Source: Flavobacteriales bacterium (GTDB taxonomy: Bacteria > Bacteroidota > Bacteroidia > Flavobacteriales_D > Crocinitomicaceae). Taken from it: 64,000 nucleotides of DNA. This document shows positions 1-64,000 of this stretch, in pieces. Within the stretch, counting starts at the first letter, position 1. The number at the start of each line of letters is the position of its first letter. The notes below the pieces were generated by a model. The model did no database searches and was not told where the DNA came from. It saw only the letters and a program-made list of their open reading frames with translations. Both the position numbers and the translations under genes were made by a program. The stretch is taken from positions 1-64,000 of the forward strand of contig CANFRV010000011.1 in the NCBI GenBank assembly GCA_947449575.1, given 5' to 3'.

Positions 1-37
1 ATCTAAATACTATTTAAATAAAATCTGCTAATAAAAC

Positions 38-60
38 CATAGCGCGTTTGCTATGGGGGT
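38..60 (-). terminator. Hairpin with U-rich tail, possible terminator or attenuator of a short transcript
   Basis: Read on the minus strand, CCATAGC pairs with GCTATGG around a six-base loop and is followed by TTTTATT. It lies about 90 bases downstream of a minus-strand -7 box at 156-163, so it could end a short RNA or attenuate a gene to the left of the window. The stem is only 7 bp and the T-run is interrupted, so this is a moderate-to-weak call. Confidence 0.45.
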
Positions 61-155
61 GCAAAACTAATGATAATTTTTATTATAACAAGCTAATTAA
101 TATAATAAAATCAATTTAAATCAAAAATCTTAAATATACGCTCGATTGCGGGGGG

Positions 156-163
156 CAAAGATA
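156..163 (-). promoter_or_regulatory. Bacteroidota-type -7 box TATCTTTG reading leftwards
   Basis: The minus strand reads TATCTTTG, an exact match to the Bacteroidota -7 consensus TAnnTTTG. A TTG lies 19 bases upstream (183-185 on the plus strand), as expected for the -33 element. Transcription would start near 150 and run leftwards out of the window. No open reading frame is evident between it and the hairpin at 38-60. Positions 1-354 hold no gene that I can support. Confidence 0.6.
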
Positions 164-354
164 CACACACTTTTCATATAAACAACAACCTTTTCAAAAA
201 TACTTTGTGCAAAATATTTAATTATACAGTAAAGACCTTATTAAAAAGAGATTAACTATCAGTTAAAAATAAGTTAATACATTATAAGGTGTGATAATCA
301 CTTTCATGGTCACACATAGAGTTGTTGAAGAAAAGAATACCTATAACTAGACTT

Positions 355-1326
355 TTACTGCGTTCGCAAGGTTTTTAACAAATCCAATTTCGACATCATT
401 GGTGTAGCATGTTCTTTTATCCCTTGCTCAATAGAGCACGTGCTTAAATCTTCTCCAAAGACTCCAATCATGATATTAGATTCTCCTTTTATTAAAAGTT
501 CAACTGCATAGTTCCCCATTCGAGTAGCGATAATTCTATCTAGAGCGGATGGATTTCCTCCTCTTTGAATATGTCCTAAAACAGAATGTCTTAAATCAAA
601 TTCAGGTAAAAAAGGCTTCACTTTTTCTAAAATTTCTTTTGCCCCGCCTCCGTCATCACCTTCCGCAACAATAACAATCGAACTCCTTCTTCCTTTGTTT
701 TGTACTTTCAATTCTTTTACCAAATTAGGAATATCTGTTATTTCCTCTGGGATTAAAACGGATTCTGCTCCAGAAGCAATTGCTGAATTTAAAGCGATAA
801 AACCTGCATCTCTGCCCATTACTTCAATAAAAAAAACTCTATGATGACTGCTAGCAGTGTCGCGAATCTTGTCAATCGCTTCAATTACGGTATTCAATGC
901 AGTGTCATAACCAATCGTATGATCCGTGCCGAAAATATCATTATCAATTGTACCTGGAATACCGATAATAGGAATATTCATCTCTTGACCTAATAAATAC
1001 GCACCCGTAAACGAACCATCTCCTCCAATAACAATGAGTCCATCGACATTTTCTTCTTTTAAATATGAAATTGCTTTTTTTCTACCTTCCACCGTCCTAA
1101 ACTCCTCGCATCTGGCAGTCCCGATAATTGTTCCTCCTCGATGAATTATATTATCTACGTCTTGATATGTTAAAGAAACGCCTCTCTTATCAATCATTCC
1201 TTGAAATCCATCGTAAATGCCAAAAGGTGTAATTCCATGATGCAAGGCTGTTTTCACAATCGCTCTCACGCATGCATTCATTCCTGGAGAATCTCCTCCT
1301 GAAGTTATTAAAGCAATTTTATTCAT
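355..1326 (-). CDS. pfkA: ATP-dependent 6-phosphofructokinase
   Basis: The 323-residue product is the glycolytic enzyme that phosphorylates fructose 6-phosphate to fructose 1,6-bisphosphate in the cytoplasm. The bacterial PfkA signatures are present: the N-terminal ATP-binding loop GGDSPGMNA (about residues 10-18), GGDGSFTG near residue 101, the catalytic PGTIDND near residue 124, and MGRDAGFIAL near residue 169. Length matches the homotetrameric allosteric family (about 320 residues). The gene is transcribed alone and diverges from the sigma-factor gene at 1436. No terminator hairpin is obvious directly after its stop. Confidence 0.97.
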   Translation of the reverse strand: MNKIALITSGGDSPGMNACVRAIVKTALHHGITPFGIYDGFQGMIDKRGVSLTYQDVDNIIHRGGTIIGTARCEEFRTVEGRKKAISYLKEENVDGLIVIGGDGSFTGAYLLGQEMNIPIIGIPGTIDNDIFGTDHTIGYDTALNTVIEAIDKIRDTASSHHRVFFIEVMGRDAGFIALNSAIASGAESVLIPEEITDIPNLVKELKVQNKGRRSSIVIVAEGDDGGGAKEILEKVKPFLPEFDLRHSVLGHIQRGGNPSALDRIIATRMGNYAVELLIKGESNIMIGVFGEDLSTCSIEQGIKEHATPMMSKLDLLKTLRTQ

Positions 1327-1435
1327 CGACTAGATTAATTGAATATGTTATTTAAACTAAAGTTAAAGAAATATTTTGATAATAAACCGAATTATTTTTA
1401 TGGAATCTGTAGTTTAGTATCATCCAACAAATGTA

Positions 1436-2011
1436 ATGTTCGGGAATAAACAAAAAAAATATAAGCTAAAGACTGATGAAGAATTGGTAACTCTCTATAA
1501 ATTAGAGCGGTCTTCGACTTGTATAGCTGTGATCTATGAACGTTATGGACATTTAGTAATGGGTACTTGCATGAAATATTTAAAAAATGAAGTGGAATCG
1601 CAAGACATTACAATGCAAATTTTCGAAGAGCTACATTCAAAACTTCTAAAACATGAAATAAACTACTTCAAATCCTGGTTGTACATGGTCACCAAAAATG
1701 AATGTTTTATGTTTTTACGGAAATCGAAAAGTCAAAATACAACAGATTTCTCAGCAAGTTATGATGTAGAACAAACGATTGAAGACGTTCAGGCAAAGGA
1801 AAAGTCTCTTGAACTTCTAGAAAATGCAATCGAAGATTTAAAACCAGAGCAAAAAAGATGTGTTAAACTATTTTATTTAGAAGAAAAATCATACCAACAA
1901 ATTAGTGCTGAATTGAATTTATCTCTGATGAAAGTAAAAAGTGCTATTCAAAACGGTAAACGAAATATCAAACTACAATTAGAAAAACAAGATGAATTCA
2001 AAAAAGATTGA
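1436..2011 (+). CDS. RNA polymerase sigma-70 family (ECF-type) sigma factor
   Basis: This 191-residue protein has the two-domain layout of ECF sigma factors. An N-terminal sigma region 2 (about residues 25-95, with YERYGHLV and FKSWLYMVTKNE) would bind the core polymerase and the -10 region. A C-terminal region 4 helix-turn-helix (about residues 130-180, with SYQQISAELNLSLMKVKSAI) would bind the -35 region. The last 20 bases overlap the start of the next gene, a TPR protein with one membrane helix, so the two are translationally coupled. That arrangement suggests the downstream protein is its partner, but it shows no recognisable anti-sigma domain. The regulon cannot be inferred. Confidence 0.9.
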   Translation: MFGNKQKKYKLKTDEELVTLYKLERSSTCIAVIYERYGHLVMGTCMKYLKNEVESQDITMQIFEELHSKLLKHEINYFKSWLYMVTKNECFMFLRKSKSQNTTDFSASYDVEQTIEDVQAKEKSLELLENAIEDLKPEQKRCVKLFYLEEKSYQQISAELNLSLMKVKSAIQNGKRNIKLQLEKQDEFKKD

Positions 2012-3080
2012 TTCAATTTTTACTGATACTGGAACTCTTTCTCGCAAGGATATCGATACCTATAGAGAAACTTCCGATGAAAAAGTAAAACAGGTGATTG
2101 AAAAAAAATCACTTGCTTCGGATTTTGACGCTGATGCTTTAGACGGTTGGGCTTCATCTAGCACTGGAATATCCAGCATGGAGCAACTTGACGCAAAATT
2201 TAAAGGAAATTCTATTTCTCTTAGAAAGAAAATTATTGGGAGTTTTGCTCTACTTCTACTTGTTGTTTTAACCATTTCCATTTTCAATCACAAAACAACT
2301 ACTACTGCAACTGCAAAAAACGCTGCCAAACAAAAAAATAAAATTTTTACGTACGAGAAAACAGATATTATTCTGCCCTCTGAAATTGTGACCATGAACG
2401 AATTACCTCTTAAAGAACAAATTCAAATAAAAACCATTCAAAAAGATTTTAAAATTCAGAAGGATGAGATGGAGGATGTAAAGCAAGACAAAAAAGAAAT
2501 CCAAATTGAAAAATTAACGATTGAAAAAATTGATGAATCTAACATAGAAAGTGAAATAGTTAGAAATCAATCTCTTGGAAAAGAAGTTTATCTCGTTGAC
2601 ATGAAACTAATCGATTATAGAAATTATCGTTCGCGTCCTGCAATAAAAACGAAAACAATCTCCTTAGAAGGAATACCAGCTTCGCAAGAGGGGCGGAATT
2701 CTGCGGAAGAAGATGTTTCAAGCTGGAAGATTGTTGAAATTCCTTACATGGAATACCTCGAAAAAACGATGATCTCATTTTCAAAAGGCAATAATAAGAA
2801 AGCTCTTTCAAGGTTTGAAATAATTTTAGAATCATATCCAACAGACCTTAATGCGAACTTTTATGGCGGACTTTGTTATTTCAATTTAGGAGAATTTGAT
2901 AAAGCGATCAAAAGATTAGAAATTTGTTTTACTTCGGAATTTAATAACTTTAATGAAGAGGTAGAATGGTATCTCGCAAAAAGCTATGCGGCCAATGGTC
3001 AAAATGAAAGAGCAAGTGCCTTATTCAAAAAAATAAGTAAAGCAGGTGGTTATTATGCAAAACAAGCTGAAAAATATTAA
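1992..3080 (+). CDS. Single-pass membrane protein with C-terminal TPR repeats, coupled to the sigma factor
   Basis: This 362-residue protein has a charged cytoplasmic N-terminus (about residues 1-82), one transmembrane helix (about 84-102, KKIIGSFALLLLVVLTISIF), a long Lys/Glu-rich charged linker (about 150-190) and tetratricopeptide-like helices near the C-terminus (about 255-362, with NANFYGGLCYFNLGEFDKAI). Its ATG at 1992 lies inside the end of the sigma-factor gene. Position and topology resemble membrane partners of ECF sigma factors in Bacteroidota. I see no zinc-binding anti-sigma motif, so a direct anti-sigma role is inferred from context only. The TPR part probably mediates protein-protein contacts outside the cytoplasm. 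Confidence 0.75.
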   Translation: MNSKKIDSIFTDTGTLSRKDIDTYRETSDEKVKQVIEKKSLASDFDADALDGWASSSTGISSMEQLDAKFKGNSISLRKKIIGSFALLLLVVLTISIFNHKTTTTATAKNAAKQKNKIFTYEKTDIILPSEIVTMNELPLKEQIQIKTIQKDFKIQKDEMEDVKQDKKEIQIEKLTIEKIDESNIESEIVRNQSLGKEVYLVDMKLIDYRNYRSRPAIKTKTISLEGIPASQEGRNSAEEDVSSWKIVEIPYMEYLEKTMISFSKGNNKKALSRFEIILESYPTDLNANFYGGLCYFNLGEFDKAIKRLEICFTSEFNNFNEEVEWYLAKSYAANGQNERASALFKKISKAGGYYAKQAEKY

Positions 3081-3340
3081 TCTGATTTTTATCACTAACC
3101 TCAGATTCTGTGTTAATAATCTCCCTTCGATTAATCATAAAAAAACGATGCGTTTCGGATTCACGAAGGGATGCTGAAAACTTTTAAAATTGACCTTCAT
3201 TCCAGCAGGTAAGATGTGTAATTTCGCAAGGCAACTGCTAATACAGCACAAATAACATTATGCATGAGCGAAAAACGTCAAATAAAACGATGAATTTCAG
3301 CATGACTAGTGCTTATTACAATTAAAAAACAATAATATAT
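3081..3340. other. Intergenic region with nested inverted repeats, no gene
   Basis: These 260 bases contain TCCCTTCG near 3122 matched by CGAAGGGA near 3164, and ATGCTGAAA near 3171 matched by TTTCAGCAT near 3297. These could form nested stems. I found no open reading frame, RNA family or T-run that would define a terminator. It could be a structured 5' leader of ddl or a degenerate small element. Confidence 0.35.
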
Positions 3341-4306
3341 ATGAAAACGATTGGTATTTTTTGCGGTGGATTTTCTTCAGAGTTTGAAATATCTATCAAA
3401 AGTGCTACAACAATATTGAATAATTTCCCGACTGGCTATGAAGGATTTTTAATTATCGTTGAAAAAGACAACTGGAAAGCAAGATATGAGGGTTACGAGT
3501 ATCCAATCGATTTAAATACATTAGATTTCAAGACGGAAACCAAAACAGTTACGATCGATATCGGCCTTGTATATGTTCATGGAAATCCAGGTGAAAATGG
3601 TAAACTACAAGCTTTTCTGGAAATGAAAGGCATTCCTTGCGTTAATTCGGGTGCTTTGGCTTCTGAATTATCGTTTGACAAATGGTATTGTAATCAATTT
3701 CTAAGAGGTTTTAATATTCCGGTTGCAAAATCACTCTTCTTGTCTTCAGATAAAGATTTTTCTATTGATTATATCATCGATGAACTTGGATTACCTCTTT
3801 TTGTAAAACCTTCGGATTCTGGCTCTAGTTATGGGATTTCTAAAGTGAAAACGAAAGAGGAATTGACTCCAGCCATTGAATTTGCTTTCAAAGAAGGGAA
3901 CACTATTTTAATTGAGTCTTTTTTAGATGGAACTGAAGTTACCTGCGGTGTTTATCGGAAAAAGTCGGGCGTATATGCGCTTCCATTAACTGAAATAGCT
4001 TCTGAAAATGAATTCTTTGACTATGAGGCAAAATACCTGGGAAAATCGCAAGAAATAACTCCGGCACGCGTTTCTGATGATATAAAAGTACAAGTTCAAA
4101 CAATTGCTAAACGAATTTATCAACTTTTACAATTGAAATCTATTTCGCGCATTGACTTTATGATTGTCAACAATATACCGCATGTCATTGAAGTAAACAC
4201 GACTCCTGGTTTTTCACCAGCAAGTATTGTACCTCAGATGATTGCTTGTGATGGAAATACGATCAATGGATTTTGGACCGAAATATTCGAAGTTGAAATA
4301 AAGTAG
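3341..4306 (+). CDS. ddl: D-alanine--D-alanine ligase
   Basis: The 321-residue ATP-grasp enzyme joins two D-alanines for the peptidoglycan stem peptide. Visible family landmarks are HGNPGENG near residue 78, the ATP-binding VKPSDSGSSYGISK near residue 156, FDYEAKY in the omega-loop (its tyrosine favours D-Ala over D-lactate as second substrate), and the metal-binding RIDF and EVNTTPGFSP motifs near the C-terminus. Length is usual for the family, at the short end. It stands alone between two minus-strand neighbours and a 260-base leader. Confidence 0.96.
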   Translation: MKTIGIFCGGFSSEFEISIKSATTILNNFPTGYEGFLIIVEKDNWKARYEGYEYPIDLNTLDFKTETKTVTIDIGLVYVHGNPGENGKLQAFLEMKGIPCVNSGALASELSFDKWYCNQFLRGFNIPVAKSLFLSSDKDFSIDYIIDELGLPLFVKPSDSGSSYGISKVKTKEELTPAIEFAFKEGNTILIESFLDGTEVTCGVYRKKSGVYALPLTEIASENEFFDYEAKYLGKSQEITPARVSDDIKVQVQTIAKRIYQLLQLKSISRIDFMIVNNIPHVIEVNTTPGFSPASIVPQMIACDGNTINGFWTEIFEVEIK

Positions 4307-4327
4307 ATTCTTTTAAAGAAGAAATTT

Positions 4328-4864
4328 CTAAGAATTGAATTGTGTTTTTAAAATAGAAAGTTGAGTTTTTATTTTTTCTAATTCTTCCTCGTTGTGAATA
4401 ACTGAATCTTTTAAATTATCATTGAAACTTGGAAAAGCGTATGCCCCAACAACATCAGCGCCAAATCTAGGCAAGGTGTTTTCTAAAATTTTCAATGCTG
4501 AAATTCCAGCTCGTGGTCCAGGCGAAGTGCTCATTACTAAGGTTGGCTTATTTCCAAAAATAGATCTATCGATTCTAGATAACCAATCTATAATATTCAA
4601 AAAAAATGCGGGAGGCATGCTATTATGTTCAGGAGTTGAAATAATGTACCCATCGTAGGTACTAATTAAATCCCTCAATTCGATCATTTTTGAAGGTAAA
4701 CCTTCTTCAGCTTCCACATCTACGCCAAACATATGTACACTGTAATCCCTTAAATTAATCACATCAACATGCGCAAAATCAATCAAATTAGACGTCGACA
4801 CAATTAATTGTTGATTAATTGACTGAGAGGAATTACTACCAGCAAAGGCTAATATTTTTTTCAT
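4328..4864 (-). CDS. NADPH-dependent FMN reductase-like flavoprotein
   Basis: The protein (178 residues from the chosen start) has the flavodoxin-like fold of the NADPH-dependent FMN reductase family. The phosphate-binding FAGSNSSQS follows the first beta strand, and TPEHNSMPP (about residue 80) is typical of the flavin isoalloxazine site. I chose ATG at 4864 because it begins MKKILAFAGS. A longer reading from 4912 would start with GTG inside a 12-bp terminator stem. The physiological substrate (quinone, azo compound, metal or FMN) cannot be told from sequence. Confidence 0.9.
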   Translation of the reverse strand: MKKILAFAGSNSSQSINQQLIVSTSNLIDFAHVDVINLRDYSVHMFGVDVEAEEGLPSKMIELRDLISTYDGYIISTPEHNSMPPAFFLNIIDWLSRIDRSIFGNKPTLVMSTSPGPRAGISALKILENTLPRFGADVVGAYAFPSFNDNLKDSVIHNEEELEKIKTQLSILKTQFNS

Positions 4865-4895
4865 TTTATATTTTTCAATGTGTTCAAACAAAATA

Positions 4896-4932
4896 GTTTT
4901 AAGTTGAATCACTGTATAAAGTGATTCAACTT
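4896..4932 (-). terminator. Rho-independent terminator of kbl
   Basis: A perfect 12-bp stem (AAGTTGAATCAC at 4901-4912 with GTGATTCAACTT at 4921-4932) has an 8-base loop. It lies 19 bases downstream of the kbl stop on the minus strand and is followed by an interrupted T-rich stretch. It also separates kbl from the FMN reductase gene. Confidence 0.75.
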
Positions 4933-4951
4933 AAAAGACTATGTTCTTTTA

Positions 4952-6139
4952 TTAAATTACGCTTAATTCTTTTCCAACCTTAATAAATGCAGCGATTGCT
5001 TTATCTAAATCTGCTTTTGTATGTGCTGCAGAAATTTGAGTTCTAATACGAGCAGCTCCTTTTGCCACCACTGGATAAAAGAAACCAACGGCATACACTC
5101 CCTCTACTAAAAGTAATTCAGCAAATTTTTGGGACAACGCTGCGTCATATAACATGATTGGGACAATTGGCGAATTACCTGGTTTTATATCAAAACCAGC
5201 TTCAATGATTGATTTTTTGAAGTACGTAGTATTTTCCTCCAAACGATCCCTCAATTCAGTTGTTGAACTTAAAATATCAAACACTTTATTCGATGCCCCA
5301 ACAATTGCAGGTGCTAATGAATTGGAAAATAAATAAGGACGAGAACGCTGACGTAAGATGTCAATAATCTCTTTTTTACCAGTTGTATATCCTCCCATTG
5401 CACCGCCAAGTGCTTTTCCTAACGTACCTGTAATAATATCTACACGATCCAAAACTCCGCAATATTCAGGAACTCCTCTCCCTGTTTTACCGATGAATCC
5501 AGCTGAGTGACATTCATCAGTCATAACTAATGCATCATATTTATCTGCTAAATCACAAATTTTATCCATCAAGGCAATGTCTCCATCCATTGAAAAAACA
5601 CCATCTGTAACAATTATTCTAAAGCGATTTTTTTGAGCGTCAATCAATTGACTTTCAAGATCAGCCATGTCAGAATGCTTGTATCTGTATCTCTGAGCTT
5701 TACATAATCGAACACCATCAATTATAGAAGCGTGATTTAATTCATCAGAAATAATAGCATCCTCTTCTCCAAACAAAGGCTCAAAAACACCACCATTTGC
5801 ATCAAATGCAGCTGCGTATAAAATGGTATCTTCAGTTCCATAAAATTTAGCGATTTTAGCTTCTAATTCTTTATGAATATCTTGTGTGCCACAAATAAAT
5901 CGAACGGATGACATACCATATCCATGTGAATCCAATGTATCTTTAGCCGCTTGAATAACCTCAGGGTGAGATGAAAGTCCAAGGTAATTATTTGCACACA
6001 TTATGACCACATTATCACCAGATTGAACGGTTACATTTGCTCCTTGGGGTGAAGTAATAATTCTTTCTCTTTTATAAATTCCTCCATCTTCAATTGCTTG
6101 TAACTCGTTTTGAAGATGTGCTTGTAATTTTCCGTACAT
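4952..6139 (-). CDS. kbl: Glycine C-acetyltransferase (2-amino-3-ketobutyrate CoA ligase)
   Basis: The 395-residue PLP enzyme belongs to the alpha-oxoamine synthase family and splits 2-amino-3-ketobutyrate with CoA into glycine and acetyl-CoA, the second step of threonine degradation. Family marks are [12 protein letters not shown] near residue 50, [16 protein letters not shown] near residue 207 (the PLP aspartate and the following histidine), and GTLGKALGG (about 238-246), whose lysine forms the Schiff base. The closest look is KBL rather than serine palmitoyltransferase, given the N-terminus and PIMLYD segment. No threonine dehydrogenase gene is adjacent. A TATCTTTG box lies about 16 bases upstream of the ATG. 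Confidence 0.92.
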
Positions 6140-6154
6140 GTTTTATTTTTTTTA

Positions 6155-6162
6155 CAAAGATA
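6155..6162 (-). promoter_or_regulatory. -7 promoter box of kbl
   Basis: The minus strand reads TATCTTTG (TAnnTTTG consensus). A start site near 6149 would leave a leader of about 10 bases before the kbl ATG at 6139. No clear -33 TTTG is seen at the usual spacing. Confidence 0.6.
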
Positions 6163-6192
6163 ATTCTGAATCGCAATTAATAGTGATTTTCC

Positions 6193-8736
6193 TTAAAAAT
6201 TCCATTTCATGTTTCGAATATCGAGAACGGCAAAGGATACTTTCCACGTAGTTGTTGGATTGATATTATTACCATCCGATAGAACACCATATATACCGAC
6301 ACGTAATTTTCGTTTTGAAAATTTAAAATTTCTTTCAATTCCAGAAAAAATTTCGAAATGCTGCCAATTAAACTCTTTCACATAAAGTCCGCCACAACCA
6401 AGCACTAAACCGATCCCCGTTTTTTTCATAAATGGAATTTTATTAATAATAGCTCCGTTATCGTGATGAATAAAATGTCCTTCGACAAAAAATTGTTTAG
6501 ATGGCAAAGAAACATTTAATCCCTGAAACGAATACAGAGGGTTTGAAAACCAAATGGGATCACTTCTTCTGTTGTACTTGAAATCCGCATCTTTTAATGC
6601 CTTTGAACTTAAAAACTCTCCTGTTTTGATATGGTAATTAGACGTCCCTAAAGTTCCTATTTTGAAGGTTTGCATAATCCCAATTAAACCATATTCATGA
6701 TTAATATCGCTTCCAAATAATGTAGGAATTCCTCTTTCATACATCACATAAAAAGTAGGCCACCTTGAACCTAGCAAAACTTTTCTATTGGGTTCACGCA
6801 TGTACTTTTGATACGGCACATAACTCAATGTTAAACTTCCCAAAAGCGCTTGATAATTTTGGAAAGTTGTAGGCTCATTGTTTGAAATTGCCTTATCCAA
6901 AGAAGTTATAAATTTATATTTTTCAATATTACGTCTTTCGGCAAAATTAAATTCAGGATTGATATAAAAACCATTAAACAACTCATTATTTGTACTTATG
7001 GTGAGTTGAGTTGATTCATAAAAATTGCTCCTTTTATAAATTTGTGAAATAGCATCGTAACTTCTAATGGCAGCAAAGTCTTGAACAAAACTAAAAGAAA
7101 CTGAGCCGAAATGAAAAGGATCGTAAAGATATCGCCAATGCGTTCGGCCTTTAATGTCTTTATTTAAAAATCCAACTGACATTTCTGTGTAACTATCTAA
7201 GGTCCTTTGATCATCCCATTTTTTAAAAAAATTAAAAGAGGGCGCAATTCTTGGTCCTGCGATATAAATTGGTCGCGCTAAAGATGCAAAAGAACCAATT
7301 GTCCATTGTGTTTTTTTTGCTCGATTTCTATGATCAATACCAAACCATAAAATTTTAAAGGGCGTTATTTTATTAAAAATCTTATCGATTGAATCAAGAT
7401 ATTCAGCCCTATTTTGAAAATCTCGGATACTATCTTTGGCGATAATATATCTCTGTTCCTCTTTTGTTAAGGCCACACCTCGTGTTTTATTCCAAAAAGC
7501 CGTATCTTTTTCATAGGCTTCAGCTTCTGTGACCGACAACTCTCGATTGAAAAATTTTTCAGGGAAATTAGGCTTAAAATTATAAGATGAAAAGTTTGCC
7601 ACTGTAGAACAAATAGATGTTTGCTCCTTGTATTTTACGCCATATGTTAAAATTTGCTTGTTTAATACACACAATGAATCACCTTGATTTGCATACTCTT
7701 GTTGTATTTTAAAATAATCATAGACCAATAAATTACCTTTTGACATCGTTAATTCTAACTTTTGAACCAACCAAATGGAATCAATTACCCAAATAAACCC
7801 TTCCAACGTAGAGGTGGAACTGTTTCGGGGAATAATTTTTATTTTATGAATTTTTTGACCATTCTCTTCATACTGCTCAACCAATTTATAGCGATAAGAT
7901 AAAATTCCAGGTCCAGAAATGGGCGAACTGACAGGAGTTTGATGCAAATCATTTAAATGTAATAAATTTTGAAAGAAATTGAAATTTGATTTAACCGTCG
8001 TGGTATAATATAAATTTTGAGTGACACCTCTAACTTCATAAGCATTTCTGACCTCCTTGACTTTATTTTGAGAGGCATAATTTCTCGTAAATTGAACTTC
8101 TATTAAGTTCATATTATTTGCTAAGTCAGTTTGAATTTTTCTATCTTCCGCAAATGGATCTTCAATTTTCTCAATCGTACTTAACGTGTCTGATTTGTCT
8201 TTTGACGCTTTTTTATCTGCTATTTTATCCGCTTTTTTTTGCTCCTTTTGAATTTCCTTCTGAGTTTTAGCTTTATACTCAATTTTTTCTGTTGCCTTTA
8301 TGTATCCTTCGCACGTATGCGGATAATTCCATAAATTAATCGTATCTCTTCTTTCAATAACTTTCAGCATTATATCTCGACCAGGATTACTTTTTTTTGC
8401 AGTAAACTCCACTTCCTCTAATTCATTTACTTTGCTTGGAAAAAGTTGAATATTTCGAGTCAAATCATTATCACCAATAGAAATATAGGTTTCGCGATCT
8501 TCATAACCAGGTGAGCTGATGACCAAAAAATACTCCCCTGTAAATAAACGCATTTCATAGTAGCCATTTACATCCGTTACCGTTCTTAAATCAGCACTGT
8601 TTTTTACATACACCTGTGAAAACGGAATGGGAATATTTCTTTCATCTAAAACGGTTCCACTCAATAAATTTTGACCAAAAAAATTCAATGAAATAAACAA
8701 AAAAAATAAAAAGAAGACATAATTCCCTTTTGTCAT
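6193..8736 (-). CDS. DUF5686 family outer-membrane protein with N-terminal CarboxypepD_reg-like domain
   Basis: This 847-residue protein starts with a signal peptide (MTKGNYVFFLFFLFISLNFF...). A carboxypeptidase regulatory-like beta-sandwich follows (about residues 24-110, with GTVLDERNIPIPFSQVYVKN and TDVNGYYEM). The rest is a long DUF5686-type region ending in alternating aromatic/polar strands and a terminal aromatic residue, consistent with an outer-membrane beta-barrel. A Lys-rich insert sits near residues 155-185. Members are common in Bacteroidota and their role is not established. A paralogue with the same layout lies at 61171-63630. Confidence 0.85.
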   Translation of the reverse strand: MTKGNYVFFLFFLFISLNFFGQNLLSGTVLDERNIPIPFSQVYVKNSADLRTVTDVNGYYEMRLFTGEYFLVISSPGYEDRETYISIGDNDLTRNIQLFPSKVNELEEVEFTAKKSNPGRDIMLKVIERRDTINLWNYPHTCEGYIKATEKIEYKAKTQKEIQKEQKKADKIADKKASKDKSDTLSTIEKIEDPFAEDRKIQTDLANNMNLIEVQFTRNYASQNKVKEVRNAYEVRGVTQNLYYTTTVKSNFNFFQNLLHLNDLHQTPVSSPISGPGILSYRYKLVEQYEENGQKIHKIKIIPRNSSTSTLEGFIWVIDSIWLVQKLELTMSKGNLLVYDYFKIQQEYANQGDSLCVLNKQILTYGVKYKEQTSICSTVANFSSYNFKPNFPEKFFNRELSVTEAEAYEKDTAFWNKTRGVALTKEEQRYIIAKDSIRDFQNRAEYLDSIDKIFNKITPFKILWFGIDHRNRAKKTQWTIGSFASLARPIYIAGPRIAPSFNFFKKWDDQRTLDSYTEMSVGFLNKDIKGRTHWRYLYDPFHFGSVSFSFVQDFAAIRSYDAISQIYKRSNFYESTQLTISTNNELFNGFYINPEFNFAERRNIEKYKFITSLDKAISNNEPTTFQNYQALLGSLTLSYVPYQKYMREPNRKVLLGSRWPTFYVMYERGIPTLFGSDINHEYGLIGIMQTFKIGTLGTSNYHIKTGEFLSSKALKDADFKYNRRSDPIWFSNPLYSFQGLNVSLPSKQFFVEGHFIHHDNGAIINKIPFMKKTGIGLVLGCGGLYVKEFNWQHFEIFSGIERNFKFSKRKLRVGIYGVLSDGNNINPTTTWKVSFAVLDIRNMKWNF

Positions 8737-8949
8737 ATACTAGCAGAAAAAAAACTTAAACGTAAATATTCCATTTTTAATGTTTAGAGATGTTCTTCAA
8801 TAGGAAAAATTATCACTTTCAATTAGCAAATGTAGTAATCTATAATTTCTTGGAAAGGGAAAAAATGTTAAAAAGAAGAAACAAATGAAGAGATGAATTA
8901 TTTTGAAGATAAAAGGCAAATACAACATTTGCAGATGCACTATTTTCTA

Positions 8950-9177
8950 TTAAATCTCCTCTTTTTTATTTTGATCTTCCAAATAAACTAAATGCTTAGC
9001 CATTCTTTTCATCATCCAGCGGCGTACCAAATACATAAGAATTGTAAATCCTGCCAGGATATAATAAGCACCCCATTTATTAAATCCTTCTGTAATAACA
9101 AAATAGGTAATCACAAGTGGAAGAATAATTGATACTACTAACCAAAAATTGAGCATTAATTTATTATACGTATTCAT
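8950..9177 (-). CDS. Small two-helix membrane protein, unknown function
   Basis: A 75-residue protein with two predicted transmembrane helices (about residues 8-28 and 34-50) and a basic, then acidic, cytoplasmic tail (RRWMMKRMAKH... and ending KKEEI). I do not recognise a named family. It follows lptC in the same direction after a 76-base gap, so it may be in the lptC transcript. The start ATG is the only good one and the codon use fits its neighbours. It is small but convincing as a gene because of the clear membrane topology. Confidence 0.7.
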   Translation of the reverse strand: MNTYNKLMLNFWLVVSIILPLVITYFVITEGFNKWGAYYILAGFTILMYLVRRWMMKRMAKHLVYLEDQNKKEEI

Positions 9178-9253
9178 TTTCTTTTTTTTGTAAAATTAAC
9201 TAATAACATGAGTTCAACTACTATTTTATAACCAGATTTTTATACCACTTGCG

Positions 9254-9805
9254 TCACTTCTTGTCGAAATCAATCTTTCCGGTTGGTTTTAAAAACACAT
9301 ATTTTGAAAAATCAAGTTTTGTTCTGATTCCATTTCCAAATAAAATACCTTGCGGATTTTTGACAATAACGGACTTATCTGTATACACTGAACTATCTTT
9401 CATTGTACAATAAAGTTCCTCTGTTTCTAATCTTTCCTTTTTCTCAAGGTTAAAAAGCTGAACAGAATCTCTCACAAAAAATGTTCCTTTTACCATATTT
9501 ATCTCTCCATACAATGCAGTTAAAGTAGATACCACTTTACCTTCTTTAGAGAAAAAATTAACTTTAATTCCATCTTTCAATTTGGTTAATGGCTCCGGCT
9601 TTGAATATGTTTCCGCAATTTTAGCAAAAAGCTGAAACTTTGCATATCCTGAATCTGTTTGAACAATTTCTAAGTTTTCAGTAACATCATCAGGAGAACT
9701 AGGATCAAAAGTGACTCTTTTAATTGTATCTAAATCATTTACGCATGAAAACAGCATCGCGCAAAAAATTAAATAACTAGAAATATGAATTACTCTTTTT
9801 TTCAT
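9254..9805 (-). CDS. lptC: LPS export periplasmic protein LptC (lipoprotein form)
   Basis: This 183-residue protein has a lipoprotein signal ending at the lipobox cysteine (YLIFCAMLFSC, Cys about residue 21) and then a beta-jellyroll of the LptC/OstA type (about 45-180), with repeated short strands such as GIKVNFFSKEGKVVSTLTA and NPQGILFGNG. LptC links the inner-membrane LptBFG transporter to periplasmic LptA in lipopolysaccharide export. E. coli LptC has a transmembrane anchor; Bacteroidota versions often have a lipoprotein signal. The lptB gene starts at the far right end of this window, so the pathway is split. Its start lies 33 bases after the previous gene's stop. Confidence 0.85.
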   Translation of the reverse strand: MKKRVIHISSYLIFCAMLFSCVNDLDTIKRVTFDPSSPDDVTENLEIVQTDSGYAKFQLFAKIAETYSKPEPLTKLKDGIKVNFFSKEGKVVSTLTALYGEINMVKGTFFVRDSVQLFNLEKKERLETEELYCTMKDSSVYTDKSVIVKNPQGILFGNGIRTKLDFSKYVFLKPTGKIDFDKK

Positions 9806-9838
9806 TCTTCCCCTTCGAGTTAGATATACTTTTTTCTA

Positions 9839-11209
9839 TTAATCCAATTTTCGTTTTACAAACCAACGTTCAAAACTTGCAGGAGCGAAAATCACACTAA
9901 TGTTGACACCTAAATACTTTTCATTTAAAACAGAACTTGTTCCATCTCCTCTTTTTCCGTATGTAGCACCAATATTGACTGAAGATAGTGATTTCTGAAT
10001 ACGAATAGGTATACCAAAACCGATCGTTAAACCTTTATCTATCAATGTTTTTGAATTAATCAACATCGGTAAAGTGTATTGATAGTAACCAAATCTATAT
10101 CGAATTGTTTCAAAAGGATTTGATTTAGAAGACTGACCCAAAAAAGCTTTTTCAGGTGTATATTGCAATCCTACTGTTAATTTATTGGTATTGATATTCC
10201 CTGGATTTAGCTCTATCCCAGAAAAAGTGGTTGGAGAATCTTTCCAATTAGTAATGCTGTATGATCCGTGCATACTAATTTCTGAATTTCTTTCTTGCTT
10301 TTTCTTGGTCAAATCTTTAAAAGAAAAAATGTAATTAATTCCCAAGGTGGTCGTCGGTGTAATTATTAGATCACCCGATTTGGTGGCAACAGAATCCAAT
10401 TTAACATATGATGTTGAATTATCTATAAATTTGGAATAGTACAAATTACTAGTTTGAGAAGCGGAAAATTTTTGACTTGGCTCAATTACCCCGGAAAAAA
10501 CAAATGTGTTTTTTTCATTTATTCTATGTTTGTAAAAAAAACCTAATTCATAATGCAACGAATTTATCTTCAATGTTTTTTGATCGACTCCCCCCGCAGT
10601 TGAACCAATTATGTTGCTTCTTCGTTCATTTGTCAATGTCCCAAAAACATATCCTATATTCCCTCCTACTGAAATCTGATAATTTTTAGTTTTTAAAACG
10701 TTTGTAGAAAGTCCTAAAAACACCTCACTTGTGCTACCAGAGCCAATATACGTATGCTGAATAGAGTCTGTTACCAATAAGTCTTTCGTTGTAAATTGAT
10801 ACCCTCTTCTTGAAAAAGGCTTTAAGCCAAAGGCCAAACCAAAATGTTTAGCAAAAGAGAAACCCATTGAAAAATGGTTTAAAACAATTGCTTTCGAAAA
10901 GCTTTTTGTCACAGAATCATTATACCAAGATAAGCGAGAAGAGACACCAGTAGAAAATAATGGTTGACCTTTAGCTAACGTATTGTAGGTTGCTGGATTA
11001 AAAAAATTCAGCATAGTAGAGTCAAAATAGGTGACTGTTGTCGTTCCTAATCCCGCAAAAGCCGCATGATCCATTCCATCACGTTGCCCTAGGCCATATG
11101 AACTATAAGGAGAAGTGGATGTAATTTGACTGTAAGAAAATCCTTGCAAAATAATCACTGCAACAAATGAAAAACAGATAAGAAGATTTGATAAAATTTT
11201 ATTTCGCAT
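9839..11209 (-). CDS. Predicted outer-membrane beta-barrel protein, conserved in Bacteroidota
   Basis: The 456-residue protein carries a signal peptide (about residues 1-28, with LLICFSFVAVIILQGFSYSQ) and then the pattern TSPYSSYGLGQRDG..FAGLGTTT and a series of amphipathic strands, as in FadL/PorV-like barrels. The mature start (small-residue-rich, SPYSxYGLG) recurs in flavobacterial outer-membrane proteins of unknown role. Its ATG overlaps the coaX stop by 11 bases and lptC follows 33 bases later, so it is co-transcribed with an LPS transport gene. A function in lipid or envelope transport is inference only. Confidence 0.75.
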   Translation of the reverse strand: MRNKILSNLLICFSFVAVIILQGFSYSQITSTSPYSSYGLGQRDGMDHAAFAGLGTTTVTYFDSTMLNFFNPATYNTLAKGQPLFSTGVSSRLSWYNDSVTKSFSKAIVLNHFSMGFSFAKHFGLAFGLKPFSRRGYQFTTKDLLVTDSIQHTYIGSGSTSEVFLGLSTNVLKTKNYQISVGGNIGYVFGTLTNERRSNIIGSTAGGVDQKTLKINSLHYELGFFYKHRINEKNTFVFSGVIEPSQKFSASQTSNLYYSKFIDNSTSYVKLDSVATKSGDLIITPTTTLGINYIFSFKDLTKKKQERNSEISMHGSYSITNWKDSPTTFSGIELNPGNINTNKLTVGLQYTPEKAFLGQSSKSNPFETIRYRFGYYQYTLPMLINSKTLIDKGLTIGFGIPIRIQKSLSSVNIGATYGKRGDGTSSVLNEKYLGVNISVIFAPASFERWFVKRKLD

Positions 11210-11933
11210 TGAATAAATATATTTGATATAAACCTTTTATGGTTAAGTTTTCGTCCACAAAGGTGTTGTTTTTTAAAGAAAAATCAAAATAAACAGCGTC
11301 TCCACCGGTCACAAAAAACGTTAAGTCTTGATACTGTTGACTATAAAGAAATATAAATTGGTCAATTTCTGCTTTTATTCCATTCATAACTCCTGACCGC
11401 AGCGATTCGATAGAAGATACGCCTACTAAAGCATTCGAAAATTTATCTGTAAGTAAAGGTAATTTCCCTGTGTAATCATTCATAGATTTATAACGTAAAT
11501 CAATTCCTGGTGAAATGGATCCCCCGAGGTAATTCCCGTCTTTATCAGTAAAATCGAATTTTATACATGTGCCAATATCAATCGAAAGCACATTCTTTCC
11601 GTTCGCTAATGAATAAGAAGCAACAGAATTACATATTCTATCTGCTCCAAGCGTTTCGGGAGATTGATATGTAATATTAATTGGCAAGCGCAAAGAATTA
11701 GTAAAAAGTATAGAATCAACAAAAATATCCTTCAACGTTTTTGTCAAACTATCAGAAAGCACAGAGGAGATAATTACCGCTTTATCTTCTGCCGACTTTA
11801 TTAATGCGGATAAAGAATCAATTTCGGAAATACTAAGCCGTTTGACCTCATCTAAAACTTGATTACGGAAAATTCCTACTTTCAATAAAGTATTTCCTGC
11901 ATCAATAACAAAAATCGTCTGATTCTTATTCAT
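11199..11933 (-). CDS. coaX: Type III pantothenate kinase
   Basis: The 244-residue enzyme phosphorylates pantothenate, the first step of coenzyme A synthesis. It belongs to the ASKHA superfamily: the phosphate-1 loop is IDAGNTLLKVG at the N-terminus, GADRICN lies near residue 94, the phosphate-2 loop is LSIDIGTCIKFD near residue 114, and GGSISPGIDLR near residue 137 binds pantothenate. I start at ATG 11933 (MNKNQTIFVIDAGN). An upstream in-frame start at 11972 would precede the -7 promoter box at 11938-11945. The transcript therefore has essentially no 5' leader. The 3' end overlaps the next gene by 11 bases. Confidence 0.93.
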   Translation of the reverse strand: MNKNQTIFVIDAGNTLLKVGIFRNQVLDEVKRLSISEIDSLSALIKSAEDKAVIISSVLSDSLTKTLKDIFVDSILFTNSLRLPINITYQSPETLGADRICNSVASYSLANGKNVLSIDIGTCIKFDFTDKDGNYLGGSISPGIDLRYKSMNDYTGKLPLLTDKFSNALVGVSSIESLRSGVMNGIKAEIDQFIFLYSQQYQDLTFFVTGGDAVYFDFSLKNNTFVDENLTIKGLYQIYLFNAK

Positions 11934-11937
11934 ATAA

Positions 11938-11945
11938 CAAAGATA
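11938..11945 (-). promoter_or_regulatory. -7 promoter box of coaX
   Basis: The minus strand reads TATCTTTG immediately before the coaX ATG. With the usual 4-6 base spacing to the start site, transcription would begin at or next to the ATG at 11933, suggesting a leaderless or nearly leaderless mRNA. Confidence 0.65.
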
Positions 11946-11980
11946 ACATAACAAAATTGAAAAAAAAGACATTTATTTCA

Positions 11981-12009
11981 TTGTAAAACAAATTAAGTTT
12001 TTATCTTTG
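11981..12009 (+). promoter_or_regulatory. Promoter of tRNA-Phe (-33 TTG, -7 TATCTTTG)
   Basis: TATCTTTG at 12002-12009 matches the Bacteroidota -7 consensus exactly, and a TTG at 11981-11983 sits 18 bases upstream as the -33 element. The start site would be near 12014, about 13 bases before the tRNA 5' end. It diverges from the coaX promoter. Confidence 0.75.
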
Positions 12010-12026
12010 CCCCCACAAATAACGAT

Positions 12027-12099
12027 GGCGTCTTAGCTCAGTCGGTAGAGCAATAGACTGAAAATCTATGTGTCCCTGGTTCGATTCCTGGAGACGCCA
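12027..12099 (+). tRNA. tRNA-Phe (GAA anticodon)
   Basis: The 73-base cloverleaf has a perfect 7-bp acceptor stem (GGCGTCT with AGACGCC), a D-arm beginning TAGCTCAGTCGGTAGAGC, the anticodon stem ATAGA/TCTAT with loop CTGAAAA (anticodon GAA), and the T-arm CCTGGTTCGATTCCTGG. The discriminator base is A. The CCA tail is not encoded (CAC follows). It is a single gene with its own promoter and terminator. Confidence 0.98.
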
Positions 12100-12103
12100 C
12101 ACG

Positions 12104-12132
12104 AAAAAGCGAACAGAAATGTTCGCTTTTTT
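12104..12132 (+). terminator. Rho-independent terminator after tRNA-Phe
   Basis: AAAAAGCGAAC (12104-12114) pairs with GTTCGCTTTTT after a six-base loop (AGAAAT), and the 3' arm runs straight into a T-run. It starts five bases after the tRNA 3' end. Confidence 0.9.
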
Positions 12133-12133
12133 T

Positions 12134-12506
12134 GGTTTCTATAACTTTCTAATTTGGGATCAAGGATCGGATCAAACCCGAAAGTTATGGGAATAATAAA
12201 TTTATCTTTAAAATCTATTATTCTACCTAAATCTCACATCTACTATCTTTATAGACGACTCAAATCTAATTTGGTTCTCATTTTCTAACATTTTCTTGAT
12301 GAAAAACGAGCAAAGATCATCCCATTTGAAACATCGTTTTTACAATGAGAATTGTCTCTGCAAATTCTGAGTTCTATCATTAATTCAAGAGAATGATGAG
12401 GATACCTTCGTATTAAGAAATAAGTTAGATTTCACTGTGTTATTGTTTCTGTTGATAATATACGTGAATAAAAAAAACCAAACAGAATAAATTAAAAATA
12501 ATGATT
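12134..12506. other. Intergenic region without a supported gene
   Basis: About 370 bases between the tRNA terminator and the barrel-protein gene. The only structure I see is a 9-bp inverted repeat (ATAACTTTC at 12141-12149 and GAAAGTTAT at 12180-12188). No coding potential, RNA family or clear -7 box for the downstream gene was found. Confidence 0.5.
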
Positions 12507-13214
12507 ATGAAAAAATTAGTATTTAACGTTGTAGTAATTACAACTGGATTTTTCGGAGCCTTCAACAAGGTAGAAGCACAGCAGGGACTTCAAATAGGTT
12601 TTGAAGCTAACCCACAATTAAGTTATCTCATCAATAAAGATGATAGAGATAGTAAACTATATAGCGCAAAAAGTGCAACGGGTGGTCATTTTGGTGTGTC
12701 CGCACAATATGGAATTACGAGTAAAATTGGAGTTGGGTTGAATCTTTTATATTCCTTCCAAGGGTCATTATATGAGTGGAAAGGTCAAGAAAAAGTAAAA
12801 TCACTTCAATACATTAAAATTCCGCTAATGCTTACTCTTAATTTACCGTTTGGTAGCAGTGGAAAAATGCTATTTATTGGGAAGATTGGTCCTCAAATTA
12901 GTGCTTTAGTAGACGCAAGGCTGTATGATGGAAATGCAAAACTACTTGATAATAATTATAAAAGAGCTTTTGCTTTTACTGACTTTGGAGGTGTTATTTC
13001 TGCTGGAGTTGGCTATAAATTTAGTGAGCAATTTTCTTTTGACGGCTCAGTGAGATTTGATGGTGGCTTCTTAGATGCTGAGGATAAAAGTTATAAAGGA
13101 AATATTCATGACCCTTCTGACGTTATCAACCCTAGTCCAGCAAGCAGTCCAAGACACAATGCTTATAATATGACGGTAGGATTAAATTTAGGAATTAGAT
13201 ATACATTCTTATAA
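12507..13214 (+). CDS. PorT-like outer-membrane beta-barrel protein
   Basis: The 235-residue protein has a signal peptide (MKKLVFNVVVITTGFFGAFNKVEAQ) and then a small outer-membrane beta-barrel of the PorT/OMP_b-brl_2 kind. Paired strands such as GVSAQYGITSKIGVGLNLLYSFQG, a YIKIPLMLTLNLPF segment, the typical GVISAGVGYKF turn and the C-terminal strand NLGIRYTFL with terminal aromatic residue are visible. Two ATGs are close together (12501 and 12507); I prefer the second because it gives the standard MKK start. The gene is alone and followed by a strong shared terminator. The ligand or function is unknown. Confidence 0.82.
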   Translation: MKKLVFNVVVITTGFFGAFNKVEAQQGLQIGFEANPQLSYLINKDDRDSKLYSAKSATGGHFGVSAQYGITSKIGVGLNLLYSFQGSLYEWKGQEKVKSLQYIKIPLMLTLNLPFGSSGKMLFIGKIGPQISALVDARLYDGNAKLLDNNYKRAFAFTDFGGVISAGVGYKFSEQFSFDGSVRFDGGFLDAEDKSYKGNIHDPSDVINPSPASSPRHNAYNMTVGLNLGIRYTFL

Positions 13215-13242
13215 ATTCCTGTAAGTAAATAAACTATACTTT

Positions 13243-13276
13243 AAAAGAGATGTCTTCATTGTAGGACATCTCTTTT
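13243..13276. terminator. Bidirectional terminator between the PorT-like gene and uvrA
   Basis: A perfect 12-bp stem (AAAAGAGATGTC at 13243-13254 with GACATCTCTTTT at 13265-13276) around a 10-base loop, with A- and T-runs on either side. It lies between convergent genes ending at 13214 and 13318 and can serve both. Confidence 0.88.
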
Positions 13277-13317
13277 GCATTTACCTAAAAACCTCAGAGA
13301 TCGATTAATGAATGGTT

Positions 13318-16146
13318 TTACTTGTTCAACATTTCTACCGCTAAATATTGGGCCGTATAGGAAACGTTTTTTGATTTTTTCACAATACTTTCGGGTGTTC
13401 CTTCGCATAAGATTTTTCCGCCACCTTTTCCACCTTCTGGACCAATATCAATAATGTAATCAGCGACTTTAACTATATCTAAATTATGTTCAATAACCAA
13501 AACAGTATTCCCCTCATCTACCAACCTTTGAAGTACAATTAATAGCAGGCGAATATCTTCGAAATGAAGTCCAGTTGAAGGTTCGTCCATGATATAAACC
13601 GTGTTTCCAGTACTTCTTTTTGCTAATTCTGTAGATAACTTTATACGTTGTGCCTCACCACCAGATAACGTTGTAGAAGACTGTCCCAATTTAATATACC
13701 CCAAGCCTACAGAAACTAAAGTGTCCAAAGGTCGAAAAATTTTAGGTATTTTATCAAAAAATATAGCAGCGTCAGAAATCGTCATATCCAAAACATCACT
13801 GATAGATTTACCCTTGTATCTAACTTCAAGCGTTTCTCGATTGTATCTCTTCCCGTTACACGTTTCACATTCAACGTAAACATCAGGTAAAAAATTCATC
13901 TCAATAACTTTTAAACCACCGCCACCACAAGTTTCACAGCGACCTCCTTTTACGTTGAAAGAAAACCGACCTGGTTTGTATCCTCTGATCTGAGCTTCAG
14001 GCAATGCAGCAAAAAGAGTGCGTATCTCAGTGAACATATTTGTATATGTAGCAGGATTTGAACGAGGAGTTCTTCCAATCGGACTTTGATCAATTTCTAT
14101 CACTTTATCCAAATTTTCAAGACCTTTAATACTTTTATAAGGCAATGGGATTTTGACGCCATTATAGATATGCGCCAAAAGTATAGGGTATAAGGTATGA
14201 TTAATTAAAGACGATTTTCCGCTCCCTGAAACACCTGTAATGCAGCAAAGTGTTCCCAATGGAATTTTTAAATCAAGATTTTTTAAATTATGACCTGAGG
14301 CTCCTATTAATTCTAAAAACTTTCCATTTCCTTTTCTACGCTTGGTTGGGATTTCAATTTTCATTTCTCCCTTCAAATATTTTGTTGTCAAAGAATCATA
14401 ACTGTTTAATTCTGAAATTATTCCTGCATTCATAATTCTACCACCATGAATTCCAGCTCCAGGACCAATATCTACAACAAAATCAGCAGCTTCAATCATT
14501 TCTTTATCATGTTCAACCACAATAACTGAATTTCCTGCATCTCTTAATTTCTTTAAGGAATTAATTAATCTGGTATTGTCTCTTTGGTGCAATCCAATAG
14601 AAGGTTCGTCTAACACATACAGAACATTCATTAATTCAGACCCTATTTGAGTAGCTAAACGTATTCTTTGTCCTTCTCCTCCAGATAAAGTTTTAGCACT
14701 GCGATGCAATGTTAAATATTCCAATCCAACGTCTAAAATAAAACTCAATCGGGTATTAATTTCTTTTAAAATTTCAGTACCTATAATTAATTGAGAGGGC
14801 GACAATTTATCTTCCAATTGATTGAACCACGCTTTCAGTTCATTCAAATCCATTTTTGCAAAATCTCCAATGTGGTAATTGTCAATTTTAAAGAAATGAG
14901 CTTCTTTTCGTAAACGAGTTCCTTGACAAGTTGGGCAATTTACTTTGTTCATAAAACTTTGCGCCCACCTTTGAACCCCTGCTGTACTCTCTTCAGAATG
15001 CCGTGATACAAAAGGTATAATTCCTTCAAATCGAATTAATTCTTTTTTACCAGAAATTTCCAAATCATCATTTCCATATAACAATACATTCATCACTTCT
15101 TCTGGAATTTCTTCCAAAGGAGTTGCGATAGAAAAATTTTCTTGCGCTAAATAACTTTCTATTTTTTCATAAATCCATCCACCCTTAAATTCTCCCAAAG
15201 GAGCAAATCCACCTTTTTTAATGGAAAGTTTAGGGTTAGGAATAATTTTATCTACGTTCGCTTCCGAAACTTCTCCTAATCCACTGCAAGTGTGACAAGC
15301 GCCATACGGAGAATTAAACGAAAATAAACTTGGTTCTGGTTCTGGATAACTTATTCCTGAAGTTGGACACATTAAAGTACGACTAAAATGACGAGACTCA
15401 CCGGTTTCAAAATCCATTAAAATCATTGCCTTGCTCCCATGTTTCAAAGAGGTTATTACGGAATCATAAATTCGCTTTCGATCCGCTTTCGAAATAAGTA
15501 ATCGGTCAATAACAATGTCAATATCATGCACTTTGTATCTATCCAATTTCATTCCAGCTTCAATATCCTTCAATTCACCATTCACTCTCACTTTGGTAAA
15601 TCCCATTTTTAGGATTTGATCAAATAATTCTCGATAATGCCCTTTTCTACCTCTGACTTTAGGAGCCAATAATATGACCTTTTTACCTTCATATTTTTCC
15701 AAAATCAATTCAACAATTTGATCATCTGAATATTTAACCATTTTCTCGCCAGTCTCATAGGAATAAGCGATTCCAACCCGAGCAAATAGTAAACGCAAGA
15801 AATCATATACTTCAGTGATGGTTCCAACTGTTGAGCGAGGACTTTTCGAAACGGTCTTTTGTTCAATTGAAATTACGGGGCTTAATCCGTCGATTTTATC
15901 TACATCGGGTCTTTCTAATCCTCCTAAGAATTGTCTAGCATAGGAGGAAAAAGTTTCGATATACCGTCTTTGTCCCTCTGCAAAAATGGTGTCAAAAGCT
16001 AATGATGATTTTCCGCTTCCACTCAATCCTGTAAAAACCACTAATTTATTGCGCGGTATTTTTAGATCAATATCCTTTAAATTATGTTCACGAGCACCAA
16101 ATATTTCTATTGAACCATGCTCAAACAAAGCGTTTAAATCATCCAT
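13318..16146 (-). CDS. uvrA: Excinuclease ABC subunit A
   Basis: The 942-residue DNA damage sensor of nucleotide excision repair. Two ABC ATPase halves are visible: Walker A motifs GLSGSGKSS (about residue 40) and GVSGSGKSS (about residue 640), each with a signature (TLSGGEGQR and TLSGGEAQR) and Walker B (YVLDEPS and YIMDEPS). Zinc-finger cysteine pairs occur at CHTCSGLGE, CPTCQGTR, and at CETCGGGG with CETCNGKR. The length is usual for UvrA. It begins one base after the upstream lytic transglycosylase stop, so it may be read from that operon. uvrB and uvrC are not in the window. Confidence 0.98.
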   Translation of the reverse strand: MDDLNALFEHGSIEIFGAREHNLKDIDLKIPRNKLVVFTGLSGSGKSSLAFDTIFAEGQRRYIETFSSYARQFLGGLERPDVDKIDGLSPVISIEQKTVSKSPRSTVGTITEVYDFLRLLFARVGIAYSYETGEKMVKYSDDQIVELILEKYEGKKVILLAPKVRGRKGHYRELFDQILKMGFTKVRVNGELKDIEAGMKLDRYKVHDIDIVIDRLLISKADRKRIYDSVITSLKHGSKAMILMDFETGESRHFSRTLMCPTSGISYPEPEPSLFSFNSPYGACHTCSGLGEVSEANVDKIIPNPKLSIKKGGFAPLGEFKGGWIYEKIESYLAQENFSIATPLEEIPEEVMNVLLYGNDDLEISGKKELIRFEGIIPFVSRHSEESTAGVQRWAQSFMNKVNCPTCQGTRLRKEAHFFKIDNYHIGDFAKMDLNELKAWFNQLEDKLSPSQLIIGTEILKEINTRLSFILDVGLEYLTLHRSAKTLSGGEGQRIRLATQIGSELMNVLYVLDEPSIGLHQRDNTRLINSLKKLRDAGNSVIVVEHDKEMIEAADFVVDIGPGAGIHGGRIMNAGIISELNSYDSLTTKYLKGEMKIEIPTKRRKGNGKFLELIGASGHNLKNLDLKIPLGTLCCITGVSGSGKSSLINHTLYPILLAHIYNGVKIPLPYKSIKGLENLDKVIEIDQSPIGRTPRSNPATYTNMFTEIRTLFAALPEAQIRGYKPGRFSFNVKGGRCETCGGGGLKVIEMNFLPDVYVECETCNGKRYNRETLEVRYKGKSISDVLDMTISDAAIFFDKIPKIFRPLDTLVSVGLGYIKLGQSSTTLSGGEAQRIKLSTELAKRSTGNTVYIMDEPSTGLHFEDIRLLLIVLQRLVDEGNTVLVIEHNLDIVKVADYIIDIGPEGGKGGGKILCEGTPESIVKKSKNVSYTAQYLAVEMLNK

Positions 16147-17072
16147 TAGGAATATTTATGGTGTGGCTTTAAATTTTCATTTTTGGATGGTAGTAATATG
16201 GTATAATATTTATTTGTTATTGTCAATCGATTACCTTTTAACCAAGGATTTAATTTAGTAACTATTTTATAATTGACACCTTGTTCTATGGACCATTTTG
16301 CAATATTTTCAATCGTTTTCGTAATCAATAAACCTTTCGTTTTAAAAGGCTTATACACTTCCATCGCTTTCAAATCAAACCCGTATAATTCAGGATGTTC
16401 AAAAATTAATTTAACCGCCAATAATCGAAAAACATATCGTCCTGTTTCACTATTCATATCCGTGTCAAAATAATGATTAGTACCTTGCCACCTCATATCG
16501 CTGCGAACACCGCCAATACCGCGATTATAAGAAGCAACTGTCAAGAGCCAATCCTTCAAGGTGTCTTGGGCATTTCTCAAATAAGAACAAGCAGCTCTTG
16601 TGCTTTTTTCAATGTTCAAACGCTCATCTACTTCATTACTAATTTCCAAATCAAATTCCTTTGCTGTAAATGGCATAAATTGCCAAAACCCTTGCGCTCC
16701 AACAGGGCTAACAGCTTGGGCAAGACCACTTTCAATTATACTTAAATACTTAAAATCGTCTGGAATATTCTCTTCTTTTAATATTTTTTCGATAAGTGGA
16801 AAATATCTACCTGCTCTTTTTAGCGACAATACCGTTGCACTTTGAAAGTAAGAATTTACTAGAATTTCTCTATCTAGTTTTTCCCTAGTATCTTCATCCG
16901 TTAGTATAATTTTCTCATTGCAAAAAACGATTTCCGTTGGTAAATGTGGTAATGTAAAATGTGGTGATTTTGGTTTAACAGCATGAACCTTCTTTTCTTC
17001 CAATTTATTTTCATTGCATGAACTTAGTATAGTTAGAAAAAAAATAAGCCGCAGAAATGATATTATTTTCAT
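16146..17072 (-). CDS. Lipoprotein lytic transglycosylase (MltD-like, SLT domain)
   Basis: The protein (308 residues from the chosen start) has a lipoprotein signal (MKIISFLRLIFFLTILSSC) and a transglycosylase SLT domain (about residues 100-230) with the catalytic glutamate in LSIIESGL, then SPVGAQGFWQFMPFTAKEF and the NRGIGGV motif. It would cleave the glycan strand of peptidoglycan from the outer-membrane face. The C-terminal 60 residues (EQGVNYKIVTKLNPWLKGN) look LysM-like. A start at 17108 would give an ATGA overlap with the upstream glycosyltransferase; I prefer 17072 because it gives a clean lipobox signal. Its position at the end of a polysaccharide operon suggests help in passage of the export complex through the wall. 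Confidence 0.88.
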   Translation of the reverse strand: MKIISFLRLIFFLTILSSCNENKLEEKKVHAVKPKSPHFTLPHLPTEIVFCNEKIILTDEDTREKLDREILVNSYFQSATVLSLKRAGRYFPLIEKILKEENIPDDFKYLSIIESGLAQAVSPVGAQGFWQFMPFTAKEFDLEISNEVDERLNIEKSTRAACSYLRNAQDTLKDWLLTVASYNRGIGGVRSDMRWQGTNHYFDTDMNSETGRYVFRLLAVKLIFEHPELYGFDLKAMEVYKPFKTKGLLITKTIENIAKWSIEQGVNYKIVTKLNPWLKGNRLTITNKYYTILLPSKNENLKPHHKYS

Positions 17073-17104
17073 ATCACGGTGAAGAGAAAAAAAACTAGAA
17101 AGTG

Positions 17105-18181
17105 TCATTTTTTAGGAGCAGGGTATTTAATTGTATTTCTGTAGAGATACCAAAAAATTAATAGAAAATATAAAAAAGAGAGTATTATTGGTAAAACGAT
17201 AATACGATCATTCTTTATAAAATTGACAACAGTAATAGATAAGACAGAAGATACCAATCCTATCAGACTAAAAACGTACCAAACACCTTTGTCATTTAGT
17301 CCAGAATACACCAAATGATGGGTGGTATGATCTTTCCCTCCCACCATTGGAGATTGCTTTTTCTTTAGGCGATTAATAACAACCGTAAAAGTATCAGCTG
17401 CTGCAGGAGTAAAGGCTATCAATGTGGTGACGATTCCTAACCAAGAAGAATGAGAAGTGTCATGCCCCACATTCCAAAGATATTTTATTGAATAAAATGC
17501 CACAAACAAACCAATAAATTGACTTCCTGCATCGCCCATAAATAATTTGGATGGATTAATATTATATCTCAAAAATCCAAGAACTGCTCCAATCATTGAA
17601 ATTAACGAAATCGTCCAAATATCCATTTTAAATCCGAAAAGAATAAAGCCAGAAAATAAACAAGTAACTAAAATAAAAAGAACTGTAGTACCTGTGATTC
17701 CATCCATATTATCTAACATATTCAAAGAATTCATAATTCCAATTACCCAAATTATCGTAATCAATCCATCTAAAATATTATTATGAAACAAGTCTAATTT
17801 CGTATCCGTTAATACAAAAACTACCCCACACAAAATTTGAATTGAAAGCTTAGCCAAAGGCTTCGTATTGTAAGCATCATCTGCCAACCCCATTAAGAAA
17901 GCAATTGAACCCGCTAAAATTAATCCACTGTACTGAATATTATGAAATATATTTTGCTCAAAATAGACCATTGAATATATAATGGAAGAAAAAATAAACA
18001 CAATAAAAAAACTAACACCTCCTAGAGAAGGTTTAGACTCATTACTCCATCTAATAACTACATCATTATTATTTCTAATTCCAAGCGACTTTGAAAAACG
18101 TAATAGAACCTCATTACATAGCAAGGAGAGAATAAATCCTCCAACAAAAAAACTTATAAATTCAATAATAGAATACAGCAC
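17105..18181 (-). CDS. MraY/WecA-like glycosyl phosphotransferase (polyprenyl-phosphate sugar-1-P transferase)
   Basis: The 358-residue polytopic protein has about ten hydrophobic helices and the hallmarks of the MraY/WecA superfamily: GLADDAYN near residue 98 (metal-binding aspartates), NMLDNMDGITG near residue 153, and FMGDAGSQFIGL near residue 214. The late loop with KDHTTHHLVYSGL carries the histidine cluster seen in WecA-type enzymes. It would transfer a HexNAc-1-phosphate to undecaprenyl phosphate and so start the repeating unit made by this locus. It follows rfbC by nine bases and overlaps the longer reading of the next gene by four. The sugar cannot be assigned. Confidence 0.9.
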   Translation of the reverse strand: MLYSIIEFISFFVGGFILSLLCNEVLLRFSKSLGIRNNNDVVIRWSNESKPSLGGVSFFIVFIFSSIIYSMVYFEQNIFHNIQYSGLILAGSIAFLMGLADDAYNTKPLAKLSIQILCGVVFVLTDTKLDLFHNNILDGLITIIWVIGIMNSLNMLDNMDGITGTTVLFILVTCLFSGFILFGFKMDIWTISLISMIGAVLGFLRYNINPSKLFMGDAGSQFIGLFVAFYSIKYLWNVGHDTSHSSWLGIVTTLIAFTPAAADTFTVVINRLKKKQSPMVGGKDHTTHHLVYSGLNDKGVWYVFSLIGLVSSVLSITVVNFIKNDRIIVLPIILSFLYFLLIFWYLYRNTIKYPAPKK

Positions 18182-18190
18182 CTTATAAAT

Positions 18191-18736
18191 TTAAAATTGA
18201 GAAACAAAATTACTGAATTTTTCCCCATTTTGATCTTTTTCAGATACAATTGGCTCATCGACAGGCCAATTGATCTCTAAATCCTTATCATTCCATTGTA
18301 TAGTACCCTCAGAAACAGGAGAATAGTAGTTTGTACACTTGTAATTAAAAATAGAATTTTCCTCCATCGTTAAGAATCCATGAGCAAAGCCAGGCGGAAT
18401 ATAAAATTGTTTTTTATTTTCTGCTGATAATTCAATCAACTCATGTTGCCCATAAAACGGCGAATCCTTTCTAATATCAACTGCAACATCCAGCACTTTT
18501 CCAAATGAAACTCTTACTAATTTTCCTTGAGCAAAAGGAGGTGCTTGAAAATGCAGGCCTCTTAATACGTTTTTCTTTGAAATTGATTCATTATCCTGGC
18601 AAAAGGGATTATTAACACCCGTTAACTCTCTAAATTTTTTTTCATTAAAATTTTCAAAAAAACTACCTCTTTCATCTTCAAAAACGCGAGGCTCAATGAT
18701 TAATAAACCTGGTATTCTGCACTTTGTTATAACCAT
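18191..18736 (-). CDS. rfbC: dTDP-4-dehydrorhamnose 3,5-epimerase
   Basis: A 181-residue cupin of the RmlC family, which epimerises dTDP-4-keto-6-deoxyglucose on the path to dTDP-L-rhamnose. Family marks are PRVFEDERGSFFE near residue 16, the catalytic histidine in LRGLHFQ near residue 62, DVAVDIR near residue 87, PPGFAHGF near residue 117 and YKCTNYYSP near residue 136. Its start overlaps the end of the Wzc gene by 10 bases. The rest of the rhamnose pathway (rfbA, rfbB, rfbD) is absent here, so the precursor must come from elsewhere or the genes lie beyond this window. Confidence 0.94.
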   Translation of the reverse strand: MVITKCRIPGLLIIEPRVFEDERGSFFENFNEKKFRELTGVNNPFCQDNESISKKNVLRGLHFQAPPFAQGKLVRVSFGKVLDVAVDIRKDSPFYGQHELIELSAENKKQFYIPPGFAHGFLTMEENSIFNYKCTNYYSPVSEGTIQWNDKDLEINWPVDEPIVSEKDQNGEKFSNFVSQF

Positions 18737-21168
18737 CTTCTTAATAATCTAAAGATTCCTGTTTTTTTCAATAATTTAATAAAAAAGTTTTTTGATTCAT
18801 CTTCTTTAAAATAACCGTCTTTTTCACCGTATCCTCCGTAACCATAACCGTAGCCATAACCATAACCGTAACCATAGCCGTAGCCATACGAGCCATTTCT
18901 TCGGCTAGATTTAACTCCATTAAGAATTACATTCAAAGATTTTAATTGTTGCATTTCAAAAAGGTCGTCAATTTTTTTGATAAATGTTCGTTTAGAATAA
19001 TGGGACTTAAATACATAAATAGGAATATCAGCATCTGTTAAATTCCTAATACCATCTGAAACTAAGCCAACAGGAGGATTATCGATAATAATAATATCAT
19101 ACATTAACTTTAATTCTTCCAATTTCTCTCTAAAACTATCACTAATTATTAACTCAGAAGGATTCGGAGGAATAGGACCTGCTGTAATGAAATCTAATGT
19201 ATCTATAGCTGACTTCTGAATACATTCAGCTATTGTATACTGATTAATTATTAGACCACTCATGCCTTTTTCATTTGTTGCTTTAAACCCTAAATGAATT
19301 TTTGGTTTACGTAAATCTAAATCAATTACGATTGTCTTTTTTCCAGACATAGCAAGAATCCCTGCTAAATTCAAAGCAACAAAAGTTTTACCTTCACCGG
19401 AAATGGATGAAGTGATAGCAATCGTTTTATAATTTGTGTTGATATAATTCAAATTTGTTCGAATATTCCTAAATGCTTCTGCTAATTGAGATTTAGGAAA
19501 ATCAAAAGCTAGTAATTGAGAATATTGCATGTCATTTTTCACTAAAGGAACTCCTCCCAATGTAGTTACCTTTTCAGGTAATAGTTTATTTAAATCATCT
19601 AATATGTTAATTTCATTGAAAGTGATGAATTTTAGAAATAAAATACCTAAACCTATAATAAATCCTATCGCAACAAAAGAAAATGTAATTAATTTACTGT
19701 TGGGAGAAATAGGGGTTTCATTTAAAGTTGGCATACTCAACATTTTATTATTAGTTGTGTAACCTGCATCAGAAATAGAATATTTAAACTTATTTTCAGT
19801 TAACAAATTATAATATTGCTGATTCAATTCCTGAATTTTCGTCAATCGTCCAAATTCTGTTTTTTTACCTGGTAAAACCTTCACCCTCTCCTCATTCATG
19901 TTAATCTTAGCATTTAATAACACTGATTCTTGGTTAAGTTTTTCTGCAACTATAGCGATGCTTTTTAGTACTGATTGAGATTTTAATAATATTTTCTGAT
20001 TCAATATCTTTATTCCGGAATGCTCTTCTGTGACATCAAATAATAAATTTTCTTTTTGCTCTAACAACATGAGTAAATCTGAAATCTTTTTCGTTACTAA
20101 TGATTCAAAACTTTTACCTAATAATTCAGGTAGAAGTTTATATACTTCATATCTATTAGGATCTTTTAATTTAATATTAACAATTCTCAATAATCTAAGT
20201 TCATCGTCAATTTCAGCTAATTTTTCTTTTAAAGAAGCCACTTCCGCAAAAACAGTCGTTTCAAATAGATCGGGTAACATATATTCAGTATTACTTTGAA
20301 TACTCATTATACTGTCTTTCGATTTCGTAATTTGATTGGCTAAAATAGCCATTTGGGTATCAATAAATTTTATTGAATTTTCCGATCCTTTCCTTTTAAT
20401 TTCATCATCAAAAATCATGAATGAAGTGGCAACTGCAAGTATAATATCGTGGCATAATTGAGTGTTCTCGCCACTATATAAAATTTGAATTGTCTTCGCC
20501 TCATCATTAACTGGAATAATCTGCAACGAAGGTAATAAGCGATTACTTAAACTTAAGATACTATTAAATTGAAAAAAAACTTTATTTAATTCTGACGTTT
20601 TCTTAAAAAGTGAAATATTACTCGTTCTAATGATGATATCAAAATCTTTATTAATAATGTGCTGGTTAATTTTTCCTCGAACGCCACATTTAACACCATT
20701 CTTCACATAATCCAAATAAATTATATTTTTTTCATCAACCGTAATAACAATTGGTACATCAACTAAACTCGAATCATTCAGCGCATATGGTTGGATTTGA
20801 AATACACCTGATTTATATAATTCTTCGGTTAATACAGCCCCTTTCGAGTATACGCTGGTATGAAAATTTAAAGTTTCAAGTGCACGTTTAAATAATAATT
20901 GAGATTTCAATAATTCAACTTCTGAAGACATATTTTCATCTCCTTTGCTGATCCCCTCAATTTCCATTACATCCTTAGCATTGTCATTACTGCCCAGCTG
21001 AATCAACATGGTTGAATCATATACCGGCTTGGTATAACGCAAATAAAAAAAAGCAAGTGACCAGAATAGTAAAATTAATAAAATAGGTGTCCACCAATGT
21101 CTTTTCAGCACCGTCAAAAGAATTTGCATATCAAATTCTTTGTTTACTACTTTTGTTTTTTCTTTCAC
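18727..21168 (-). CDS. Wzc-like polysaccharide co-polymerase with BY-kinase domain
   Basis: This 813-residue inner-membrane protein has an N-terminal Wzz domain flanked by two transmembrane helices (about residues 30-48 and about 495-515), long periplasmic coiled-coil helices and a GNVR-like segment (LPGKKTEFGRL). The cytoplasmic bacterial tyrosine kinase domain (about 575-760) has Walker A SSISGEGKT, Walker A' VIDLDLRKP and Walker B IIIIDNPP. A Gly-Tyr tract of about nine tyrosines (around residues 760-780) replaces the usual terminal tyrosine cluster and is followed by a basic 33-residue tail. It would control chain length and export of the exopolysaccharide by autophosphorylation. It sits between wza and rfbC. 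Confidence 0.93.
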   Translation of the reverse strand: MKEKTKVVNKEFDMQILLTVLKRHWWTPILLILLFWSLAFFYLRYTKPVYDSTMLIQLGSNDNAKDVMEIEGISKGDENMSSEVELLKSQLLFKRALETLNFHTSVYSKGAVLTEELYKSGVFQIQPYALNDSSLVDVPIVITVDEKNIIYLDYVKNGVKCGVRGKINQHIINKDFDIIIRTSNISLFKKTSELNKVFFQFNSILSLSNRLLPSLQIIPVNDEAKTIQILYSGENTQLCHDIILAVATSFMIFDDEIKRKGSENSIKFIDTQMAILANQITKSKDSIMSIQSNTEYMLPDLFETTVFAEVASLKEKLAEIDDELRLLRIVNIKLKDPNRYEVYKLLPELLGKSFESLVTKKISDLLMLLEQKENLLFDVTEEHSGIKILNQKILLKSQSVLKSIAIVAEKLNQESVLLNAKINMNEERVKVLPGKKTEFGRLTKIQELNQQYYNLLTENKFKYSISDAGYTTNNKMLSMPTLNETPISPNSKLITFSFVAIGFIIGLGILFLKFITFNEINILDDLNKLLPEKVTTLGGVPLVKNDMQYSQLLAFDFPKSQLAEAFRNIRTNLNYINTNYKTIAITSSISGEGKTFVALNLAGILAMSGKKTIVIDLDLRKPKIHLGFKATNEKGMSGLIINQYTIAECIQKSAIDTLDFITAGPIPPNPSELIISDSFREKLEELKLMYDIIIIDNPPVGLVSDGIRNLTDADIPIYVFKSHYSKRTFIKKIDDLFEMQQLKSLNVILNGVKSSRRNGSYGYGYGYGYGYGYGYGYGGYGEKDGYFKEDESKNFFIKLLKKTGIFRLLRRWL
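18829..18890 (-). repeat. Hexanucleotide-type repeat encoding the Gly-Tyr tract of Wzc
   Basis: A run of alternating GGN/TAY codons, with a six-base period and slight variation (GGTTAC, GGTTAT, GGCTAT, GGCTAC). It encodes about eight GY pairs in the kinase tail. The in-frame six-base unit means that slippage would alter the number of tyrosines without a frameshift. Confidence 0.8.
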
Positions 21169-21180
21169 TTAATTTTACTT

Positions 21181-21987
21181 TTACTTGTATTTTTGAAAAA
21201 TAGAATAGGTAATCAAAACAGAGGAAATTAGAGAGGAAATCGGCGCCCATTCGGACAAAGTTCCTTTCACTAACTCAGCCCTTGGCTCAATGTAAATATA
21301 GTCATTCGCTTGAACGATCATATCTGCATATTTTATTCCGTCAATGTTCGAGATATCAATTAAATATATTTCGCGTTTTTCATTCACTTTACGCATTACT
21401 TTCACAAATCTCGATTTTCCTCTTGTTGAAATACCACCTGACAATGCTATGACTTCTAAAAGAGTGGTATTAGAGTTTTCAAGCGGGATAATCTTTGCAT
21501 CTCCTCCATTTCCAGCAAAGACAATACATCTTCTATTGGTGATCTTCATCTGGATGAAAGGCTCATTGTACTGATGTTTAAATAGATTTTCTAGCGTATC
21601 TTCACATTGCTCAAGCGTAAGTCCTTTCACAAAAACATTTCCTAAAACAGGAATCTCTACAAATCCATCTGTTTTTACCAAAAAAGTATTTGTTATTGAA
21701 TATCTATTATTTATCCCTGTTGTATTTTGATTAACAACTTCACCATAAATGGACGTTCCAGTCAAACCTTCAATCAAATTTTTACCTTTATTCGTACTTA
21801 AGTTAAAGGTAAGTTTATCATCAATTGAAATTTTGTAATTCTCTACGGGTCTAATCGGAATAGAATCATACTTAAAAGAGCCGTCTTTAGGTATTTTAAA
21901 CATCATATTACTATTAATTGCACAACTTCCTAGCATCAATGCTAGAAAAAGTACTCCGAACAGTTTTTTACAATTTAAAAAAATCAT
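21181..21987 (-). CDS. Polysaccharide export outer-membrane lipoprotein (Wza family)
   Basis: The 268-residue protein has a lipoprotein signal (FGVLFLALMLGSC), then a Poly_export domain (about residues 48-130, with YKISIDDKLTFNLS and GFVEIPVLGNVFVKGLTLEQ), a SLBB beta-grasp domain (about 160-235, with NTTLLEVIALSGGI and YIEPRA), and a C-terminal hydrophobic helix (about 248-263) that would form the outer-membrane pore in the Wza octamer. It pairs with the Wzc kinase 12 bases downstream. Its start overlaps the glycosyltransferase stop by four bases. Confidence 0.93.
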   Translation of the reverse strand: MIFLNCKKLFGVLFLALMLGSCAINSNMMFKIPKDGSFKYDSIPIRPVENYKISIDDKLTFNLSTNKGKNLIEGLTGTSIYGEVVNQNTTGINNRYSITNTFLVKTDGFVEIPVLGNVFVKGLTLEQCEDTLENLFKHQYNEPFIQMKITNRRCIVFAGNGGDAKIIPLENSNTTLLEVIALSGGISTRGKSRFVKVMRKVNEKREIYLIDISNIDGIKYADMIVQANDYIYIEPRAELVKGTLSEWAPISSLISSVLITYSIFQKYK

Positions 21988-23156
21988 TTATTTTTTTTAT
22001 TCAATAATAATCGGTAATAATCTTCCATGTTTTTTACCAATGTTGTATAATGAAACTTCTTTTCAACAAAATTCCACCCATTTTGTGCTAAGCGATTTCT
22101 CTCCATCTCATCTTCCACCAAAAGTAATAATTTTTCAGTAAACAAAGATACATTATTTTTGGGCACAATCCAACCTGTTTGACCATCTAATATTACATCT
22201 CTCACTCCTCCAACATCCGTTGTAATAATTGGTAAATCGCCTGCTTGAGCTTCAATAAGACTAACTGGAGTGCCTTCGTTATCAGATGTTAAGCACATAA
22301 TATCCATTCCTGCATTAAACTCTCCAATGTTTTTTATCCAAGAAGTCATTTCTATTTTAACCAACTTCTGCTCATTTATTTCAAGTACTCTTTTCTCAAT
22401 TTTTTCTTTTTCTTCTCCATCTCCTACGATGAAAAACCGAATTTTCCTACTTGTTTTTTTTGATATTTCATCGACTACATCCAAAAATAATGAGTGATTT
22501 TTGATGGGTGCCAGTCGACCAACAATAGCAATTGCTATTTCATCTGATTCAATATTGAACTTTTCTCTCGTTATAGCTCGATTCTCTTTTTTGTCTAAAT
22601 GAAATTTTTCAAGATCAAATCCTAGCGGTATAACTTGAATTTTTGACGGCTCGCAAATCTTATGTATTTCAGATAATTCTCTTTTTTGAATATCCGAAAT
22701 TGCAATAATACCATCTGATTTGGCAGCTAATCTTCGTTCTATAAATTTAAAAATAAATGTCTTGAATCGACCAAAATAGGAATGAAAAACATGTCCGTGA
22801 AAAGTGTGAATGACAATTGGAACATTGCAAGCAAAGGCTGCTCTCCTGCCTAAGGCTCCGGCTTTTGCTGCATGTGTGTGAACAATATCAGGCTTGAATT
22901 CCTCTATGATTTGCTTTATTTTTTTATAGGCTGCTCTATCACTTTTTAAACTTGGAATTCGCTGCATCTCAGAAATCAATAAAGGGGTTACCCCATACTG
23001 TTCTAAAATATGTAAAGAATCGGCCTCTCCTTTTTCATGCGTGCCACCTATCAATAAAGTTTCAAAATCATCATGTAAATATCGCGTTAAAAAAGTAGCA
23101 TTATAGGTCGGTCCTCCAATGTTAAATCTGTTAATTATTCGAAGAACTTTCGCCAT
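21984..23156 (-). CDS. Glycosyltransferase family 4 (GT-B fold)
   Basis: The protein (390 residues from the chosen start) has two Rossmann-like domains. The N-terminal part begins KVLRIINRFNIGGPTYNA and includes a HTHAAKAGALGR segment near residue 94. The C-terminal part holds the nucleotide-sugar site, with IVGRLAPIKNH near residue 210 and the EX7E motif in SDNEGTPVSLIEAQAGDLP near residue 293. I start at ATG 23156; the 23-residue extension from 23225 is Lys/Glu-rich and lacks family similarity. It is the first gene of the export operon and diverges from the PBP4 gene. The donor and acceptor sugars are unknown. Confidence 0.92.
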   Translation of the reverse strand: MAKVLRIINRFNIGGPTYNATFLTRYLHDDFETLLIGGTHEKGEADSLHILEQYGVTPLLISEMQRIPSLKSDRAAYKKIKQIIEEFKPDIVHTHAAKAGALGRRAAFACNVPIVIHTFHGHVFHSYFGRFKTFIFKFIERRLAAKSDGIIAISDIQKRELSEIHKICEPSKIQVIPLGFDLEKFHLDKKENRAITREKFNIESDEIAIAIVGRLAPIKNHSLFLDVVDEISKKTSRKIRFFIVGDGEEKEKIEKRVLEINEQKLVKIEMTSWIKNIGEFNAGMDIMCLTSDNEGTPVSLIEAQAGDLPIITTDVGGVRDVILDGQTGWIVPKNNVSLFTEKLLLLVEDEMERNRLAQNGWNFVEKKFHYTTLVKNMEDYYRLLLNKKNK

Positions 23157-23299
23157 ATCCTTATTTTTTCTTTCTATATTAATTGCTATTTTTTCTAATT
23201 CCTGTTTTTCGTTTCTTATTGTCACATGACTGTTAAAAAGTTTTATTTATTTTTTCACGATATAAAACTTTTTATTCTGAAATTTAACAAAAAATAAAC

Positions 23300-24766
23300 G
23301 TGAAGATACTAAGTTCCTATTTAATTTTTACATTAATTTCAATTCAATGCGCTTTTGGACAAAATTCCGTTCAAAATGCTGTTACTGTTTTCAAAAATAA
23401 TCCTGCCTTTACGAATGCTTCTATTTCATTTTGTGCAATAGATTTAGCTACTGGAAAAACAATTGCAGACCATAATCCAAAAGTATCTTTACCTCCAGCT
23501 TCTACCACAAAACTTTTTTCAACAGCAACAGCTCTCGAAATAGTAGGCCCAAGTTATTTACCAAAAACACGCCTCTACATTGAAGGAAAAGTTGATGAAG
23601 ATGGAATTCTACATGGAAATATATGGATTCGTGGTGGGGGTGATCCTACGTTGGGTAGTAAATATTTTTGTAAAGAAGGGACAGAAAATGAATTTTTAAA
23701 ATTATGGGCAGATACATTATGGGAAAGAGGAATAAAAGGAATTTCGGGATCTATCATTGCTGATGGCTCTGAATTTGGCTATGCCGGCGTTCCAGATGGA
23801 TGGAACTGGTCGGACATGGGTAATTATTATGGCGCTGGGCCTTCTGGGTTAGTTTTGTATGATAATATGATCAAATATTCTTTCAAAACTGGATCCTCAG
23901 CAGGCGCGAAGACAGAATTAATTTCTACTTTTCCAAAGGTGCAAAATTTTCAATTTCATAACTACATTACTTCCTCTCAAAAAGAGATTGACAACTCCAC
24001 TATTTTTGGCGCTCCTTTTTCCACTGATAGATTTGGCACAGGTACATTACCGCTAAATAATCACTCCTTTGTGGTAAAAGGAAGTTTGCCTGACCCTGAG
24101 TATCAAATTGCGTATGAATTTGATAAAGTATTAAAAGCAAAAGGGGTTCTAGCACAAAAAAAACCGCTGGCTGCAAGACAAATTGATTCGTCTAAAGTGA
24201 AAGAAAGATATGGTGAAAATTTTCAGTTACTATACACACAAAATGGACCATCCATCTTATCTATTGCGACACAAACGAATATGACAAGTGTGAATTTATT
24301 TGCCGAAGAATTACTTTGTCTTATTGGTTACACTGTTTCTGAAGATGGTAGCACTGAGAATTCACTCGCGCAACTTGAAAAATATTGGGAAAAGAAATTT
24401 GATTGCTCGGGTTTGTATATTAAAGATGGAAGCGGCTTGTCAAGAACAAATGCCATCAGTTCAAAACACTTTTGTGATCTATTATCCGAAATGTATAAGT
24501 CACCCAATTACAAAGCATTTTTATCCACGCTTCCTTTGTCTGGCTGTTCGGGAACATTGACGAGCGTTTGTAAAAATCAGCTTGGTCATGGAAAAATCAG
24601 AGCTAAAAGTGGAACTATGAATCGAATAAAATCATACGCTGGATATATTGATTCTACTTCTGGAAAAAAAATCGCTTTTGCTATTATTGTTAATAATTTC
24701 AATTGTTCTGCGTCCATGGTGGTTGATCAAATGGAAAAAATATTTAATGTAATGTCTACCTATTAA
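23300..24766 (+). CDS. dacB: D-alanyl-D-alanine carboxypeptidase/endopeptidase (PBP4, DacB type)
   Basis: This 488-residue exported serine peptidase (family S13) trims or cleaves peptidoglycan cross-links. It has a signal peptide (MKILSSYLIFTLISIQCAFGQ) and the three penicillin-binding motifs: STTK (about residue 69, in PPASTTKLFS), SVN near residue 332 and KSG near residue 436. The large inserted domain of class C PBPs lies between the first two. The start codon is GTG at 23300; no suitable ATG lies nearby. The gene diverges from the polysaccharide operon and is followed 27 bases later by the carbonic anhydrase gene. Confidence 0.94.
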   Translation: MKILSSYLIFTLISIQCAFGQNSVQNAVTVFKNNPAFTNASISFCAIDLATGKTIADHNPKVSLPPASTTKLFSTATALEIVGPSYLPKTRLYIEGKVDEDGILHGNIWIRGGGDPTLGSKYFCKEGTENEFLKLWADTLWERGIKGISGSIIADGSEFGYAGVPDGWNWSDMGNYYGAGPSGLVLYDNMIKYSFKTGSSAGAKTELISTFPKVQNFQFHNYITSSQKEIDNSTIFGAPFSTDRFGTGTLPLNNHSFVVKGSLPDPEYQIAYEFDKVLKAKGVLAQKKPLAARQIDSSKVKERYGENFQLLYTQNGPSILSIATQTNMTSVNLFAEELLCLIGYTVSEDGSTENSLAQLEKYWEKKFDCSGLYIKDGSGLSRTNAISSKHFCDLLSEMYKSPNYKAFLSTLPLSGCSGTLTSVCKNQLGHGKIRAKSGTMNRIKSYAGYIDSTSGKKIAFAIIVNNFNCSASMVVDQMEKIFNVMSTY

Positions 24767-24793
24767 AAATAATTCTAATCAAAAATTCGTAAA

Positions 24794-25309
24794 ATGGCTT
24801 TAATTATACCTTGTAGAGGAGTTGATCCGCAATTTGGAGAAGATTGCTTTTTAGCTGAAAACGCAACTGTTATTGGAAATGTAGTAATGGGGAATCAATG
24901 TTCAGTGTGGTTTAATGCGGTAGTGAGAGGCGATGTGAACTCGATACAAATGGGAAATAAAGTCAACGTTCAAGACGGAGCTGTTATTCATGCTACCTAT
25001 GAAAAAACCAAAGTGATTTTAGGAAATAATGTTTCAATTGGACATAATGCCTTGGTACATGGTTGCACTGTTGAAGATAATGTTCTCATTGGTATGGGAG
25101 CGATTGTGATGGATAATTGTTACATTGAAGCGAATTGCATTATTGCCGCTGGGGCAGTTTTACTGGAAGGAACAAGGGTTGAAAGCGGGACAATTTATGC
25201 GGGTGTTCCTGCAAAAAAAGTGAAGAATTTAAGTCCTGAACTTTTCGAGGGTGAAGTTCAAAGAATCGCTAACAATTACATCATGTATTCAAGTTGGTTT
25301 AAAAAATGA
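24794..25309 (+). CDS. Gamma-class carbonic anhydrase-like protein
   Basis: The 171-residue protein is a left-handed parallel beta-helix built of hexapeptide repeats, as in gamma-carbonic anhydrases (YrdA/PaaY-like). The zinc-ligand histidines occur in VIHATYE (about residue 65), SIGHNALVHG (about 87 and 92). RGDVNSIQMG near residue 46 is the conserved loop. It would catalyse CO2 hydration or act as an assembly protein; activity is not proven by sequence alone. Its stop overlaps the start of the truncated haemoglobin gene (ATGA), so the two are coupled. Confidence 0.9.
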   Translation: MALIIPCRGVDPQFGEDCFLAENATVIGNVVMGNQCSVWFNAVVRGDVNSIQMGNKVNVQDGAVIHATYEKTKVILGNNVSIGHNALVHGCTVEDNVLIGMGAIVMDNCYIEANCIIAAGAVLLEGTRVESGTIYAGVPAKKVKNLSPELFEGEVQRIANNYIMYSSWFKK

Positions 25310-25659
25310 GAGATATTGAAGAAAAAGAAGACATCGTTCTTTTAGTAGATACTTTTTATGGGGAAATCATGAAAGACGCCTTACTTTCTCCCTTTTTTAA
25401 TTCACTTCATCTTCCAACTCATCTTCCAAAAATGGTCAACTTTTGGTCATTTGTGCTATTAGATGAAACTGGCTATACAACAAACGTGACCGAGAAGCAT
25501 CTGCATATGAAATTAGATAAAACGCATTTTGATCGCTGGATTTCTTTGTTTAACAAAACATTAGATGAACTTTTTGCAGGCGAAAAAGTAGAATTTGCAA
25601 AACAACGTGCTTTTTTGATCGGCTGGACAATTGAGAATAAAATAAACCACAAGAATTAA
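25306..25659 (+). CDS. Group III truncated haemoglobin
   Basis: The 117-residue globin has the short 2-over-2 fold length. The proximal histidine lies in KTHFDRWISLF (about residue 75), the signature of group III truncated haemoglobins, and FWSFVLLDETGY corresponds to the E-helix region. Binding of oxygen or NO and a role in detoxification are possible from the family, but not shown. It is translationally coupled to the gamma-carbonic anhydrase by a four-base overlap. It ends 30 bases before a convergent minus-strand gene, and I see no terminator hairpin there. Confidence 0.9.
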   Translation: MRDIEEKEDIVLLVDTFYGEIMKDALLSPFFNSLHLPTHLPKMVNFWSFVLLDETGYTTNVTEKHLHMKLDKTHFDRWISLFNKTLDELFAGEKVEFAKQRAFLIGWTIENKINHKN

Positions 25660-25689
25660 ACTAAAAATTATTTTATTTTGAAGTTTGAT

Positions 25690-27543
25690 CTATCGGATAA
25701 CCGCAACAAAGCCTCTTTCAACTTTTCTGAATTCTGAACTTGAAAAACAGGTTACGACATAGGTATAAACGCCATTTTGTACAATTTGTTCCTGTGCATT
25801 TGTTCCATTCCAAGTAACTTTATTTTCACTAAAAGTGGCAATTTGGTGGCCCCAACGATCTAAAATAAAACCGCTTTCAACAATTCCTCCTAAAATTTCA
25901 ATTTTAAAAATATCATTTATTCCATCATTATTAGGTGTAATTGCATTCGGAATGTAAATAACCATTTCTTCTTTTGGGCAATTTTCATCTACTAGCGTTG
26001 TTATGTGATCGTAAAAACAACCGTCATTATTTTGTTCTTGAACAGTATACGTTCCTAAAGTATGAATCCAACTTCCACCAATAAAAATAGAATCTTTTTC
26101 ACATAAAGTTAAATTGTCAATCACTGGATTGGCTTGCAATAAGGAGAGAGAAATTAAATGCGTGCTGTCACATCCATCTATTGAAGTATATAAATGACTA
26201 TAATTTCCCGCAGAATTCTCCCAATTTGAAAAAATAAATGCGCTGTCATTCTCACAAATAGAAATAAACTCGGTAGTTTGCTGAGGCGCGCACCCTGATG
26301 AAACATCAATCGTGATACAATCATTTGCTGAACATATTCCCGACCCAACTGCATAACAGATCTGAAATGTGCCAACACCAGAAATTTGGGGGTCAAAAAT
26401 ACCAGATGCACTCAAACATGAACCACAATCCGACGTCCAAATACTTCCTGATGATGCTGCAATTAATTGCTGAACAGGGGATATAATTGTAAATGGTCCA
26501 GCATTTGTAATTGTTGCGTCTGGAACTGCAGTACCCGGTTGAATGGTAACGGAAATAGAACTTCCTGCTCCCGGACAAGCATCCGCTGCTGACACTATCA
26601 CACTATACGTTCCTGGACATAGGTTGGTAATATTTTGAGAGGTAAGCCCGCTCTGCCATAAATAATTTAAAGCGCTTGCGGTACTCGTAGCAATAATTCC
26701 TGCGGAACCATCACATAGCCCGCTGCAACTTTCATTAACAATAATTGAACTCAGAGAAATGGGTATTGGCACTCCGCAAATGGGATTCATTAACGCAATC
26801 CAAGCATTGTTTTCGGGACTATTTGCAGCACCTGGTGTTTCGTTTATACCAACATCACCCGCTACCCAATTCGCTTGCATATTCCAATCGTTAGAAATAG
26901 AATTCACAAACGAAAAAACTTTTAAAGTTGCCGCTCCTGCGAAATAAATAATAGATCCATTTGTATTATTTCCCCAACTAACAGCATGCAGTGGAGTTCC
27001 ATTGATCGCCAAATTTGGAATTTGAAAAGAATCATCCGAATTACTCATTGCTAATGGTGCCCAAGATCCTCCTGCGCTCCAATCAGGATTTGGAGGATAT
27101 AAATTGGTTAATGTTGACGGGCTATTTACAGTAGTTCCTTCAAGTAAGTTCGAAGATGCCGGCATTACTAACCTGCAATTACCATCTGTCAATGAAATAT
27201 CATCAGGAGGTAAATTAGTGTTCGGACTATTTTCATTGTAAATAACGATATACGTACCTTGAGGAACGCAAGACCAAAAAACATTGTCAGCAAAACGAAC
27301 CGCTCCAGAGGCTATTCCTGTTCCTGTTCCACTAGCAAAATAACCATTATTATCATCAATAATCACTTTTCTAAGATCAATACACGGTACAGGTAATGTA
27401 CAAGTCACAGAACCAATAACAACAAATTCAACATATTCAGACGACCCTGTTCCTTGAGAAACCTCATTTAGTATTAATTGTTGAGAAAAAAAAGTTGATG
27501 TAAAGAATAACGATAATAAAATAGTTAAACCTATATTAGCCAT
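25690..27543 (-). CDS. Secreted protein with lamin-tail-like domain and T9SS type B sorting domain
   Basis: This 617-residue protein has a signal peptide (NIGLTILLSLFFTSTFFSQQ), an N-terminal lamin-tail-like domain (about residues 22-130, LILNEVSQGTGSSEYVEFV), immunoglobulin-like repeats in the middle (with SGLTSQNITNLCPGTYSV) and a C-terminal gliding-motility-associated domain (about 530-617, with PNAITPNNDGINDIFKI and LDRWGHQIATF). This last domain is the type B sorting signal of the type IX secretion system, so the protein should be secreted or attached to the cell surface. Paired cysteines suggest disulfides outside the cell. Its role is unknown; adhesion is a reasonable guess. It is transcribed alone. 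Confidence 0.9.
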   Translation of the reverse strand: MANIGLTILLSLFFTSTFFSQQLILNEVSQGTGSSEYVEFVVIGSVTCTLPVPCIDLRKVIIDDNNGYFASGTGTGIASGAVRFADNVFWSCVPQGTYIVIYNENSPNTNLPPDDISLTDGNCRLVMPASSNLLEGTTVNSPSTLTNLYPPNPDWSAGGSWAPLAMSNSDDSFQIPNLAINGTPLHAVSWGNNTNGSIIYFAGAATLKVFSFVNSISNDWNMQANWVAGDVGINETPGAANSPENNAWIALMNPICGVPIPISLSSIIVNESCSGLCDGSAGIIATSTASALNYLWQSGLTSQNITNLCPGTYSVIVSAADACPGAGSSISVTIQPGTAVPDATITNAGPFTIISPVQQLIAASSGSIWTSDCGSCLSASGIFDPQISGVGTFQICYAVGSGICSANDCITIDVSSGCAPQQTTEFISICENDSAFIFSNWENSAGNYSHLYTSIDGCDSTHLISLSLLQANPVIDNLTLCEKDSIFIGGSWIHTLGTYTVQEQNNDGCFYDHITTLVDENCPKEEMVIYIPNAITPNNDGINDIFKIEILGGIVESGFILDRWGHQIATFSENKVTWNGTNAQEQIVQNGVYTYVVTCFSSSEFRKVERGFVAVIR

Positions 27544-27711
27544 AGCAGGGCAAAATGCAAAAAATTATTTTGTTGGTTTCAGTACAAAGCTTACACTTAA
27601 CTTCAAGGATGACAACAAAATACTTATGACAAAAGTAAACCAAAATTTATAATTGGGCAACTTTTTTTATTATCCCAATATTGTTAAATCATTAATTTTT
27701 CACTCGATTGT

Positions 27712-28749
27712 TCATCCCTTAAAATGATTCCAACCTTGCGCTGCTAACTCGATTGCAGATCCATTTTTATCTACATAATATATTCCATCGGTCGCATCAG
27801 TAATATGGCCGATGATGGTCATATTTGGATTGCCCTTAATTTTCTCAAAATCAGACTGTGCAACTGTAAACAATAACTCATAATCCTCCCCTCCATTCAA
27901 GGCGCAGGTATGTGGATCTAAATTAAAATCAATGGCCGCGATAGAAGTTTGAGCATCAATTGGAATTTTTTCATCATACACATGACAACCCACATTACTT
28001 GCTTTACACAAATGTAAAATTTCAGAAGCTAAACCATCAGAAATATCGATCATGGACGTTGGAACGACCTCTAACTTTTTTAAAAATCCAATAATATCTT
28101 TTCGAGCTTCTGGCTTTAATTGTCGCTCAATAATATAATCATGACCATCTAAATCTGGCTGAATAGAGGGGCTTGCTTTAAATACTTCTTTTTCTCTTTC
28201 CAAAACTTGTAAACCCATATATGCGCCACCGAGGTCACCAGTTACCACCAATAAATCATGTTCCTTAGCTCCTGTTCGATAGGTAATTTCATTTGTTTTA
28301 GCTCTTCCAACAGCCGTAACGCTAATCATCAGGCCAGTCAACGACGAAGCGGTGTCTCCACCAATTAAATCAATATTGTATTGTTCGCAAGCTAACTGAA
28401 TGCCCTCGTACAATTCTTCCAAAGCTTCCACAGGGAAACGACTTGAAACAGCGATGGAAACAGTTATTTGCTCTGCTACCCCATTCATGGCACAAATATC
28501 AGAAACGTTCACTGCAACAGCTTTATATCCTAAATGTTTCAATGGCATATACATTAAATTGAAATGTACACCTTCCAACAAAAAGTCGGTAGAAACGAGT
28601 AAAGACTCTTCTTCAGAAATAAAGATAACCGCAGCATCATCTCCTACTCCCTTAATAGTCGTTGGGAGATTATTTTTAAATTTCTTTGTTAAATGGTCAA
28701 TTAGGCCAAACTCACCAAGCTGTCCCAATTCTGTTCGTTGCTCACTCAT
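27712..28749 (-). CDS. thiL: Thiamine-monophosphate kinase
   Basis: The 345-residue enzyme phosphorylates thiamine monophosphate to thiamine diphosphate. It has the PurM/AIR-synthase fold: GVGDDAAVI near residue 35 (Mg-ATP binding), VNVSDICAM near residue 80, LIGGDTASS near residue 126, MIDISDGLASE near residue 237 and GGEDYELLFTV near residue 287. The family's usual length is about 320-350 residues. A related thiamine gene, thiD, lies at 40089-40820 but not in the same operon. A weak -7-like box (TATCTTTA) precedes the ATG. Confidence 0.95.
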   Translation of the reverse strand: MSEQRTELGQLGEFGLIDHLTKKFKNNLPTTIKGVGDDAAVIFISEEESLLVSTDFLLEGVHFNLMYMPLKHLGYKAVAVNVSDICAMNGVAEQITVSIAVSSRFPVEALEELYEGIQLACEQYNIDLIGGDTASSLTGLMISVTAVGRAKTNEITYRTGAKEHDLLVVTGDLGGAYMGLQVLEREKEVFKASPSIQPDLDGHDYIIERQLKPEARKDIIGFLKKLEVVPTSMIDISDGLASEILHLCKASNVGCHVYDEKIPIDAQTSIAAIDFNLDPHTCALNGGEDYELLFTVAQSDFEKIKGNPNMTIIGHITDATDGIYYVDKNGSAIELAAQGWNHFKG

Positions 28750-28779
28750 ACTTTATTGTTATTTTGTAAAGATAGATAA

Positions 28780-28910
28780 ATAGACTGAAGATAGAAAGAC
28801 ACAAGATTGAAAGACTTTAAGATTCAAGAAAAATAAAAAATAATTTTCTGAAAATGAAATTTGTCTATGAACAACGTGGTCTTGTATCTTTCATTCTATC
28901 GTCTCTATCA
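28780..28910. repeat. Degenerate inverted AGACTGAAGAT/GATAGAAAGAC-type intergenic repeat
   Basis: Between murI and thiL, GATAGAAAGACACAAGAT-like sequence near 28793 is roughly complementary to GTCTTGTATCTTTCATTCTATC near 28880. A similar AGACTGGAGAT-like block occurs at about 49620-49660 in reverse orientation. The role is unknown; it resembles dispersed intergenic repeats found in flavobacterial genomes. Confidence 0.35.
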
Positions 28911-29732
28911 AAGTTTGATATGTTCAGATTTAATTTTTTTTCCAAAAAAAACAGACGCTTTTGCATTAAAATCATCACTATTTTCAGTTGTTAAAAAATC
29001 TGTGGAAGAATTTTTAGAACAAACACTTTCGATTTCAGGATGTCGATGTAAATAATCAGCTAATTTTTCGGCAATAATCGGACCCTGAGCAATCACTTTA
29101 ATATAAGGAGGGACAATTGATTCAATAAATGATTTTAAAATAGGGTAATGTGTACACCCCAAAATAATTACATCAATCTTAGGATCATTTAGTAACAACT
29201 TTTCTACATCCTCTTTGATAAACATTTGCCCAGCCTCTGACTCATAGTTACCGCTTTCAATCAATGGAACCCACATTGAACAGGCATGCTGCGAAACGAT
29301 TGTATCCGGCGAAAATTTATTTATTTCTATGGGATAGGACATTGATTTAACCGTTCCTTCTGTTGCGAGAATTCCGACATGATTTGATATAGAAAAATCT
29401 CCTATTATTTCTGTACTTGGACGAATAACACCAAGAACTCTTTTATTTGAATCTAAATTCGGTAAATCATTTTGCTGAATCGTCCGAAGTGCTTTAGCCG
29501 AAGCAGTATTACAAGCTAAAATTACTAATTCACATCCTCTTGAAAACAATTCTTTAACACCCTCTAATGTGAATTCATAAACAACATCAAAAGAACGATT
29601 CCCATAGGGAGCACGTGCATTATCACCTAAATATAAATAATCATATTGCGGCATTTTTTTTTGAATATCTGAGAGAATTGTTAATCCTCCGTATCCTGAA
29701 TCAAAAATACCGATGGGTGTTTTACTTTTCAT
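28908..29732 (-). CDS. murI: Glutamate racemase
   Basis: The 274-residue enzyme makes D-glutamate for peptidoglycan. Both catalytic cysteines are in their motifs: ILACNTASAK (about residue 73) and ILGCTHYPIL (about residue 192). GIFDSGYGGLTIL near residue 8 and YLGDNARAPYG near residue 35 are the N-terminal substrate-binding segments. The gene lies downstream of the bamA-ompH cluster but behind a strong terminator at 29781-29813, so it probably has its own promoter. The C-terminal tail after about residue 250 is Lys/Ser-rich. Confidence 0.96.
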   Translation of the reverse strand: MKSKTPIGIFDSGYGGLTILSDIQKKMPQYDYLYLGDNARAPYGNRSFDVVYEFTLEGVKELFSRGCELVILACNTASAKALRTIQQNDLPNLDSNKRVLGVIRPSTEIIGDFSISNHVGILATEGTVKSMSYPIEINKFSPDTIVSQHACSMWVPLIESGNYESEAGQMFIKEDVEKLLLNDPKIDVIILGCTHYPILKSFIESIVPPYIKVIAQGPIIAEKLADYLHRHPEIESVCSKNSSTDFLTTENSDDFNAKASVFFGKKIKSEHIKL

Positions 29733-29780
29733 TAGGAACTTTTTAAACCCGAACTATATTAAAAATACTATCAAAGCTAC

Positions 29781-29813
29781 AAAAAAAAGGGTAATCAAAT
29801 AAGATTACCCTTT
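29781..29813 (-). terminator. Rho-independent terminator of the bamA-ompH operon
   Basis: AAAGGGTAATC (29786-29796) pairs with GATTACCCTTT (29803-29813) in a perfect 11-bp stem with a 6-base loop. On the minus strand the stem ends in a run of T. It lies 30 bases after the stop of the second ompH gene. Confidence 0.9.
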
Positions 29814-29842
29814 ACTATTAACACAGAAAACAGGTTAATAAA

Positions 29843-30358
29843 TTATTTTGGAGTTGAAGCAGCGTCCAATTTTAGCAATTCAACCAATACTTCAGCAGTA
29901 ACATCTATTCCTCCTTTGGTATAAAGAGCAACATTTTCAGCAAATACATAACTCAACTTTTTACGGTCAGCAACAATCTCAATTGCTTGCTGAAGTCTTG
30001 CTAAAATTGGTTTATTCAAATCTTGGCTTACTGCTTGTAATTCTGTACTAAGAGATTGCTGTCTCTCTTCCATTCCTGCAGATTTTTTTCTTAATTTTTC
30101 TTCTTCAATTTTTTTTATGACTGGACTATATGTGGCTTGATTTGCTTCATAATAGGCAACAGATTTATTGAAATCTGCTTCCATTTCTTGTAATTCTTTA
30201 TACCCATCTTCTTCAAATTTTTGAAGTGATAAAATTGCTTTTTGACGGGATGGCATTATAGTTAATAACGAGTCTGAATTCACATGACCCAATTTTTGCT
30301 GCGCAGATATATAACCTACAAAACACATTACTAAAATCGATAATACTAACTTTTTCAT
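29843..30358 (-). CDS. OmpH/Skp family periplasmic chaperone, second copy
   Basis: The 171-residue protein has a signal peptide (MKKLVLSILVMCFVGYISAQQ), a short beta strand LGHVNSDSLLTIMP, long charged coiled-coil helices (about residues 40-125) and the closing segment YVFAEN...YTKGGIDVT. This is the layout of Skp, which holds unfolded outer-membrane proteins on the way to the BAM complex. It follows a second OmpH paralogue by 30 bases and is the last gene of the uppS-bamA-ompH-ompH set. Confidence 0.9.
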   Translation of the reverse strand: MKKLVLSILVMCFVGYISAQQKLGHVNSDSLLTIMPSRQKAILSLQKFEEDGYKELQEMEADFNKSVAYYEANQATYSPVIKKIEEEKLRKKSAGMEERQQSLSTELQAVSQDLNKPILARLQQAIEIVADRKKLSYVFAENVALYTKGGIDVTAEVLVELLKLDAASTPK

Positions 30359-30388
30359 TTTTCTTATATATTTATTTATTATTCATAA

Positions 30389-30904
30389 CTATTTAACGGT
30401 GATTCCCATTTCCTTTAAGATAGCATCACTAATCTCCATCTTTGGGTCAGCGTAAACTAAATTACTCTGATTTGCTTTGTCAAACACAAACGTATATGCC
30501 TTTTTTGAAGCCACTGTTTGCATTGCATCAAAAACTTTATCTTGAATCGGTTTCACTAATTCTTGTCTCTTTTGAAAATAATCTCCTTTAACACCAAAAC
30601 GCATTTTCTGCAATTCCATAGCCTCAGTTTCCATCTTCACAATTTCATCTTTTCGCTTTTGCTTTTCTTCCGCAGGTAAAAGAACTTCCTCTCTAGAAAA
30701 ATTATCTTTTTTAGTTTTTAAAATCGCATATCTTTCTTCTATTTCCTTTGTCCATCGATCCGCTAATTTGTCTAATTTTTCTTTTGCATCCTTGTATTCA
30801 GGAACGTTTTCCAAAATATAATCGGAGTCTATGTATGCATACTTCTGCCCAAAGACAAATGCTGTGCCAAAAAATAGAAATAAAGCAAGAATAAATTTTT
30901 TCAT
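30389..30904 (-). CDS. OmpH/Skp family periplasmic chaperone, first copy
   Basis: The 171-residue protein (from ATG 30904) has a signal peptide (MKKFILALFLFFGTAFVFGQ), KYAYIDSDYILENVPEY and a Lys/Glu-rich coiled coil (about residues 45-120), ending FVFDKANQSNLVYADP. It is a Skp-type chaperone for outer-membrane protein transit. A longer start at 30922 would add MGLKKN but lies at the predicted transcription start given by the -7 box at 30927-30934. It follows bamA by 90 bases, enough for the internal promoter. Confidence 0.9.
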   Translation of the reverse strand: MKKFILALFLFFGTAFVFGQKYAYIDSDYILENVPEYKDAKEKLDKLADRWTKEIEERYAILKTKKDNFSREEVLLPAEEKQKRKDEIVKMETEAMELQKMRFGVKGDYFQKRQELVKPIQDKVFDAMQTVASKKAYTFVFDKANQSNLVYADPKMEISDAILKEMGITVK

Positions 30905-30926
30905 ATTTTTTTTTAATCCCAAACGA

Positions 30927-30934
30927 CAAAACTA
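30927..30934 (-). promoter_or_regulatory. -7 promoter box before the first ompH gene
   Basis: The minus strand reads TAGTTTTG, matching TAnnTTTG, in the gap between bamA and ompH. It suggests that the two chaperone genes can be transcribed separately from bamA. Confidence 0.5.
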
Positions 30935-30994
30935 ACTAAAATATTGTAATTTCTTTGTGAAAATTGAGAAAACGCCTACATCCATTTTCGTCTC

Positions 30995-33601
30995 TTAGAG
31001 ATCCCCTAAATTCATACCGATTGAGAAACTGACTTTTCCATGATACCCTTTTGAAATAATATCTGCATCAGACCCGCTAGCACTCTGGTAACCAGAGGAC
31101 CATGCGTCCAATTTATCAAAGCCAAAACCATAATCCAAGCCTAACATACCAAACATTGGTAAAAATACTCGAATTCCAACCCCTGCTGAACGTTTTACAT
31201 TCATTGGGTTAAACTTAGCTATAGAAGGAAATGTATTTCCAGCTTCGGCAAAAGCCAAAACATAAAATGTAGCTTGAGGATTTAATGAAATCGGATACCT
31301 TACTTCCATCACATATTTTGCAATCACCGGATCGCCAGAAGAAGATGAAACAGAATTGTCTTCATACCCTCTAAGGGCAATCACCTCTCTTCCTCCCATT
31401 TGTCCAACACCCGTCAAACCACTTCCTCCTAAACTAAATCTTTCACTTGGAATTAACCCTTTTGAAGCAGAATAACTTCCCAAAAATGCGAATCCATAAC
31501 GCGTTCTTAACACCAATTTTTTATCCGCAGTTAAAGGTAAAAACCATTCACCTGTGAATTTAATTTTAAAATATTCCAAATACTTATATCGCTCCTGAGC
31601 AGTTTGATTTGAATAATCAGAAACCCCTTCGAACAATGAATATGGGGCGCTACTTTTGGCTGTGAATGTAATATTTGATCCCCCTTGAGGATAAATTGGC
31701 GCACTAATTGAATTTCGTTGAAGTACATATTTTAAACTTAAATCATTTGCAAATCCGGTAGGAAAAACAGCCCAAAGTGGATATGATCGAATATCATAAT
31801 ATTGATAAGATAATTCATAATATGCACTAAAATAATCATCTGGAAATTTTTTTCTTCTTCCTAACCCTACACCTACACCAGTAACTCCCAATCCGCTATA
31901 GTTGGTGTTTGACTTTGCTAAACCACTTCTGTTTAGTTCTGTATGATTGACCCAATACGTTAAAGAATTTGGTTTTTTTCCTCCTAACCATGGTTCAGTA
32001 AATGAGAAATTATACCCTTGGTAATATTTTCCATTTGATTGAGCTCTAATTGATAATCTTTGCCCATCTCCTCCTGGTAATGGAGACCATGAATCTTTTT
32101 TCCAGAAATTTTTTGTTGAAAAATTATTAAATGTTAAACCAAGCGTACCGATCAAGCCCCCACCGCCGTATCCACTCATGCCACTCATGCTGCTAGTAGA
32201 TCCATTTCTTCCACCGTATCCACCCGATAATTCAATTTGGTCTGAGGACTTTTCTTCCACCGTATATTCAATATCTACTGTTCCGTCGGCAGGATTAGGA
32301 ATTGGATTTATTTGGAACCCTTGTTCATTAAAATACCCCAATTGCGCTAATTCTCTTTGTGTACGGATAATGTCATTACGATTAAAAAGATCTCCAGGTT
32401 TGGTTCTTATTTCTCGACGAATCACATAATCATTAGTTTTAGTATTGCCTTTGATAATAATTCTTTTAATTCGAGCTTCTTTTCCTTCAATCAATCTCAT
32501 TTGAAAATTGATATGATTATTGGTCACATTTGTTTCAACAGGAGTAATTTGAAAAAACAAATAACCTCTGTCCATATATAAAGATGAAATGTCACGTCCA
32601 TCTTGACTCATATTTAAACGAGTATCCAATAATGACTTATCGTAAATATCTCCATCTTTTATCCCTAAAACAGTGTCTAAATAACTAGAACGAAACTTAG
32701 TATTTCCAATCCAATCGATATTTCCAAAGTAATATTTAAGTCCCTCGTAAATATTAATATTGATAATTAAGCTTTTTTTATCTTGTAAAAACATGGTGTC
32801 AGATGTAATCATCGCATCCCTTAAACCAATGGAATTAAACTTATTCATCATGGCAATTTTATCTCGCTCGTAGGAAACTTTGGTGTATTTTGAACGCTTC
32901 CAAAATCTCCAAAAAGCAGTTTGCTTAGTATCTTTCATCGCCATTTTTAATTTCCATGTGGGAATAGATTCATTGCCAATGATATTTAACTTCGCAATTT
33001 TAATTTTTTGATTTTTAGTAATATCGATTAAAAATATTTCTGAATTATTGATTAAAGTATCGACAATCCGATTAATTTTCACCTCCACTGAATAGTAACC
33101 TTTCTCTTTGAAATAGTTTTTAATTTTATTGTTTGTAGAATACACCAAATTTTCTGTAATTGTCTTTCCGGAAAATAATGTAATTTCTTCTCTAATTTTA
33201 TCTGCTTCTCTTTTATTGACCCCTTTAAATTTAAACCTTGATAACTTAGGTCTTGGCTTCAATTTAATTACTAAATAAACAACTCCTGCAACTTCCTTTT
33301 CAACAAAAATTTCCACACCAGAAAACAGTTCCTCTTTCCATAAATTTCTTATTGCTTTCGAAATTTTTTCACCCGGAATTTGAATCGTTTGACCTTGGCT
33401 AAGTCCTGCAATTAATTTTATTGCTGAGTGGTCAAAATTATCAGCTCCATCAATTCGAATTCCCCCAATTTCATATTTTTTAGGCGACTTAAAATCAATC
33501 TCTACTCCGCCACCAATGGTAATTGGATCTTGTTGGGCAGTCGCTGAAAAAGCTATACTTAAAAATATAAAACAGTGAAAAAATCGATGTATCAATGTCA
33601 T
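30995..33601 (-). CDS. bamA: Outer-membrane protein assembly factor BamA
   Basis: The 868-residue protein is the core of the machine that inserts beta-barrels into the outer membrane. After a signal peptide (IHRFFHCFIFLSIAFSATAQQ) come five POTRA-like repeats (about residues 38-450, e.g. GGIRIDGADNFDHSAIKLIAG and IKRIIIKGNTKTNDYVIRRE). The barrel domain follows (about 455-868) with the Gly-rich GGYGGRNGSTSSMSGMSGYG at its start and FSLGGSGLTGVGQMGGREVIALRGY, which carries the conserved (V/I)RG(Y/F) loop. It starts two bases after uppS and precedes the ompH chaperones. Confidence 0.97.
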   Translation of the reverse strand: MTLIHRFFHCFIFLSIAFSATAQQDPITIGGGVEIDFKSPKKYEIGGIRIDGADNFDHSAIKLIAGLSQGQTIQIPGEKISKAIRNLWKEELFSGVEIFVEKEVAGVVYLVIKLKPRPKLSRFKFKGVNKREADKIREEITLFSGKTITENLVYSTNNKIKNYFKEKGYYSVEVKINRIVDTLINNSEIFLIDITKNQKIKIAKLNIIGNESIPTWKLKMAMKDTKQTAFWRFWKRSKYTKVSYERDKIAMMNKFNSIGLRDAMITSDTMFLQDKKSLIININIYEGLKYYFGNIDWIGNTKFRSSYLDTVLGIKDGDIYDKSLLDTRLNMSQDGRDISSLYMDRGYLFFQITPVETNVTNNHINFQMRLIEGKEARIKRIIIKGNTKTNDYVIRREIRTKPGDLFNRNDIIRTQRELAQLGYFNEQGFQINPIPNPADGTVDIEYTVEEKSSDQIELSGGYGGRNGSTSSMSGMSGYGGGGLIGTLGLTFNNFSTKNFWKKDSWSPLPGGDGQRLSIRAQSNGKYYQGYNFSFTEPWLGGKKPNSLTYWVNHTELNRSGLAKSNTNYSGLGVTGVGVGLGRRKKFPDDYFSAYYELSYQYYDIRSYPLWAVFPTGFANDLSLKYVLQRNSISAPIYPQGGSNITFTAKSSAPYSLFEGVSDYSNQTAQERYKYLEYFKIKFTGEWFLPLTADKKLVLRTRYGFAFLGSYSASKGLIPSERFSLGGSGLTGVGQMGGREVIALRGYEDNSVSSSSGDPVIAKYVMEVRYPISLNPQATFYVLAFAEAGNTFPSIAKFNPMNVKRSAGVGIRVFLPMFGMLGLDYGFGFDKLDAWSSGYQSASGSDADIISKGYHGKVSFSIGMNLGDL

Positions 33602-33603
33602 AG

Positions 33604-34347
33604 TTACTTACTTATTTGCGCTGAAACTAATCCAAAGCGACGTTCACGAGATTGATAGTCTAATACGGCCTTGTATAAATCTTCTTTTTTGAAATCTGGC
33701 CATAAAACATCTGTAAAATAAAATTCAGAATACGCAATTTGCCATAGTAAAAAATTACTAACACGATTTTCACCGCTTGTTCTAATCAATAATTCAGGAT
33801 CAGGAATACCAGCTGTTGTTAATGCATCATCAAACATTTTATCATCAATTGCATCGAGATCAATTTCACCATTTTTAATCCTTTGGGCAATATTTTTTGT
33901 TGCATTAATAATTTCCCAACGGGCGCTATAATTTAAGGCCAAGATTAAACTTGTTTCGGTATTGTGAGAGGTAATTTCAATTGCTTTTTTTAATTCATTT
34001 CTGCAACCCTCTGGCAAGCCTTCTGTGTCGCCAATTGTGAGCAAACGAATTCCTTTGCTATTTAATTCATCAACCTCTCCAGCAATCGTGCGGATTAGCA
34101 GATCCATTAATCCCTCCACCTCTTCTTTTGGTCTGTTCCAATTTTCGGTGGAGAATGCATATAAAGTTAAATAGTTTACTTTCAACTCTTTTGCCGCTTT
34201 TAAAACTTCTCGAACAGATTCAACACCATAATTGTGACCATACAATCTTTCGTGACCTTGCTGTTGAGCCCATCTTCCATTACCATCCATTATCACAGCA
34301 ATGTGTTTTGGTATATTAGTAGGGTCTATTTGTTTTAAATAATCCAT
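33604..34347 (-). CDS. uppS: Isoprenyl transferase (undecaprenyl diphosphate synthase)
   Basis: The 247-residue cis-prenyltransferase makes undecaprenyl diphosphate, the carrier lipid for peptidoglycan and the exopolysaccharide locus. Conserved blocks are HIAVIMDGNGRWAQQQG (about residues 15-31, catalytic Asp in MDGNGRWA), GHNYGVESVREVL, LYAFSTENWNRP near residue 68, and the C-terminal DPELLIRTSGENRVSNFLLWQ and YSEFYFTDVLWPDF. It heads the uppS-bamA-ompH-ompH cluster. Confidence 0.97.
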   Translation of the reverse strand: MDYLKQIDPTNIPKHIAVIMDGNGRWAQQQGHERLYGHNYGVESVREVLKAAKELKVNYLTLYAFSTENWNRPKEEVEGLMDLLIRTIAGEVDELNSKGIRLLTIGDTEGLPEGCRNELKKAIEITSHNTETSLILALNYSARWEIINATKNIAQRIKNGEIDLDAIDDKMFDDALTTAGIPDPELLIRTSGENRVSNFLLWQIAYSEFYFTDVLWPDFKKEDLYKAVLDYQSRERRFGLVSAQISK

Positions 34348-34429
34348 TTAATAATTTGAATTAGCGACGAAAATAAGGAAAGTTTCGTCTTTATAAACAA
34401 TTAATTTAATTAGCTTAACATACCTTAAC

Positions 34430-34462
34430 AAAAAAGAGGGAAATGGAAAACCAGATCCCTCC
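34430..34462 (-). terminator. Rho-independent terminator of atpDC
   Basis: GAGGGA and TCCCTC flank an inner TGG/CCA pair in a hairpin (34436-34461). On the minus strand the stem is followed by CTTTTTTG. It lies 19 bases after the atpC stop. Confidence 0.85.
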
Positions 34463-34480
34463 TAAATTTTATTAAACTAT

Positions 34481-34771
34481 TTATTCGGCTAGCAAAACAA
34501 TTTTGTCATTTTGCATCTCTAAAACACCTCCATTAATACTTACACGTATAACTTTAGCATCTTTTTGATCACCTTCAATCATTTCGCTTGATTTCTCATC
34601 ACGTTCAAAAGCCGCAGTAAGATCAATCTTCACTTTTCCTTTTGCAAGAGCAGAAATAATAGGTGCGTGTCCTTTCAATACTTGAAACAATCCATCTAAA
34701 CCAGGTAACAGAACTGCTTCCACTTCTCCTGCAAAGATTTTTGCTTCTGGGGTAATTATTTCTAAGTGCAT
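34481..34771 (-). CDS. atpC: F-type ATP synthase epsilon subunit
   Basis: The 96-residue protein corresponds to the N-terminal beta-sandwich of the epsilon subunit: LEIITPEAKIFAGEVEAVLLPGLDGLFQVLKGHAPI is characteristic. The C-terminal helical hairpin of about 45 residues found in E. coli is absent, as often in Bacteroidota; its loss removes the inhibitory extension. The end NGGVLEMQNDKIVLLAE matches the family. It follows atpD by 20 bases and ends at a terminator; the other atp genes are not in the window. Confidence 0.94.
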   Translation of the reverse strand: MHLEIITPEAKIFAGEVEAVLLPGLDGLFQVLKGHAPIISALAKGKVKIDLTAAFERDEKSSEMIEGDQKDAKVIRVSINGGVLEMQNDKIVLLAE

Positions 34772-34791
34772 TTTATATAATCTTTAGTGAA

Positions 34792-36387
<1,596 letters not shown>

Positions 36388-36578
36388 TTAACAATAGTAA
36401 AAATTACAAAGAAAATCTGCAATTGCAGTGGAATTGTGCAAATAACATCCGATCGTTTCAGATTTTACATACAGATTTAGTTAATATTAACAATCTGAAA
36501 CAAAATTAAGGACAGCGTGATACGTCATCGGATTATTTTAAACTGACTAGGTGATTTTGCACTAAAACTATCTAAATG

Positions 36579-37799
36579 TTACAAGTTTTGATTTTCAAAA
36601 TTGCGCTTCATTAAATATTTCACGGGTAAATAGGAAGCTAAAAAACTCAATGTGCAAACAAGTGTTATAATTGTAATGCTGTCAAGAAACTTTATTTTGA
36701 TTGGAAATGATTCACCTCCAGAATTGGGCATTTGAAGTAATTCGCCATAAATTTGGGCAAAGCAAATAGCATAACCCAAAATCAAACCAATGATTATACC
36801 TTTTAAAGAAATCATTAGACCTTCAAAGAAGAAAATTTTAAACACAAATTTACGATCTGCTCCAAAACTTGACATTGTTTTAATATTATCCATTTTCTCA
36901 ATAAACAACATTGTTAGCGATGCGACAAGATTGAAAGCAGCAATAATAAAAATGAGCAATAGAATAATCATTACGATTAGTTTTTCTGTTTTACTGGTTT
37001 TAAATATTAATTCATTTTTCTCATAATTTGTCTTGACAATAAATTCATTTCCGAGAAACTTGATGATTTCTTCTTTTACAAATTCATTTTCATATTTATC
37101 TTTGACTTCAACACAAACAGAGGTTATATCCGAGCCATAATCCAACATTTCACTCGCATATTTTAGGGGTACAACAATAAATTCGGCATTCACTTCCCGA
37201 TTGAAATTCATTCTTCCTGACAATTGAACGATACTCGTTGTAAAAGGATTAGAACCTAATTTCACCTTAGCATTTCGCTTTGGCGCATAGATTGAAAGGC
37301 TTTCATATCCTGTTTGTGAAATATAACCACCTAAATTGTCCAACAGCGTCGCTCCAATTAGTGCCACATCCCTGTTGTTTTCATTCAAGGTCGGAAAGCC
37401 GTCCACCATGTGACTTTCCATGCTGGACATCTGTAAAAAACTAGAATCTACGCCCAGCATCTGAGCATTTACCCATTTTTTTTCTTTTTTTAAAACAACT
37501 ACCTCTTCAATAGCACGCGAAGTCCTTTTTACACCTTCAATTTTATTCAATTTTGAAAAATCTATTTGATTTACATTGAATGTTTTCCCTCTGGCTGAAC
37601 GGATAACAACGTCAGAATCAAACTCTGAATAAAGTTTATTCACCATTGACTCAATTCCATTGAAAGCAGAAAGGAGAATCACTAAAGCGGCAGTAGTGAC
37701 GGCAATTCCAACAACGGAAATCCGTGTTATTAGATTAATAACATTCTTTTTCTTTTTCGAAGAAAGATATCTTTTTGCTATAAAATAAGGTACGTTGAT
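36579..37799 (-). CDS. FtsX/LolC-type ABC transporter permease, apparent ATC start
   Basis: The 406-residue reading has an N-terminal transmembrane helix (ISVVGIAVTTAALVILLSAFNGIE), a periplasmic MacB_PCD-like domain (about residues 60-250) and three C-terminal FtsX helices (about 270-395, with LIVMIILLLIFIIAAFNLVASL). This is the LolC/LolE/FtsX permease layout, probably for lipoprotein release or envelope work. The family start MNxPxFIAxRYL aligns with codons 1-12 of this reading if ATC at 37797-37799 is the start (reading MNVPYFIAKRYL). The only standard start is a GTG at 37682, which would cut the protein inside its first helix. Thus either a rare ATC start or a base error is present. It follows rbfA by 28 bases. 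Confidence 0.85.
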   Translation of the reverse strand: MNVPYFIAKRYLSSKKKKNVINLITRISVVGIAVTTAALVILLSAFNGIESMVNKLYSEFDSDVVIRSARGKTFNVNQIDFSKLNKIEGVKRTSRAIEEVVVLKKEKKWVNAQMLGVDSSFLQMSSMESHMVDGFPTLNENNRDVALIGATLLDNLGGYISQTGYESLSIYAPKRNAKVKLGSNPFTTSIVQLSGRMNFNREVNAEFIVVPLKYASEMLDYGSDITSVCVEVKDKYENEFVKEEIIKFLGNEFIVKTNYEKNELIFKTSKTEKLIVMIILLLIFIIAAFNLVASLTMLFIEKMDNIKTMSSFGADRKFVFKIFFFEGLMISLKGIIIGLILGYAICFAQIYGELLQMPNSGGESFPIKIKFLDSITIITLVCTLSFLASYLPVKYLMKRNFENQNL

Positions 37800-37827
37800 A
37801 AAAATTTATTGTTAGAAATAATGAAAA

Positions 37828-38166
37828 TTAACTTTTTTTCAACAACACATCAATTTGACTGGCATAATCTAAAGAATCATCAATAAAAAATAATAATTCA
37901 GGAATTTTACGCATGTTCTTTAACCGTTTACCAACTTCTCCTCTAATTTTTTTAACATTCTCTCGGATGGAAGTCAAGACTTCTTCTTTTTCAGGACCTG
38001 CGAAAATACTAACATAACATCTGGCTAATGATAAATCAGAGGTGACACGAACCACCGTCACACTTACCATCGCGCCTAAACAAATTTCTCTTGCATTTCT
38101 TTGAAAAAAAACGGATAATTCTTCAAGAATTACACCTTCAATTCTACTTTGTCTTATTGAACTCAT
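37828..38166 (-). CDS. rbfA: Ribosome-binding factor A
   Basis: The 112-residue protein has the KH-like RbfA fold and helps mature the 30S subunit and its 16S rRNA 5' end, notably in the cold. SIRQSRIEGVILEELSVFFQ at the N-terminus and VTVVRVTSDLSLARCYVSIF near residue 35 are typical, as is the RxxPELLFFIDDSLDYA segment near the C-terminus. A TACTTTTG -7 box ends five bases before the ATG, which suggests a nearly leaderless mRNA. The permease gene follows in the same operon. Confidence 0.95.
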   Translation of the reverse strand: MSSIRQSRIEGVILEELSVFFQRNAREICLGAMVSVTVVRVTSDLSLARCYVSIFAGPEKEEVLTSIRENVKKIRGEVGKRLKNMRKIPELLFFIDDSLDYASQIDVLLKKS

Positions 38167-38170
38167 GGTA

Positions 38171-38178
38171 CAAAAGTA
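38171..38178 (-). promoter_or_regulatory. -7 promoter box of rbfA
   Basis: The minus strand reads TACTTTTG, matching TAnnTTTG. The expected start site coincides with the ATG at 38166. Confidence 0.6.
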
Positions 38179-38219
38179 AAGAATTTTGTCAATGGATTAA
38201 AAAAAGGCAAACAAAAACA

Positions 38220-38227
38220 TATCTTTG
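38220..38227 (+). promoter_or_regulatory. -7 promoter box of the MsbA-like gene
   Basis: TATCTTTG lies eight bases before the ATG at 38235 and shares the 68-base divergent region with rbfA. The transcript would have a leader of only a few bases. Confidence 0.6.
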
Positions 38228-38234
38228 CATTCAT

Positions 38235-40076
38235 ATGAAAGAGATTTTAGAGATTCACAGGTACGCATTTACCTATAGAATGACCGCTATTTTGGTGATT
38301 GTGTATAATATATTATTTACGATTTTTAATTTAATTTCGTTAGTAATGTTTATCCCCTTTTTTAAAATTATTTTTTTAGATAAGGAAGTTAATCCAATCG
38401 CTTTGATAGAGCCAATTTATAGCGGTGGTTTTGTTGATTTTTTTAAATATGTGGTCAACTACTTCAATTATTTTATGAGTATCACCATTGAAAGAAGTCC
38501 AAAGGATGCTTTACTCTTTATTTGTATCTCAATTTTATCTGCTTTTTTACTAAAAAATATTTTTCGCTATGCGACTGTTTGGCATCAATCAAAATTGCGG
38601 ATGGTCGTTGTAAGAGATATCCGAAATAAACTTTACGAAAAAGCAATGAATTTACCTTTGTCTTATTATTCTGAAGAAAGAAAAGGGGATTTAATGTCTC
38701 GGATGACAACCGATGTAAATGACATTGAAGTAGCAGTAGTAAGTGTATTAGAGTTAATTTACCGAGAACCAATTGCGGTTTTGATAAGCGTCTCTTTTCT
38801 TGTTTATTTAAGTCCACAATTAACTTTAATTTCTTTTATTTTACTTCCGATATCAGCCTTAATCATTTCAAGAATTGGTAAAAGTTTAAAAAAAACAGCA
38901 AAAGAAGGACAAGATCAGATGGGGCATTTAACTTCTGAAATGGAAGAAGGACTAGGAGCAATTCGAGTTATAAAAGCCTTCAATGCTGTGCCACAGATGC
39001 TTTCTTCCTTCAAAAAAACAAATCTAAAACACCAAGAATTAATAACAAAAGCATTCCGAAAGAAAGACCTTTCTTCCCCCTTAAATGAAACGCTTGGAGC
39101 CTTCGTTTTGGTATGTATCGTTTGGTTTGGCGGAAGTATGATTATCGACATGCAGACGGATTTAACCGGAGGGAAATTTATAACATTTATTGTGGTGTTT
39201 TCTCAATTATTAAGACCCATACAAGGAATTGCTTCTTCAATCGGTTTTTTAAACAAAACAAAAGCTTCTCAAGACCGAATCAACGACGTATTGACAACAG
39301 ATGAAAAAATATTTGAAACAGAAAATCCAACTAAATTAAACGAATTATCGACTGAACTTAGGTTCGAAAATGTATCTTTTAAATACAAAGACGATTTTGT
39401 TTTGAAAAATATAAATTTCACAATTCCATGTGGTAAAACCTATGCACTTGTTGGTGAATCTGGAAGTGGAAAATCAACTATTTCGGATTTGTTGCCTCGT
39501 TTTTATGATGTTACAGAAGGGAATATTTACTATGACTCAACAAATATAAGAGATGCATCCATCAATGATCTTCGTTCTCACATAGGAATTGTTTCGCAAG
39601 AATCTATTTTGTTTAATGATACGGCTAAAAACAATATTCTTTTTGGGGCTTTGAATGCAACCGATGAGCAAATTATTGCAGCCGCTAAAATTGCAAATGC
39701 CCATGAATTTATTATGAATTTAGAAAACGGGTATGAAACAAACATTGGAGAAAGAGGAAATAAATTATCGGGAGGGCAAAAGCAAAGAATTAGTATCGCG
39801 CGAGCTGTATTAAAAAACCCTTCGATAATGATCTTAGATGAAGCCACTTCCGCTTTAGATACTGAATCAGAGAAACTAGTGCAAGATGCTTTAGAAAACT
39901 TAATGAAAGAAAGAACATCTCTTGTGATTGCGCATCGTTTAAGTACGATACAAAAAGCCGATCAAATTATTGTTCTCTCAAAAGGAGAAATCAAAGAAAT
40001 GGGAACCCATTCTGAATTACTAGAAAAGAAAGGACTTTACTATAACTTGTGTTCACTGCAGGGAATTAATAACTAA
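38235..40076 (+). CDS. MsbA-like ABC exporter (fused permease and ATPase)
   Basis: The 613-residue half-transporter has six transmembrane helices (about residues 15-330) and a C-terminal nucleotide-binding domain: Walker A GESGSGKST (about 409), Q-loop IVSQES, signature LSGGQKQRISIARA (about 510) and Walker B IMILDEATSALD (about 533). It resembles lipid flippases of the MsbA type or multidrug exporters; its substrate is not shown. I chose ATG 38235 (MKEILEIHRYAF), because the longer reading from 38091 runs through the rbfA gene and lies upstream of the -7 box. Confidence 0.93.
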   Translation: MKEILEIHRYAFTYRMTAILVIVYNILFTIFNLISLVMFIPFFKIIFLDKEVNPIALIEPIYSGGFVDFFKYVVNYFNYFMSITIERSPKDALLFICISILSAFLLKNIFRYATVWHQSKLRMVVVRDIRNKLYEKAMNLPLSYYSEERKGDLMSRMTTDVNDIEVAVVSVLELIYREPIAVLISVSFLVYLSPQLTLISFILLPISALIISRIGKSLKKTAKEGQDQMGHLTSEMEEGLGAIRVIKAFNAVPQMLSSFKKTNLKHQELITKAFRKKDLSSPLNETLGAFVLVCIVWFGGSMIIDMQTDLTGGKFITFIVVFSQLLRPIQGIASSIGFLNKTKASQDRINDVLTTDEKIFETENPTKLNELSTELRFENVSFKYKDDFVLKNINFTIPCGKTYALVGESGSGKSTISDLLPRFYDVTEGNIYYDSTNIRDASINDLRSHIGIVSQESILFNDTAKNNILFGALNATDEQIIAAAKIANAHEFIMNLENGYETNIGERGNKLSGGQKQRISIARAVLKNPSIMILDEATSALDTESEKLVQDALENLMKERTSLVIAHRLSTIQKADQIIVLSKGEIKEMGTHSELLEKKGLYYNLCSLQGINN

Positions 40077-40088
40077 TAATCTTAGGAT

Positions 40089-40820
40089 TTATTTATGATA
40101 GGCTAACAAAGTCTTATTAGATAGTATTCGTTTTTCCACATATTGTTTCGCTCTGTAACAGGATTTATTAAGCGAAAATTCTCTCGATAAAAAAGCTACT
40201 AAAGCACTAGAAAAAATACATCCCGTACCATGTTTCTTCAAACTAGTATTTATCTTAGGATTGAAAGGATATATTTTTTGATTATGATACAAGAAATCTT
40301 TCCCCTTATCTTCAGAATGTCCGCCTTTCAAATACACCGTACAATCAGAATTCTCTGGATTTATTTCTCCAAAAAGAAGCTTGAATTCTGGTAAATTAGG
40401 AGTAATTACAGATATCATTTTTACAATGTCAGCAAAATTACTTTCGAATTTTTTTTCCTCATTCCCCTTCAAGTCATACGTTGGGCACACGATTGGATCC
40501 CAGATAACAACAGGTGATTCAACTCTCAAATGAATCAGTTGTAATATGGCTAAAAGTATCTCTGAGTCTTTTATTAAACCAATTTTGATAAATCGAATGG
40601 GGTAACGTTCAAGTAATTTAATTATTTGATCACTAATAATTTCAAAATCTACCCAATTATAGCTAAAAAACTGATCTTCTGTTTGAATCGTATTACACGT
40701 AATAACACTCAAACCGTGAACATTTAATTGCTCGAAAGTCTTACAATCTGCTATTACTCCTGCACCTCCTGAGGGGTCAAAACCTGCTATTGTTAAACAG
40801 TATGGATGAATTTTTGACAT
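40089..40820 (-). CDS. thiD: Hydroxymethylpyrimidine/phosphomethylpyrimidine kinase
   Basis: The 243-residue ribokinase-like enzyme phosphorylates hydroxymethylpyrimidine in thiamine synthesis. N-terminal GFDPSGGAGVIADCKTF (about residues 13-29), the substrate segment HGLSVITCNTIQTEDQ, and the C-terminal anion-hole and catalytic motif HGTGCIFSSALVAFL (about 197-211, catalytic Cys) are present. The family is usually about 260 residues, so this is slightly short. A TACCTTTG -7 box sits just upstream, and the gene is convergent with the ABC exporter gene. Confidence 0.92.
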   Translation of the reverse strand: MSKIHPYCLTIAGFDPSGGAGVIADCKTFEQLNVHGLSVITCNTIQTEDQFFSYNWVDFEIISDQIIKLLERYPIRFIKIGLIKDSEILLAILQLIHLRVESPVVIWDPIVCPTYDLKGNEEKKFESNFADIVKMISVITPNLPEFKLLFGEINPENSDCTVYLKGGHSEDKGKDFLYHNQKIYPFNPKINTSLKKHGTGCIFSSALVAFLSREFSLNKSCYRAKQYVEKRILSNKTLLAYHK

Positions 40821-40833
40821 TTTTTTCTTTTAT

Positions 40834-40841
40834 CAAAGGTA
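40834..40841 (-). promoter_or_regulatory. -7 promoter box of thiD
   Basis: The minus strand reads TACCTTTG, ending 13 bases before the thiD ATG at 40820. It matches the TAnnTTTG consensus. Confidence 0.6.
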
Positions 40842-40904
40842 GCAAATAGAATTTAGATGTAAAGACGTTCTTCTTTATATCAAGTCATAAGCCTCATAGA
40901 GGCA

Positions 40905-40945
40905 TATAAAAATAAAAATCCCAGCAAACACATGTTTACTGGGAT
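40905..40945 (-). terminator. Rho-independent terminator of the M43 protease gene
   Basis: ATCCCAGCAAAC (40918-40929) and GTTTACTGGGAT (40934-40945) form a 12-bp stem with one mismatch. On the minus strand it is followed by TTTTTATTTTTA. It lies about 50 bases after the protease stop, with a second small hairpin (ACGTTC/GAACGT at 40967-40983) between. Confidence 0.85.
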
Positions 40946-40992
40946 AGATATAATAATTCAGAATTAACGTTCAAAAAGAACGTATTAGAATC

Positions 40993-43203
40993 TTATAATA
41001 CTACTACTTTTTTCACAGAAGAAAATCCTCCAGATTTCACTTCAAGGAAATAACAAGAAGCAGAAAGAGGTTTTCCAATTTCCAATGTATGTTCTACTTT
41101 TGAATTTGTTATCCCAATTTTCTCGCTACATACGACTTTTCCTTGTGCATCTCTTAATATCAGTTCTACCGGATTTTCTCCAGCAAAATAAGATACATTA
41201 ATAGATTGTTGAGAAGAGAGTGGATTTGGATAAATCATCAATTCAAGATCATCAATGTCATTAGAAAAAAGACCTAAAGTTCCCGCTACATTAAAATTAT
41301 CTACATAAAAATTGCTAGATAGATCAGAAGCAGTAAATTCAATTTTAAATCTTACTTCATTGTCAAGACTTGTAGGATTGTAATTAAATGAACAAGTTTT
41401 CCATTGGTCATTGGTTGCTGGAGCAAAGTCTGTATATCCAGCATACCCAGATGTTAATAAGGTAGCTCCGCTTACGAAACCTCCCGGCACGGATACAGTT
41501 GAAGTTCCAGTAATAGATGTTCCAGATACGGGCGACCAAGATTGACCGCAGTTCCTAGAGTAATAAACTTTAAACCCTTCCTTGATATCAGCAGCAACTG
41601 TTGCGTTAGACGCATATGCGAATTTAAAAGAAACAGACACTCCTGTCGTATTTCTAAGGTCAAATGAAGGAGTAATTAAAACACCTTTCGAACCACCTAA
41701 ACGTCTATTATGATACCAATCTGCTGTATAAGGTAATGCTGCATTGATATCTTTAAAGTTGTTTAATTTATAACATTTACTAAGAGAATAACCGTGACCA
41801 TAGTTCAAGCTAAATTTGTTAGATAAGTTTTCAGGATTATCTACTAAAAACCACAACGCATTGTCACTTTCTAAGTTATTTGAATAAGGTCCAGTAAAAT
41901 CAGCCCATAAAGGCGAAACATACACATAGTTTTCTTTTACAACCGAATTTGTTCCATTCGCATTTGTAACAGATAAAGTTACTTTTTTATATCCTGGCGT
42001 ATCATACGTTACACTTTGACTAGCGGTAGTTGATGTCGCAGGAGTTCCTCCTTCAAAAGTCCAAACTCTAGATGCAACTGCAGCTCTCCATGAAACATCA
42101 TGAAAAGTCACACTAGCCCCTTGACAAATAAAACGTCCAGCATCTGGAGCATAAAAATCTGCAACAGGCGTGCATAGTGGCGGAGACAAAGGAGAAACAT
42201 AAGGTGCAACTCCAACTAGTTCATGAACAGAATCAGTTGTTAAATCAGGTCTTTGAGCTTCGCCAACAGCTAAACTTAGCCTCATCAAATCCACCTGATC
42301 TTCGGTAAACATAACAGAGCAATAAGAATAATCCATGTAATTTTGATAATTTTCAGCTGTACCAACATGACTAGTAGCAACAACATCAGGGTCACATATT
42401 TTACTTGCGTTAGCATTAGCAGGACAATAATTATATCCTTTTGTTACAGGAGTATCGAGTAAACCATCATCACCACAAGCAATCATCGGATCGTTATTAT
42501 CACCCCATACATGAGGCAATGCCAAATAATGACCAATTTCATGCGTCAATGCACGTGAAGAATTTTCTGAACTAGGTGACAGTCTGCCAATATAATCATC
42601 TAAAATAATAACCCCATCTACCGTAAAATCTAAACCATCTGAAGGATAAAATGCATAACCAGCAACTCCATTTTTCATGGAAGAAACTACCCAAACATTT
42701 AAGTAACGTGATCTATGCCAACCATTCAATTTTGAATTATCATCACCTTGTGTAGATTCATGGCTGTATATATGTTCAATTCCATTTGTACAATTACCCC
42801 AAGGATCGATTGAAGCTAGTTGAAACTGAATATACGCTTTTCCAATTAATGTATCAAATGCCGAAATAACCTCACTTGTATCAGCATTTTTTGCTAAATA
42901 ATCACGGTTTAATACTTTAATTTGATCATAAACATTTGCATCCGGAATGTTTTCACTTCCATATTGATGGATAATATGAAAAACAATTGGAATTAATAAT
43001 GTATCTGTCGCAGATTTATTCGATTTATTGGTTCTAGAATTGTGTATTAAACGAGCAATATCAGCCTCCATTGAAGGGTTTTGCTTGTATAATTCTCTCA
43101 TTTTTTCAGAAGTGCCACAATTAAAATGTTCACCTTGAGCAAAAGATTCAAAACTAAAAAGTGCCGCTAGAGGCAATATTAAAAAAGTAAATAGTCTATT
43201 CAT
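40993..43203 (-). CDS. Secreted M43 (pappalysin-like) zinc metalloprotease with PKD domain and T9SS type A signal
   Basis: The 736-residue preprotein has a signal peptide (MNRLFTFLILPLAALFSFESFAQ). The catalytic domain (about residues 55-320) has the metzincin zinc motif HEIGHYLALPH near residue 220, with a downstream methionine-turn candidate. A PKD domain (about 340-430, with SVTFHDVSW and YKKVTLSVTNANG), a MAM/jellyroll-like part (about 450-650) and a C-terminal type A sorting domain (about 660-736, with LMIYPNPLSSQQSINVSYF) follow. The protein should leave the cell by the type IX secretion system and act as an extracellular protease. I start at ATG 43203, which gives a clean signal peptide. 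Confidence 0.94.
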   Translation of the reverse strand: MNRLFTFLILPLAALFSFESFAQGEHFNCGTSEKMRELYKQNPSMEADIARLIHNSRTNKSNKSATDTLLIPIVFHIIHQYGSENIPDANVYDQIKVLNRDYLAKNADTSEVISAFDTLIGKAYIQFQLASIDPWGNCTNGIEHIYSHESTQGDDNSKLNGWHRSRYLNVWVVSSMKNGVAGYAFYPSDGLDFTVDGVIILDDYIGRLSPSSENSSRALTHEIGHYLALPHVWGDNNDPMIACGDDGLLDTPVTKGYNYCPANANASKICDPDVVATSHVGTAENYQNYMDYSYCSVMFTEDQVDLMRLSLAVGEAQRPDLTTDSVHELVGVAPYVSPLSPPLCTPVADFYAPDAGRFICQGASVTFHDVSWRAAVASRVWTFEGGTPATSTTASQSVTYDTPGYKKVTLSVTNANGTNSVVKENYVYVSPLWADFTGPYSNNLESDNALWFLVDNPENLSNKFSLNYGHGYSLSKCYKLNNFKDINAALPYTADWYHNRRLGGSKGVLITPSFDLRNTTGVSVSFKFAYASNATVAADIKEGFKVYYSRNCGQSWSPVSGTSITGTSTVSVPGGFVSGATLLTSGYAGYTDFAPATNDQWKTCSFNYNPTSLDNEVRFKIEFTASDLSSNFYVDNFNVAGTLGLFSNDIDDLELMIYPNPLSSQQSINVSYFAGENPVELILRDAQGKVVCSEKIGITNSKVEHTLEIGKPLSASCYFLEVKSGGFSSVKKVVVL

Positions 43204-43429
43204 AATAGTTTTAACAATTAAATATAATATCAAAGAGTAAAAATAAACACAATATTTGTTAAATCAAACAATTTTAGGAAAAGTAATTGACAATAATTAC
43301 AATTTAAAGATTATTCATTCGAAAACTAGCTAAATTTCAAAGTGATTAATTGAATTATCTACCTGAAAAACAAATTTATAACACAAGATAAACCTATACG
43401 ATTTTATAAAAAACAATCGATATTATTTT

Positions 43430-44179
43430 TTAATCTTTCCCTTTATTATCAGAAATAAATGCTTTAATATCTAATAAAAAATCAATATTTTCTTCAATAT
43501 GATTCCCGATAACAATCACATTCGCACCAGCACGTTTATATTCATTTATCTGACCAATAGAACGTATTCCACCACCGACAATTATTGGAACCCGTAGAAC
43601 AACAGTATCCCTTATCATTTCAACTGGCACTGAATTCTTTGCGCCACTTCCTGCATCAAAATAAATTATTTTTTTTCCTTGAAGCACTCCTGCAATCGCT
43701 GTGTTTTTAGCGATACTAATTTGCTCTCGAGGGATTGGAGTAGTTTGACTTACATACGCGACCGTAGATTGGGTTCCTCCGTCAATTAATATATATCCCG
43801 TTGAAATAACTTCAAGATCCATTGCAAAAATTTCACTCGCCGAACGCACATGATGACCTATCAAAAAATCAGGGTTTCTGCCTGAAAGTAAACTTAGATA
43901 AAGCAAAGCGTCTGCTTTTTCAGAAACTTGATGAGATCCTCCTGGAAAAATAACAATGGGAAGCGTTGTGTTTAATTTCAAAAAATGAATCGTCGCTTCA
44001 AATTCACCTTTTGTAACGGTACTTCCTCCAATAAAAAAATAATCTATTTTCGCAAATTCAGCTTTCTTAATTAACGCTAATAACTCAGCCCCGTTATCGC
44101 ATTTTTCAGGATCAATCAAAATAGCGATCTGTCCTTTTTTAGATGCAATTGTATTAAAAAGTGTATGATAATTTTTCAC
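43430..44179 (-). CDS. pcrB: Geranylgeranylglyceryl/heptaprenylglyceryl phosphate synthase (PcrB/GGGPS family)
   Basis: The 249-residue TIM-barrel prenyltransferase joins a polyprenyl diphosphate to sn-glycerol 1-phosphate. Typical blocks are ILIDPEKCD near residue 20, YFFIGGSTVTKGEFE near residue 46, IVIFPGGSHQVSEKADALLYLSLLSGRNPD near residues 75-104, LIDGGTQSTV near residue 132, and GGGIRSIGQINEYKRAGANVIVIGN near the C-terminus. Such bacterial members are a known trait of Bacteroidota; the lipid product in vivo is not defined here. Its start overlaps the PPTase stop by 26 bases. Confidence 0.93.
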   Translation of the reverse strand: MKNYHTLFNTIASKKGQIAILIDPEKCDNGAELLALIKKAEFAKIDYFFIGGSTVTKGEFEATIHFLKLNTTLPIVIFPGGSHQVSEKADALLYLSLLSGRNPDFLIGHHVRSASEIFAMDLEVISTGYILIDGGTQSTVAYVSQTTPIPREQISIAKNTAIAGVLQGKKIIYFDAGSGAKNSVPVEMIRDTVVLRVPIIVGGGIRSIGQINEYKRAGANVIVIGNHIEENIDFLLDIKAFISDNKGKD

Positions 44180-44792
44180 AAGCCTTTGTATTAATGGAAA
44201 TAATTCTATTATCTAGTTCAAAGATATTTAATTCGGTTGAAAACGAGTTATTTTCATTTTGATAAATACCGTTCCATTCTTCCTCAGTCACTTTCGCTAC
44301 TTCTAATTGTGTCCGGAAATTTATCCCTTTTGTCCCAGAAATTTTATACAAGGATTCCTTTCCAGACCAAACTTTTGTTAATTCCATCAGAGAATTACAA
44401 TCCAATTTTTCTGTTTCCCCGATAGAAAGAAATTTATGCTTAATCTTATCAATTTTATCGCTAATTGGCTCGATATCTAAACCAATTTTAAAATCTATGC
44501 AGGTGGCAATTCCAACAATGTTTTTTGAGTGACTTATAGAAATGAACCCTTCCCCTTCGATAAAGGGAGCGCCAATTTTATCATAATGAATATGCTGAAA
44601 ACCAAAAATTTCATGTCTTAACATTCGAGTCGCAACAAACTCTCGTTTTCTTTGAATGTTTGAAAAAGAAAAGAATCGTTCTGTTTCTATATTTGTCAAC
44701 TGATGTAAAAACTGGGAGGGATCAAAATCCGAGAAGTTCATTAAATGAACAGCTACCGGACCAAAATTATATTCATTACGTTGAAAAATCAC
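44154..44792 (-). CDS. 4'-phosphopantetheinyl transferase superfamily protein
   Basis: The 212-residue Sfp-like enzyme transfers phosphopantetheine from CoA to carrier proteins. Its motifs are FISISHSKNIVGIA near residue 81 (P1 and part of the CoA site), GLDIEP near residue 103 (metal-binding aspartate and glutamate), and KVWSGKESLYKISG near residue 142 (P3, WxxKEA-type). It overlaps the start of pcrB by 26 bases, implying one transcript. No polyketide or peptide synthetase is in the window, so fatty-acid ACP is a likely client. Confidence 0.88.
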   Translation of the reverse strand: MIFQRNEYNFGPVAVHLMNFSDFDPSQFLHQLTNIETERFFSFSNIQRKREFVATRMLRHEIFGFQHIHYDKIGAPFIEGEGFISISHSKNIVGIATCIDFKIGLDIEPISDKIDKIKHKFLSIGETEKLDCNSLMELTKVWSGKESLYKISGTKGINFRTQLEVAKVTEEEWNGIYQNENNSFSTELNIFELDNRIISINTKACEKLSYTF

Positions 44793-44907
44793 GAGGTAAA
44801 TTTAAGACAAAAAAATGTGAAAAAAAGAATTTTATTTATTTCCAATAAAAATGTTAAATACGTAAAATTTATTAATTTTACGCACGTTAAAAGAAAACTA
44901 AAAAAGA

Positions 44908-45648
44908 ATGAAAATACTTGTATGTATCAGTAAATCGCCAGACACTACTTCAAAAATTGCTTTCACAGACAGCAGTACTAAATTTGATGAAAATGGTGTT
45001 CAATATATTGTAAATCCCTATGACGAATGGTATGCACTTGTTCGTGCATTAGAATTAAAGGAAACAATTGGCGGGAATGTGACAATTATCACTGTTGGAA
45101 CTGCGGCGGATGATTCTGTCATTCGCAAGGCATTAGCTATCGGTGCGGATGATGCTGTTCGAATTGACGCTGATGCCACAGATGCTTATTTTACTGCATC
45201 TCAAATTGCTTCCTATGCAAAAGCAAATGGATTTGACTTAATCTTGACAGGTAAAGAAACGATTAATTACAATGGTTCGCAAGTAGCAGGAATGATTGCT
45301 GAAGAATTAGATTTACCATTTGTTTCATTGGCTACAAAATTAGATATTAGTGGGACAAAACTAACGTTAGAAAAAGAAATCGTTGGTGGTGTTCAAGTAG
45401 TAGAAGTAGAACTTCCAGTTGTGATTTCATGTGCAAAAGGAATGGCCGAACAACGGATTCCAAATATGCGAGGGATTATGGCAGCAAGAACGAAACCTTT
45501 AACAATTATTGCTCCAATTGAAGTAACACCTTTAACCGCTTTTGTGTCTTACACAATGCCAGCGCCAAAAACGGCTTGTAAAATGATTGATCCAAATAAT
45601 ATGGATGAATTAGTAGCCTTATTGCACAACGAAGCGAAAGTCATTTAA
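44908..45648 (+). CDS. etfB: Electron transfer flavoprotein beta subunit
   Basis: The 246-residue protein binds AMP in the ETF heterodimer, which takes electrons from acyl-CoA dehydrogenases. The N-terminal KILVCISKSPDTTSKI and NPYDEWYALVRALELKE and the beta-subunit signature around residues 160-190 (with EVELPVVISCAKGMAEQRIPNMRGIMAA) fit the family. It is followed by etfA after 17 bases in the usual order. No acyl-CoA dehydrogenase is nearby. Confidence 0.96.
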   Translation: MKILVCISKSPDTTSKIAFTDSSTKFDENGVQYIVNPYDEWYALVRALELKETIGGNVTIITVGTAADDSVIRKALAIGADDAVRIDADATDAYFTASQIASYAKANGFDLILTGKETINYNGSQVAGMIAEELDLPFVSLATKLDISGTKLTLEKEIVGGVQVVEVELPVVISCAKGMAEQRIPNMRGIMAARTKPLTIIAPIEVTPLTAFVSYTMPAPKTACKMIDPNNMDELVALLHNEAKVI

Positions 45649-45665
45649 TCTTAAAATAATTAGAA

Positions 45666-46616
45666 ATGTCTACAATAGTATATATAACAAGTAGCAATGG
45701 TCTTGGGAAAAGTGCTTTCGAAGCTGTTACCTATGCCAAAAAATTAGGAAGTGATGTAACGGTCGTTACCACTGGATCTTCAGATTCTACTACCTTAGCG
45801 ATGCTTGGAGAATGGGGAGCTAGTAAAGTCCTGGTTGATAGATCTGTGAATTCAGATGATACACAACAAATAACTCGTATAATCGCTACTGCAGTTGAAC
45901 AAACGGGAGCTGATACAGTTGTTTTCTCTCACGATTTAATTGCAAAATCAATCGCACCAAGACTTTCTGTCCGTTTAAAAGCTGGATTAGTTTCAGGAGC
46001 AACGAGTTTACCAACCAATGATGGTGGTTTTACCTGTTCTGTAAATGTATTCTCAGGCAAAGCATTTGGAAATGTAAATGTGAAAACGGCAAAAAAAATA
46101 ATTTCATTATTACCAAATAGTATTCAACCAGAAGCTATCGGTTCTGCTTGTGCAGTGGAAGAATTTAATGGTGGCGCTGGAGAAACGAGAATGAAAGTTC
46201 TATCTACAAAAAAACCAGAAGGTGAAATTCCTTTAACAGAAGCTGAGAGAGTTGTTTCAGCAGGCCGAGGACTTAAAGCACCTGAGAATTGGGGGATAGT
46301 TGAAGACTTAGCAAAAGAACTAGGAGCTGCAACGGCATGTTCTCGTCCAGTTGCTGATATTGGTTGGAGACCTCATCATGAACATGTGGGTCAAACAGGT
46401 TTTGCTATTCGACCTAATTTATATATTGCCGCTGGGATTTCGGGCGCAATACAGCACCTAGCAGGTGTCAATGGATCAAAAGTTATTGTTGCGATTAATA
46501 CAGATGCAGAAGCTCCCTTTTTTAAAGCAGCTGATTACGGAGTATTAGGTGACGTTTTTGAAGTTCTTCCACGATTAACGGAAGCTTTGAAAAAATTCCA
46601 TGCTACAAACAACTGA
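45666..46616 (+). CDS. etfA: Electron transfer flavoprotein alpha subunit
   Basis: The 316-residue partner of EtfB carries the FAD site in its C-terminal domain (about residues 190-316), with SAGRGLKAPENW near residue 199, ACSRPVADIGWRP near residue 222, VGQTGFAIRPNLYIAAGISGA near residue 241 and INTDAEAPFFKAADYGVLGD near residue 280. The N-terminal domain (about 1-185) is a nucleotide-binding fold. Gene order etfB-etfA and a strong terminator at 46658 define the operon. Confidence 0.97.
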   Translation: MSTIVYITSSNGLGKSAFEAVTYAKKLGSDVTVVTTGSSDSTTLAMLGEWGASKVLVDRSVNSDDTQQITRIIATAVEQTGADTVVFSHDLIAKSIAPRLSVRLKAGLVSGATSLPTNDGGFTCSVNVFSGKAFGNVNVKTAKKIISLLPNSIQPEAIGSACAVEEFNGGAGETRMKVLSTKKPEGEIPLTEAERVVSAGRGLKAPENWGIVEDLAKELGAATACSRPVADIGWRPHHEHVGQTGFAIRPNLYIAAGISGAIQHLAGVNGSKVIVAINTDAEAPFFKAADYGVLGDVFEVLPRLTEALKKFHATNN

Positions 46617-46657
46617 TTCTAGCAAAAAAATATTATTTTTACAAAGAAACAAACTTA

Positions 46658-46696
46658 CAACTAAGGAAGCGAATCGCTTCCTTAGTTGTTTTATTT
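46658..46696 (+). terminator. Rho-independent terminator of etfBA
   Basis: A 14-15 bp stem (CAACTAAGGAAGCGA from 46658 and its complement ending at 46688) with a tiny loop, followed by TTTTATTT. It is the strongest hairpin by length in the window. Confidence 0.92.
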
Positions 46697-46721
46697 AATA
46701 TCTCAACGCGTTAACAAGGGC

Positions 46722-47312
46722 ATGGAGAAAGTAAAATTAGAAATTATAGGGCTGTCATACAGCCAAACACAATCAGGAGCTTACGCACTTGTATTATCTG
46801 AAGCTGGAGGAAAACGTCGTTTACCGATTATTATTGGAGGGTTTGAAGCGCAAGCTATTGCTATTGAATTAGAAAAAATGACTCCTACTCGCCCATTAAC
46901 GCACGATTTATTTAAAAGTTTTGCCGTTGCTTTCTCCATCGAAGTCAAAGAAGTAATTATCTACAATTTAGTAGAAGGGATATTTTACTCGAAGCTAATA
47001 TGCGAAAGAGAAGGTCAGATTACTGAAATTGATGCCAGAACGTCTGATGCCATAGCTATTGGAGTTCGTTTTAATTGTCCAGTTTTTACGTTCGAGAATA
47101 TTTTAGCAAGCGCTGGAATTTTATTGGATGAAAATGCAATTGAAAATGATTTCAATTTTGGGGATGAAACAGAAGAGGAAGAAGTAGAAGAAGAAACCGC
47201 TGAAAATATAACCATAGAAGAGCTTGAGAATCAATTGAAAACAGCGCTAGAAAACGAAGAATATGAATTAGCATCTAAACTAAGAGATCAAATAAATAAA
47301 AGGACTTCTTAA
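46722..47312 (+). CDS. Bifunctional nuclease domain (BFN/DUF151) protein with C-terminal UVR motif
   Basis: The protein (196 residues from ATG 46722) has an N-terminal BFN/DUF151 domain (about residues 1-130, with LPIIIGGFEAQAIAIELE and DARTSDAIAIGVRFNCPVF), an acidic linker (about 142-160) and a UVR motif (about 163-194, IEELENQLKTALENEEYELA), a helical hairpin like that through which UvrB contacts UvrC. BFN-UVR fusions are found in Bacteroidota. The reading from 46686 would start in the terminator of etfA, so I reject it. Nuclease activity is inferred from family members. Confidence 0.88.
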   Translation: MEKVKLEIIGLSYSQTQSGAYALVLSEAGGKRRLPIIIGGFEAQAIAIELEKMTPTRPLTHDLFKSFAVAFSIEVKEVIIYNLVEGIFYSKLICEREGQITEIDARTSDAIAIGVRFNCPVFTFENILASAGILLDENAIENDFNFGDETEEEEVEEETAENITIEELENQLKTALENEEYELASKLRDQINKRTS

Positions 47313-47344
47313 GATTAGATTTAAACATTAATTATACTACTACT

Positions 47345-48592
47345 ATGCGGATTAAACTTCAATTAATTTTAATGAATTTTCTGCAATTTTTTGTATGGGG
47401 TTCTTGGCTTATTACAATTGGTGCCTATTGGTTTAATTATAAGGAATGGTCTGGCGAATCTTTTGGAGCCATTTTTTCAACGATGGGAATTTCTTCATTA
47501 TTCATGCCTGCGATTGTTGGAATGATTGCAGATAAATGGATAAATGCTGAAAAATTATATGGTATTTTACATATATTTGGGGCTGCTGTTTTATTCTATA
47601 TTCCGAGAATCGAAGATCCTTCTACTTTGTTTTGGGTCATGTTGTTAAATATGATTTTCTACATGCCTACCATTGCTTTATCAATTACCATTTCATACTC
47701 TTCTTTAAAGAAAGGGGGATTAAATTTAACTAAAGTTTTTCCTTTTATTCGTGTATTTGGAACGTTAGGATTTATTATTGCATTGTGGACAATCGATTTA
47801 TGTGGCTATGACACTTCCGCTAATCAATTTTATGTTGCTTCTATCGCTTCTTTAGTGCTAGGGATTTACTCTTTCTCACTACCAAAATGCCCTCCACTGA
47901 ATAATGTAAAAGAAAAGTCTCTAATGAATATACTTGGATTAGATTCCTTATTATTGTTTAAAACTCCCAAGATGGCAGTCTTTTTTGTTTTTTCAATGCT
48001 GTTGGGTGCTTCTTTGCAATTGACAAATGCTTATGGAGATACTTTTCTACATGATTTTGAAAAAATAGAAAAATTTAAACAATTTTTTGCTGTTCAACAT
48101 CCTACATTTATTATGTCAATTTCTCAGTTTTCTGAATTAATTTTTATCTTATTTATTCCTTTTTTCTTAAAGAGATTTGGTATTAAAAAAGTGATGCTGA
48201 TTAGCATGTTTGCCTGGGTGTTCAGATTTGGACTTTTAGCCTATGGAGATCCAGGAGATGGGCTTTGGATGATTATTTTATCATGTATCATTTACGGAAT
48301 GGCATTTGATTTTTTCAATGTTTCTGGTTCCTTATTTGTTGAAACCCAAAGTGACCCTAAAATTAGAGCAGGAGTTCAAGGGTTATTTATGATGATGGTA
48401 AATGGTGTTGGAGCAATTATGGGAAGTGTTTTGAGTGGAATTATTATTAGCAAGTATTATATTCTTGAAAATGGAGAAAAAGATTGGCATGGTATCTGGC
48501 TCGTTTTTTCTATGTATTCATTAGTTGTTGCTGTATTTTTTGCTCTTATTTTCAAGCATACACATGATCCGAATCTAGAGGTAAATCATTAA
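47345..48592 (+). CDS. Nucleoside permease-like major facilitator (NHS family)
   Basis: The 415-residue membrane protein has about twelve helices. The N-terminal block LQLILMNFLQFFVWGSWLITIGAYWF and GAIFSTMGISSLFMPAIVGMIADKW match bacterial nucleoside:H+ symporters such as NupG and related proteins. A central loop (about residues 180-200) separates the two halves and the C-terminal half has GVQGLFMMMVNGVGAIMGSVLSG. It would import nucleosides, but the substrate is inferred from family only. It follows the BFN gene by 32 bases and ends just before the LuxE-like gene. Confidence 0.85.
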   Translation: MRIKLQLILMNFLQFFVWGSWLITIGAYWFNYKEWSGESFGAIFSTMGISSLFMPAIVGMIADKWINAEKLYGILHIFGAAVLFYIPRIEDPSTLFWVMLLNMIFYMPTIALSITISYSSLKKGGLNLTKVFPFIRVFGTLGFIIALWTIDLCGYDTSANQFYVASIASLVLGIYSFSLPKCPPLNNVKEKSLMNILGLDSLLLFKTPKMAVFFVFSMLLGASLQLTNAYGDTFLHDFEKIEKFKQFFAVQHPTFIMSISQFSELIFILFIPFFLKRFGIKKVMLISMFAWVFRFGLLAYGDPGDGLWMIILSCIIYGMAFDFFNVSGSLFVETQSDPKIRAGVQGLFMMMVNGVGAIMGSVLSGIIISKYYILENGEKDWHGIWLVFSMYSLVVAVFFALIFKHTHDPNLEVNH

Positions 48593-48613
48593 TTTTGATT
48601 GAAAATTTCTGAA

Positions 48614-49585
48614 ATGAAACTTCTAGAAAATCAAATCTTCTCGATTGAAAACAATGCTGATTTTGAAAAGACTGCTTTAGACGTTTTTCAATTTCAACGT
48701 GAGAAGTGTTCGGTGTATCAAGAATATTTAAAAATATTAAATCATCCTTTTCCTAAAACCATTGATGAAATTCCCTTTTTACCGATCTCCTTTTTTAAAT
48801 CACATACAGTAATTTCAAGCGATTTACCCATCCAATTTGATTTCTTCAGCAGTGGGACGACCGGTATGATTCGAAGTAAACATTCAGTTCAAAAACCAGA
48901 AATGTATCATCGATCATTTACAAAAATTTACAAGGATTTTATTGGTGAAACTAAAGATCAGGTTATTCTTGCTTTGTTGCCTAATTACATTGAACAAGGT
49001 CAGTCTAGTTTAGTGTATATGGTGAATGACCTAATAAAAGAGACGAATTCACCCCTTTCAGGTTTTTTTCTTAAGGAATATGACAACTTGGTTTCTAATT
49101 ATCAACAAGCAATAAGGGAAGGAAAGAAAGTGGTTGTTTTTGGCGTGTCATATGCGCTCTTGGATTTAGCCGATGCAAAAGTTGATTTATCAAAAGCTCA
49201 AATTATCGAAACTGGAGGGATGAAAGGTCGCCGCAAAGAGATGACAAAAGTTGAATTACACAACTACCTTAAAAAGGGGTTAGGATGTGATTTTATTTCA
49301 TCAGAATACGGTATGACAGAATTATTTTCTCAATCATACAGTAATAAAGAGGGTGTTTTCTCTTTGCCAAAATGGATGGATATTAAAATTAGGCAAACGA
49401 ATGACCCTTTTCAATATGTGAAAGAAGGTAAAACGGGAGGAGTAAATGTGATTGATTTAGCAAATCTATACAGTTGTAGTTTTATTGCAACACAAGATTT
49501 AGGAAAAAGGATGGGCGATGATTTTTATCTAATGGGAAGATTTGATAATTCTGACTTGAGAGGTTGTAATATGATGGTGGAATGA
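48614..49585 (+). CDS. LuxE-like acyl-protein synthetase family protein
   Basis: The protein (323 residues from ATG 48614) belongs to the adenylate-forming LuxE family. It has the phosphate-binding FFSSGTTGMIRS (about residues 76-87), IIETGGMKGRRKEMT near residue 196, and SSEYGMTELFSQSY near residue 233, equivalent to the adenylate-forming A5 motif. No lux genes (luxC, luxD, luxAB) are nearby, so it cannot be part of a bioluminescence fatty-acid reductase in this place. It follows the transporter gene by 21 bases. Members in Bacteroidota are often called acyl transferase; the substrate is unknown. A TTG start at 48599 is possible but less likely. Confidence 0.85.
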   Translation: MKLLENQIFSIENNADFEKTALDVFQFQREKCSVYQEYLKILNHPFPKTIDEIPFLPISFFKSHTVISSDLPIQFDFFSSGTTGMIRSKHSVQKPEMYHRSFTKIYKDFIGETKDQVILALLPNYIEQGQSSLVYMVNDLIKETNSPLSGFFLKEYDNLVSNYQQAIREGKKVVVFGVSYALLDLADAKVDLSKAQIIETGGMKGRRKEMTKVELHNYLKKGLGCDFISSEYGMTELFSQSYSNKEGVFSLPKWMDIKIRQTNDPFQYVKEGKTGGVNVIDLANLYSCSFIATQDLGKRMGDDFYLMGRFDNSDLRGCNMMVE

Positions 49586-49667
49586 ATATAGGCAGCAGAC
49601 AAAATTTAAATAAATTGAAGTCTTCCATCTAATGTCTAAAAATCTCCAGTCTAAATAACAAAAAGAC

Positions 49668-49675
49668 TATATTTG
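49668..49675 (+). promoter_or_regulatory. -7 promoter box of the TSUP-M20 operon
   Basis: TATATTTG matches TAnnTTTG and lies 18 bases before the ATG at 49694. It makes a start at 49673 impossible and separates this operon from the upstream LuxE-like gene. Confidence 0.6.
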
Positions 49676-49693
49676 CTTATACAAATTCAAGAT

Positions 49694-50086
49694 ATGACAA
49701 CTCAAACGATACTTATACTAGTCATTATTGGTTTATTCGCGGGAATAATAAGTGGATTCGTTGGTGTTGGTGGAGGCGTAGTTATTGTTCCGGCACTTGT
49801 TTTCTTTTTGGGTTTGACCCAGCATCAAGCACAAGGAACAAGTTTATTCATTCTCGTTATGCCAGTTGGGATTTTAGCAGTAATGAATTATTCTAAAACT
49901 GCCAATATTAACTGGAATTATGGTTTAATTATTGCTCTTACGTTCGTTATCGGAGGTTATTTTGGTTCTAAATTATCCTTAAAATTATCCCCATCAGTTG
50001 TAAAACTAGTTTTCGGCCTAATTATGGCTTTTGTCTCTATCAAATTGATTCTTTCAGGTTATAATTCTATTTCTAATGAAAAATAA
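49694..50086 (+). CDS. Half-length TSUP (TauE/SafE) family permease
   Basis: The 130-residue protein has four transmembrane helices and the single TSUP signature GFVGVGGGVVIVPALVFFLGL followed by HQAQGTSLFI. Typical TSUP transporters have about 250 residues with two such halves, so this one probably dimerises; short members are common in Bacteroidota and I see no sign of truncation (it ends naturally at 50086). It would export sulfite, sulfonates or related organic anions; the substrate is not shown. Its 3' end overlaps the M20 gene by 11 bases. Confidence 0.85.
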   Translation: MTTQTILILVIIGLFAGIISGFVGVGGGVVIVPALVFFLGLTQHQAQGTSLFILVMPVGILAVMNYSKTANINWNYGLIIALTFVIGGYFGSKLSLKLSPSVVKLVFGLIMAFVSIKLILSGYNSISNEK

Positions 50087-51263
50087 TATACACGAAATTA
50101 TTACGAAGCGTTCTCAAGAATTATTCGAAAAAGTCAAAGGATATAGGGAACATCTGCACAAATACCCTGAATTATCTTATCAAGAATTCAATACCATGCA
50201 ATTTGTTTCGGATACCTTAACTCAGCTTGGAATTGAACATAAAACTAGCGTTGGCGATACAGGGGTTGTTGCTGTAATTTACGGGAACAAAAACACTCCT
50301 AACCAACCGTGCATTGGACTTAGAGCTGATTTAGATGCTTTGCCAATCAGAGAAGAGAATCAGGTCGAGTACAAATCAACTGTTGATGGTGTCATGCATG
50401 CGTGTGGACATGATGTACACACTTCCATTTTACTGGGAGTTGCTGAAATATTGAATGAATTAAAGGACGAATTACTTCAGCCTGTGAAATTAATTTTTCA
50501 ACCAGGAGAAGAGAAAAATCCAGGAGGAGCCACATTGATGATAAGAGATGGTGTATTACATAATCCCGAAGTGAAAGAAATGTATGCACTACATGTTTTT
50601 CCAGATATGATAACCGGTAATGTAGGTTTTCGAGAAGGGCTGTACATGGCGTCATGTGACGAAATATACGTGACTATTCATGGAAAAGGTGGACATGGAG
50701 CTACACCTCACGTAACAATAGATCCAATTTTAATAGGAGCATCGATCATCACAACTATTCAACAAATAATTAGTAGAAATTGCGATCCGACGATTCCTTC
50801 GGTGCTAACTTTTGGACATTTTGAAGGACTTGGAGCTACTAATATAATTCCAGACAAAGTTCACTTAAAAGGAACATTTCGTACCATGAATGAAATTTGG
50901 AGAGAAAAAGCATGGGAATTAATAAAAACACATGTAAAAAATGTTACTGAAGCATATGGTGGAACAGCAGAAATTGAAATCAGTAAAGGCTATCCATATT
51001 TAGAAAATAATCCAAAAATAACGGGAATTTTAAGAGAAAAAGCAATTGATTATTTAGGAGCATCCAAAGTAGAAGCTCTTCCAATTAGAATGACATCAGA
51101 AGATTTTTCATATTATTCTCAAGAAATACCTGTGTGCTTTTTTAGACTCGGCGTACGAAACGAAAGTAAAGGAATTGTCTATGGAGTGCATCATCCAAAA
51201 TTTAATATAGATTCTGAGGCATTAAAAACGGGAATGCAAATCATGAGTCTAGCTTGTTTTTAA
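50076..51263 (+). CDS. M20 family metallo-amidohydrolase
   Basis: This 395-residue di-zinc hydrolase is of the hippurate/N-acetyl-diaminopimelate/IAA-amino-acid hydrolase subfamily. It has GLRADLDALPI near residue 87, the metal ligands in HACGHDVHTS near residue 108, LIFQPGEEKNPGGA near residue 144 with the catalytic glutamate, a dimerisation lid (about residues 185-300), and MTSEDFSYY near residue 345 with a late metal ligand region (GVHHPKFN). It is translationally coupled to the TSUP permease, suggesting release and export of the product, but that link is inference. Confidence 0.92.
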   Translation: MKNNIHEIITKRSQELFEKVKGYREHLHKYPELSYQEFNTMQFVSDTLTQLGIEHKTSVGDTGVVAVIYGNKNTPNQPCIGLRADLDALPIREENQVEYKSTVDGVMHACGHDVHTSILLGVAEILNELKDELLQPVKLIFQPGEEKNPGGATLMIRDGVLHNPEVKEMYALHVFPDMITGNVGFREGLYMASCDEIYVTIHGKGGHGATPHVTIDPILIGASIITTIQQIISRNCDPTIPSVLTFGHFEGLGATNIIPDKVHLKGTFRTMNEIWREKAWELIKTHVKNVTEAYGGTAEIEISKGYPYLENNPKITGILREKAIDYLGASKVEALPIRMTSEDFSYYSQEIPVCFFRLGVRNESKGIVYGVHHPKFNIDSEALKTGMQIMSLACF

Positions 51264-51267
51264 ATTC

Positions 51268-51705
51268 ATGAAACAACTTTTTATATCAATTGTTTGCAGC
51301 ACTTTGCTTTTAAGTTGTTCTAAAAATCAAAGAACGATCAATAAATTGCAGGGCACTTGGGAAATTGTCACCTACAAACAAGGATATCTAAACGGTTTAA
51401 CTTCTGTCATTGATTCGCAAGGAGATTTTATTTTTTCCGATTTCAAAATTAAATCAAATACGGTAGGCACATTTTCTCGCTCACAAAACTTTCAAATAGA
51501 TGGGAATCCTTACGTTATTTCTGAACAAGGAAACTATTCAATTTTTGACGATGGAAAAGGCATCACACTTCAAAATCTAAAATCAGATGGTTCATTTATG
51601 CCTGACTTAAAGATGGAGATTAATATTATTACCTCGACAGATTTAATTCTAGTTGGAGTTATTAATAATATCAATCAAACATTTATTCTGAAAAAAAAAG
51701 AGTAA
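51268..51705 (+). CDS. Lipocalin-like lipoprotein
   Basis: The 145-residue protein has a lipoprotein signal (MKQLFISIVCSTLLLSCSKN, lipobox LLLSC) and a domain with LQGTWEIVTYKQGYLNG and several beta strands. This is the layout of lipocalin-like domains frequent in Bacteroidota, where the domain opens with a G-x-W motif. Only four bases separate it from the M20 gene, so it is likely the last gene of that operon. Function unknown. Confidence 0.75.
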   Translation: MKQLFISIVCSTLLLSCSKNQRTINKLQGTWEIVTYKQGYLNGLTSVIDSQGDFIFSDFKIKSNTVGTFSRSQNFQIDGNPYVISEQGNYSIFDDGKGITLQNLKSDGSFMPDLKMEINIITSTDLILVGVINNINQTFILKKKE

Positions 51706-51718
51706 TCCCAAAAAGAAC

Positions 51719-52975
51719 TCAATCATTTTGAATTTGAAATAAATGATCAAAGAATAAAGGATACGACTTATTAATCACATGAGAATCCTCAATTAAAACT
51801 GGTCCATTGGCGCGCAATGCAGCTATGGCACAAGCCATTGCAATTCTATGATCGCCATGAGAATTTACCGTCGCAGAAGTACTGCATTTTATACCTTTGA
51901 TTCTCATTTCATCTCCTTCAATACTAATTTTAGCTCCCATTTTTCCCAACTCCTGTTGAATGGCAATTGAACGATTACTTTCCTTGTTGATCAATCGATT
52001 CACTCCCTTGATTATACTTGTTCCTTCCGCAAAACAAGCTAGCACAGCGAGCGGTGGAAATAAATCAGGGCAATGATTTGCATCAAAACAAAAAGATCTA
52101 TTTTCATTTTTAGTAATCGATAATGAGGACTTCTTTTCGGAAATGATAGCTCCAAAATCTTTCAAAGCACTTAAAATATTCTTATCCGCTTGTTGAGAAG
52201 TACTATTTAAATTTTCAACCGCAATTGAACCTGAAATAGCAGCTGCAACCAATAAAAATGAAGCACTACTCCAATCTCCTTCTACTGCAATCTCCTTCGA
52301 ATTAAGCGTGTAAGGACCATCAAAGTATAGCGTATTGTTGTTGAAATTAATGTCCGCCCCAAATTGCTTTAACACTTCCAAAGTCAATAAAATATAAGGA
52401 ATACTCGTCGGATTTGAAATTTTAATTTGAACTTTTTTTGTGTATTCTGAAGCCACGAAAGCATAAATCAAACCCGTAATAAATTGTGAGCTCATTGATC
52501 CATCTATGATACAATTACTAGGGATAATTGGTCCTTTTAACGTAAAAGGTAAATGACCATTTTGTGATTTAAAATCAACGTTTAGTTCACGCAAAATCGA
52601 ATCGAAAAAATGCATAGGTCTAGAAAGTAGTGTGCCTTTTGCATCCATTCGGACCAATTCAGAATTAACAGATAAAAGTGGCGTAAACATTCTGGCTGAC
52701 AAACCAGACTCTCCGCAGTTTACCGACATCTCTTTATTACTTATCCCTTTGCTAGAAATTCGAATTTTAGTTTCAGATAAAAATTCAACCACAGCGCCCG
52801 CTTGCTGAATAATTTCTAAAGCAGCGTTTTCATCATCAGAAATACCAAAGTTTTCAACATCAGTAAATCCATGAACAAGGAGAGCGGCCGCATATGTTCT
52901 TTGGCCATAACTTTTTGAAGCAGGAATCTTTATCCTCCCTTTAACATCACTTGACGGATATACTATTTGATTCAT
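51719..52975 (-). CDS. aroA: 3-phosphoshikimate 1-carboxyvinyltransferase (EPSP synthase)
   Basis: The protein (418 residues from ATG 52975) catalyses the sixth step of the shikimate pathway and has the internal repeat of two inverse alpha/beta domains. Key motifs are IPASKSYGQR (about residue 17, with the conserved Lys), CGESGLSARMFTPL near residue 74, GDWSSASF near residue 222, ADKNIL near residue 256, and HGDHRIAMACAIAAL near residue 370. The start lies 29 bases inside aroB, so the pair is translationally coupled. The reading from 53026 lies entirely inside aroB. It is the last gene of the phenylalanine-controlled operon. Confidence 0.95.
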   Translation of the reverse strand: MNQIVYPSSDVKGRIKIPASKSYGQRTYAAALLVHGFTDVENFGISDDENAALEIIQQAGAVVEFLSETKIRISSKGISNKEMSVNCGESGLSARMFTPLLSVNSELVRMDAKGTLLSRPMHFFDSILRELNVDFKSQNGHLPFTLKGPIIPSNCIIDGSMSSQFITGLIYAFVASEYTKKVQIKISNPTSIPYILLTLEVLKQFGADINFNNNTLYFDGPYTLNSKEIAVEGDWSSASFLLVAAAISGSIAVENLNSTSQQADKNILSALKDFGAIISEKKSSLSITKNENRSFCFDANHCPDLFPPLAVLACFAEGTSIIKGVNRLINKESNRSIAIQQELGKMGAKISIEGDEMRIKGIKCSTSATVNSHGDHRIAMACAIAALRANGPVLIEDSHVINKSYPLFFDHLFQIQND

Positions 52976-54002
52976 TGAATATTTTTTTAAGATCCTGTTT
53001 AATTTCATCAAAAGACAATTTGACAATCTCAGATTCCCCTAATTTTTTTAGTAAAATAAAATCTATTTCTTCTCCATTCTTCTTTTTATCATTGCTGATG
53101 AGCGATAAAACGGAAGAACTTTTTATCTGTGCAGAAATAGGTAATTCATATTTTTCAAGAAGACTTGCAATTCTGTTAGAATCTATCTTTGAGAACCCTC
53201 TTTTAGAAACGGATAATTGAGAAGCATAAATCATACCTATACTGACTGCAAAACCGTGTTTCAAATCCAAATTCTTTTCTATTGCGTGACCAATGGTATG
53301 TCCAAAATTTAATGTTTTTCGCAGTGCTAAATCATTGGGGTCTTTGCGAATGATAGCAGATTTTATGAGTAAACATTTTTGAATCAACATTTGCAAGGCA
53401 ATAGGAGAATTAATAAAATATTGAAGGTTGTTTGCATCCAAATAATTAAATAACTCCACATCACAAATACAACCATATTTAATAATTTCAGCAAACCCAT
53501 TTGCAAATTCAACGTGCGGCAAAGATTTAAAAAAAAGATAATCGTATAAAATAATATCTGGCTGATTAATCGTCCCGATACAGTTTTTAATTAAACCTTG
53601 ATTCACTCCATTTTTGCCACCAATCGCAGCATCAACAGCACATAAAACCGTTGTAGGTATAAAACCAAAGGGGATTCCTCGCTTATAAATAGAAGCAACA
53701 AAACCAACTAAATCAGTAATTACTCCACCACCAACACCAATTAATAAGCTATTCTTATCCACACCAATAGCCAAAAGTTGGTTGATAATTAACTGTGATT
53801 GTTCAAGTGTTTTCGTGTTTTCTCCCCCTTCAACCACAATTACAGATTCTAAACCAGCAAATACACTCGTATGGTGTCGATACACATTGTGATCTACAAT
53901 AAGGACTAATTTATTATAATTCTTAGCAATTTTACCAATATTTTTAAAGTTAAAATTGAAAACAACTTTGGTCTGTTTATCGGTTTTGACTTTGAATATC
54001 AT
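52947..54002 (-). CDS. aroB: 3-dehydroquinate synthase
   Basis: The 351-residue NAD- and metal-dependent enzyme makes 3-dehydroquinate from DAHP. It has the dinucleotide site VVEGGENTKTLEQ near residue 57, LIGVGGGVITDLVGFVAS near residue 81, FIPTTVLCAVDAAIGGKNGVN near residue 113, the zinc ligands in EIIKYG near residue 171 and RKTLNFGHTIGHAIE near residue 227. It overlaps the DAHP synthase stop by four bases and the aroA start by 29. Confidence 0.96.
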   Translation of the reverse strand: MIFKVKTDKQTKVVFNFNFKNIGKIAKNYNKLVLIVDHNVYRHHTSVFAGLESVIVVEGGENTKTLEQSQLIINQLLAIGVDKNSLLIGVGGGVITDLVGFVASIYKRGIPFGFIPTTVLCAVDAAIGGKNGVNQGLIKNCIGTINQPDIILYDYLFFKSLPHVEFANGFAEIIKYGCICDVELFNYLDANNLQYFINSPIALQMLIQKCLLIKSAIIRKDPNDLALRKTLNFGHTIGHAIEKNLDLKHGFAVSIGMIYASQLSVSKRGFSKIDSNRIASLLEKYELPISAQIKSSSVLSLISNDKKKNGEEIDFILLKKLGESEIVKLSFDEIKQDLKKIFNESNSISVK

Positions 54003-55093
54003 CCTTTCTGAGCATGAAGTGAATCTTGAATTCTAATACTTTCGATGTGAACAGCTTCCATGTAAGATTGAATGAATGATTTTCCTAAATCAAGTGATTC
54101 TGCCTTTTTAATAGTACGATCTAAAATCTCATTCCATCGAGAAGATTGTAAAACTGTAACATCGTTTTGAAGTTTGATTTCTCCAATTTTTCTAGCCACT
54201 TTCATTCTATTGGAAATTAACGCAAGTAGTTCATCATCAAAACAGTCAATTTGTGTACGTAAATGATTCAATTCATCAACAAAATCCTTCTTACCAGTAG
54301 AAATGGTTTTCAATACCATTGAATCTAGTAATTCGACCAATTGCTGCGGTGTCACTTGCTGTTCTTTATCAGTCAAAGCAATCGTTGGGTCACAATGAGA
54401 TTCAATAATTAATCCACTGTAAGCTAAATCAATACTCTTTTGTGAAACTTCTAAAAGTGTTTCTTTCTTCCCGCAAATATGGGATGGGTCGCAAATCATT
54501 GGTAAATCAGGGAATAAACGCTTCATTTCGATAGGGATCTGCCATAATGGTGCATTTCTGTATTCAGAATTTCCATAGGATGAGAATCCTCGATGTATTA
54601 ATCCAATATTTTCTATTCCTACTTTTTGAAGTCTTTCGATTGCTCCAATCCATAATTTGATATCTGGATTGATAGGATTCTTAATCAAAACCGTTGTATT
54701 TGTTCCCTTTAAAGCATCAGCGATGTTTTGTATACTGAATGGATTTACCGTTGTTCTAGCACCAATCCATAAAACATCTGTGTCGAAACTTAACGCATCC
54801 TCTACATGTTTGCTGGTAGCCACTTCAACTGCTGTTGGTAAACCTGTTACTTTTTTTGCTTGCAAAAGCCATGACAATGCCTTACTTCCTGCACCTTCGA
54901 AACCTCCCGGATTCGTGCGCGGTTTCCATACACCTGCACGTAAAATATCTACTTTACCTGTTGCCTTTAATTCTAATGCTGTACGAATAACTTGTTCTTC
55001 ATTTTCTGCGCTGCAGGGACCTGAAATAACTAAATTTTGTTTTTTTATTAAATCGACCATTTCTATATTTTTAAGATCTATTCCTGTTTTCAT
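53999..55093 (-). CDS. Bifunctional DAHP synthase (type I beta) and chorismate mutase (AroQ)
   Basis: The 364-residue protein is a fusion. Residues about 1-265 are a 3-deoxy-7-phosphoheptulonate synthase of the type I beta class: VISGPCSAENEEQ near residue 22, GVWKPRTNPGGFEG near residue 53, CDPSHICG near residue 202 and a late ESHCDPTIALTDKEQQVTP. Residues about 270-360 are an all-helical AroQ chorismate mutase (LRTQIDCFDDELLALISNRMKVARKIGEIK). The mutase C-terminal to the synthase is a known Bacteroidota arrangement thought to give feedback by prephenate. The stop overlaps aroB by four bases, and the gene starts 10 bases after pheA. Confidence 0.94.
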   Translation of the reverse strand: MKTGIDLKNIEMVDLIKKQNLVISGPCSAENEEQVIRTALELKATGKVDILRAGVWKPRTNPGGFEGAGSKALSWLLQAKKVTGLPTAVEVATSKHVEDALSFDTDVLWIGARTTVNPFSIQNIADALKGTNTTVLIKNPINPDIKLWIGAIERLQKVGIENIGLIHRGFSSYGNSEYRNAPLWQIPIEMKRLFPDLPMICDPSHICGKKETLLEVSQKSIDLAYSGLIIESHCDPTIALTDKEQQVTPQQLVELLDSMVLKTISTGKKDFVDELNHLRTQIDCFDDELLALISNRMKVARKIGEIKLQNDVTVLQSSRWNEILDRTIKKAESLDLGKSFIQSYMEAVHIESIRIQDSLHAQKG

Positions 55094-55103
55094 AATTTCT
55101 ATC

Positions 55104-55934
55104 TTAAATCGCTAACCCTTCTCCTTTATATACACCTAGAATTTTTATTGATTCTACAAAAGGTGATAATTTATTGATTGCTGTATCGAATACCTTCTTA
55201 TCATCAAACTCAATATCTAAATGAAAAGCATACGAAGAAGGAGTTTTTGGAATGGGAACACTCTGAATTTTAGTTAAATTCAAATTCGCTTCTTTCAAAA
55301 CAACCAAAATATCACTCAACCCTCCCACATGATTATGTGTTTTGAGCGTTATGGATCCTTTGTTTGGATTGGGGTCAAAGTCAGCTCCTTTACTTAAAAT
55401 ATAGAAGCGTGTAAAATTGGGATTTTCATCCCCCACGTTATCAACGACAACGTCCAATCCATATGTTTTTCCTACTGTTGGCCCTGCAATTACCGCTAAC
55501 TTGTTTTCTGTGTCCGCAGCAACTAATTTTGCAGAAGTAGCAGTGTCTTTGAATTCTGACACAACCACATTTTCTAATCCCGAAAGAAATAATTGACATT
55601 GACCAAGAGCCATTGGATGTGAAATGATTTCACGAATATCACTTAGCTTCGTTCCTGGTTTAGCTAATAATTGCAACTCAATAGGCAAATACGTTTCACC
55701 AATAATATTTAGATTATGCGTGTCTATCAATTGATAATTAAGTAAAATACTTCCTGCAACTTTATTTTCGATTGCGATTATTCCGTAATCAACCTTATTG
55801 TTAGCCAACTTATCACATACCTCTTTGAAAGATCCACATTCTAAAACGGTTACATCTTCACCAAAGTACTTTTTAGCAGCCAAATCGTGAAAAGAGGATA
55901 CTGATCCTTGTATTGCAATTACGTGATTTCTCAT
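55104..55934 (-). CDS. pheA: Prephenate dehydratase
   Basis: The 276-residue enzyme converts prephenate to phenylpyruvate. The catalytic domain (about residues 1-180) begins IAIQGSVSSFHDLAAKKYFG and has NKVDYGIIAIENKVAGSILLN and the catalytic NFTRFYIL (Thr of the TRF motif). A C-terminal ACT domain (about 195-272) has HNHVGGLSDILVVL. The usual Phe-binding ESRP signature is replaced by KIQSVPIPK, as seen in Bacteroidota. It is the first gene after the phenylalanine attenuator and heads the operon to aroA. The chorismate mutase it needs is fused to the next gene's product. Confidence 0.96.
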   Translation of the reverse strand: MRNHVIAIQGSVSSFHDLAAKKYFGEDVTVLECGSFKEVCDKLANNKVDYGIIAIENKVAGSILLNYQLIDTHNLNIIGETYLPIELQLLAKPGTKLSDIREIISHPMALGQCQLFLSGLENVVVSEFKDTATSAKLVAADTENKLAVIAGPTVGKTYGLDVVVDNVGDENPNFTRFYILSKGADFDPNPNKGSITLKTHNHVGGLSDILVVLKEANLNLTKIQSVPIPKTPSSYAFHLDIEFDDKKVFDTAINKLSPFVESIKILGVYKGEGLAI

Positions 55935-55974
55935 ATTTTTTTCATTTAAATTGTTTTCGTTTTTTTAGATGGTA

Positions 55975-56001
55975 TAAAAAAAGCCTTCCTACATGGAAAG
56001 C
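55975..56001 (-). terminator. Attenuator terminator of the phe leader
   Basis: On the minus strand AGCTTTCC pairs with GGAAGGCT (one G-U pair) around a four-to-five base loop and is followed by a run of seven T. It lies 41 bases before the pheA start. The sequence is nearly identical to the two terminators upstream of asnA. Confidence 0.92.
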
Positions 56002-56002
56002 T

Positions 56003-56033
56003 TTTTTATATGTGTATATAACAAATCTCTCCC
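56003..56033 (-). promoter_or_regulatory. Antiterminator element GGGAGAGA of the phe leader
   Basis: GGGAGAGA (56026-56033, minus strand) overlaps the last base of the leader stop codon. GGAGAG can pair with the CTTTCC of the 5' arm of the terminator (one G-U pair), giving an alternative fold that prevents termination. A ribosome at the stop codon would cover this element and let the terminator form. The same element occurs in both asn leaders. Confidence 0.8.
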
Positions 56034-56083
56034 TAGTCCCTCCAGTGAAAATCGTAAAAAAAGAAGTTGTTCATTTTTTTCAT
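56033..56083 (-). CDS. Phenylalanine operon leader peptide (MKKMNNFFFYDFHWRD)
   Basis: A 16-codon open reading frame that starts with ATG at 56083 and ends with TAG at 56033-56035. Four of its 16 codons are phenylalanine (three in a row) with one tyrosine and one tryptophan. It is followed within zero bases by the antiterminator element and then by the terminator. This is the classical form of a leader peptide that stalls the ribosome when charged tRNA-Phe is scarce. An ATG three codons in is an alternative start. A -7 promoter box lies 32 bases before the ATG. Confidence 0.9.
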   Translation of the reverse strand: MKKMNNFFFYDFHWRD

Positions 56084-56114
56084 CGAAATATTATTTATTT
56101 TTTAATTTGTGGAA

Positions 56115-56122
56115 CAAAGATA
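56115..56122 (-). promoter_or_regulatory. -7 promoter box of the phe leader and operon
   Basis: The minus strand reads TATCTTTG. The predicted start site is near 56110, leaving a leader of about 27 bases before the leader-peptide ATG. The region 56123-56274 behind it holds no gene. Confidence 0.7.
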
Positions 56123-56274
56123 GGTCAATTACTTCACTCCTATCCTGTTTTTACTTTACATAAGATCCTTTTATTTAAAATATTACATCCATTTAAAACC
56201 TTTCAACTGTTTGTTTTTCAGTTTATTGAAAATAATTAATCCATATTATCAATAGGACAAAATAATGATTTTAC

Positions 56275-57303
56275 TTATAATAATTTTATATTTTCTCTAC
56301 TCAATTTTTCTAAAACAGCTTCAGACCAGATACTACTTTGCACTTCACCAATGTGTCTTTTTTGTAAAATAAACATAGCTAGACGTGATTGGCCAATACC
56401 GCCTCCAATTGTGTAGGGAAGTTTTTCATCTATCAATTGTTTGTGCCAATCCATTTCTAATCGTTGTTCTTGATTTCTCAAAGCCAATTGTTTCTTTAAA
56501 GATTCAGGACTAACACGAATACCCATCGATGATAGTTCGTATGATTTCCCTAGAATCTCATTCCATACCAAAATATCGCCATTTAATCCTTTTTTTCCAT
56601 CCACCGATTCTGTTGTCCAATCATCATAATCGGGTGCTCTTCCATCGTGAGGTTTACCATCTGCTAAATCACCACCAATACCTATTAAGAAAACGGCTCC
56701 AAATTCTTGGCAAATTTTATCTTCACGCTCTTTCCCTGTCAAAGTAGGATATTTAACGAGCAAATCTTCTGTATGAATAAAAGTAATTTTTTGAGGAAGC
56801 GGTAATTCACCTAACTCATATTTTTCTACAATCGATTGACTAGTTTCCAAAATAACTTTGTAAATTTCCTCCACTGTACTTTTTAAATAGGAAAGAGTTC
56901 TATCTGATTTATCAATAACTTTTTCCCAATCCCATTGATCTACAAAAATGCTATGTATTGGTGAAAAATCTTCATCTGGACGCAAAGCTTTCATGTCTGT
57001 GCAAATTCCCAATCCTTCTGGCGCCTTCAATCTTGCTAATTTAGCACGTTTCCATTTAGCTAAAGAATGAACAATTTCCACAGTAACATTGGGCATTTCC
57101 TTTATATTAACAGTAACTGGACTTTCAATACCGTTCAAATCATCATTGATTCCAGTACCTTTTACCACTAAAAGAGGAGCCTCTACTTTTATAAGGTTTA
57201 ATGTTGCTCCTAACGCAGATGAAAATTTTAGTTTCAATTCTGAAATTGCTTTTTCTGTCGTTAACTCTGTTAAGACCAATTGACTAGTTTTAATTGTTTC
57301 CAT
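56275..57303 (-). CDS. asnA: Aspartate--ammonia ligase (asparagine synthetase A)
   Basis: The 342-residue enzyme makes asparagine from aspartate, ammonia and ATP and is built on the class II aminoacyl-tRNA synthetase fold. Its conserved blocks include VVKGTGINDDLNG near residue 47, EIVHSLAKWKR near residue 76, DQWDWEKVIDKSDR near residue 122, RAPDYDDWTTE near residue 221, GDILVWNEILGKSYELSSMGIRVS near residue 240 and YTIGGGIGQSRLAMFILQKRHIGEVQSS near the C-terminus (class II motif 3 with catalytic Arg). Its mRNA leader contains two consecutive attenuators with asparagine codons. Confidence 0.97.
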   Translation of the reverse strand: METIKTSQLVLTELTTEKAISELKLKFSSALGATLNLIKVEAPLLVVKGTGINDDLNGIESPVTVNIKEMPNVTVEIVHSLAKWKRAKLARLKAPEGLGICTDMKALRPDEDFSPIHSIFVDQWDWEKVIDKSDRTLSYLKSTVEEIYKVILETSQSIVEKYELGELPLPQKITFIHTEDLLVKYPTLTGKEREDKICQEFGAVFLIGIGGDLADGKPHDGRAPDYDDWTTESVDGKKGLNGDILVWNEILGKSYELSSMGIRVSPESLKKQLALRNQEQRLEMDWHKQLIDEKLPYTIGGGIGQSRLAMFILQKRHIGEVQSSIWSEAVLEKLSRENIKLL

Positions 57304-57326
57304 TTTTTATTATTGATTTTAAGTAT

Positions 57327-57353
57327 AAAAAAAGCTTTCCTAATTGGAAAGCC
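57327..57353 (-). terminator. Second (proximal) asn attenuator terminator
   Basis: On the minus strand GGCTTTCC pairs with GGAAAGCT around a five-base loop (AATTA) and is followed by seven T. It ends about 24 bases before the asnA ATG, downstream of the second leader peptide. Confidence 0.92.
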
Positions 57354-57373
57354 TATTATTTGATTATAATATT

Positions 57374-57381
57374 TCTCTCCC
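57374..57381 (-). promoter_or_regulatory. Antiterminator element GGGAGAGA of the second asn leader
   Basis: GGGAGAGA on the minus strand begins three bases after the second leader stop codon (TGA at 57385-57387). GGAGAG can pair with CTTTCC of the terminator's 5' arm (57346-57351), with one G-U pair. It corresponds to the element in the phe leader. Confidence 0.8.
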
Positions 57382-57384
57382 TTT

Positions 57385-57423
57385 TCACTTAAATTGATTA
57401 TTACCATTCTTTTGAGCTTTCAT
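57385..57423 (-). CDS. Second asparagine leader peptide (MKAQKNGNNQFK)
   Basis: A 12-codon open reading frame from ATG 57423 to TGA 57385-57387. Three of the codons are asparagine, in NGNN. An in-frame ATG at 57471 would extend it by 16 codons (MSAKKINKTVLK...). No TAnnTTTG box lies between the first terminator and this frame, so it seems to be transcribed only when the first attenuator is read through. Its stop is followed by GGGAGAGA and the second terminator. Confidence 0.85.
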   Translation of the reverse strand: MKAQKNGNNQFK

Positions 57424-57487
57424 GAATCTCTCACATTTCAAAACTGTTTTATTTATTTTTTTTGCGCTCATCTTATTTTGTTTATTC

Positions 57488-57516
57488 AAAAAAAAAGCTT
57501 TCCTAGTTGGAAAGCT
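57488..57516 (-). terminator. First (distal) asn attenuator terminator
   Basis: On the minus strand AGCTTTCC (plus 57509-57516) pairs perfectly with GGAAAGCT (57496-57503) around a five-base loop, followed by a run of nine T. It lies downstream of the first asn leader peptide and about 190 bases before asnA. Confidence 0.93.
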
Positions 57517-57542
57517 CTCGTATTTATCATTATGACATAGTT

Positions 57543-57549
57543 CTTTCCC
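57543..57549 (-). promoter_or_regulatory. Antiterminator element GGGAAAG of the first asn leader
   Basis: GGGAAAG begins two bases after the leader TGA. GGAAAG is perfectly complementary to CTTTCC in the terminator's 5' arm (57509-57514). The adjacent AAAGAA is also complementary to the TTCTTT of the Phe codons inside the leader, which could give the classical 1:2 pairing. Confidence 0.8.
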
Positions 57550-57550
57550 T

Positions 57551-57601
57551 TCACCTAAAGCGATTATGATTAAAGAAAAAATTATAATTTGTAGTTTTCA
57601 T
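57551..57601 (-). CDS. First asparagine leader peptide (MKTTNYNFFFNHNRFR)
   Basis: A 16-codon open reading frame from ATG 57601 to TGA 57551-57553. It contains four asparagine codons (AAT, in NYN and NHN) around three phenylalanine codons. An in-frame ATG at 57619 would add MKNRNA, with two more asparagines, but lies at the predicted transcription start. The NFFF core and length match the phe leader, which suggests common origin. It is followed by GGGAAAG and a strong terminator. Confidence 0.88.
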   Translation of the reverse strand: MKTTNYNFFFNHNRFR

Positions 57602-57621
57602 TGCGTTTCTATTTTTCATGT

Positions 57622-57629
57622 CAAAGGTA
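57622..57629 (-). promoter_or_regulatory. -7 promoter box of the asn leader and asnA
   Basis: The minus strand reads TACCTTTG, matching TAnnTTTG. The start site would be near 57617, about 16 bases before the leader ATG at 57601. No second -7 box is seen before the second leader. The bases 57630-57801 behind it hold no gene. Confidence 0.7.
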
Positions 57630-57801
57630 TAGCCAATTTACTAATTGTAAAAAGAAATATATAAAAATAAAATGAATTTATAAAAAATTAATTGATATTA
57701 AAATACTGAAAATCAAATATTTAATTCATTTTATTGAGTTAGAATAATAGGACAAATAGCTCGTTTTATCATGATAAAACTCTCAATTTAATAAATAAAA
57801 C

Positions 57802-57830
57802 AAAAAAAGCTGTCAAAAACCTGACAGCTT
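57802..57830 (-). terminator. Rho-independent terminator of recQ
   Basis: AAGCTGTCA (57807-57815) and TGACAGCTT (57822-57830) form a 9-bp stem with a six-base loop. On the minus strand it is followed by a run of seven T. It starts 28 bases after the recQ stop and insulates the asn promoter. Confidence 0.92.
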
Positions 57831-57857
57831 GGTGTGCAATGAGCATATATTAAATCA

Positions 57858-60035
57858 TTAATTCGCCATTTCACTCATAAATTTTATTCTCATTAATCTT
57901 AATTCCTCCTCTGAATAGTCACCATCAAATTCATGATACGCAGTTGTCAAATCATCTGATTCAGCATCTGAGAAATATTCATATATTTCATCTTGGTTAT
58001 CAGAATCTAGAATATCTTCAATATAATAATTAATATTAACTCTTGTTCCTGACGAAACAATCGCTTCAATTTCCTCAATTACCTCATCTATAGATTTACC
58101 AAGTGCTCTGCCGATATCTTCTAAAGGTAATTTTCTATCAATATTTTGGATTAATTGCACTTTTAGAATTGACTTATTTACCAAGGATTTAACAACTAAA
58201 TCATTTGGTCTTTCTATTTCATTGTCAATCACGTAATTATTGATCAATTCAATAAAAGGTGCGCCATATCTAGACGCTTTTCCATTTCCAACACCTTGAA
58301 TATGAGTTAATTCATCAATTGTTATTGGATAATGAAAACACATATCCACCAAAGAAGGCTCTTGAAAAATTACGAAAGGCGGAATGTTATTTTGTTTCGA
58401 CAATGATTTCCTTAAGTCGATTAACATCCCATATAATACTTCATCAAAAGCACCTCCGCCACCATTTACAACTGAAATTTCATCTTCTATTGTTGAATAA
58501 TCATGTTCCTTAATAATTGTAAATGACACTGGATTTTTAATAAAGTCATGCCCTTTCTCTGTCAATTTCATAATTCCATAGGACTCAATATCCTTTGAAA
58601 TAAAGCCATAAACTAAGGCCTGTCTTATCAATGCATTCCAAAAGTTCTCATCTTTTTCTTTTCCAATCCCAAAACGAGGCAATAAATCATGCTTGTAACT
58701 TTTAATATCAGATGTAATACTTCCAACCAAATAAGAACAATAATGCTTGTGTTTTTGCATCTCTTGAAGATCAATAAGCGATTCTAAAAGCATCTGAACA
58801 TATTCTTTTCCTTCACTTTTCTCCTTTGGATGCCTGCAATTATCACATAAACTCGTGCATTTATGTTCTTCAAACTCTTCTCCAAAATAATGTAAAATAA
58901 ATTTACGTCTACAAACAGAAGTTTCAGCAAAAGAAACCATTTCATTTAACAATTGTTTGCCAATTTCTTGCTCTGCAATAGGTTTTCCTTGAAGGAATTT
59001 TTCTAATTTCTCAATATCTTTGTAATTATAAAAAACAAGACAATCACCTTCTCCTCCATCTCTTCCAGCTCTTCCAGTCTCTTGGTAATAACTTTCTAAA
59101 GACTTTGGAATATCATGATGAATGACAAAACGAACATCTGGTTTGTCGATTCCCATGCCAAAAGCAATGGTAGCAACAATAATTGAAGCATCTTCCATCA
59201 GGAACATATCTTGATGTCTTGCTCGGGTAGATGCATCTAAACCTGCATGATAAGGTAGAGCATTTATTCCATTCACCTGCAGCAGTTCAGCTATTTCTTC
59301 TACCTTTTTTCGGCTGAGGCAATAAATAATACCACTTTTACCTTCTTTTGTCCTTATGTAGCGAATAATTTCTCGTTCTACATCCTTTTTAGGTCGAATT
59401 TCATAGTACAAGTTATCTCTATTGAAAGAAGACTTAAAAACCTTGGCGTCCAACATGTTCAAATTTTTCTGAATATCATATTGAACTTTAGGAGTAGCGG
59501 TAGCGGTTAAAGCGATCACAGGAACATTTGAAATTTTCTCAAATATCTCACGAAGTCTTCTATACTCTGGTCTAAAATCATGCCCCCACTCAGATATGCA
59601 ATGTGCTTCATCTATGGCGAAAAAGGAAACATTAACAGATGTTAAAAAAGCAATATTTTCAAGTTTAGTAAGTGATTCAGGGGCAACATATAGCAATTTC
59701 GTGGCTCCATCTTTAACATCCTTCTTGACACGAGCAATTTCACCTTTTGTCAAAGAAGAATTTAAAAAATGTGCTATTGTTTCATTGTCACTCACGCTTC
59801 GCATAGCATCCACCTGATTTTTCATTAAAGCAATTAGAGGAGAAACGATTACGGCTGTACCTTCTAGCAATAAAGCTGGTAATTGATAGCACATCGATTT
59901 ACCTCCACCTGTTGGCATGATGACGAACGTGTTATTTCCGTTCAATACGTTCGTGATAATCTCTTCTTGAGTTCCTTTAAAACTGTCAAATCCGAAAAAC
60001 TTACGTAACGCAATTTTTAAATCATAATTAGCCAT
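57858..60035 (-). CDS. recQ: ATP-dependent DNA helicase RecQ
   Basis: This 725-residue 3'-5' helicase has all the usual parts. The helicase core (about residues 1-340) has Walker A MPTGGGKSMCYQLPAL near residue 40 and DEAH in FFAIDEAHCISEWGHDFRPEY near residue 138. The RecQ-C-terminal zinc-binding domain (cysteines in CRRKFILHYFGE and CTSLCDNC, about 370-405) and winged helix follow. An HRDC-like domain lies near residue 530-610 (YGMLIDLRKSLSKQNNIPPF). A C-terminal extension of about 100 residues, acidic at the end (DSDNQDEIYEYFSDAESDD), is longer than in E. coli RecQ and typical of Bacteroidota. It is monocistronic with its own terminator. Confidence 0.97.
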   Translation of the reverse strand: MANYDLKIALRKFFGFDSFKGTQEEIITNVLNGNNTFVIMPTGGGKSMCYQLPALLLEGTAVIVSPLIALMKNQVDAMRSVSDNETIAHFLNSSLTKGEIARVKKDVKDGATKLLYVAPESLTKLENIAFLTSVNVSFFAIDEAHCISEWGHDFRPEYRRLREIFEKISNVPVIALTATATPKVQYDIQKNLNMLDAKVFKSSFNRDNLYYEIRPKKDVEREIIRYIRTKEGKSGIIYCLSRKKVEEIAELLQVNGINALPYHAGLDASTRARHQDMFLMEDASIIVATIAFGMGIDKPDVRFVIHHDIPKSLESYYQETGRAGRDGGEGDCLVFYNYKDIEKLEKFLQGKPIAEQEIGKQLLNEMVSFAETSVCRRKFILHYFGEEFEEHKCTSLCDNCRHPKEKSEGKEYVQMLLESLIDLQEMQKHKHYCSYLVGSITSDIKSYKHDLLPRFGIGKEKDENFWNALIRQALVYGFISKDIESYGIMKLTEKGHDFIKNPVSFTIIKEHDYSTIEDEISVVNGGGGAFDEVLYGMLIDLRKSLSKQNNIPPFVIFQEPSLVDMCFHYPITIDELTHIQGVGNGKASRYGAPFIELINNYVIDNEIERPNDLVVKSLVNKSILKVQLIQNIDRKLPLEDIGRALGKSIDEVIEEIEAIVSSGTRVNINYYIEDILDSDNQDEIYEYFSDAESDDLTTAYHEFDGDYSEEELRLMRIKFMSEMAN

Positions 60036-60354
60036 TTCTATAATTCTTAATATTGGTTTACCAAAAGCAGGTTATTGTGTAATTACGAAAGTACGACAAT
60101 AATAATCGTATTACAACTGTATTTCTTTATTTTTTAATGAATTTAGATAGGAAAGCAAATTAATTAGATAGGAGTGTTTTTTATCGCTATTAATAATCAA
60201 TTATGAAAACATTAAATTTTCATTATGAATATAAAATAGAAAAACATCAATCGCATTACTAAATCTTTTCCCAAATAAAGGTTAAATCATTTTTTATTAA
60301 TAATTAACAATTGAAATCCTCCCCAAAAAAAACAATTCAATTCAATCGAATAAT
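60036..60354. other. Divergent recQ-tatC intergenic region with a direct repeat
   Basis: About 320 bases without a gene. TTAGATAGGA occurs twice, at 60143-60152 and 60164-60173, spaced 21 bases (two helical turns) from start to start. That spacing would place both copies on one face of the DNA, as in a binding site for a dimeric regulator. I see no other RNA or gene. Confidence 0.45.
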
Positions 60355-60362
60355 TAACTTTG
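60355..60362 (+). promoter_or_regulatory. -7 promoter box of tatC
   Basis: TAACTTTG matches TAnnTTTG and ends nine bases before the tatC ATG at 60371, so the transcript would have a leader of only about four bases. It excludes the longer TTG start at 60311. Confidence 0.6.
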
Positions 60363-60370
60363 CACGAATT

Positions 60371-61159
60371 ATGGAAACTGGAAAGAGAATGTCCTTTTTG
60401 GATCATTTAGAAGAATTGAGATGGAGGCTAGTGCGTTGCGCTATTTCTATTCTAATAATAAGTATTGTGATTTGGTGCTATCAAGAATGGATAATGGACC
60501 ATGTCTTTTTAAATATGAGTCACTCAAATTTTATTACATTCGATTTACTTTGCAAATATTTTGGTATTTGTTCTCAAGATATCACCTTAAAAATGCAAAG
60601 CACCGACATTTCTGGACAATTTTCTTATGCATTGATGATGAGTATGATGGGAGGAATTGTTTTTTCTTTTCCCTATATTTTTTATCAGATTTGGAGTTTT
60701 GTAAAACCGGGATTAAAAGAAAAGGAGAAATCAATGGCGTCTGGCATCGTTTTTTACGTGAGTATTTTGTTTTTTCTTGGTATTTCATTCGGCTATTTTG
60801 TTGTTGCACCTCTTTGCGTTCAATTTTTTTCCACATTTACAATGAGTAAACAAATTGAAAATATTCCTACAGTTAGTTCGTATATGAGCATGGTGTTATC
60901 TACCATTTTTTACACTGGATTGTTATTTCTTTTACCTGTGTTATCATACTTATTAGCTAAATTGGGGATTATAACAGCTGCCTTTCTTCGTAAATATAGA
61001 AAACATGCAATTGTAGGAGTTTTAATTCTGGCAGCAGTAATAACTCCTCCTGATGTGTTGAGTCAGGTAATTGTATCTATTCCAATTGTACTTTTATATG
61101 AAGCTGGAATTTTGGTTGTCGTAAGGGTAGAAAAAAACAAACGCAATATCGTTGATTGA
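60371..61159 (+). CDS. tatC: Sec-independent protein translocase subunit TatC
   Basis: The protein (262 residues from ATG 60371) is the receptor of the twin-arginine translocase in the inner membrane. The N-terminal MSFLDHLEELRWRL is the family signature, and six transmembrane helices follow; MSMMGGIVFSFPYIFYQIWSFVKPGLKEKE (about residue 95) and TPPDVLSQVIVSIPIVLLYEAGI near the C-terminus are conserved. It is followed by a DUF5686 gene 11 bases later and lptB, an order seen in other Bacteroidota. No tatA gene is nearby. Confidence 0.96.
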   Translation: METGKRMSFLDHLEELRWRLVRCAISILIISIVIWCYQEWIMDHVFLNMSHSNFITFDLLCKYFGICSQDITLKMQSTDISGQFSYALMMSMMGGIVFSFPYIFYQIWSFVKPGLKEKEKSMASGIVFYVSILFFLGISFGYFVVAPLCVQFFSTFTMSKQIENIPTVSSYMSMVLSTIFYTGLLFLLPVLSYLLAKLGIITAAFLRKYRKHAIVGVLILAAVITPPDVLSQVIVSIPIVLLYEAGILVVVRVEKNKRNIVD

Positions 61160-61170
61160 GTTATTATTTT

Positions 61171-63630
61171 ATGAAAAAAGTTTTAATCTATCTTACGCTA
61201 CTTCTTCCGTTTTTCGGTTTATCCCAATTAACGAAAGTCTATGGGACCATTAAAGATGCTGCAACTGGTGAAGCTCTTCCATTTGCTAAGGTTCAATTTT
61301 ACCAGTCAAAAATTTCTACTTCTGCTGATAGTTTGGGTCAATATGTTTTAGAATCTTATTACTCAACTGATTCCATTCAGATTAGTGATTTTGGGTATAA
61401 TACTCGCACTTTTAAAATTAAAAAAGATCAAGCACAAGAAATAAACTGTCTTTTAACTGTTCGTTATACCGAAATTGAAGAAGTAGTAATTAGACCACCA
61501 GATGAGTTACCATCGATTACACTTCACAAAAAAGTGATTGCTAATAAAGATGTAAATAATAGAGAAAAACTTACTTCTTACGAATACGAATTATACAATA
61601 AAATTCAATTAGACTTAAATAACATAGGTGATAAATTCTCAGATCGCGGCGTAGTAAAAAAACTTGATCTAATAATGGATTTCCTAGATTCGACGGAAAC
61701 AGGAAATAATTATTTACCTGTAATTCTAAGTGAAACGATTTCCAATTATTATTATAAAAACAACCCGAAAAAGAAAAAAGAAGTTATTTCTGCTACATAT
61801 ATCACCGGCATTGAAAATTTAAAACTGGATCAATTTGTTGGAGATATGTACCTAGATATTAATGTCTATGATAATTCTATTAATATTTTTAATAAATCGT
61901 TTATTAGCCCAATTGCGGATTACTCTCGCACTTTCTATAAATATTATTTAGAAGATTCTGCTTTTATTGATAATAAGTGGTGCTATAAATTGAGGTACAA
62001 GCCAAAACGTTCAGGTGATTTAACTTTTGAAGGAGAAATGTGGATCAATGACACTACCTATGCGATCAAAAAAATAACCGGGAATATTTCAGGAAGTTCA
62101 AACATTAATTACGTACAAGATCTATTTTTTGAGCACGATTTTGAAATGGTTGCCAATGAAGTCTGGATGTTAACAAAAGAAAAAATGATCGCTGATATTA
62201 AAATAACTGAAAAATCAAAAGTATACGGATTATTTGCTCGAAAAAATTCTTCAAGAAGAGACTTTAAAGTAAATGAAGCGAGACCACCTGATTTTTATAA
62301 ATCGGACAATACGGTTGAGATTCTGCCTGAAGCAAAATCAAGAGATGAAAACTATTGGAAGGAACATAGGCATCACAAACTTTCCAAACAGGAAATAGGC
62401 ATAAACCTGATGGTGGACTCATTAAACAATTTACCTGTTTTTAGAACATTCAAAAAATTGGCGTATGCAGGAACTACGGGTTATTATCAATTAGGAAAAG
62501 TGGAAGCTGGTAATTTATCGAGTTTATTTAGTGTAAACCCAGTAGAACAATATAGATTTAGCTGCGCTCTGCGGACCTCTAATGCTTTTTCGAAACGACT
62601 TGAATTTGCTGGTAAAATAGCCTATGGAACAAAAGATGAAAAAATAAAATATGGTGTTTCTGCTCGCTACAATATCACTCCTAAAAAGAGAGGTTTATTA
62701 ACCACCTACTATAATTATGACATACAGCAAATTGGTCAATCTCCTAATGCAGCCACGGTAGGTTCTACTTTTGGAACGTTATTTAGAACGGGGCCATTGG
62801 ATAAATTAACGTTTGTACAAAAGGCAGGTATCAATTTAGAAAAAGACATTAAAAAGGACCTGATTTTATACGGCGGTTTTGAATGGAAGGACTATGTACC
62901 TCTTGGTTTAGCGAATTACATCAAATACAATGAATCAACAAAATCGCTTGATACAATAAAAAAAATCACCACAAGTGAGTTTATTGCAAGGATTCGTTGG
63001 ACAAAAGATGAAGAGTTTATCGCAGGTTCTTTTGATAGATCAACCCTTACTTCAAGGTATCCTATTTTTAGTATACAAGGGATTTTTGGAGTTAAGGGAC
63101 TTCTTGGAGGAAATTATAATTATCAAAAAATTGAGTTTCAAATGGATCATACACGTAAATTAGGATTTATAGGTAAAATCAGATATGGAATAAATGCAGG
63201 TTATGTATTTGGGTCCACAGCCTATCCTTTTCTAAAAGTACATGAAGGAAATCAATCCTATTGGTTATCGTCCACCACTTTTAATAAGTTAAATTATTTT
63301 GAATTCATTTCTGATAAATATGTTGGAGGATATATAGAACAACATTTTGGTGGTGTGTTTTTTGACAGAATTCCTTATGTAAAAAAACTTAAATGGCGAT
63401 TTGTCGCTTCTAGTCGAATTACGTATGGATCCATTTCTCAGAAAAATAAACGAGAAATGTATCTACCTACTTTTACAAAATCTTTTGGTAAAACGCCCTA
63501 TGCAGAAGCAACGATGGGTGTTGAAAATATTTTTAAAATCCTAAGAATTGAGGCGGTTTGGAGATTAACCCATATTGATCCTGGAACGACTCCATTTGGA
63601 ATTCGCGCCAGTATTAATTTTAATTTCTAA
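61171..63630 (+). CDS. DUF5686 family outer-membrane protein with CarboxypepD_reg-like domain, second copy
   Basis: The 819-residue protein (from ATG 61171) has a signal peptide ([19 protein letters not shown]) and a carboxypeptidase-regulatory-like domain (about residues 22-105, with [21 protein letters not shown]). A DUF5686 region with a long C-terminal barrel-like part follows and ends in a terminal phenylalanine (ASINFNF). It is the paralogue of the gene at 6193-8736, with the same layout but low identity by eye. It stands between tatC and lptB in one operon, suggesting an envelope role; function is unknown. Confidence 0.87.
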
Positions 63631-63656
63631 ATTTACATTTCAAGAATTTTTATAAC

Positions 63657-64000
63657 GTGAAGCTACATACAAGCAATATTCAGAAATCTTACAAAGGAAG
63701 AGCCGTTGTAAAAGGAGTTACTATTGAAGTAAATCAAGGAGAAATTGTTGGTTTGTTAGGACCAAATGGTGCAGGGAAAACAACCTCTTTTTACATGATT
63801 GTAGGATTAGTGAAACCAGACTCAGGCACTGTATTCCTTGATGAGATAGATATTACACATTACCCAATGTATCGAAGAGCGCAGTTGGGTATTGGATACT
63901 TGCCACAAGAGGTTTCTGTTTTTAGAAAACTCAGTGTTGAAGATAATATTTTGGCAATTCTTGAAATGACTTCCTTGGATAAAAAGCAACGATTAGAGCG
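63657..64000 (+). CDS. lptB: LPS export ABC transporter ATP-binding protein LptB (partial, cut by window end)
   Basis: The visible 114 codons begin at a GTG (63657) and encode the N-terminal part of an ABC ATPase. Walker A is [19 protein letters not shown] (about residues 33-51), and the Q-loop lies in [19 protein letters not shown] near residue 83, a segment highly typical of LptB. LptB powers lipopolysaccharide extraction with LptF and LptG and works with LptC, which is encoded at 9254-9805. The gene lies 26 bases after the DUF5686 gene. The signature motif and Walker B are beyond the window. Confidence 0.93.

Follow-up and report, generated by a model that had tools for sequence, protein, structure and literature searches.

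Three short leaders in the window (the whole stretch of DNA that was analysed, 64,000 nucleotides), two with Asn codons in tandem before asnA and one with Phe codons before pheA, all on the minus strand, are most probably (at roughly 0.83) classical ribosome-mediated transcription attenuators, the two Asn ones serving asnA in series and the Phe one serving pheA–DAHPS/CM–aroB–aroA; their look-alike hairpins are best explained, for the most part, by a constrained common design and by each leader having been inherited along with its gene. Leader-peptide attenuation is a textbook mechanism. The anatomy of the leaders, their occurrence across the phylum, the pairing of their segments and its co-variation were computed.

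On the minus strand recQ is followed by two short leaders and asnA, then by one short leader and pheA, and these by the DAHP synthase/chorismate mutase gene, aroB and aroA; Pfam assigned AsnA, prephenate dehydratase, DAHP synthase and chorismate mutase, DHQ synthase and EPSP synthase. The earlier note had placed the phe module just downstream of asnA and the asn modules just upstream, and all three were found there. Gene overlap and spacing suggest that pheA, DAHPS/CM, aroB and aroA are co-transcribed. Within the window no Lrp/AsnC-type gene was found beside asnA, its neighbours there being recQ and pheA; such a gene adjoins asnA in G014 and G392. Coordinates are collected in Table 1.

Table 1. 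Genes and leader elements of the asnA–pheA locus (window positions).
Feature	Positions	Strand	Basis
Putative −7 promoter element TACCTTTG, Bacteroidota type, before Asn leader 1	57622..57629	−	sequence, by eye
Asn leader 1 ORF MKTTNYNFFFNHNRFR, stop TGA	57551..57601	−	Asn leaders at same place in relatives
Asn1 segment 2, GGGAAAG, predicted antiterminator 5' strand	57543..57549	−	pattern match, folding, pairing tests
Asn1 intrinsic terminator GAGAGCTTTCC/AACTA/GGAAAGCTTTT, T-run to 57488	57493..57519	−	
Asn leader 2 ORF MKAQKNGNNQFK, stop TGA	57385..57423	−	
Asn2 segment 2, GGGAGAG	57375..57381	−	pattern match; antiterminator fold z −2.2
Asn2 intrinsic terminator AGGCTTTCC/AATTA/GGAAAGCTT, T-run to 57327	57332..57354	−	
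asnA, aspartate–ammonia ligase	56275..57303	−	Pfam AsnA, 4e-95
Putative −7 promoter element TATCTTTG before Phe leader	56115..56122	−	sequence, by eye
Phe leader ORF MKKMNNFFFYDFHWRD, stop TAG	56033..56083	−	orthologous Phe leaders in G001, G006, G004
Phe segment 2, GGGAGAG, first G common with stop codon	56027..56033	−	antiterminator fold z −2.3
Phe intrinsic terminator AAAAGCTTTCC/ATGTA/GGAAGGCTTTT, T-run to 55976	55979..56005	−	
pheA (prephenate dehydratase), heading the putative Phe-controlled operon	55104..55934	−	Pfam
DAHP synthase/chorismate mutase, aroB, aroA, downstream genes of the putative operon	51719..55093	−	Pfam

The leader ORFs comprise 12–16 codons, as had been noted before, except that an earlier in-frame ATG of Asn leader 1 (57619–57617) gives 22 aa. 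A purine stretch GGGARAGA stands at or just after the stop codon (GGGAAAGA in Asn1; GGGAGAGA in both the Phe leader and Asn2), the hairpin begins 27–31 bases after the stop codon, and an intrinsic terminator of the type CTTTCC/GGARAG, with a T-run on its 3' side, is present between leader ORF and first gene in each case. The description in the earlier note stands with two corrections: the stop codon, taken there as common to the three, is in fact TAG in the Phe leader and TGA in both Asn leaders, and the hairpin, whose left-arm core is CTTTCC, has the right arm GGAAGG in the Phe leader but GGAAAG in both Asn leaders. The consensus of Bacteroidota −7 elements is TAnnTTTG.

The strict pattern GGGARAG-N12-42-CTTTCC-N3-9-GGAA gave 3 matches in the window, 0 in 100 shuffles, and genome-wide (3.5 Mb) only those same 3; no match recognisable as an attenuator was obtained in 58 relatives. 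One pattern-like match elsewhere in the same genome (L004) was rejected, as it sits inside an ABC-transporter gene.

Codon enrichment of each window leader taken alone is weak (binomial p 0.0008–0.02); since this bias is modest, related genomes were used for the attenuator test. At loci with a terminator, an Asn-rich leader (ORF with at least 4 Asn and at least 20% Asn just before the terminator) was found upstream of asnA in 20 of 27 cases, against 6 of 114 for other terminators (p = 1.5e-13; leader set hand-curated, related leaders not independent). The asnA loci with Asn leaders include those of Bacteroidales, Cesiribacter, Rhinopithecimicrobium, an uncultured Flavobacterium and other genomes of the class. 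Phe-rich leaders stand upstream of pheA in G001, G006, G004, G011, G018, G041, G056, G058 and others, in G041 as two Phe leaders in tandem. The window leaders are assigned to Asn and Phe because leaders are conserved upstream of the same genes elsewhere.

In the proposed mechanism four segments would act: leader codons (1), the purine stretch described above (2), the pyrimidine left arm of the terminator (3) and its right arm (4). When charged tRNA is scarce the ribosome would stall on Asn or Phe codons, segments 2 and 3 could then pair as antiterminator, and transcription would continue; a ribosome that reaches the stop codon would cover segment 2, the 3:4 terminator would form and transcription would end. 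If the leader is not translated, segments 1 and 2 could pair in several leaders, which would also favour termination. The effects of two Asn attenuators in series should multiply, and the response of asnA would be sharpened. Stalling and termination in vivo are likewise predictions of this scheme.

Pairing: the purine stretch is able to pair with the left terminator arm of its own leader in most leaders. When segments 2 and 3 were paired in a 40-leader matrix, the combination native to a leader outdid the crossed ones (mean −1.87 kcal/mol after centring, p = 5e-5), so the two segments co-vary, and own pairs of segments 1 and 2 likewise beat between-leader pairs (p = 5e-5). In the 1:2 analysis the automatic segment-2 finder mispaired the window Phe leader, window Asn2, the G004 Phe leader and G048, and these rows were excluded from single-leader claims. 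An example of 1:2 pairing is L058, with AATAACTTC (Asn-Asn-Phe) against GAAGTTATT; as regulatory codons pair with segment 2, a Phe that follows the run of Asn can have a structural role.

Folding: with RNA to the end of segment 3 and the ribosome at any Phe codon (Phe leader) or any Asn codon (Asn1, Asn2), the antiterminator probability was 0.96–1.00; with the ribosome at the stop codon it was 0.00 in all three window leaders. Once the right arm was included, the terminator was favoured over the antiterminator at equilibrium whatever the state of the ribosome; the choice must therefore be made kinetically (co-transcriptionally), as in classical attenuation. The isolated antiterminator fold of Asn1 was no better than shuffles (z 0.0). 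Untranslated Asn1 and the untranslated G010 Asn leader tended in folding toward 1:2 pairing, hence toward termination; Asn2 gave almost no 1:2 pairing, and the Phe leader no clear 1:2 effect when untranslated. A TATG/TTTG motif, conserved some 10 nt past the GG, looks by eye like a pause element for RNA polymerase (G-10 Y-1 G+1); these pause-like sites also overlap the 1:2 pairing.

Arm type at other operons: pyrimidine runs of at least 5 occur in the left arm of 33 of 40 attenuators and of 14 of 53 other terminators (p = 8e-8). The ilv operon leader of the same genome has the same design, with hairpin arm TCTTTCTC; ilv leaders of this design were also found in G002, G005, G006, G011 and G054, and the ilv hairpin of G054, which belongs to another family, is nearly that of Asn2 (GGCCTTTCC/GGAAAGGC). 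A profile made from the leaders (R1) was sequence-only, as right arms of differing loop length misalign in a structured model; its matches beyond the training set were mostly ordinary terminators, together with ilv leaders. In the same bacterial family his and trp leaders likewise consist of a regulatory-codon leader peptide and a terminator; unlike the pyrimidine arms of phe, asn and ilv, their hairpins (CCCGTTTGAG for his, ACGGCTTGTC for trp) are locus-specific and kept across genera. The search for a trp leader in the genome of the window returned only a weak trpE-like match. On the preferred reading the likeness of the window hairpins has three sources: segment 3 has to match a purine-rich segment 2, phe, asn and ilv attenuators of these bacteria have this arm type in common, and each leader shares its descent with the orthologous leaders of related species. 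Pairing of a purine stop-codon segment with a pyrimidine terminator arm would narrow the choice of sequence, so that attenuators at different loci come to look copied.

That the three are ordinary intergenic terminators with chance short ORFs and no regulation is highly improbable. Terminators of the AAGCCTTCC type are found after ordinary genes too, and the window codon enrichment is by itself of little weight, but the excess of Asn-rich leaders before asnA, the co-varying alternative pairings and a gene-to-codon match that is consistent across the phylum all speak against chance. The leaders are real, functional-looking attenuators, and that they share one design, as the earlier note proposed, is well supported. 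For phe against asn, however, duplication of a leader module with re-targeting through changed codons, which the note took as the simplest reading, is not the simplest one. Copying of an Asn or Phe module between these neighbouring loci in this lineage, re-targeted by codon change, is improbable, and a recent local phe/asn duplication of this kind is not supported. It would account for the exact CTTTCC-type module having its three genomic occurrences inside 1.7 kb and not being present as an attenuator in the 58 relatives, as well as for the whole-module similarity of Phe and Asn1 (z 8–9, against about 6 for the ilv control); a clade of the three window leaders alone is not rejected by the AU test (p-AU 0.19). 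Against it stand synteny, alignment outside the hairpin, the Phe right arm and the recurrence of the arm type. In the congeners G001 and G006 the order is recQ–[Phe leader]–pheA, asnA not being found in the genome; G005, G008 and G010 have [Asn leader]–asnA–pheA without a Phe leader. When the hairpin is left out of the alignment, the best partners of the window Phe leader are its counterparts before pheA in G004, G001 and G006 (z about 7–11), the window Asn leaders reaching only z 3.3–4.7 (ilv control 2.2–2.7); Asn1 aligns best with the Asn leaders of G010, G008, G009 and G005 (z about 6–7.5), with the ilv control at 2–4. Outside the hairpin the phe and asn copies of this genome are not closer to each other than to the same-gene leaders of relatives, as copies from a recent duplication would be. 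In its right arm, GGAAGG, the Phe leader agrees with the hairpins of the congeners, now pairing through a U–G wobble; a copy of the Asn hairpin would carry GGAAAG. In the weakly supported leader tree the Phe leaders split from the Asn leaders at 62/90. Elsewhere, too, asn, phe and ilv attenuators have the pyrimidine left arm, G054 of another family included; recurrence of the hairpin regardless of locus, which the earlier note had named as pointing to constraint rather than local duplication, is thus largely what was found.

For the two Asn leaders the duplication reading keeps part of its force. That Asn2 arose locally from Asn1, or the two from a leader since lost, with the Phe module independent, has a little less than an even chance and is compatible with the preferred reading of a constrained design inherited with the gene. 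Asn1 and Asn2 have arm, loop (AACTA/AATTA), purine stretch and spacer in common and a whole-module similarity of z 8.6–9.6, the congeners G005, G008, G009 and G010 have a single leader, and most other tandem pairs are unlike internally (G068, G004, L050, L211, L188, L198), PP occurring in the second leader in 6 of 9 against 0 of 25 first leaders. Outside the hairpin, however, Asn1 and Asn2 resemble each other only moderately (z 5.2), the G008/G009 Asn leaders being just as similar, the pair is supported at 53/0 in the tree, and the FFF block is absent from Asn2. An older common origin, in which the family's Phe and Asn leaders split from a mixed Asn+Phe leader of an asnA–pheA operon, may be put forward tentatively and is also compatible with the preferred reading. 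In 13 of 24 asnA-bearing genomes of the window's bacterial family asnA is directly followed by pheA, counts that are not independent, since most of the linked genomes are of one family; where readable, the leaders of asnA–pheA genomes carry both Asn and Phe codons (MSNNFFFNNNNHIR in G010, MIINNNFFFFFNHFKF in G091, MQNAANNNFNFFISD in G199). The distant G670 has the same asnA–pheA order with 139 bases between the genes and the leader MKTNFNNNFYFNPKN. The Phe fraction of Asn leaders is 0.238 if pheA follows and 0.073 if not (p = 1.3e-4, a value that ignores kinship), and the Phe and Asn leaders of congeners are more alike than the ilv control; the window-only clade that the AU test leaves standing also agrees with an older shared ancestor. 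On the other side, FF also occurs in Asn leaders without pheA (G004, L086, L199, L211), and 1:2 pairing may itself be a reason for UUY codons to persist. It is possible, though doubtful, that in the family a single attenuator senses Asn and Phe for a joint asnA–pheA–DAHPS operon, and that in the window lineage this control has been divided between distinct Asn and Phe attenuators; in G086, too, asnA is followed by a Phe leader and then pheA. In that case the re-targeting of leaders would be real but old, with mixed and split states preserved among relatives, and the mixed Asn+Phe, Phe-only and split leaders would form a natural series for the study of amino-acid switching of attenuators.

Known systems: the E. 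coli pheA/pheST attenuators (RF01859, Phe_leader) resemble the window leaders in the Phe-rich peptide, the overlapping alternative hairpins, the intrinsic terminator and the control of a prephenate dehydratase gene; the window leaders are shorter, have one purine segment at the stop codon and also use Asn codons. RF01859 scores were 29.9 (Phe leader) and 30.4 bits (Asn1), below the gathering score of 55; no gathering-level Rfam match, T-box riboswitches included, was obtained in the window leaders or 8 related loci. In Flavobacterium psychrophilum, of the same phylum, transcriptome data gave strong clues to leader-peptide attenuation upstream of amino-acid operons (PMC9723704); asnA or an Asn leader is not named in the excerpts of that paper. 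In the ilvBNC attenuator of C. glutamicum a short leader is accompanied by hairpins of terminator, antiterminator and anti-antiterminator type (PMC11857589); this and other actinobacterial attenuators (PMC1262725) belong to another phylum and, in the excerpts of both papers, to other amino acids, Asn not being among them. Naville and Gautheret (2010, PMC2965389) reported that the His leaders of hisZ and hisS* are highly similar and that attenuators may 'hop' from gene to gene; the cases in the excerpts include no switch in the amino acid sensed from one locus to its neighbour. No description of an Asn leader-peptide attenuator was found in open-licence full text, supplements excluded, which is weak evidence of absence. 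Asn-sensing ribosome-mediated attenuation of asnA would be a specificity with no match in the literature or Rfam families searched, and the loci assembled here offer a phylum-wide, testable set of candidate asparagine attenuators, often in series, that is absent from Rfam.

The ilv-operon leader of the own genome (G000) was of the same design as the Asn and Phe leaders of the window; reading of the ORFs gave the downstream gene order ilvE-ilvD-ilvB-ilvN-ilvC-ilvA, and homologues of this leader were found in the related genomes G002, G005, G006 and G011 and in G054, a genome of another family. Leaders generally carried TTTG, TATG or TGTG ca. 10–11 nt 3' of the GG of the purine stretch (segment 2), e.g., at 56033-56022 of the window; by sequence these resemble the consensus for elemental pausing by RNA polymerase (in loci L040 and L051, GGTTATTATGTG).

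Features at ilv and asnA loci
Feature	Locus	Position	Context
Branched-chain leader MKNSFNIVIVILVIIIQLIN	L136 (G000:C30)	3190-3320	5' of ilv operon
Lrp/AsnC-type regulator gene	L036	2609-3064	adjoining asnA; no Asn leader
Lrp/AsnC-type regulator gene	L193	2596-3051	adjoining asnA; no Asn leader

Tandem Asn leaders 5' of asnA outside the window (loci L029, L035, L050, L188, L198 and L211) consisted of mostly dissimilar members, the second often ending in a Pro-Pro motif (NNNxSPP); Pro-Pro was present in 6 of 9 second leaders but in none of the 25 leaders that stood first or alone. The Pro codons may pair with a GG-rich segment 2, or may pause the ribosome. Where the Asn leader is missing, an adjoining Lrp/AsnC-type gene, if there is one, can, by analogy with E. 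coli, provide an alternative control of asnA. asnA itself was present in 24/240 genomes (family search), 20/399 (order search) and 23/395 (class search); this patchy occurrence suggests repeated loss or horizontal transfer.

Search of the whole G000 genome for a trpE-type gene gave no full match, the sole match being a weak PF04715 at contig C13, unlike most congeners, in which trpE with a Trp leader is present; Trp auxotrophy or an assembly gap is possible. At his loci (L141, L143, L148), a TTTACTCAAAC stretch, directly 5' of hisG and 3' of the his terminator, was complementary to GTTTGAGTAA of the terminator, a possible second regulatory pairing.

Follow-up and report, generated by a model that had tools for sequence, protein, structure and literature searches.

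The window, which is the whole 64,000-nucleotide stretch of DNA analyzed here, carries on its minus strand the gene asnA (56275..57303), coding for an aspartate-ammonia ligase of 342 amino acid residues (Pfam PF03590, E 4e-95). Upstream on the same strand lies recQ (60035-57858), followed by a terminator of its own at 57830-57807, found in the terminator scan. From 57629 to 57326, the minus strand then presents a single promoter box, two successive modules each made of leader, antiterminator, and terminator, and finally asnA. The original prediction had described one promoter box and two leader peptides with their terminators ahead of this gene, and all of these parts were located.

The promoter -7 box, TACCTTTG (57622..57629), matches the Bacteroidota consensus TAnnTTTG. 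Leader ORF 1, MKTTNYNFFFNHNRFR (57551..57601), was recognized from its sequence, from Asn and Phe codons at the control distance, and from its relatives; it contains four Phe codons besides its Asn codons. The antiterminator segment of module 1, GGGAAAG (57543..57549), was assigned by pairing with CTTTCC, by folding, and by the swap test described below, and terminator 1 (57488..57519) possesses a stem of 11 pairs (57519-57493) with a loop of five and a U-run to 57488 (−15.5 kcal/mol). In module 2, leader ORF 2, MKAQKNGNNQFK (57385..57423), has Asn codons but lacks the Phe run and is probably a copy of the first. Its segment, GGGAGAG (57375..57381), precedes terminator 2 (57326..57354), which has nine pairs (57354-57332), a loop of five, and a U-run to about 57326 (−12.2 kcal/mol). 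The G-rich segments had been predicted to follow the leader stop codons at two to three bases; the close spacing is real, but they start one and three bases after the stops. Their predicted complementarity to the 5′ arm of the terminator is complete in module 1 (six Watson-Crick pairs), whereas in module 2 the match to CTTTCC comprises five Watson-Crick pairs and one G-U.

Downstream of asnA is a third module with a promoter box of its own. A second -7 box, TATCTTTG (56115..56122, minus; a pattern match), stands upstream of the aromatic leader ORF 3, MKKMNNFFFYDFHWRD (56033..56083, minus), the counterpart of the pheA leader in a sister species (L222). The module 3 segment, GGGAGAG (56027..56033, minus), was assigned by folding, and terminator 3 (55971..56007, minus) by scan and folding. 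These are followed by pheA (55104..55934, minus), encoding a prephenate dehydratase of 276 amino acid residues (Pfam PF00800, E 5e-53), and by genes for DAHP synthase/chorismate mutase, aroB, and aroA. Over the 2 kb region, five terminator-like sites are present, as against 0.6 ± 0.9 in shuffled sequences.

Antiterminator pairing

Folding of the three window modules gave the antiterminator as the predicted best structure when the 3′ arm of the terminator was absent (−9.7 kcal/mol for module 2 and −10.2 kcal/mol for module 3), and the terminator as the predicted best structure when this arm was present or when the segment was covered by a ribosome. The free full-length fold of module 2 mixes pairings.

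Across 35 modules of asnA and pheA, the segment pairs better with its own terminator arm than with swapped arms (permutation p ≤ 5e-5), a result which the one module read on the wrong strand (L222, with a palindromic hairpin) should weaken rather than inflate. The same significance (p ≤ 5e-5) was reached for the 20 modules without (C)CTTCC arms. The set spans unrelated segment and arm sequences, for instance TCGAGAAG/CTTCTCGA, AGGTGAG/CTCACCT, and GCCGGCGG/CCGCTGGC.

A strict segment/arm/arm pattern has exactly two matches in the 3.5 Mb genome, both of them here, and its reversed control has none; since the pattern was built from these two sites, the count speaks for rarity only. A looser scan, in which leader, antiterminator, terminator, and gene were sought together, covered 1.04 Mb of the genome, the window included, and returned eleven matches, four of which are convincing: both asnA modules, pheA, and a hisG-like gene. 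The last, named from its sequence, lies on the minus strand of L210 (near 8095) in this genome and has the His leader MILKMKQQLHHHFIRLQAL and a terminator before it. Two asnB-like genes of the same genome, inspected by eye, showed no leader.

Asn leaders in related genomes

The upstream regions of asnA were read across the genus, family, order, phylum, and other orders. The nearest asnA found in other genomes has about 65% protein identity, and the comparison with relatives is one of modules, not of the exact pair. Within the genus, the asnA leaders MKMMSNNFFFNNNNHIR, MKINNTYFFFNNNYMT, and MKTMNNNFFNFNNHTK are followed by one terminator apiece. An Asn-rich leader with a terminator precedes asnA in many Bacteroidota, the family of the window among them; outside the family it was found in Cesiribacter andamanensis, a Flavobacterium MAG, a Flavobacteriales MAG, and two Bacteroidales MAGs. 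Family f20 contributes about 20 members with an Asn leader before asnA, such as MRHFRNNLQNNNSNNNLIRDWKAIAP. Many Bacteroidota asnA genes are without such a leader, and among the asnA loci checked outside this phylum an automatic scan flagged none. The conservation of leader frames, Asn codons, and hairpins that the original prediction proposed to look for among relatives is found in the arrangement as a whole, together with antiterminator covariation at the level given above (p ≤ 5e-5).

In the f20 leaders (L109, L133, L154, L157, and others), a small hairpin whose shape is conserved stands directly before the antiterminator segment, with the Asn codons in its loop. Examples are TCGAAT...ATTCGA and CGGAACA...TGTTCCG, with changes on both sides of the stem.

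By itself, leader 2 has an Asn content within chance for an AT-rich background when compared with dinucleotide shuffles (p = 0.53). Shuffle tests of Asn content at a single locus are weak in AT-rich genomes, so comparative tests were used instead and the case was built on the relatives. Over the 35 asnA modules, Asn accounts for about 69% of the codon positions 12-20 nt upstream of the antiterminator segment and for 0-14% of those at 0-11 nt (Fisher p = 3e-25, on related rows), a profile favored by the choice of some relatives' leaders and segment positions by eye through their Asn and G-rich runs. By comparison, the pheA modules (n = 6) have mostly Phe, Tyr, or Trp codons and no Asn at 12-29 nt, with F/Y/W at the nearest places. 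The distance of 12-20 nt corresponds to the expected A-site position of a stalled ribosome whose leading edge would just free the segment. Cognate codons, a fixed control distance, an intrinsic terminator, and a mutually exclusive antiterminator with covariation are found together, as in an attenuator, and we regard the comparative evidence for a putative ribosome-mediated attenuation before asnA as strong.

Phe codons and operon content

In the family of the window, asnA is usually the first gene of an asnA-pheA-aroGQ operon, whose leaders carry both Asn and Phe codons; pheA lies close behind asnA in about ten of these loci, with PHENYLALANINE codons in the leader. At the control distance, Phe makes up 42% of codons in leaders of asnA-pheA operons versus 8% in those of asnA without pheA (p = 6e-5), and leaders of pheA without asnA are low in Asn (p < 0.001). 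In the window, between 12 and 35 nt from the segment, module 1 has Asn at three and Phe at three of eight codons, and module 2 has Asn only. Phe codons are also seen in a few leaders of asnA without pheA (L057 and L109), so that the combined reading of Asn and Phe is not exclusive.

A sister species (G009) has the closest recQ and pheA found, at 92% and 88% identity. There recQ is followed directly by the Phe leader MTQNFNFFFFSFFHKCD of pheA and by pheA itself (L222), and asnA is absent from this position along with both of its modules. From this layout and the operon-linked Phe codons, the asnA leader of the window is best read as an inherited Asn and Phe leader. Phe as the main signal of asnA leaders was considered and dropped; outside the family, the leaders contain Asn with little Phe.

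Tandem modules and their origin

Among the sampled loci, six have tandem modules, namely the window, L090, L009, L102, L021 (Cesiribacter), and L057, and the second modules of the five others are likewise Asn-coded. These pairs in other lineages go beyond the original prediction, in which the Phe codons of leader 1 were also undiscussed. On the AsnA tree, the tandem state requires five changes, at least three of which are forced by well-supported branches. Of 24 first modules, 18 are preceded by the TAnnTTTG box, as against none of the six second modules (5% in shuffled sequences), from which we surmise that tandem modules are probably carried on one shared transcript.

The two modules of the window are 84% identical over aligned columns (z 10.7), the Phe run being missing from module 2. 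Leaders of the genus fit module 1 better than module 2, and in the match to the relative L005 module 1 scores 48 and module 2 scores 35. Module 2 probably arose by local duplication of module 1 and later lost the Phe codons. Recent duplication as the source of all pairs was rejected, as within L009, L102, and L057 the two modules show only a weak similarity (z 2.7-3.3), less than the second module of L009 shows to that of L102 (z 6.1). These weak similarities within pairs, and the Asn-then-Pro second leaders which several loci share, indicate that the pairs arose by more than one route.

The second leaders of L009, L102, L090, and L021 (NNNNNNSPP, NNNKAPP, FFFGPPP, and NSPPTR) share a run of Asn codons with two or three Pro codons behind it. 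These C-rich codons may pair with the G-rich segment as a protector helix. The reading frame of the second leader extends into the terminator in L009 and L102.

Proposed mechanism and alternative explanations

From the anatomy, the conservation, the placement of codons, the antiterminator covariation, and the association with operon content, we infer how stalling, termination, promoter use, and regulatory logic would fit together. We consider it very likely that two ribosome-mediated transcription attenuators, one behind the other, control asnA from a single promoter, the modules working as follows. For lack of charged tRNA, the ribosome would stall on control codons some 12-20 nt upstream of the G-rich segment; the segment would be left free to pair with the terminator's 5′ arm, and transcription would go on. 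A ribosome that reaches the leader stop codon would cover the segment, the terminator would form, and transcription would stop. Module 1 would sense Asn and probably Phe as well, as should the asnA-pheA leaders of relatives; module 2 would sense Asn; and the aromatic module 3, with its own promoter box, would serve pheA. Since asnA would require read-through of both terminators, its expression is expected only under Asn shortage and with a lower leak. The claim of two serial attenuators for one amino acid is upheld in the series, the single promoter box, and the Asn codons of both leaders; the restriction to one amino acid is qualified by the Phe codons of module 1.

The pair may sharpen the response to Asn, in line with the steeper repression and lower leak that the original prediction proposed, may filter out Phe starvation, or may do both. 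Phe starvation would open module 1 but not module 2, and asnA would then answer to Asn alone. More tentatively, and at somewhat less than an even chance, we suggest that Bacteroidota have repeatedly built multi-stage asnA attenuators, and that here the Phe-less copy of a duplicated Asn and Phe leader gates asnA to Asn while pheA is placed under separate aromatic control.

An unlikely alternative is that module 1 alone works and that module 2, a duplicate in decay, has a terminator which does no more than reduce asnA expression. The few Asn codons of leader 2 (three in total, a count within chance) would agree with this, as would its poorer fit to relatives. Yet module 2 has kept its leader frame, control-distance Asn, segment, and terminator though the Phe run is gone, selection would be expected to act against an unregulated terminator ahead of asnA, and Asn-coded second modules recur in five further loci. 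It is also rather improbable that the two modules form a two-input pair resembling mgtCBR, in which Phe starvation truly induces asnA. The equal numbers of Asn and Phe codons at the control distance in module 1 speak for such a pair, but with the Asn-coded terminator 2 in series, Phe starvation by itself should not suffice to induce asnA, and pheA has a promoter box and a leader of its own.

We think it very improbable that a protein or a small-molecule riboswitch acts on the hairpins and that the small ORFs are incidental. Asn codons are indeed expected by chance in AT-rich sequence, and a TAT(T)G box recurs 3′ of the antiterminator segment, but the codons track the operon at one distance (Asn for asnA, F/Y/W for pheA, and both for asnA-pheA). 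An Rfam search furthermore returned no family at its threshold, only weak matches to Phe_leader and spurious ones, one of them to a microRNA; it gave no match to a T-box RNA upstream of asnA. Finally, that these are two ordinary unregulated terminators, insulating asnA from recQ for example, is the least probable explanation, for although the two qualify as good intrinsic terminators, recQ already has one of its own, with the promoter box between that one and both modules.

Comparison with known leaders

The classical ribosome-mediated attenuators of E. coli, trpL, pheL, and hisL, share with the modules described here a leader ORF with control codons, a competing antiterminator, an intrinsic terminator, and a biosynthetic gene; the present system differs in that Asn would be sensed, two modules stand in series, and the host belongs to the Bacteroidota. 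The weak Rfam matches to Phe_leader (RF01859) run over its full length, with 30.4 bits for module 1 and 29.9 bits for module 3, below the gathering threshold of 55 bits; module 2 has no match, and the window leaders have Asn codons. The Bacteroid-trp motif is a Trp leader and concerns a different amino acid. This candidate cis-regulatory RNA of Bacteroidetes (RF01692; PMC2864571) gave no match in the Rfam searches. Clues to leader-peptide attenuation before amino acid operons have come from RNA data of Flavobacterium psychrophilum, the main text of which names no Asn (PMC9723704).

Two systems come closer in their serial arrangement. The leader mRNA of Salmonella mgtCBR likewise has two leader ORFs, each controlling elongation, but these sense different signals (ATP and proline) and the hairpins are unlike intrinsic terminators (PMC3641672), whereas both leaders here carry Asn codons and both have intrinsic terminators. 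Tandem riboswitches and T-boxes for one ligand also consist of two complete units in series, for which a digital response, steeper and with a lower leak, has been argued (PMC12452182). In those, the RNA itself binds the ligand or tRNA; here the translating ribosome would be the sensor.

The original prediction knew of no described pair of Asn-leader attenuators, and none was found in the open-access papers searched, nor was any Asn leader-peptide attenuator or any leader-peptide attenuator pair for the same amino acid. The locus would be the first example found of two serial ribosome-sensing attenuators for the same amino acid, and the leaders as a group would extend the range of amino acids sensed via leader-peptide attenuation to asparagine, across several Bacteroidota orders. 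If the proposal is true, the leader peptides would constitute a natural logic filter, evolved through duplication and specialization, and possibly a case of an attenuator that specialized after duplication while the operon content changed. The leaders, which range naturally from one-input through two-input to two-stage, would allow a test of how terminators in series affect leak, steepness, and specificity.

A further feature of the modules is the TAT(T)G-like box 3′ of the antiterminator segment, present in 23 of 32 modules (34% when shuffled) and located at 57530-57542 in the window. Together, the G-rich segment and TAT(T)G are similar to the consensus for elemental pausing by RNA polymerase, and the box may therefore be a pause site.
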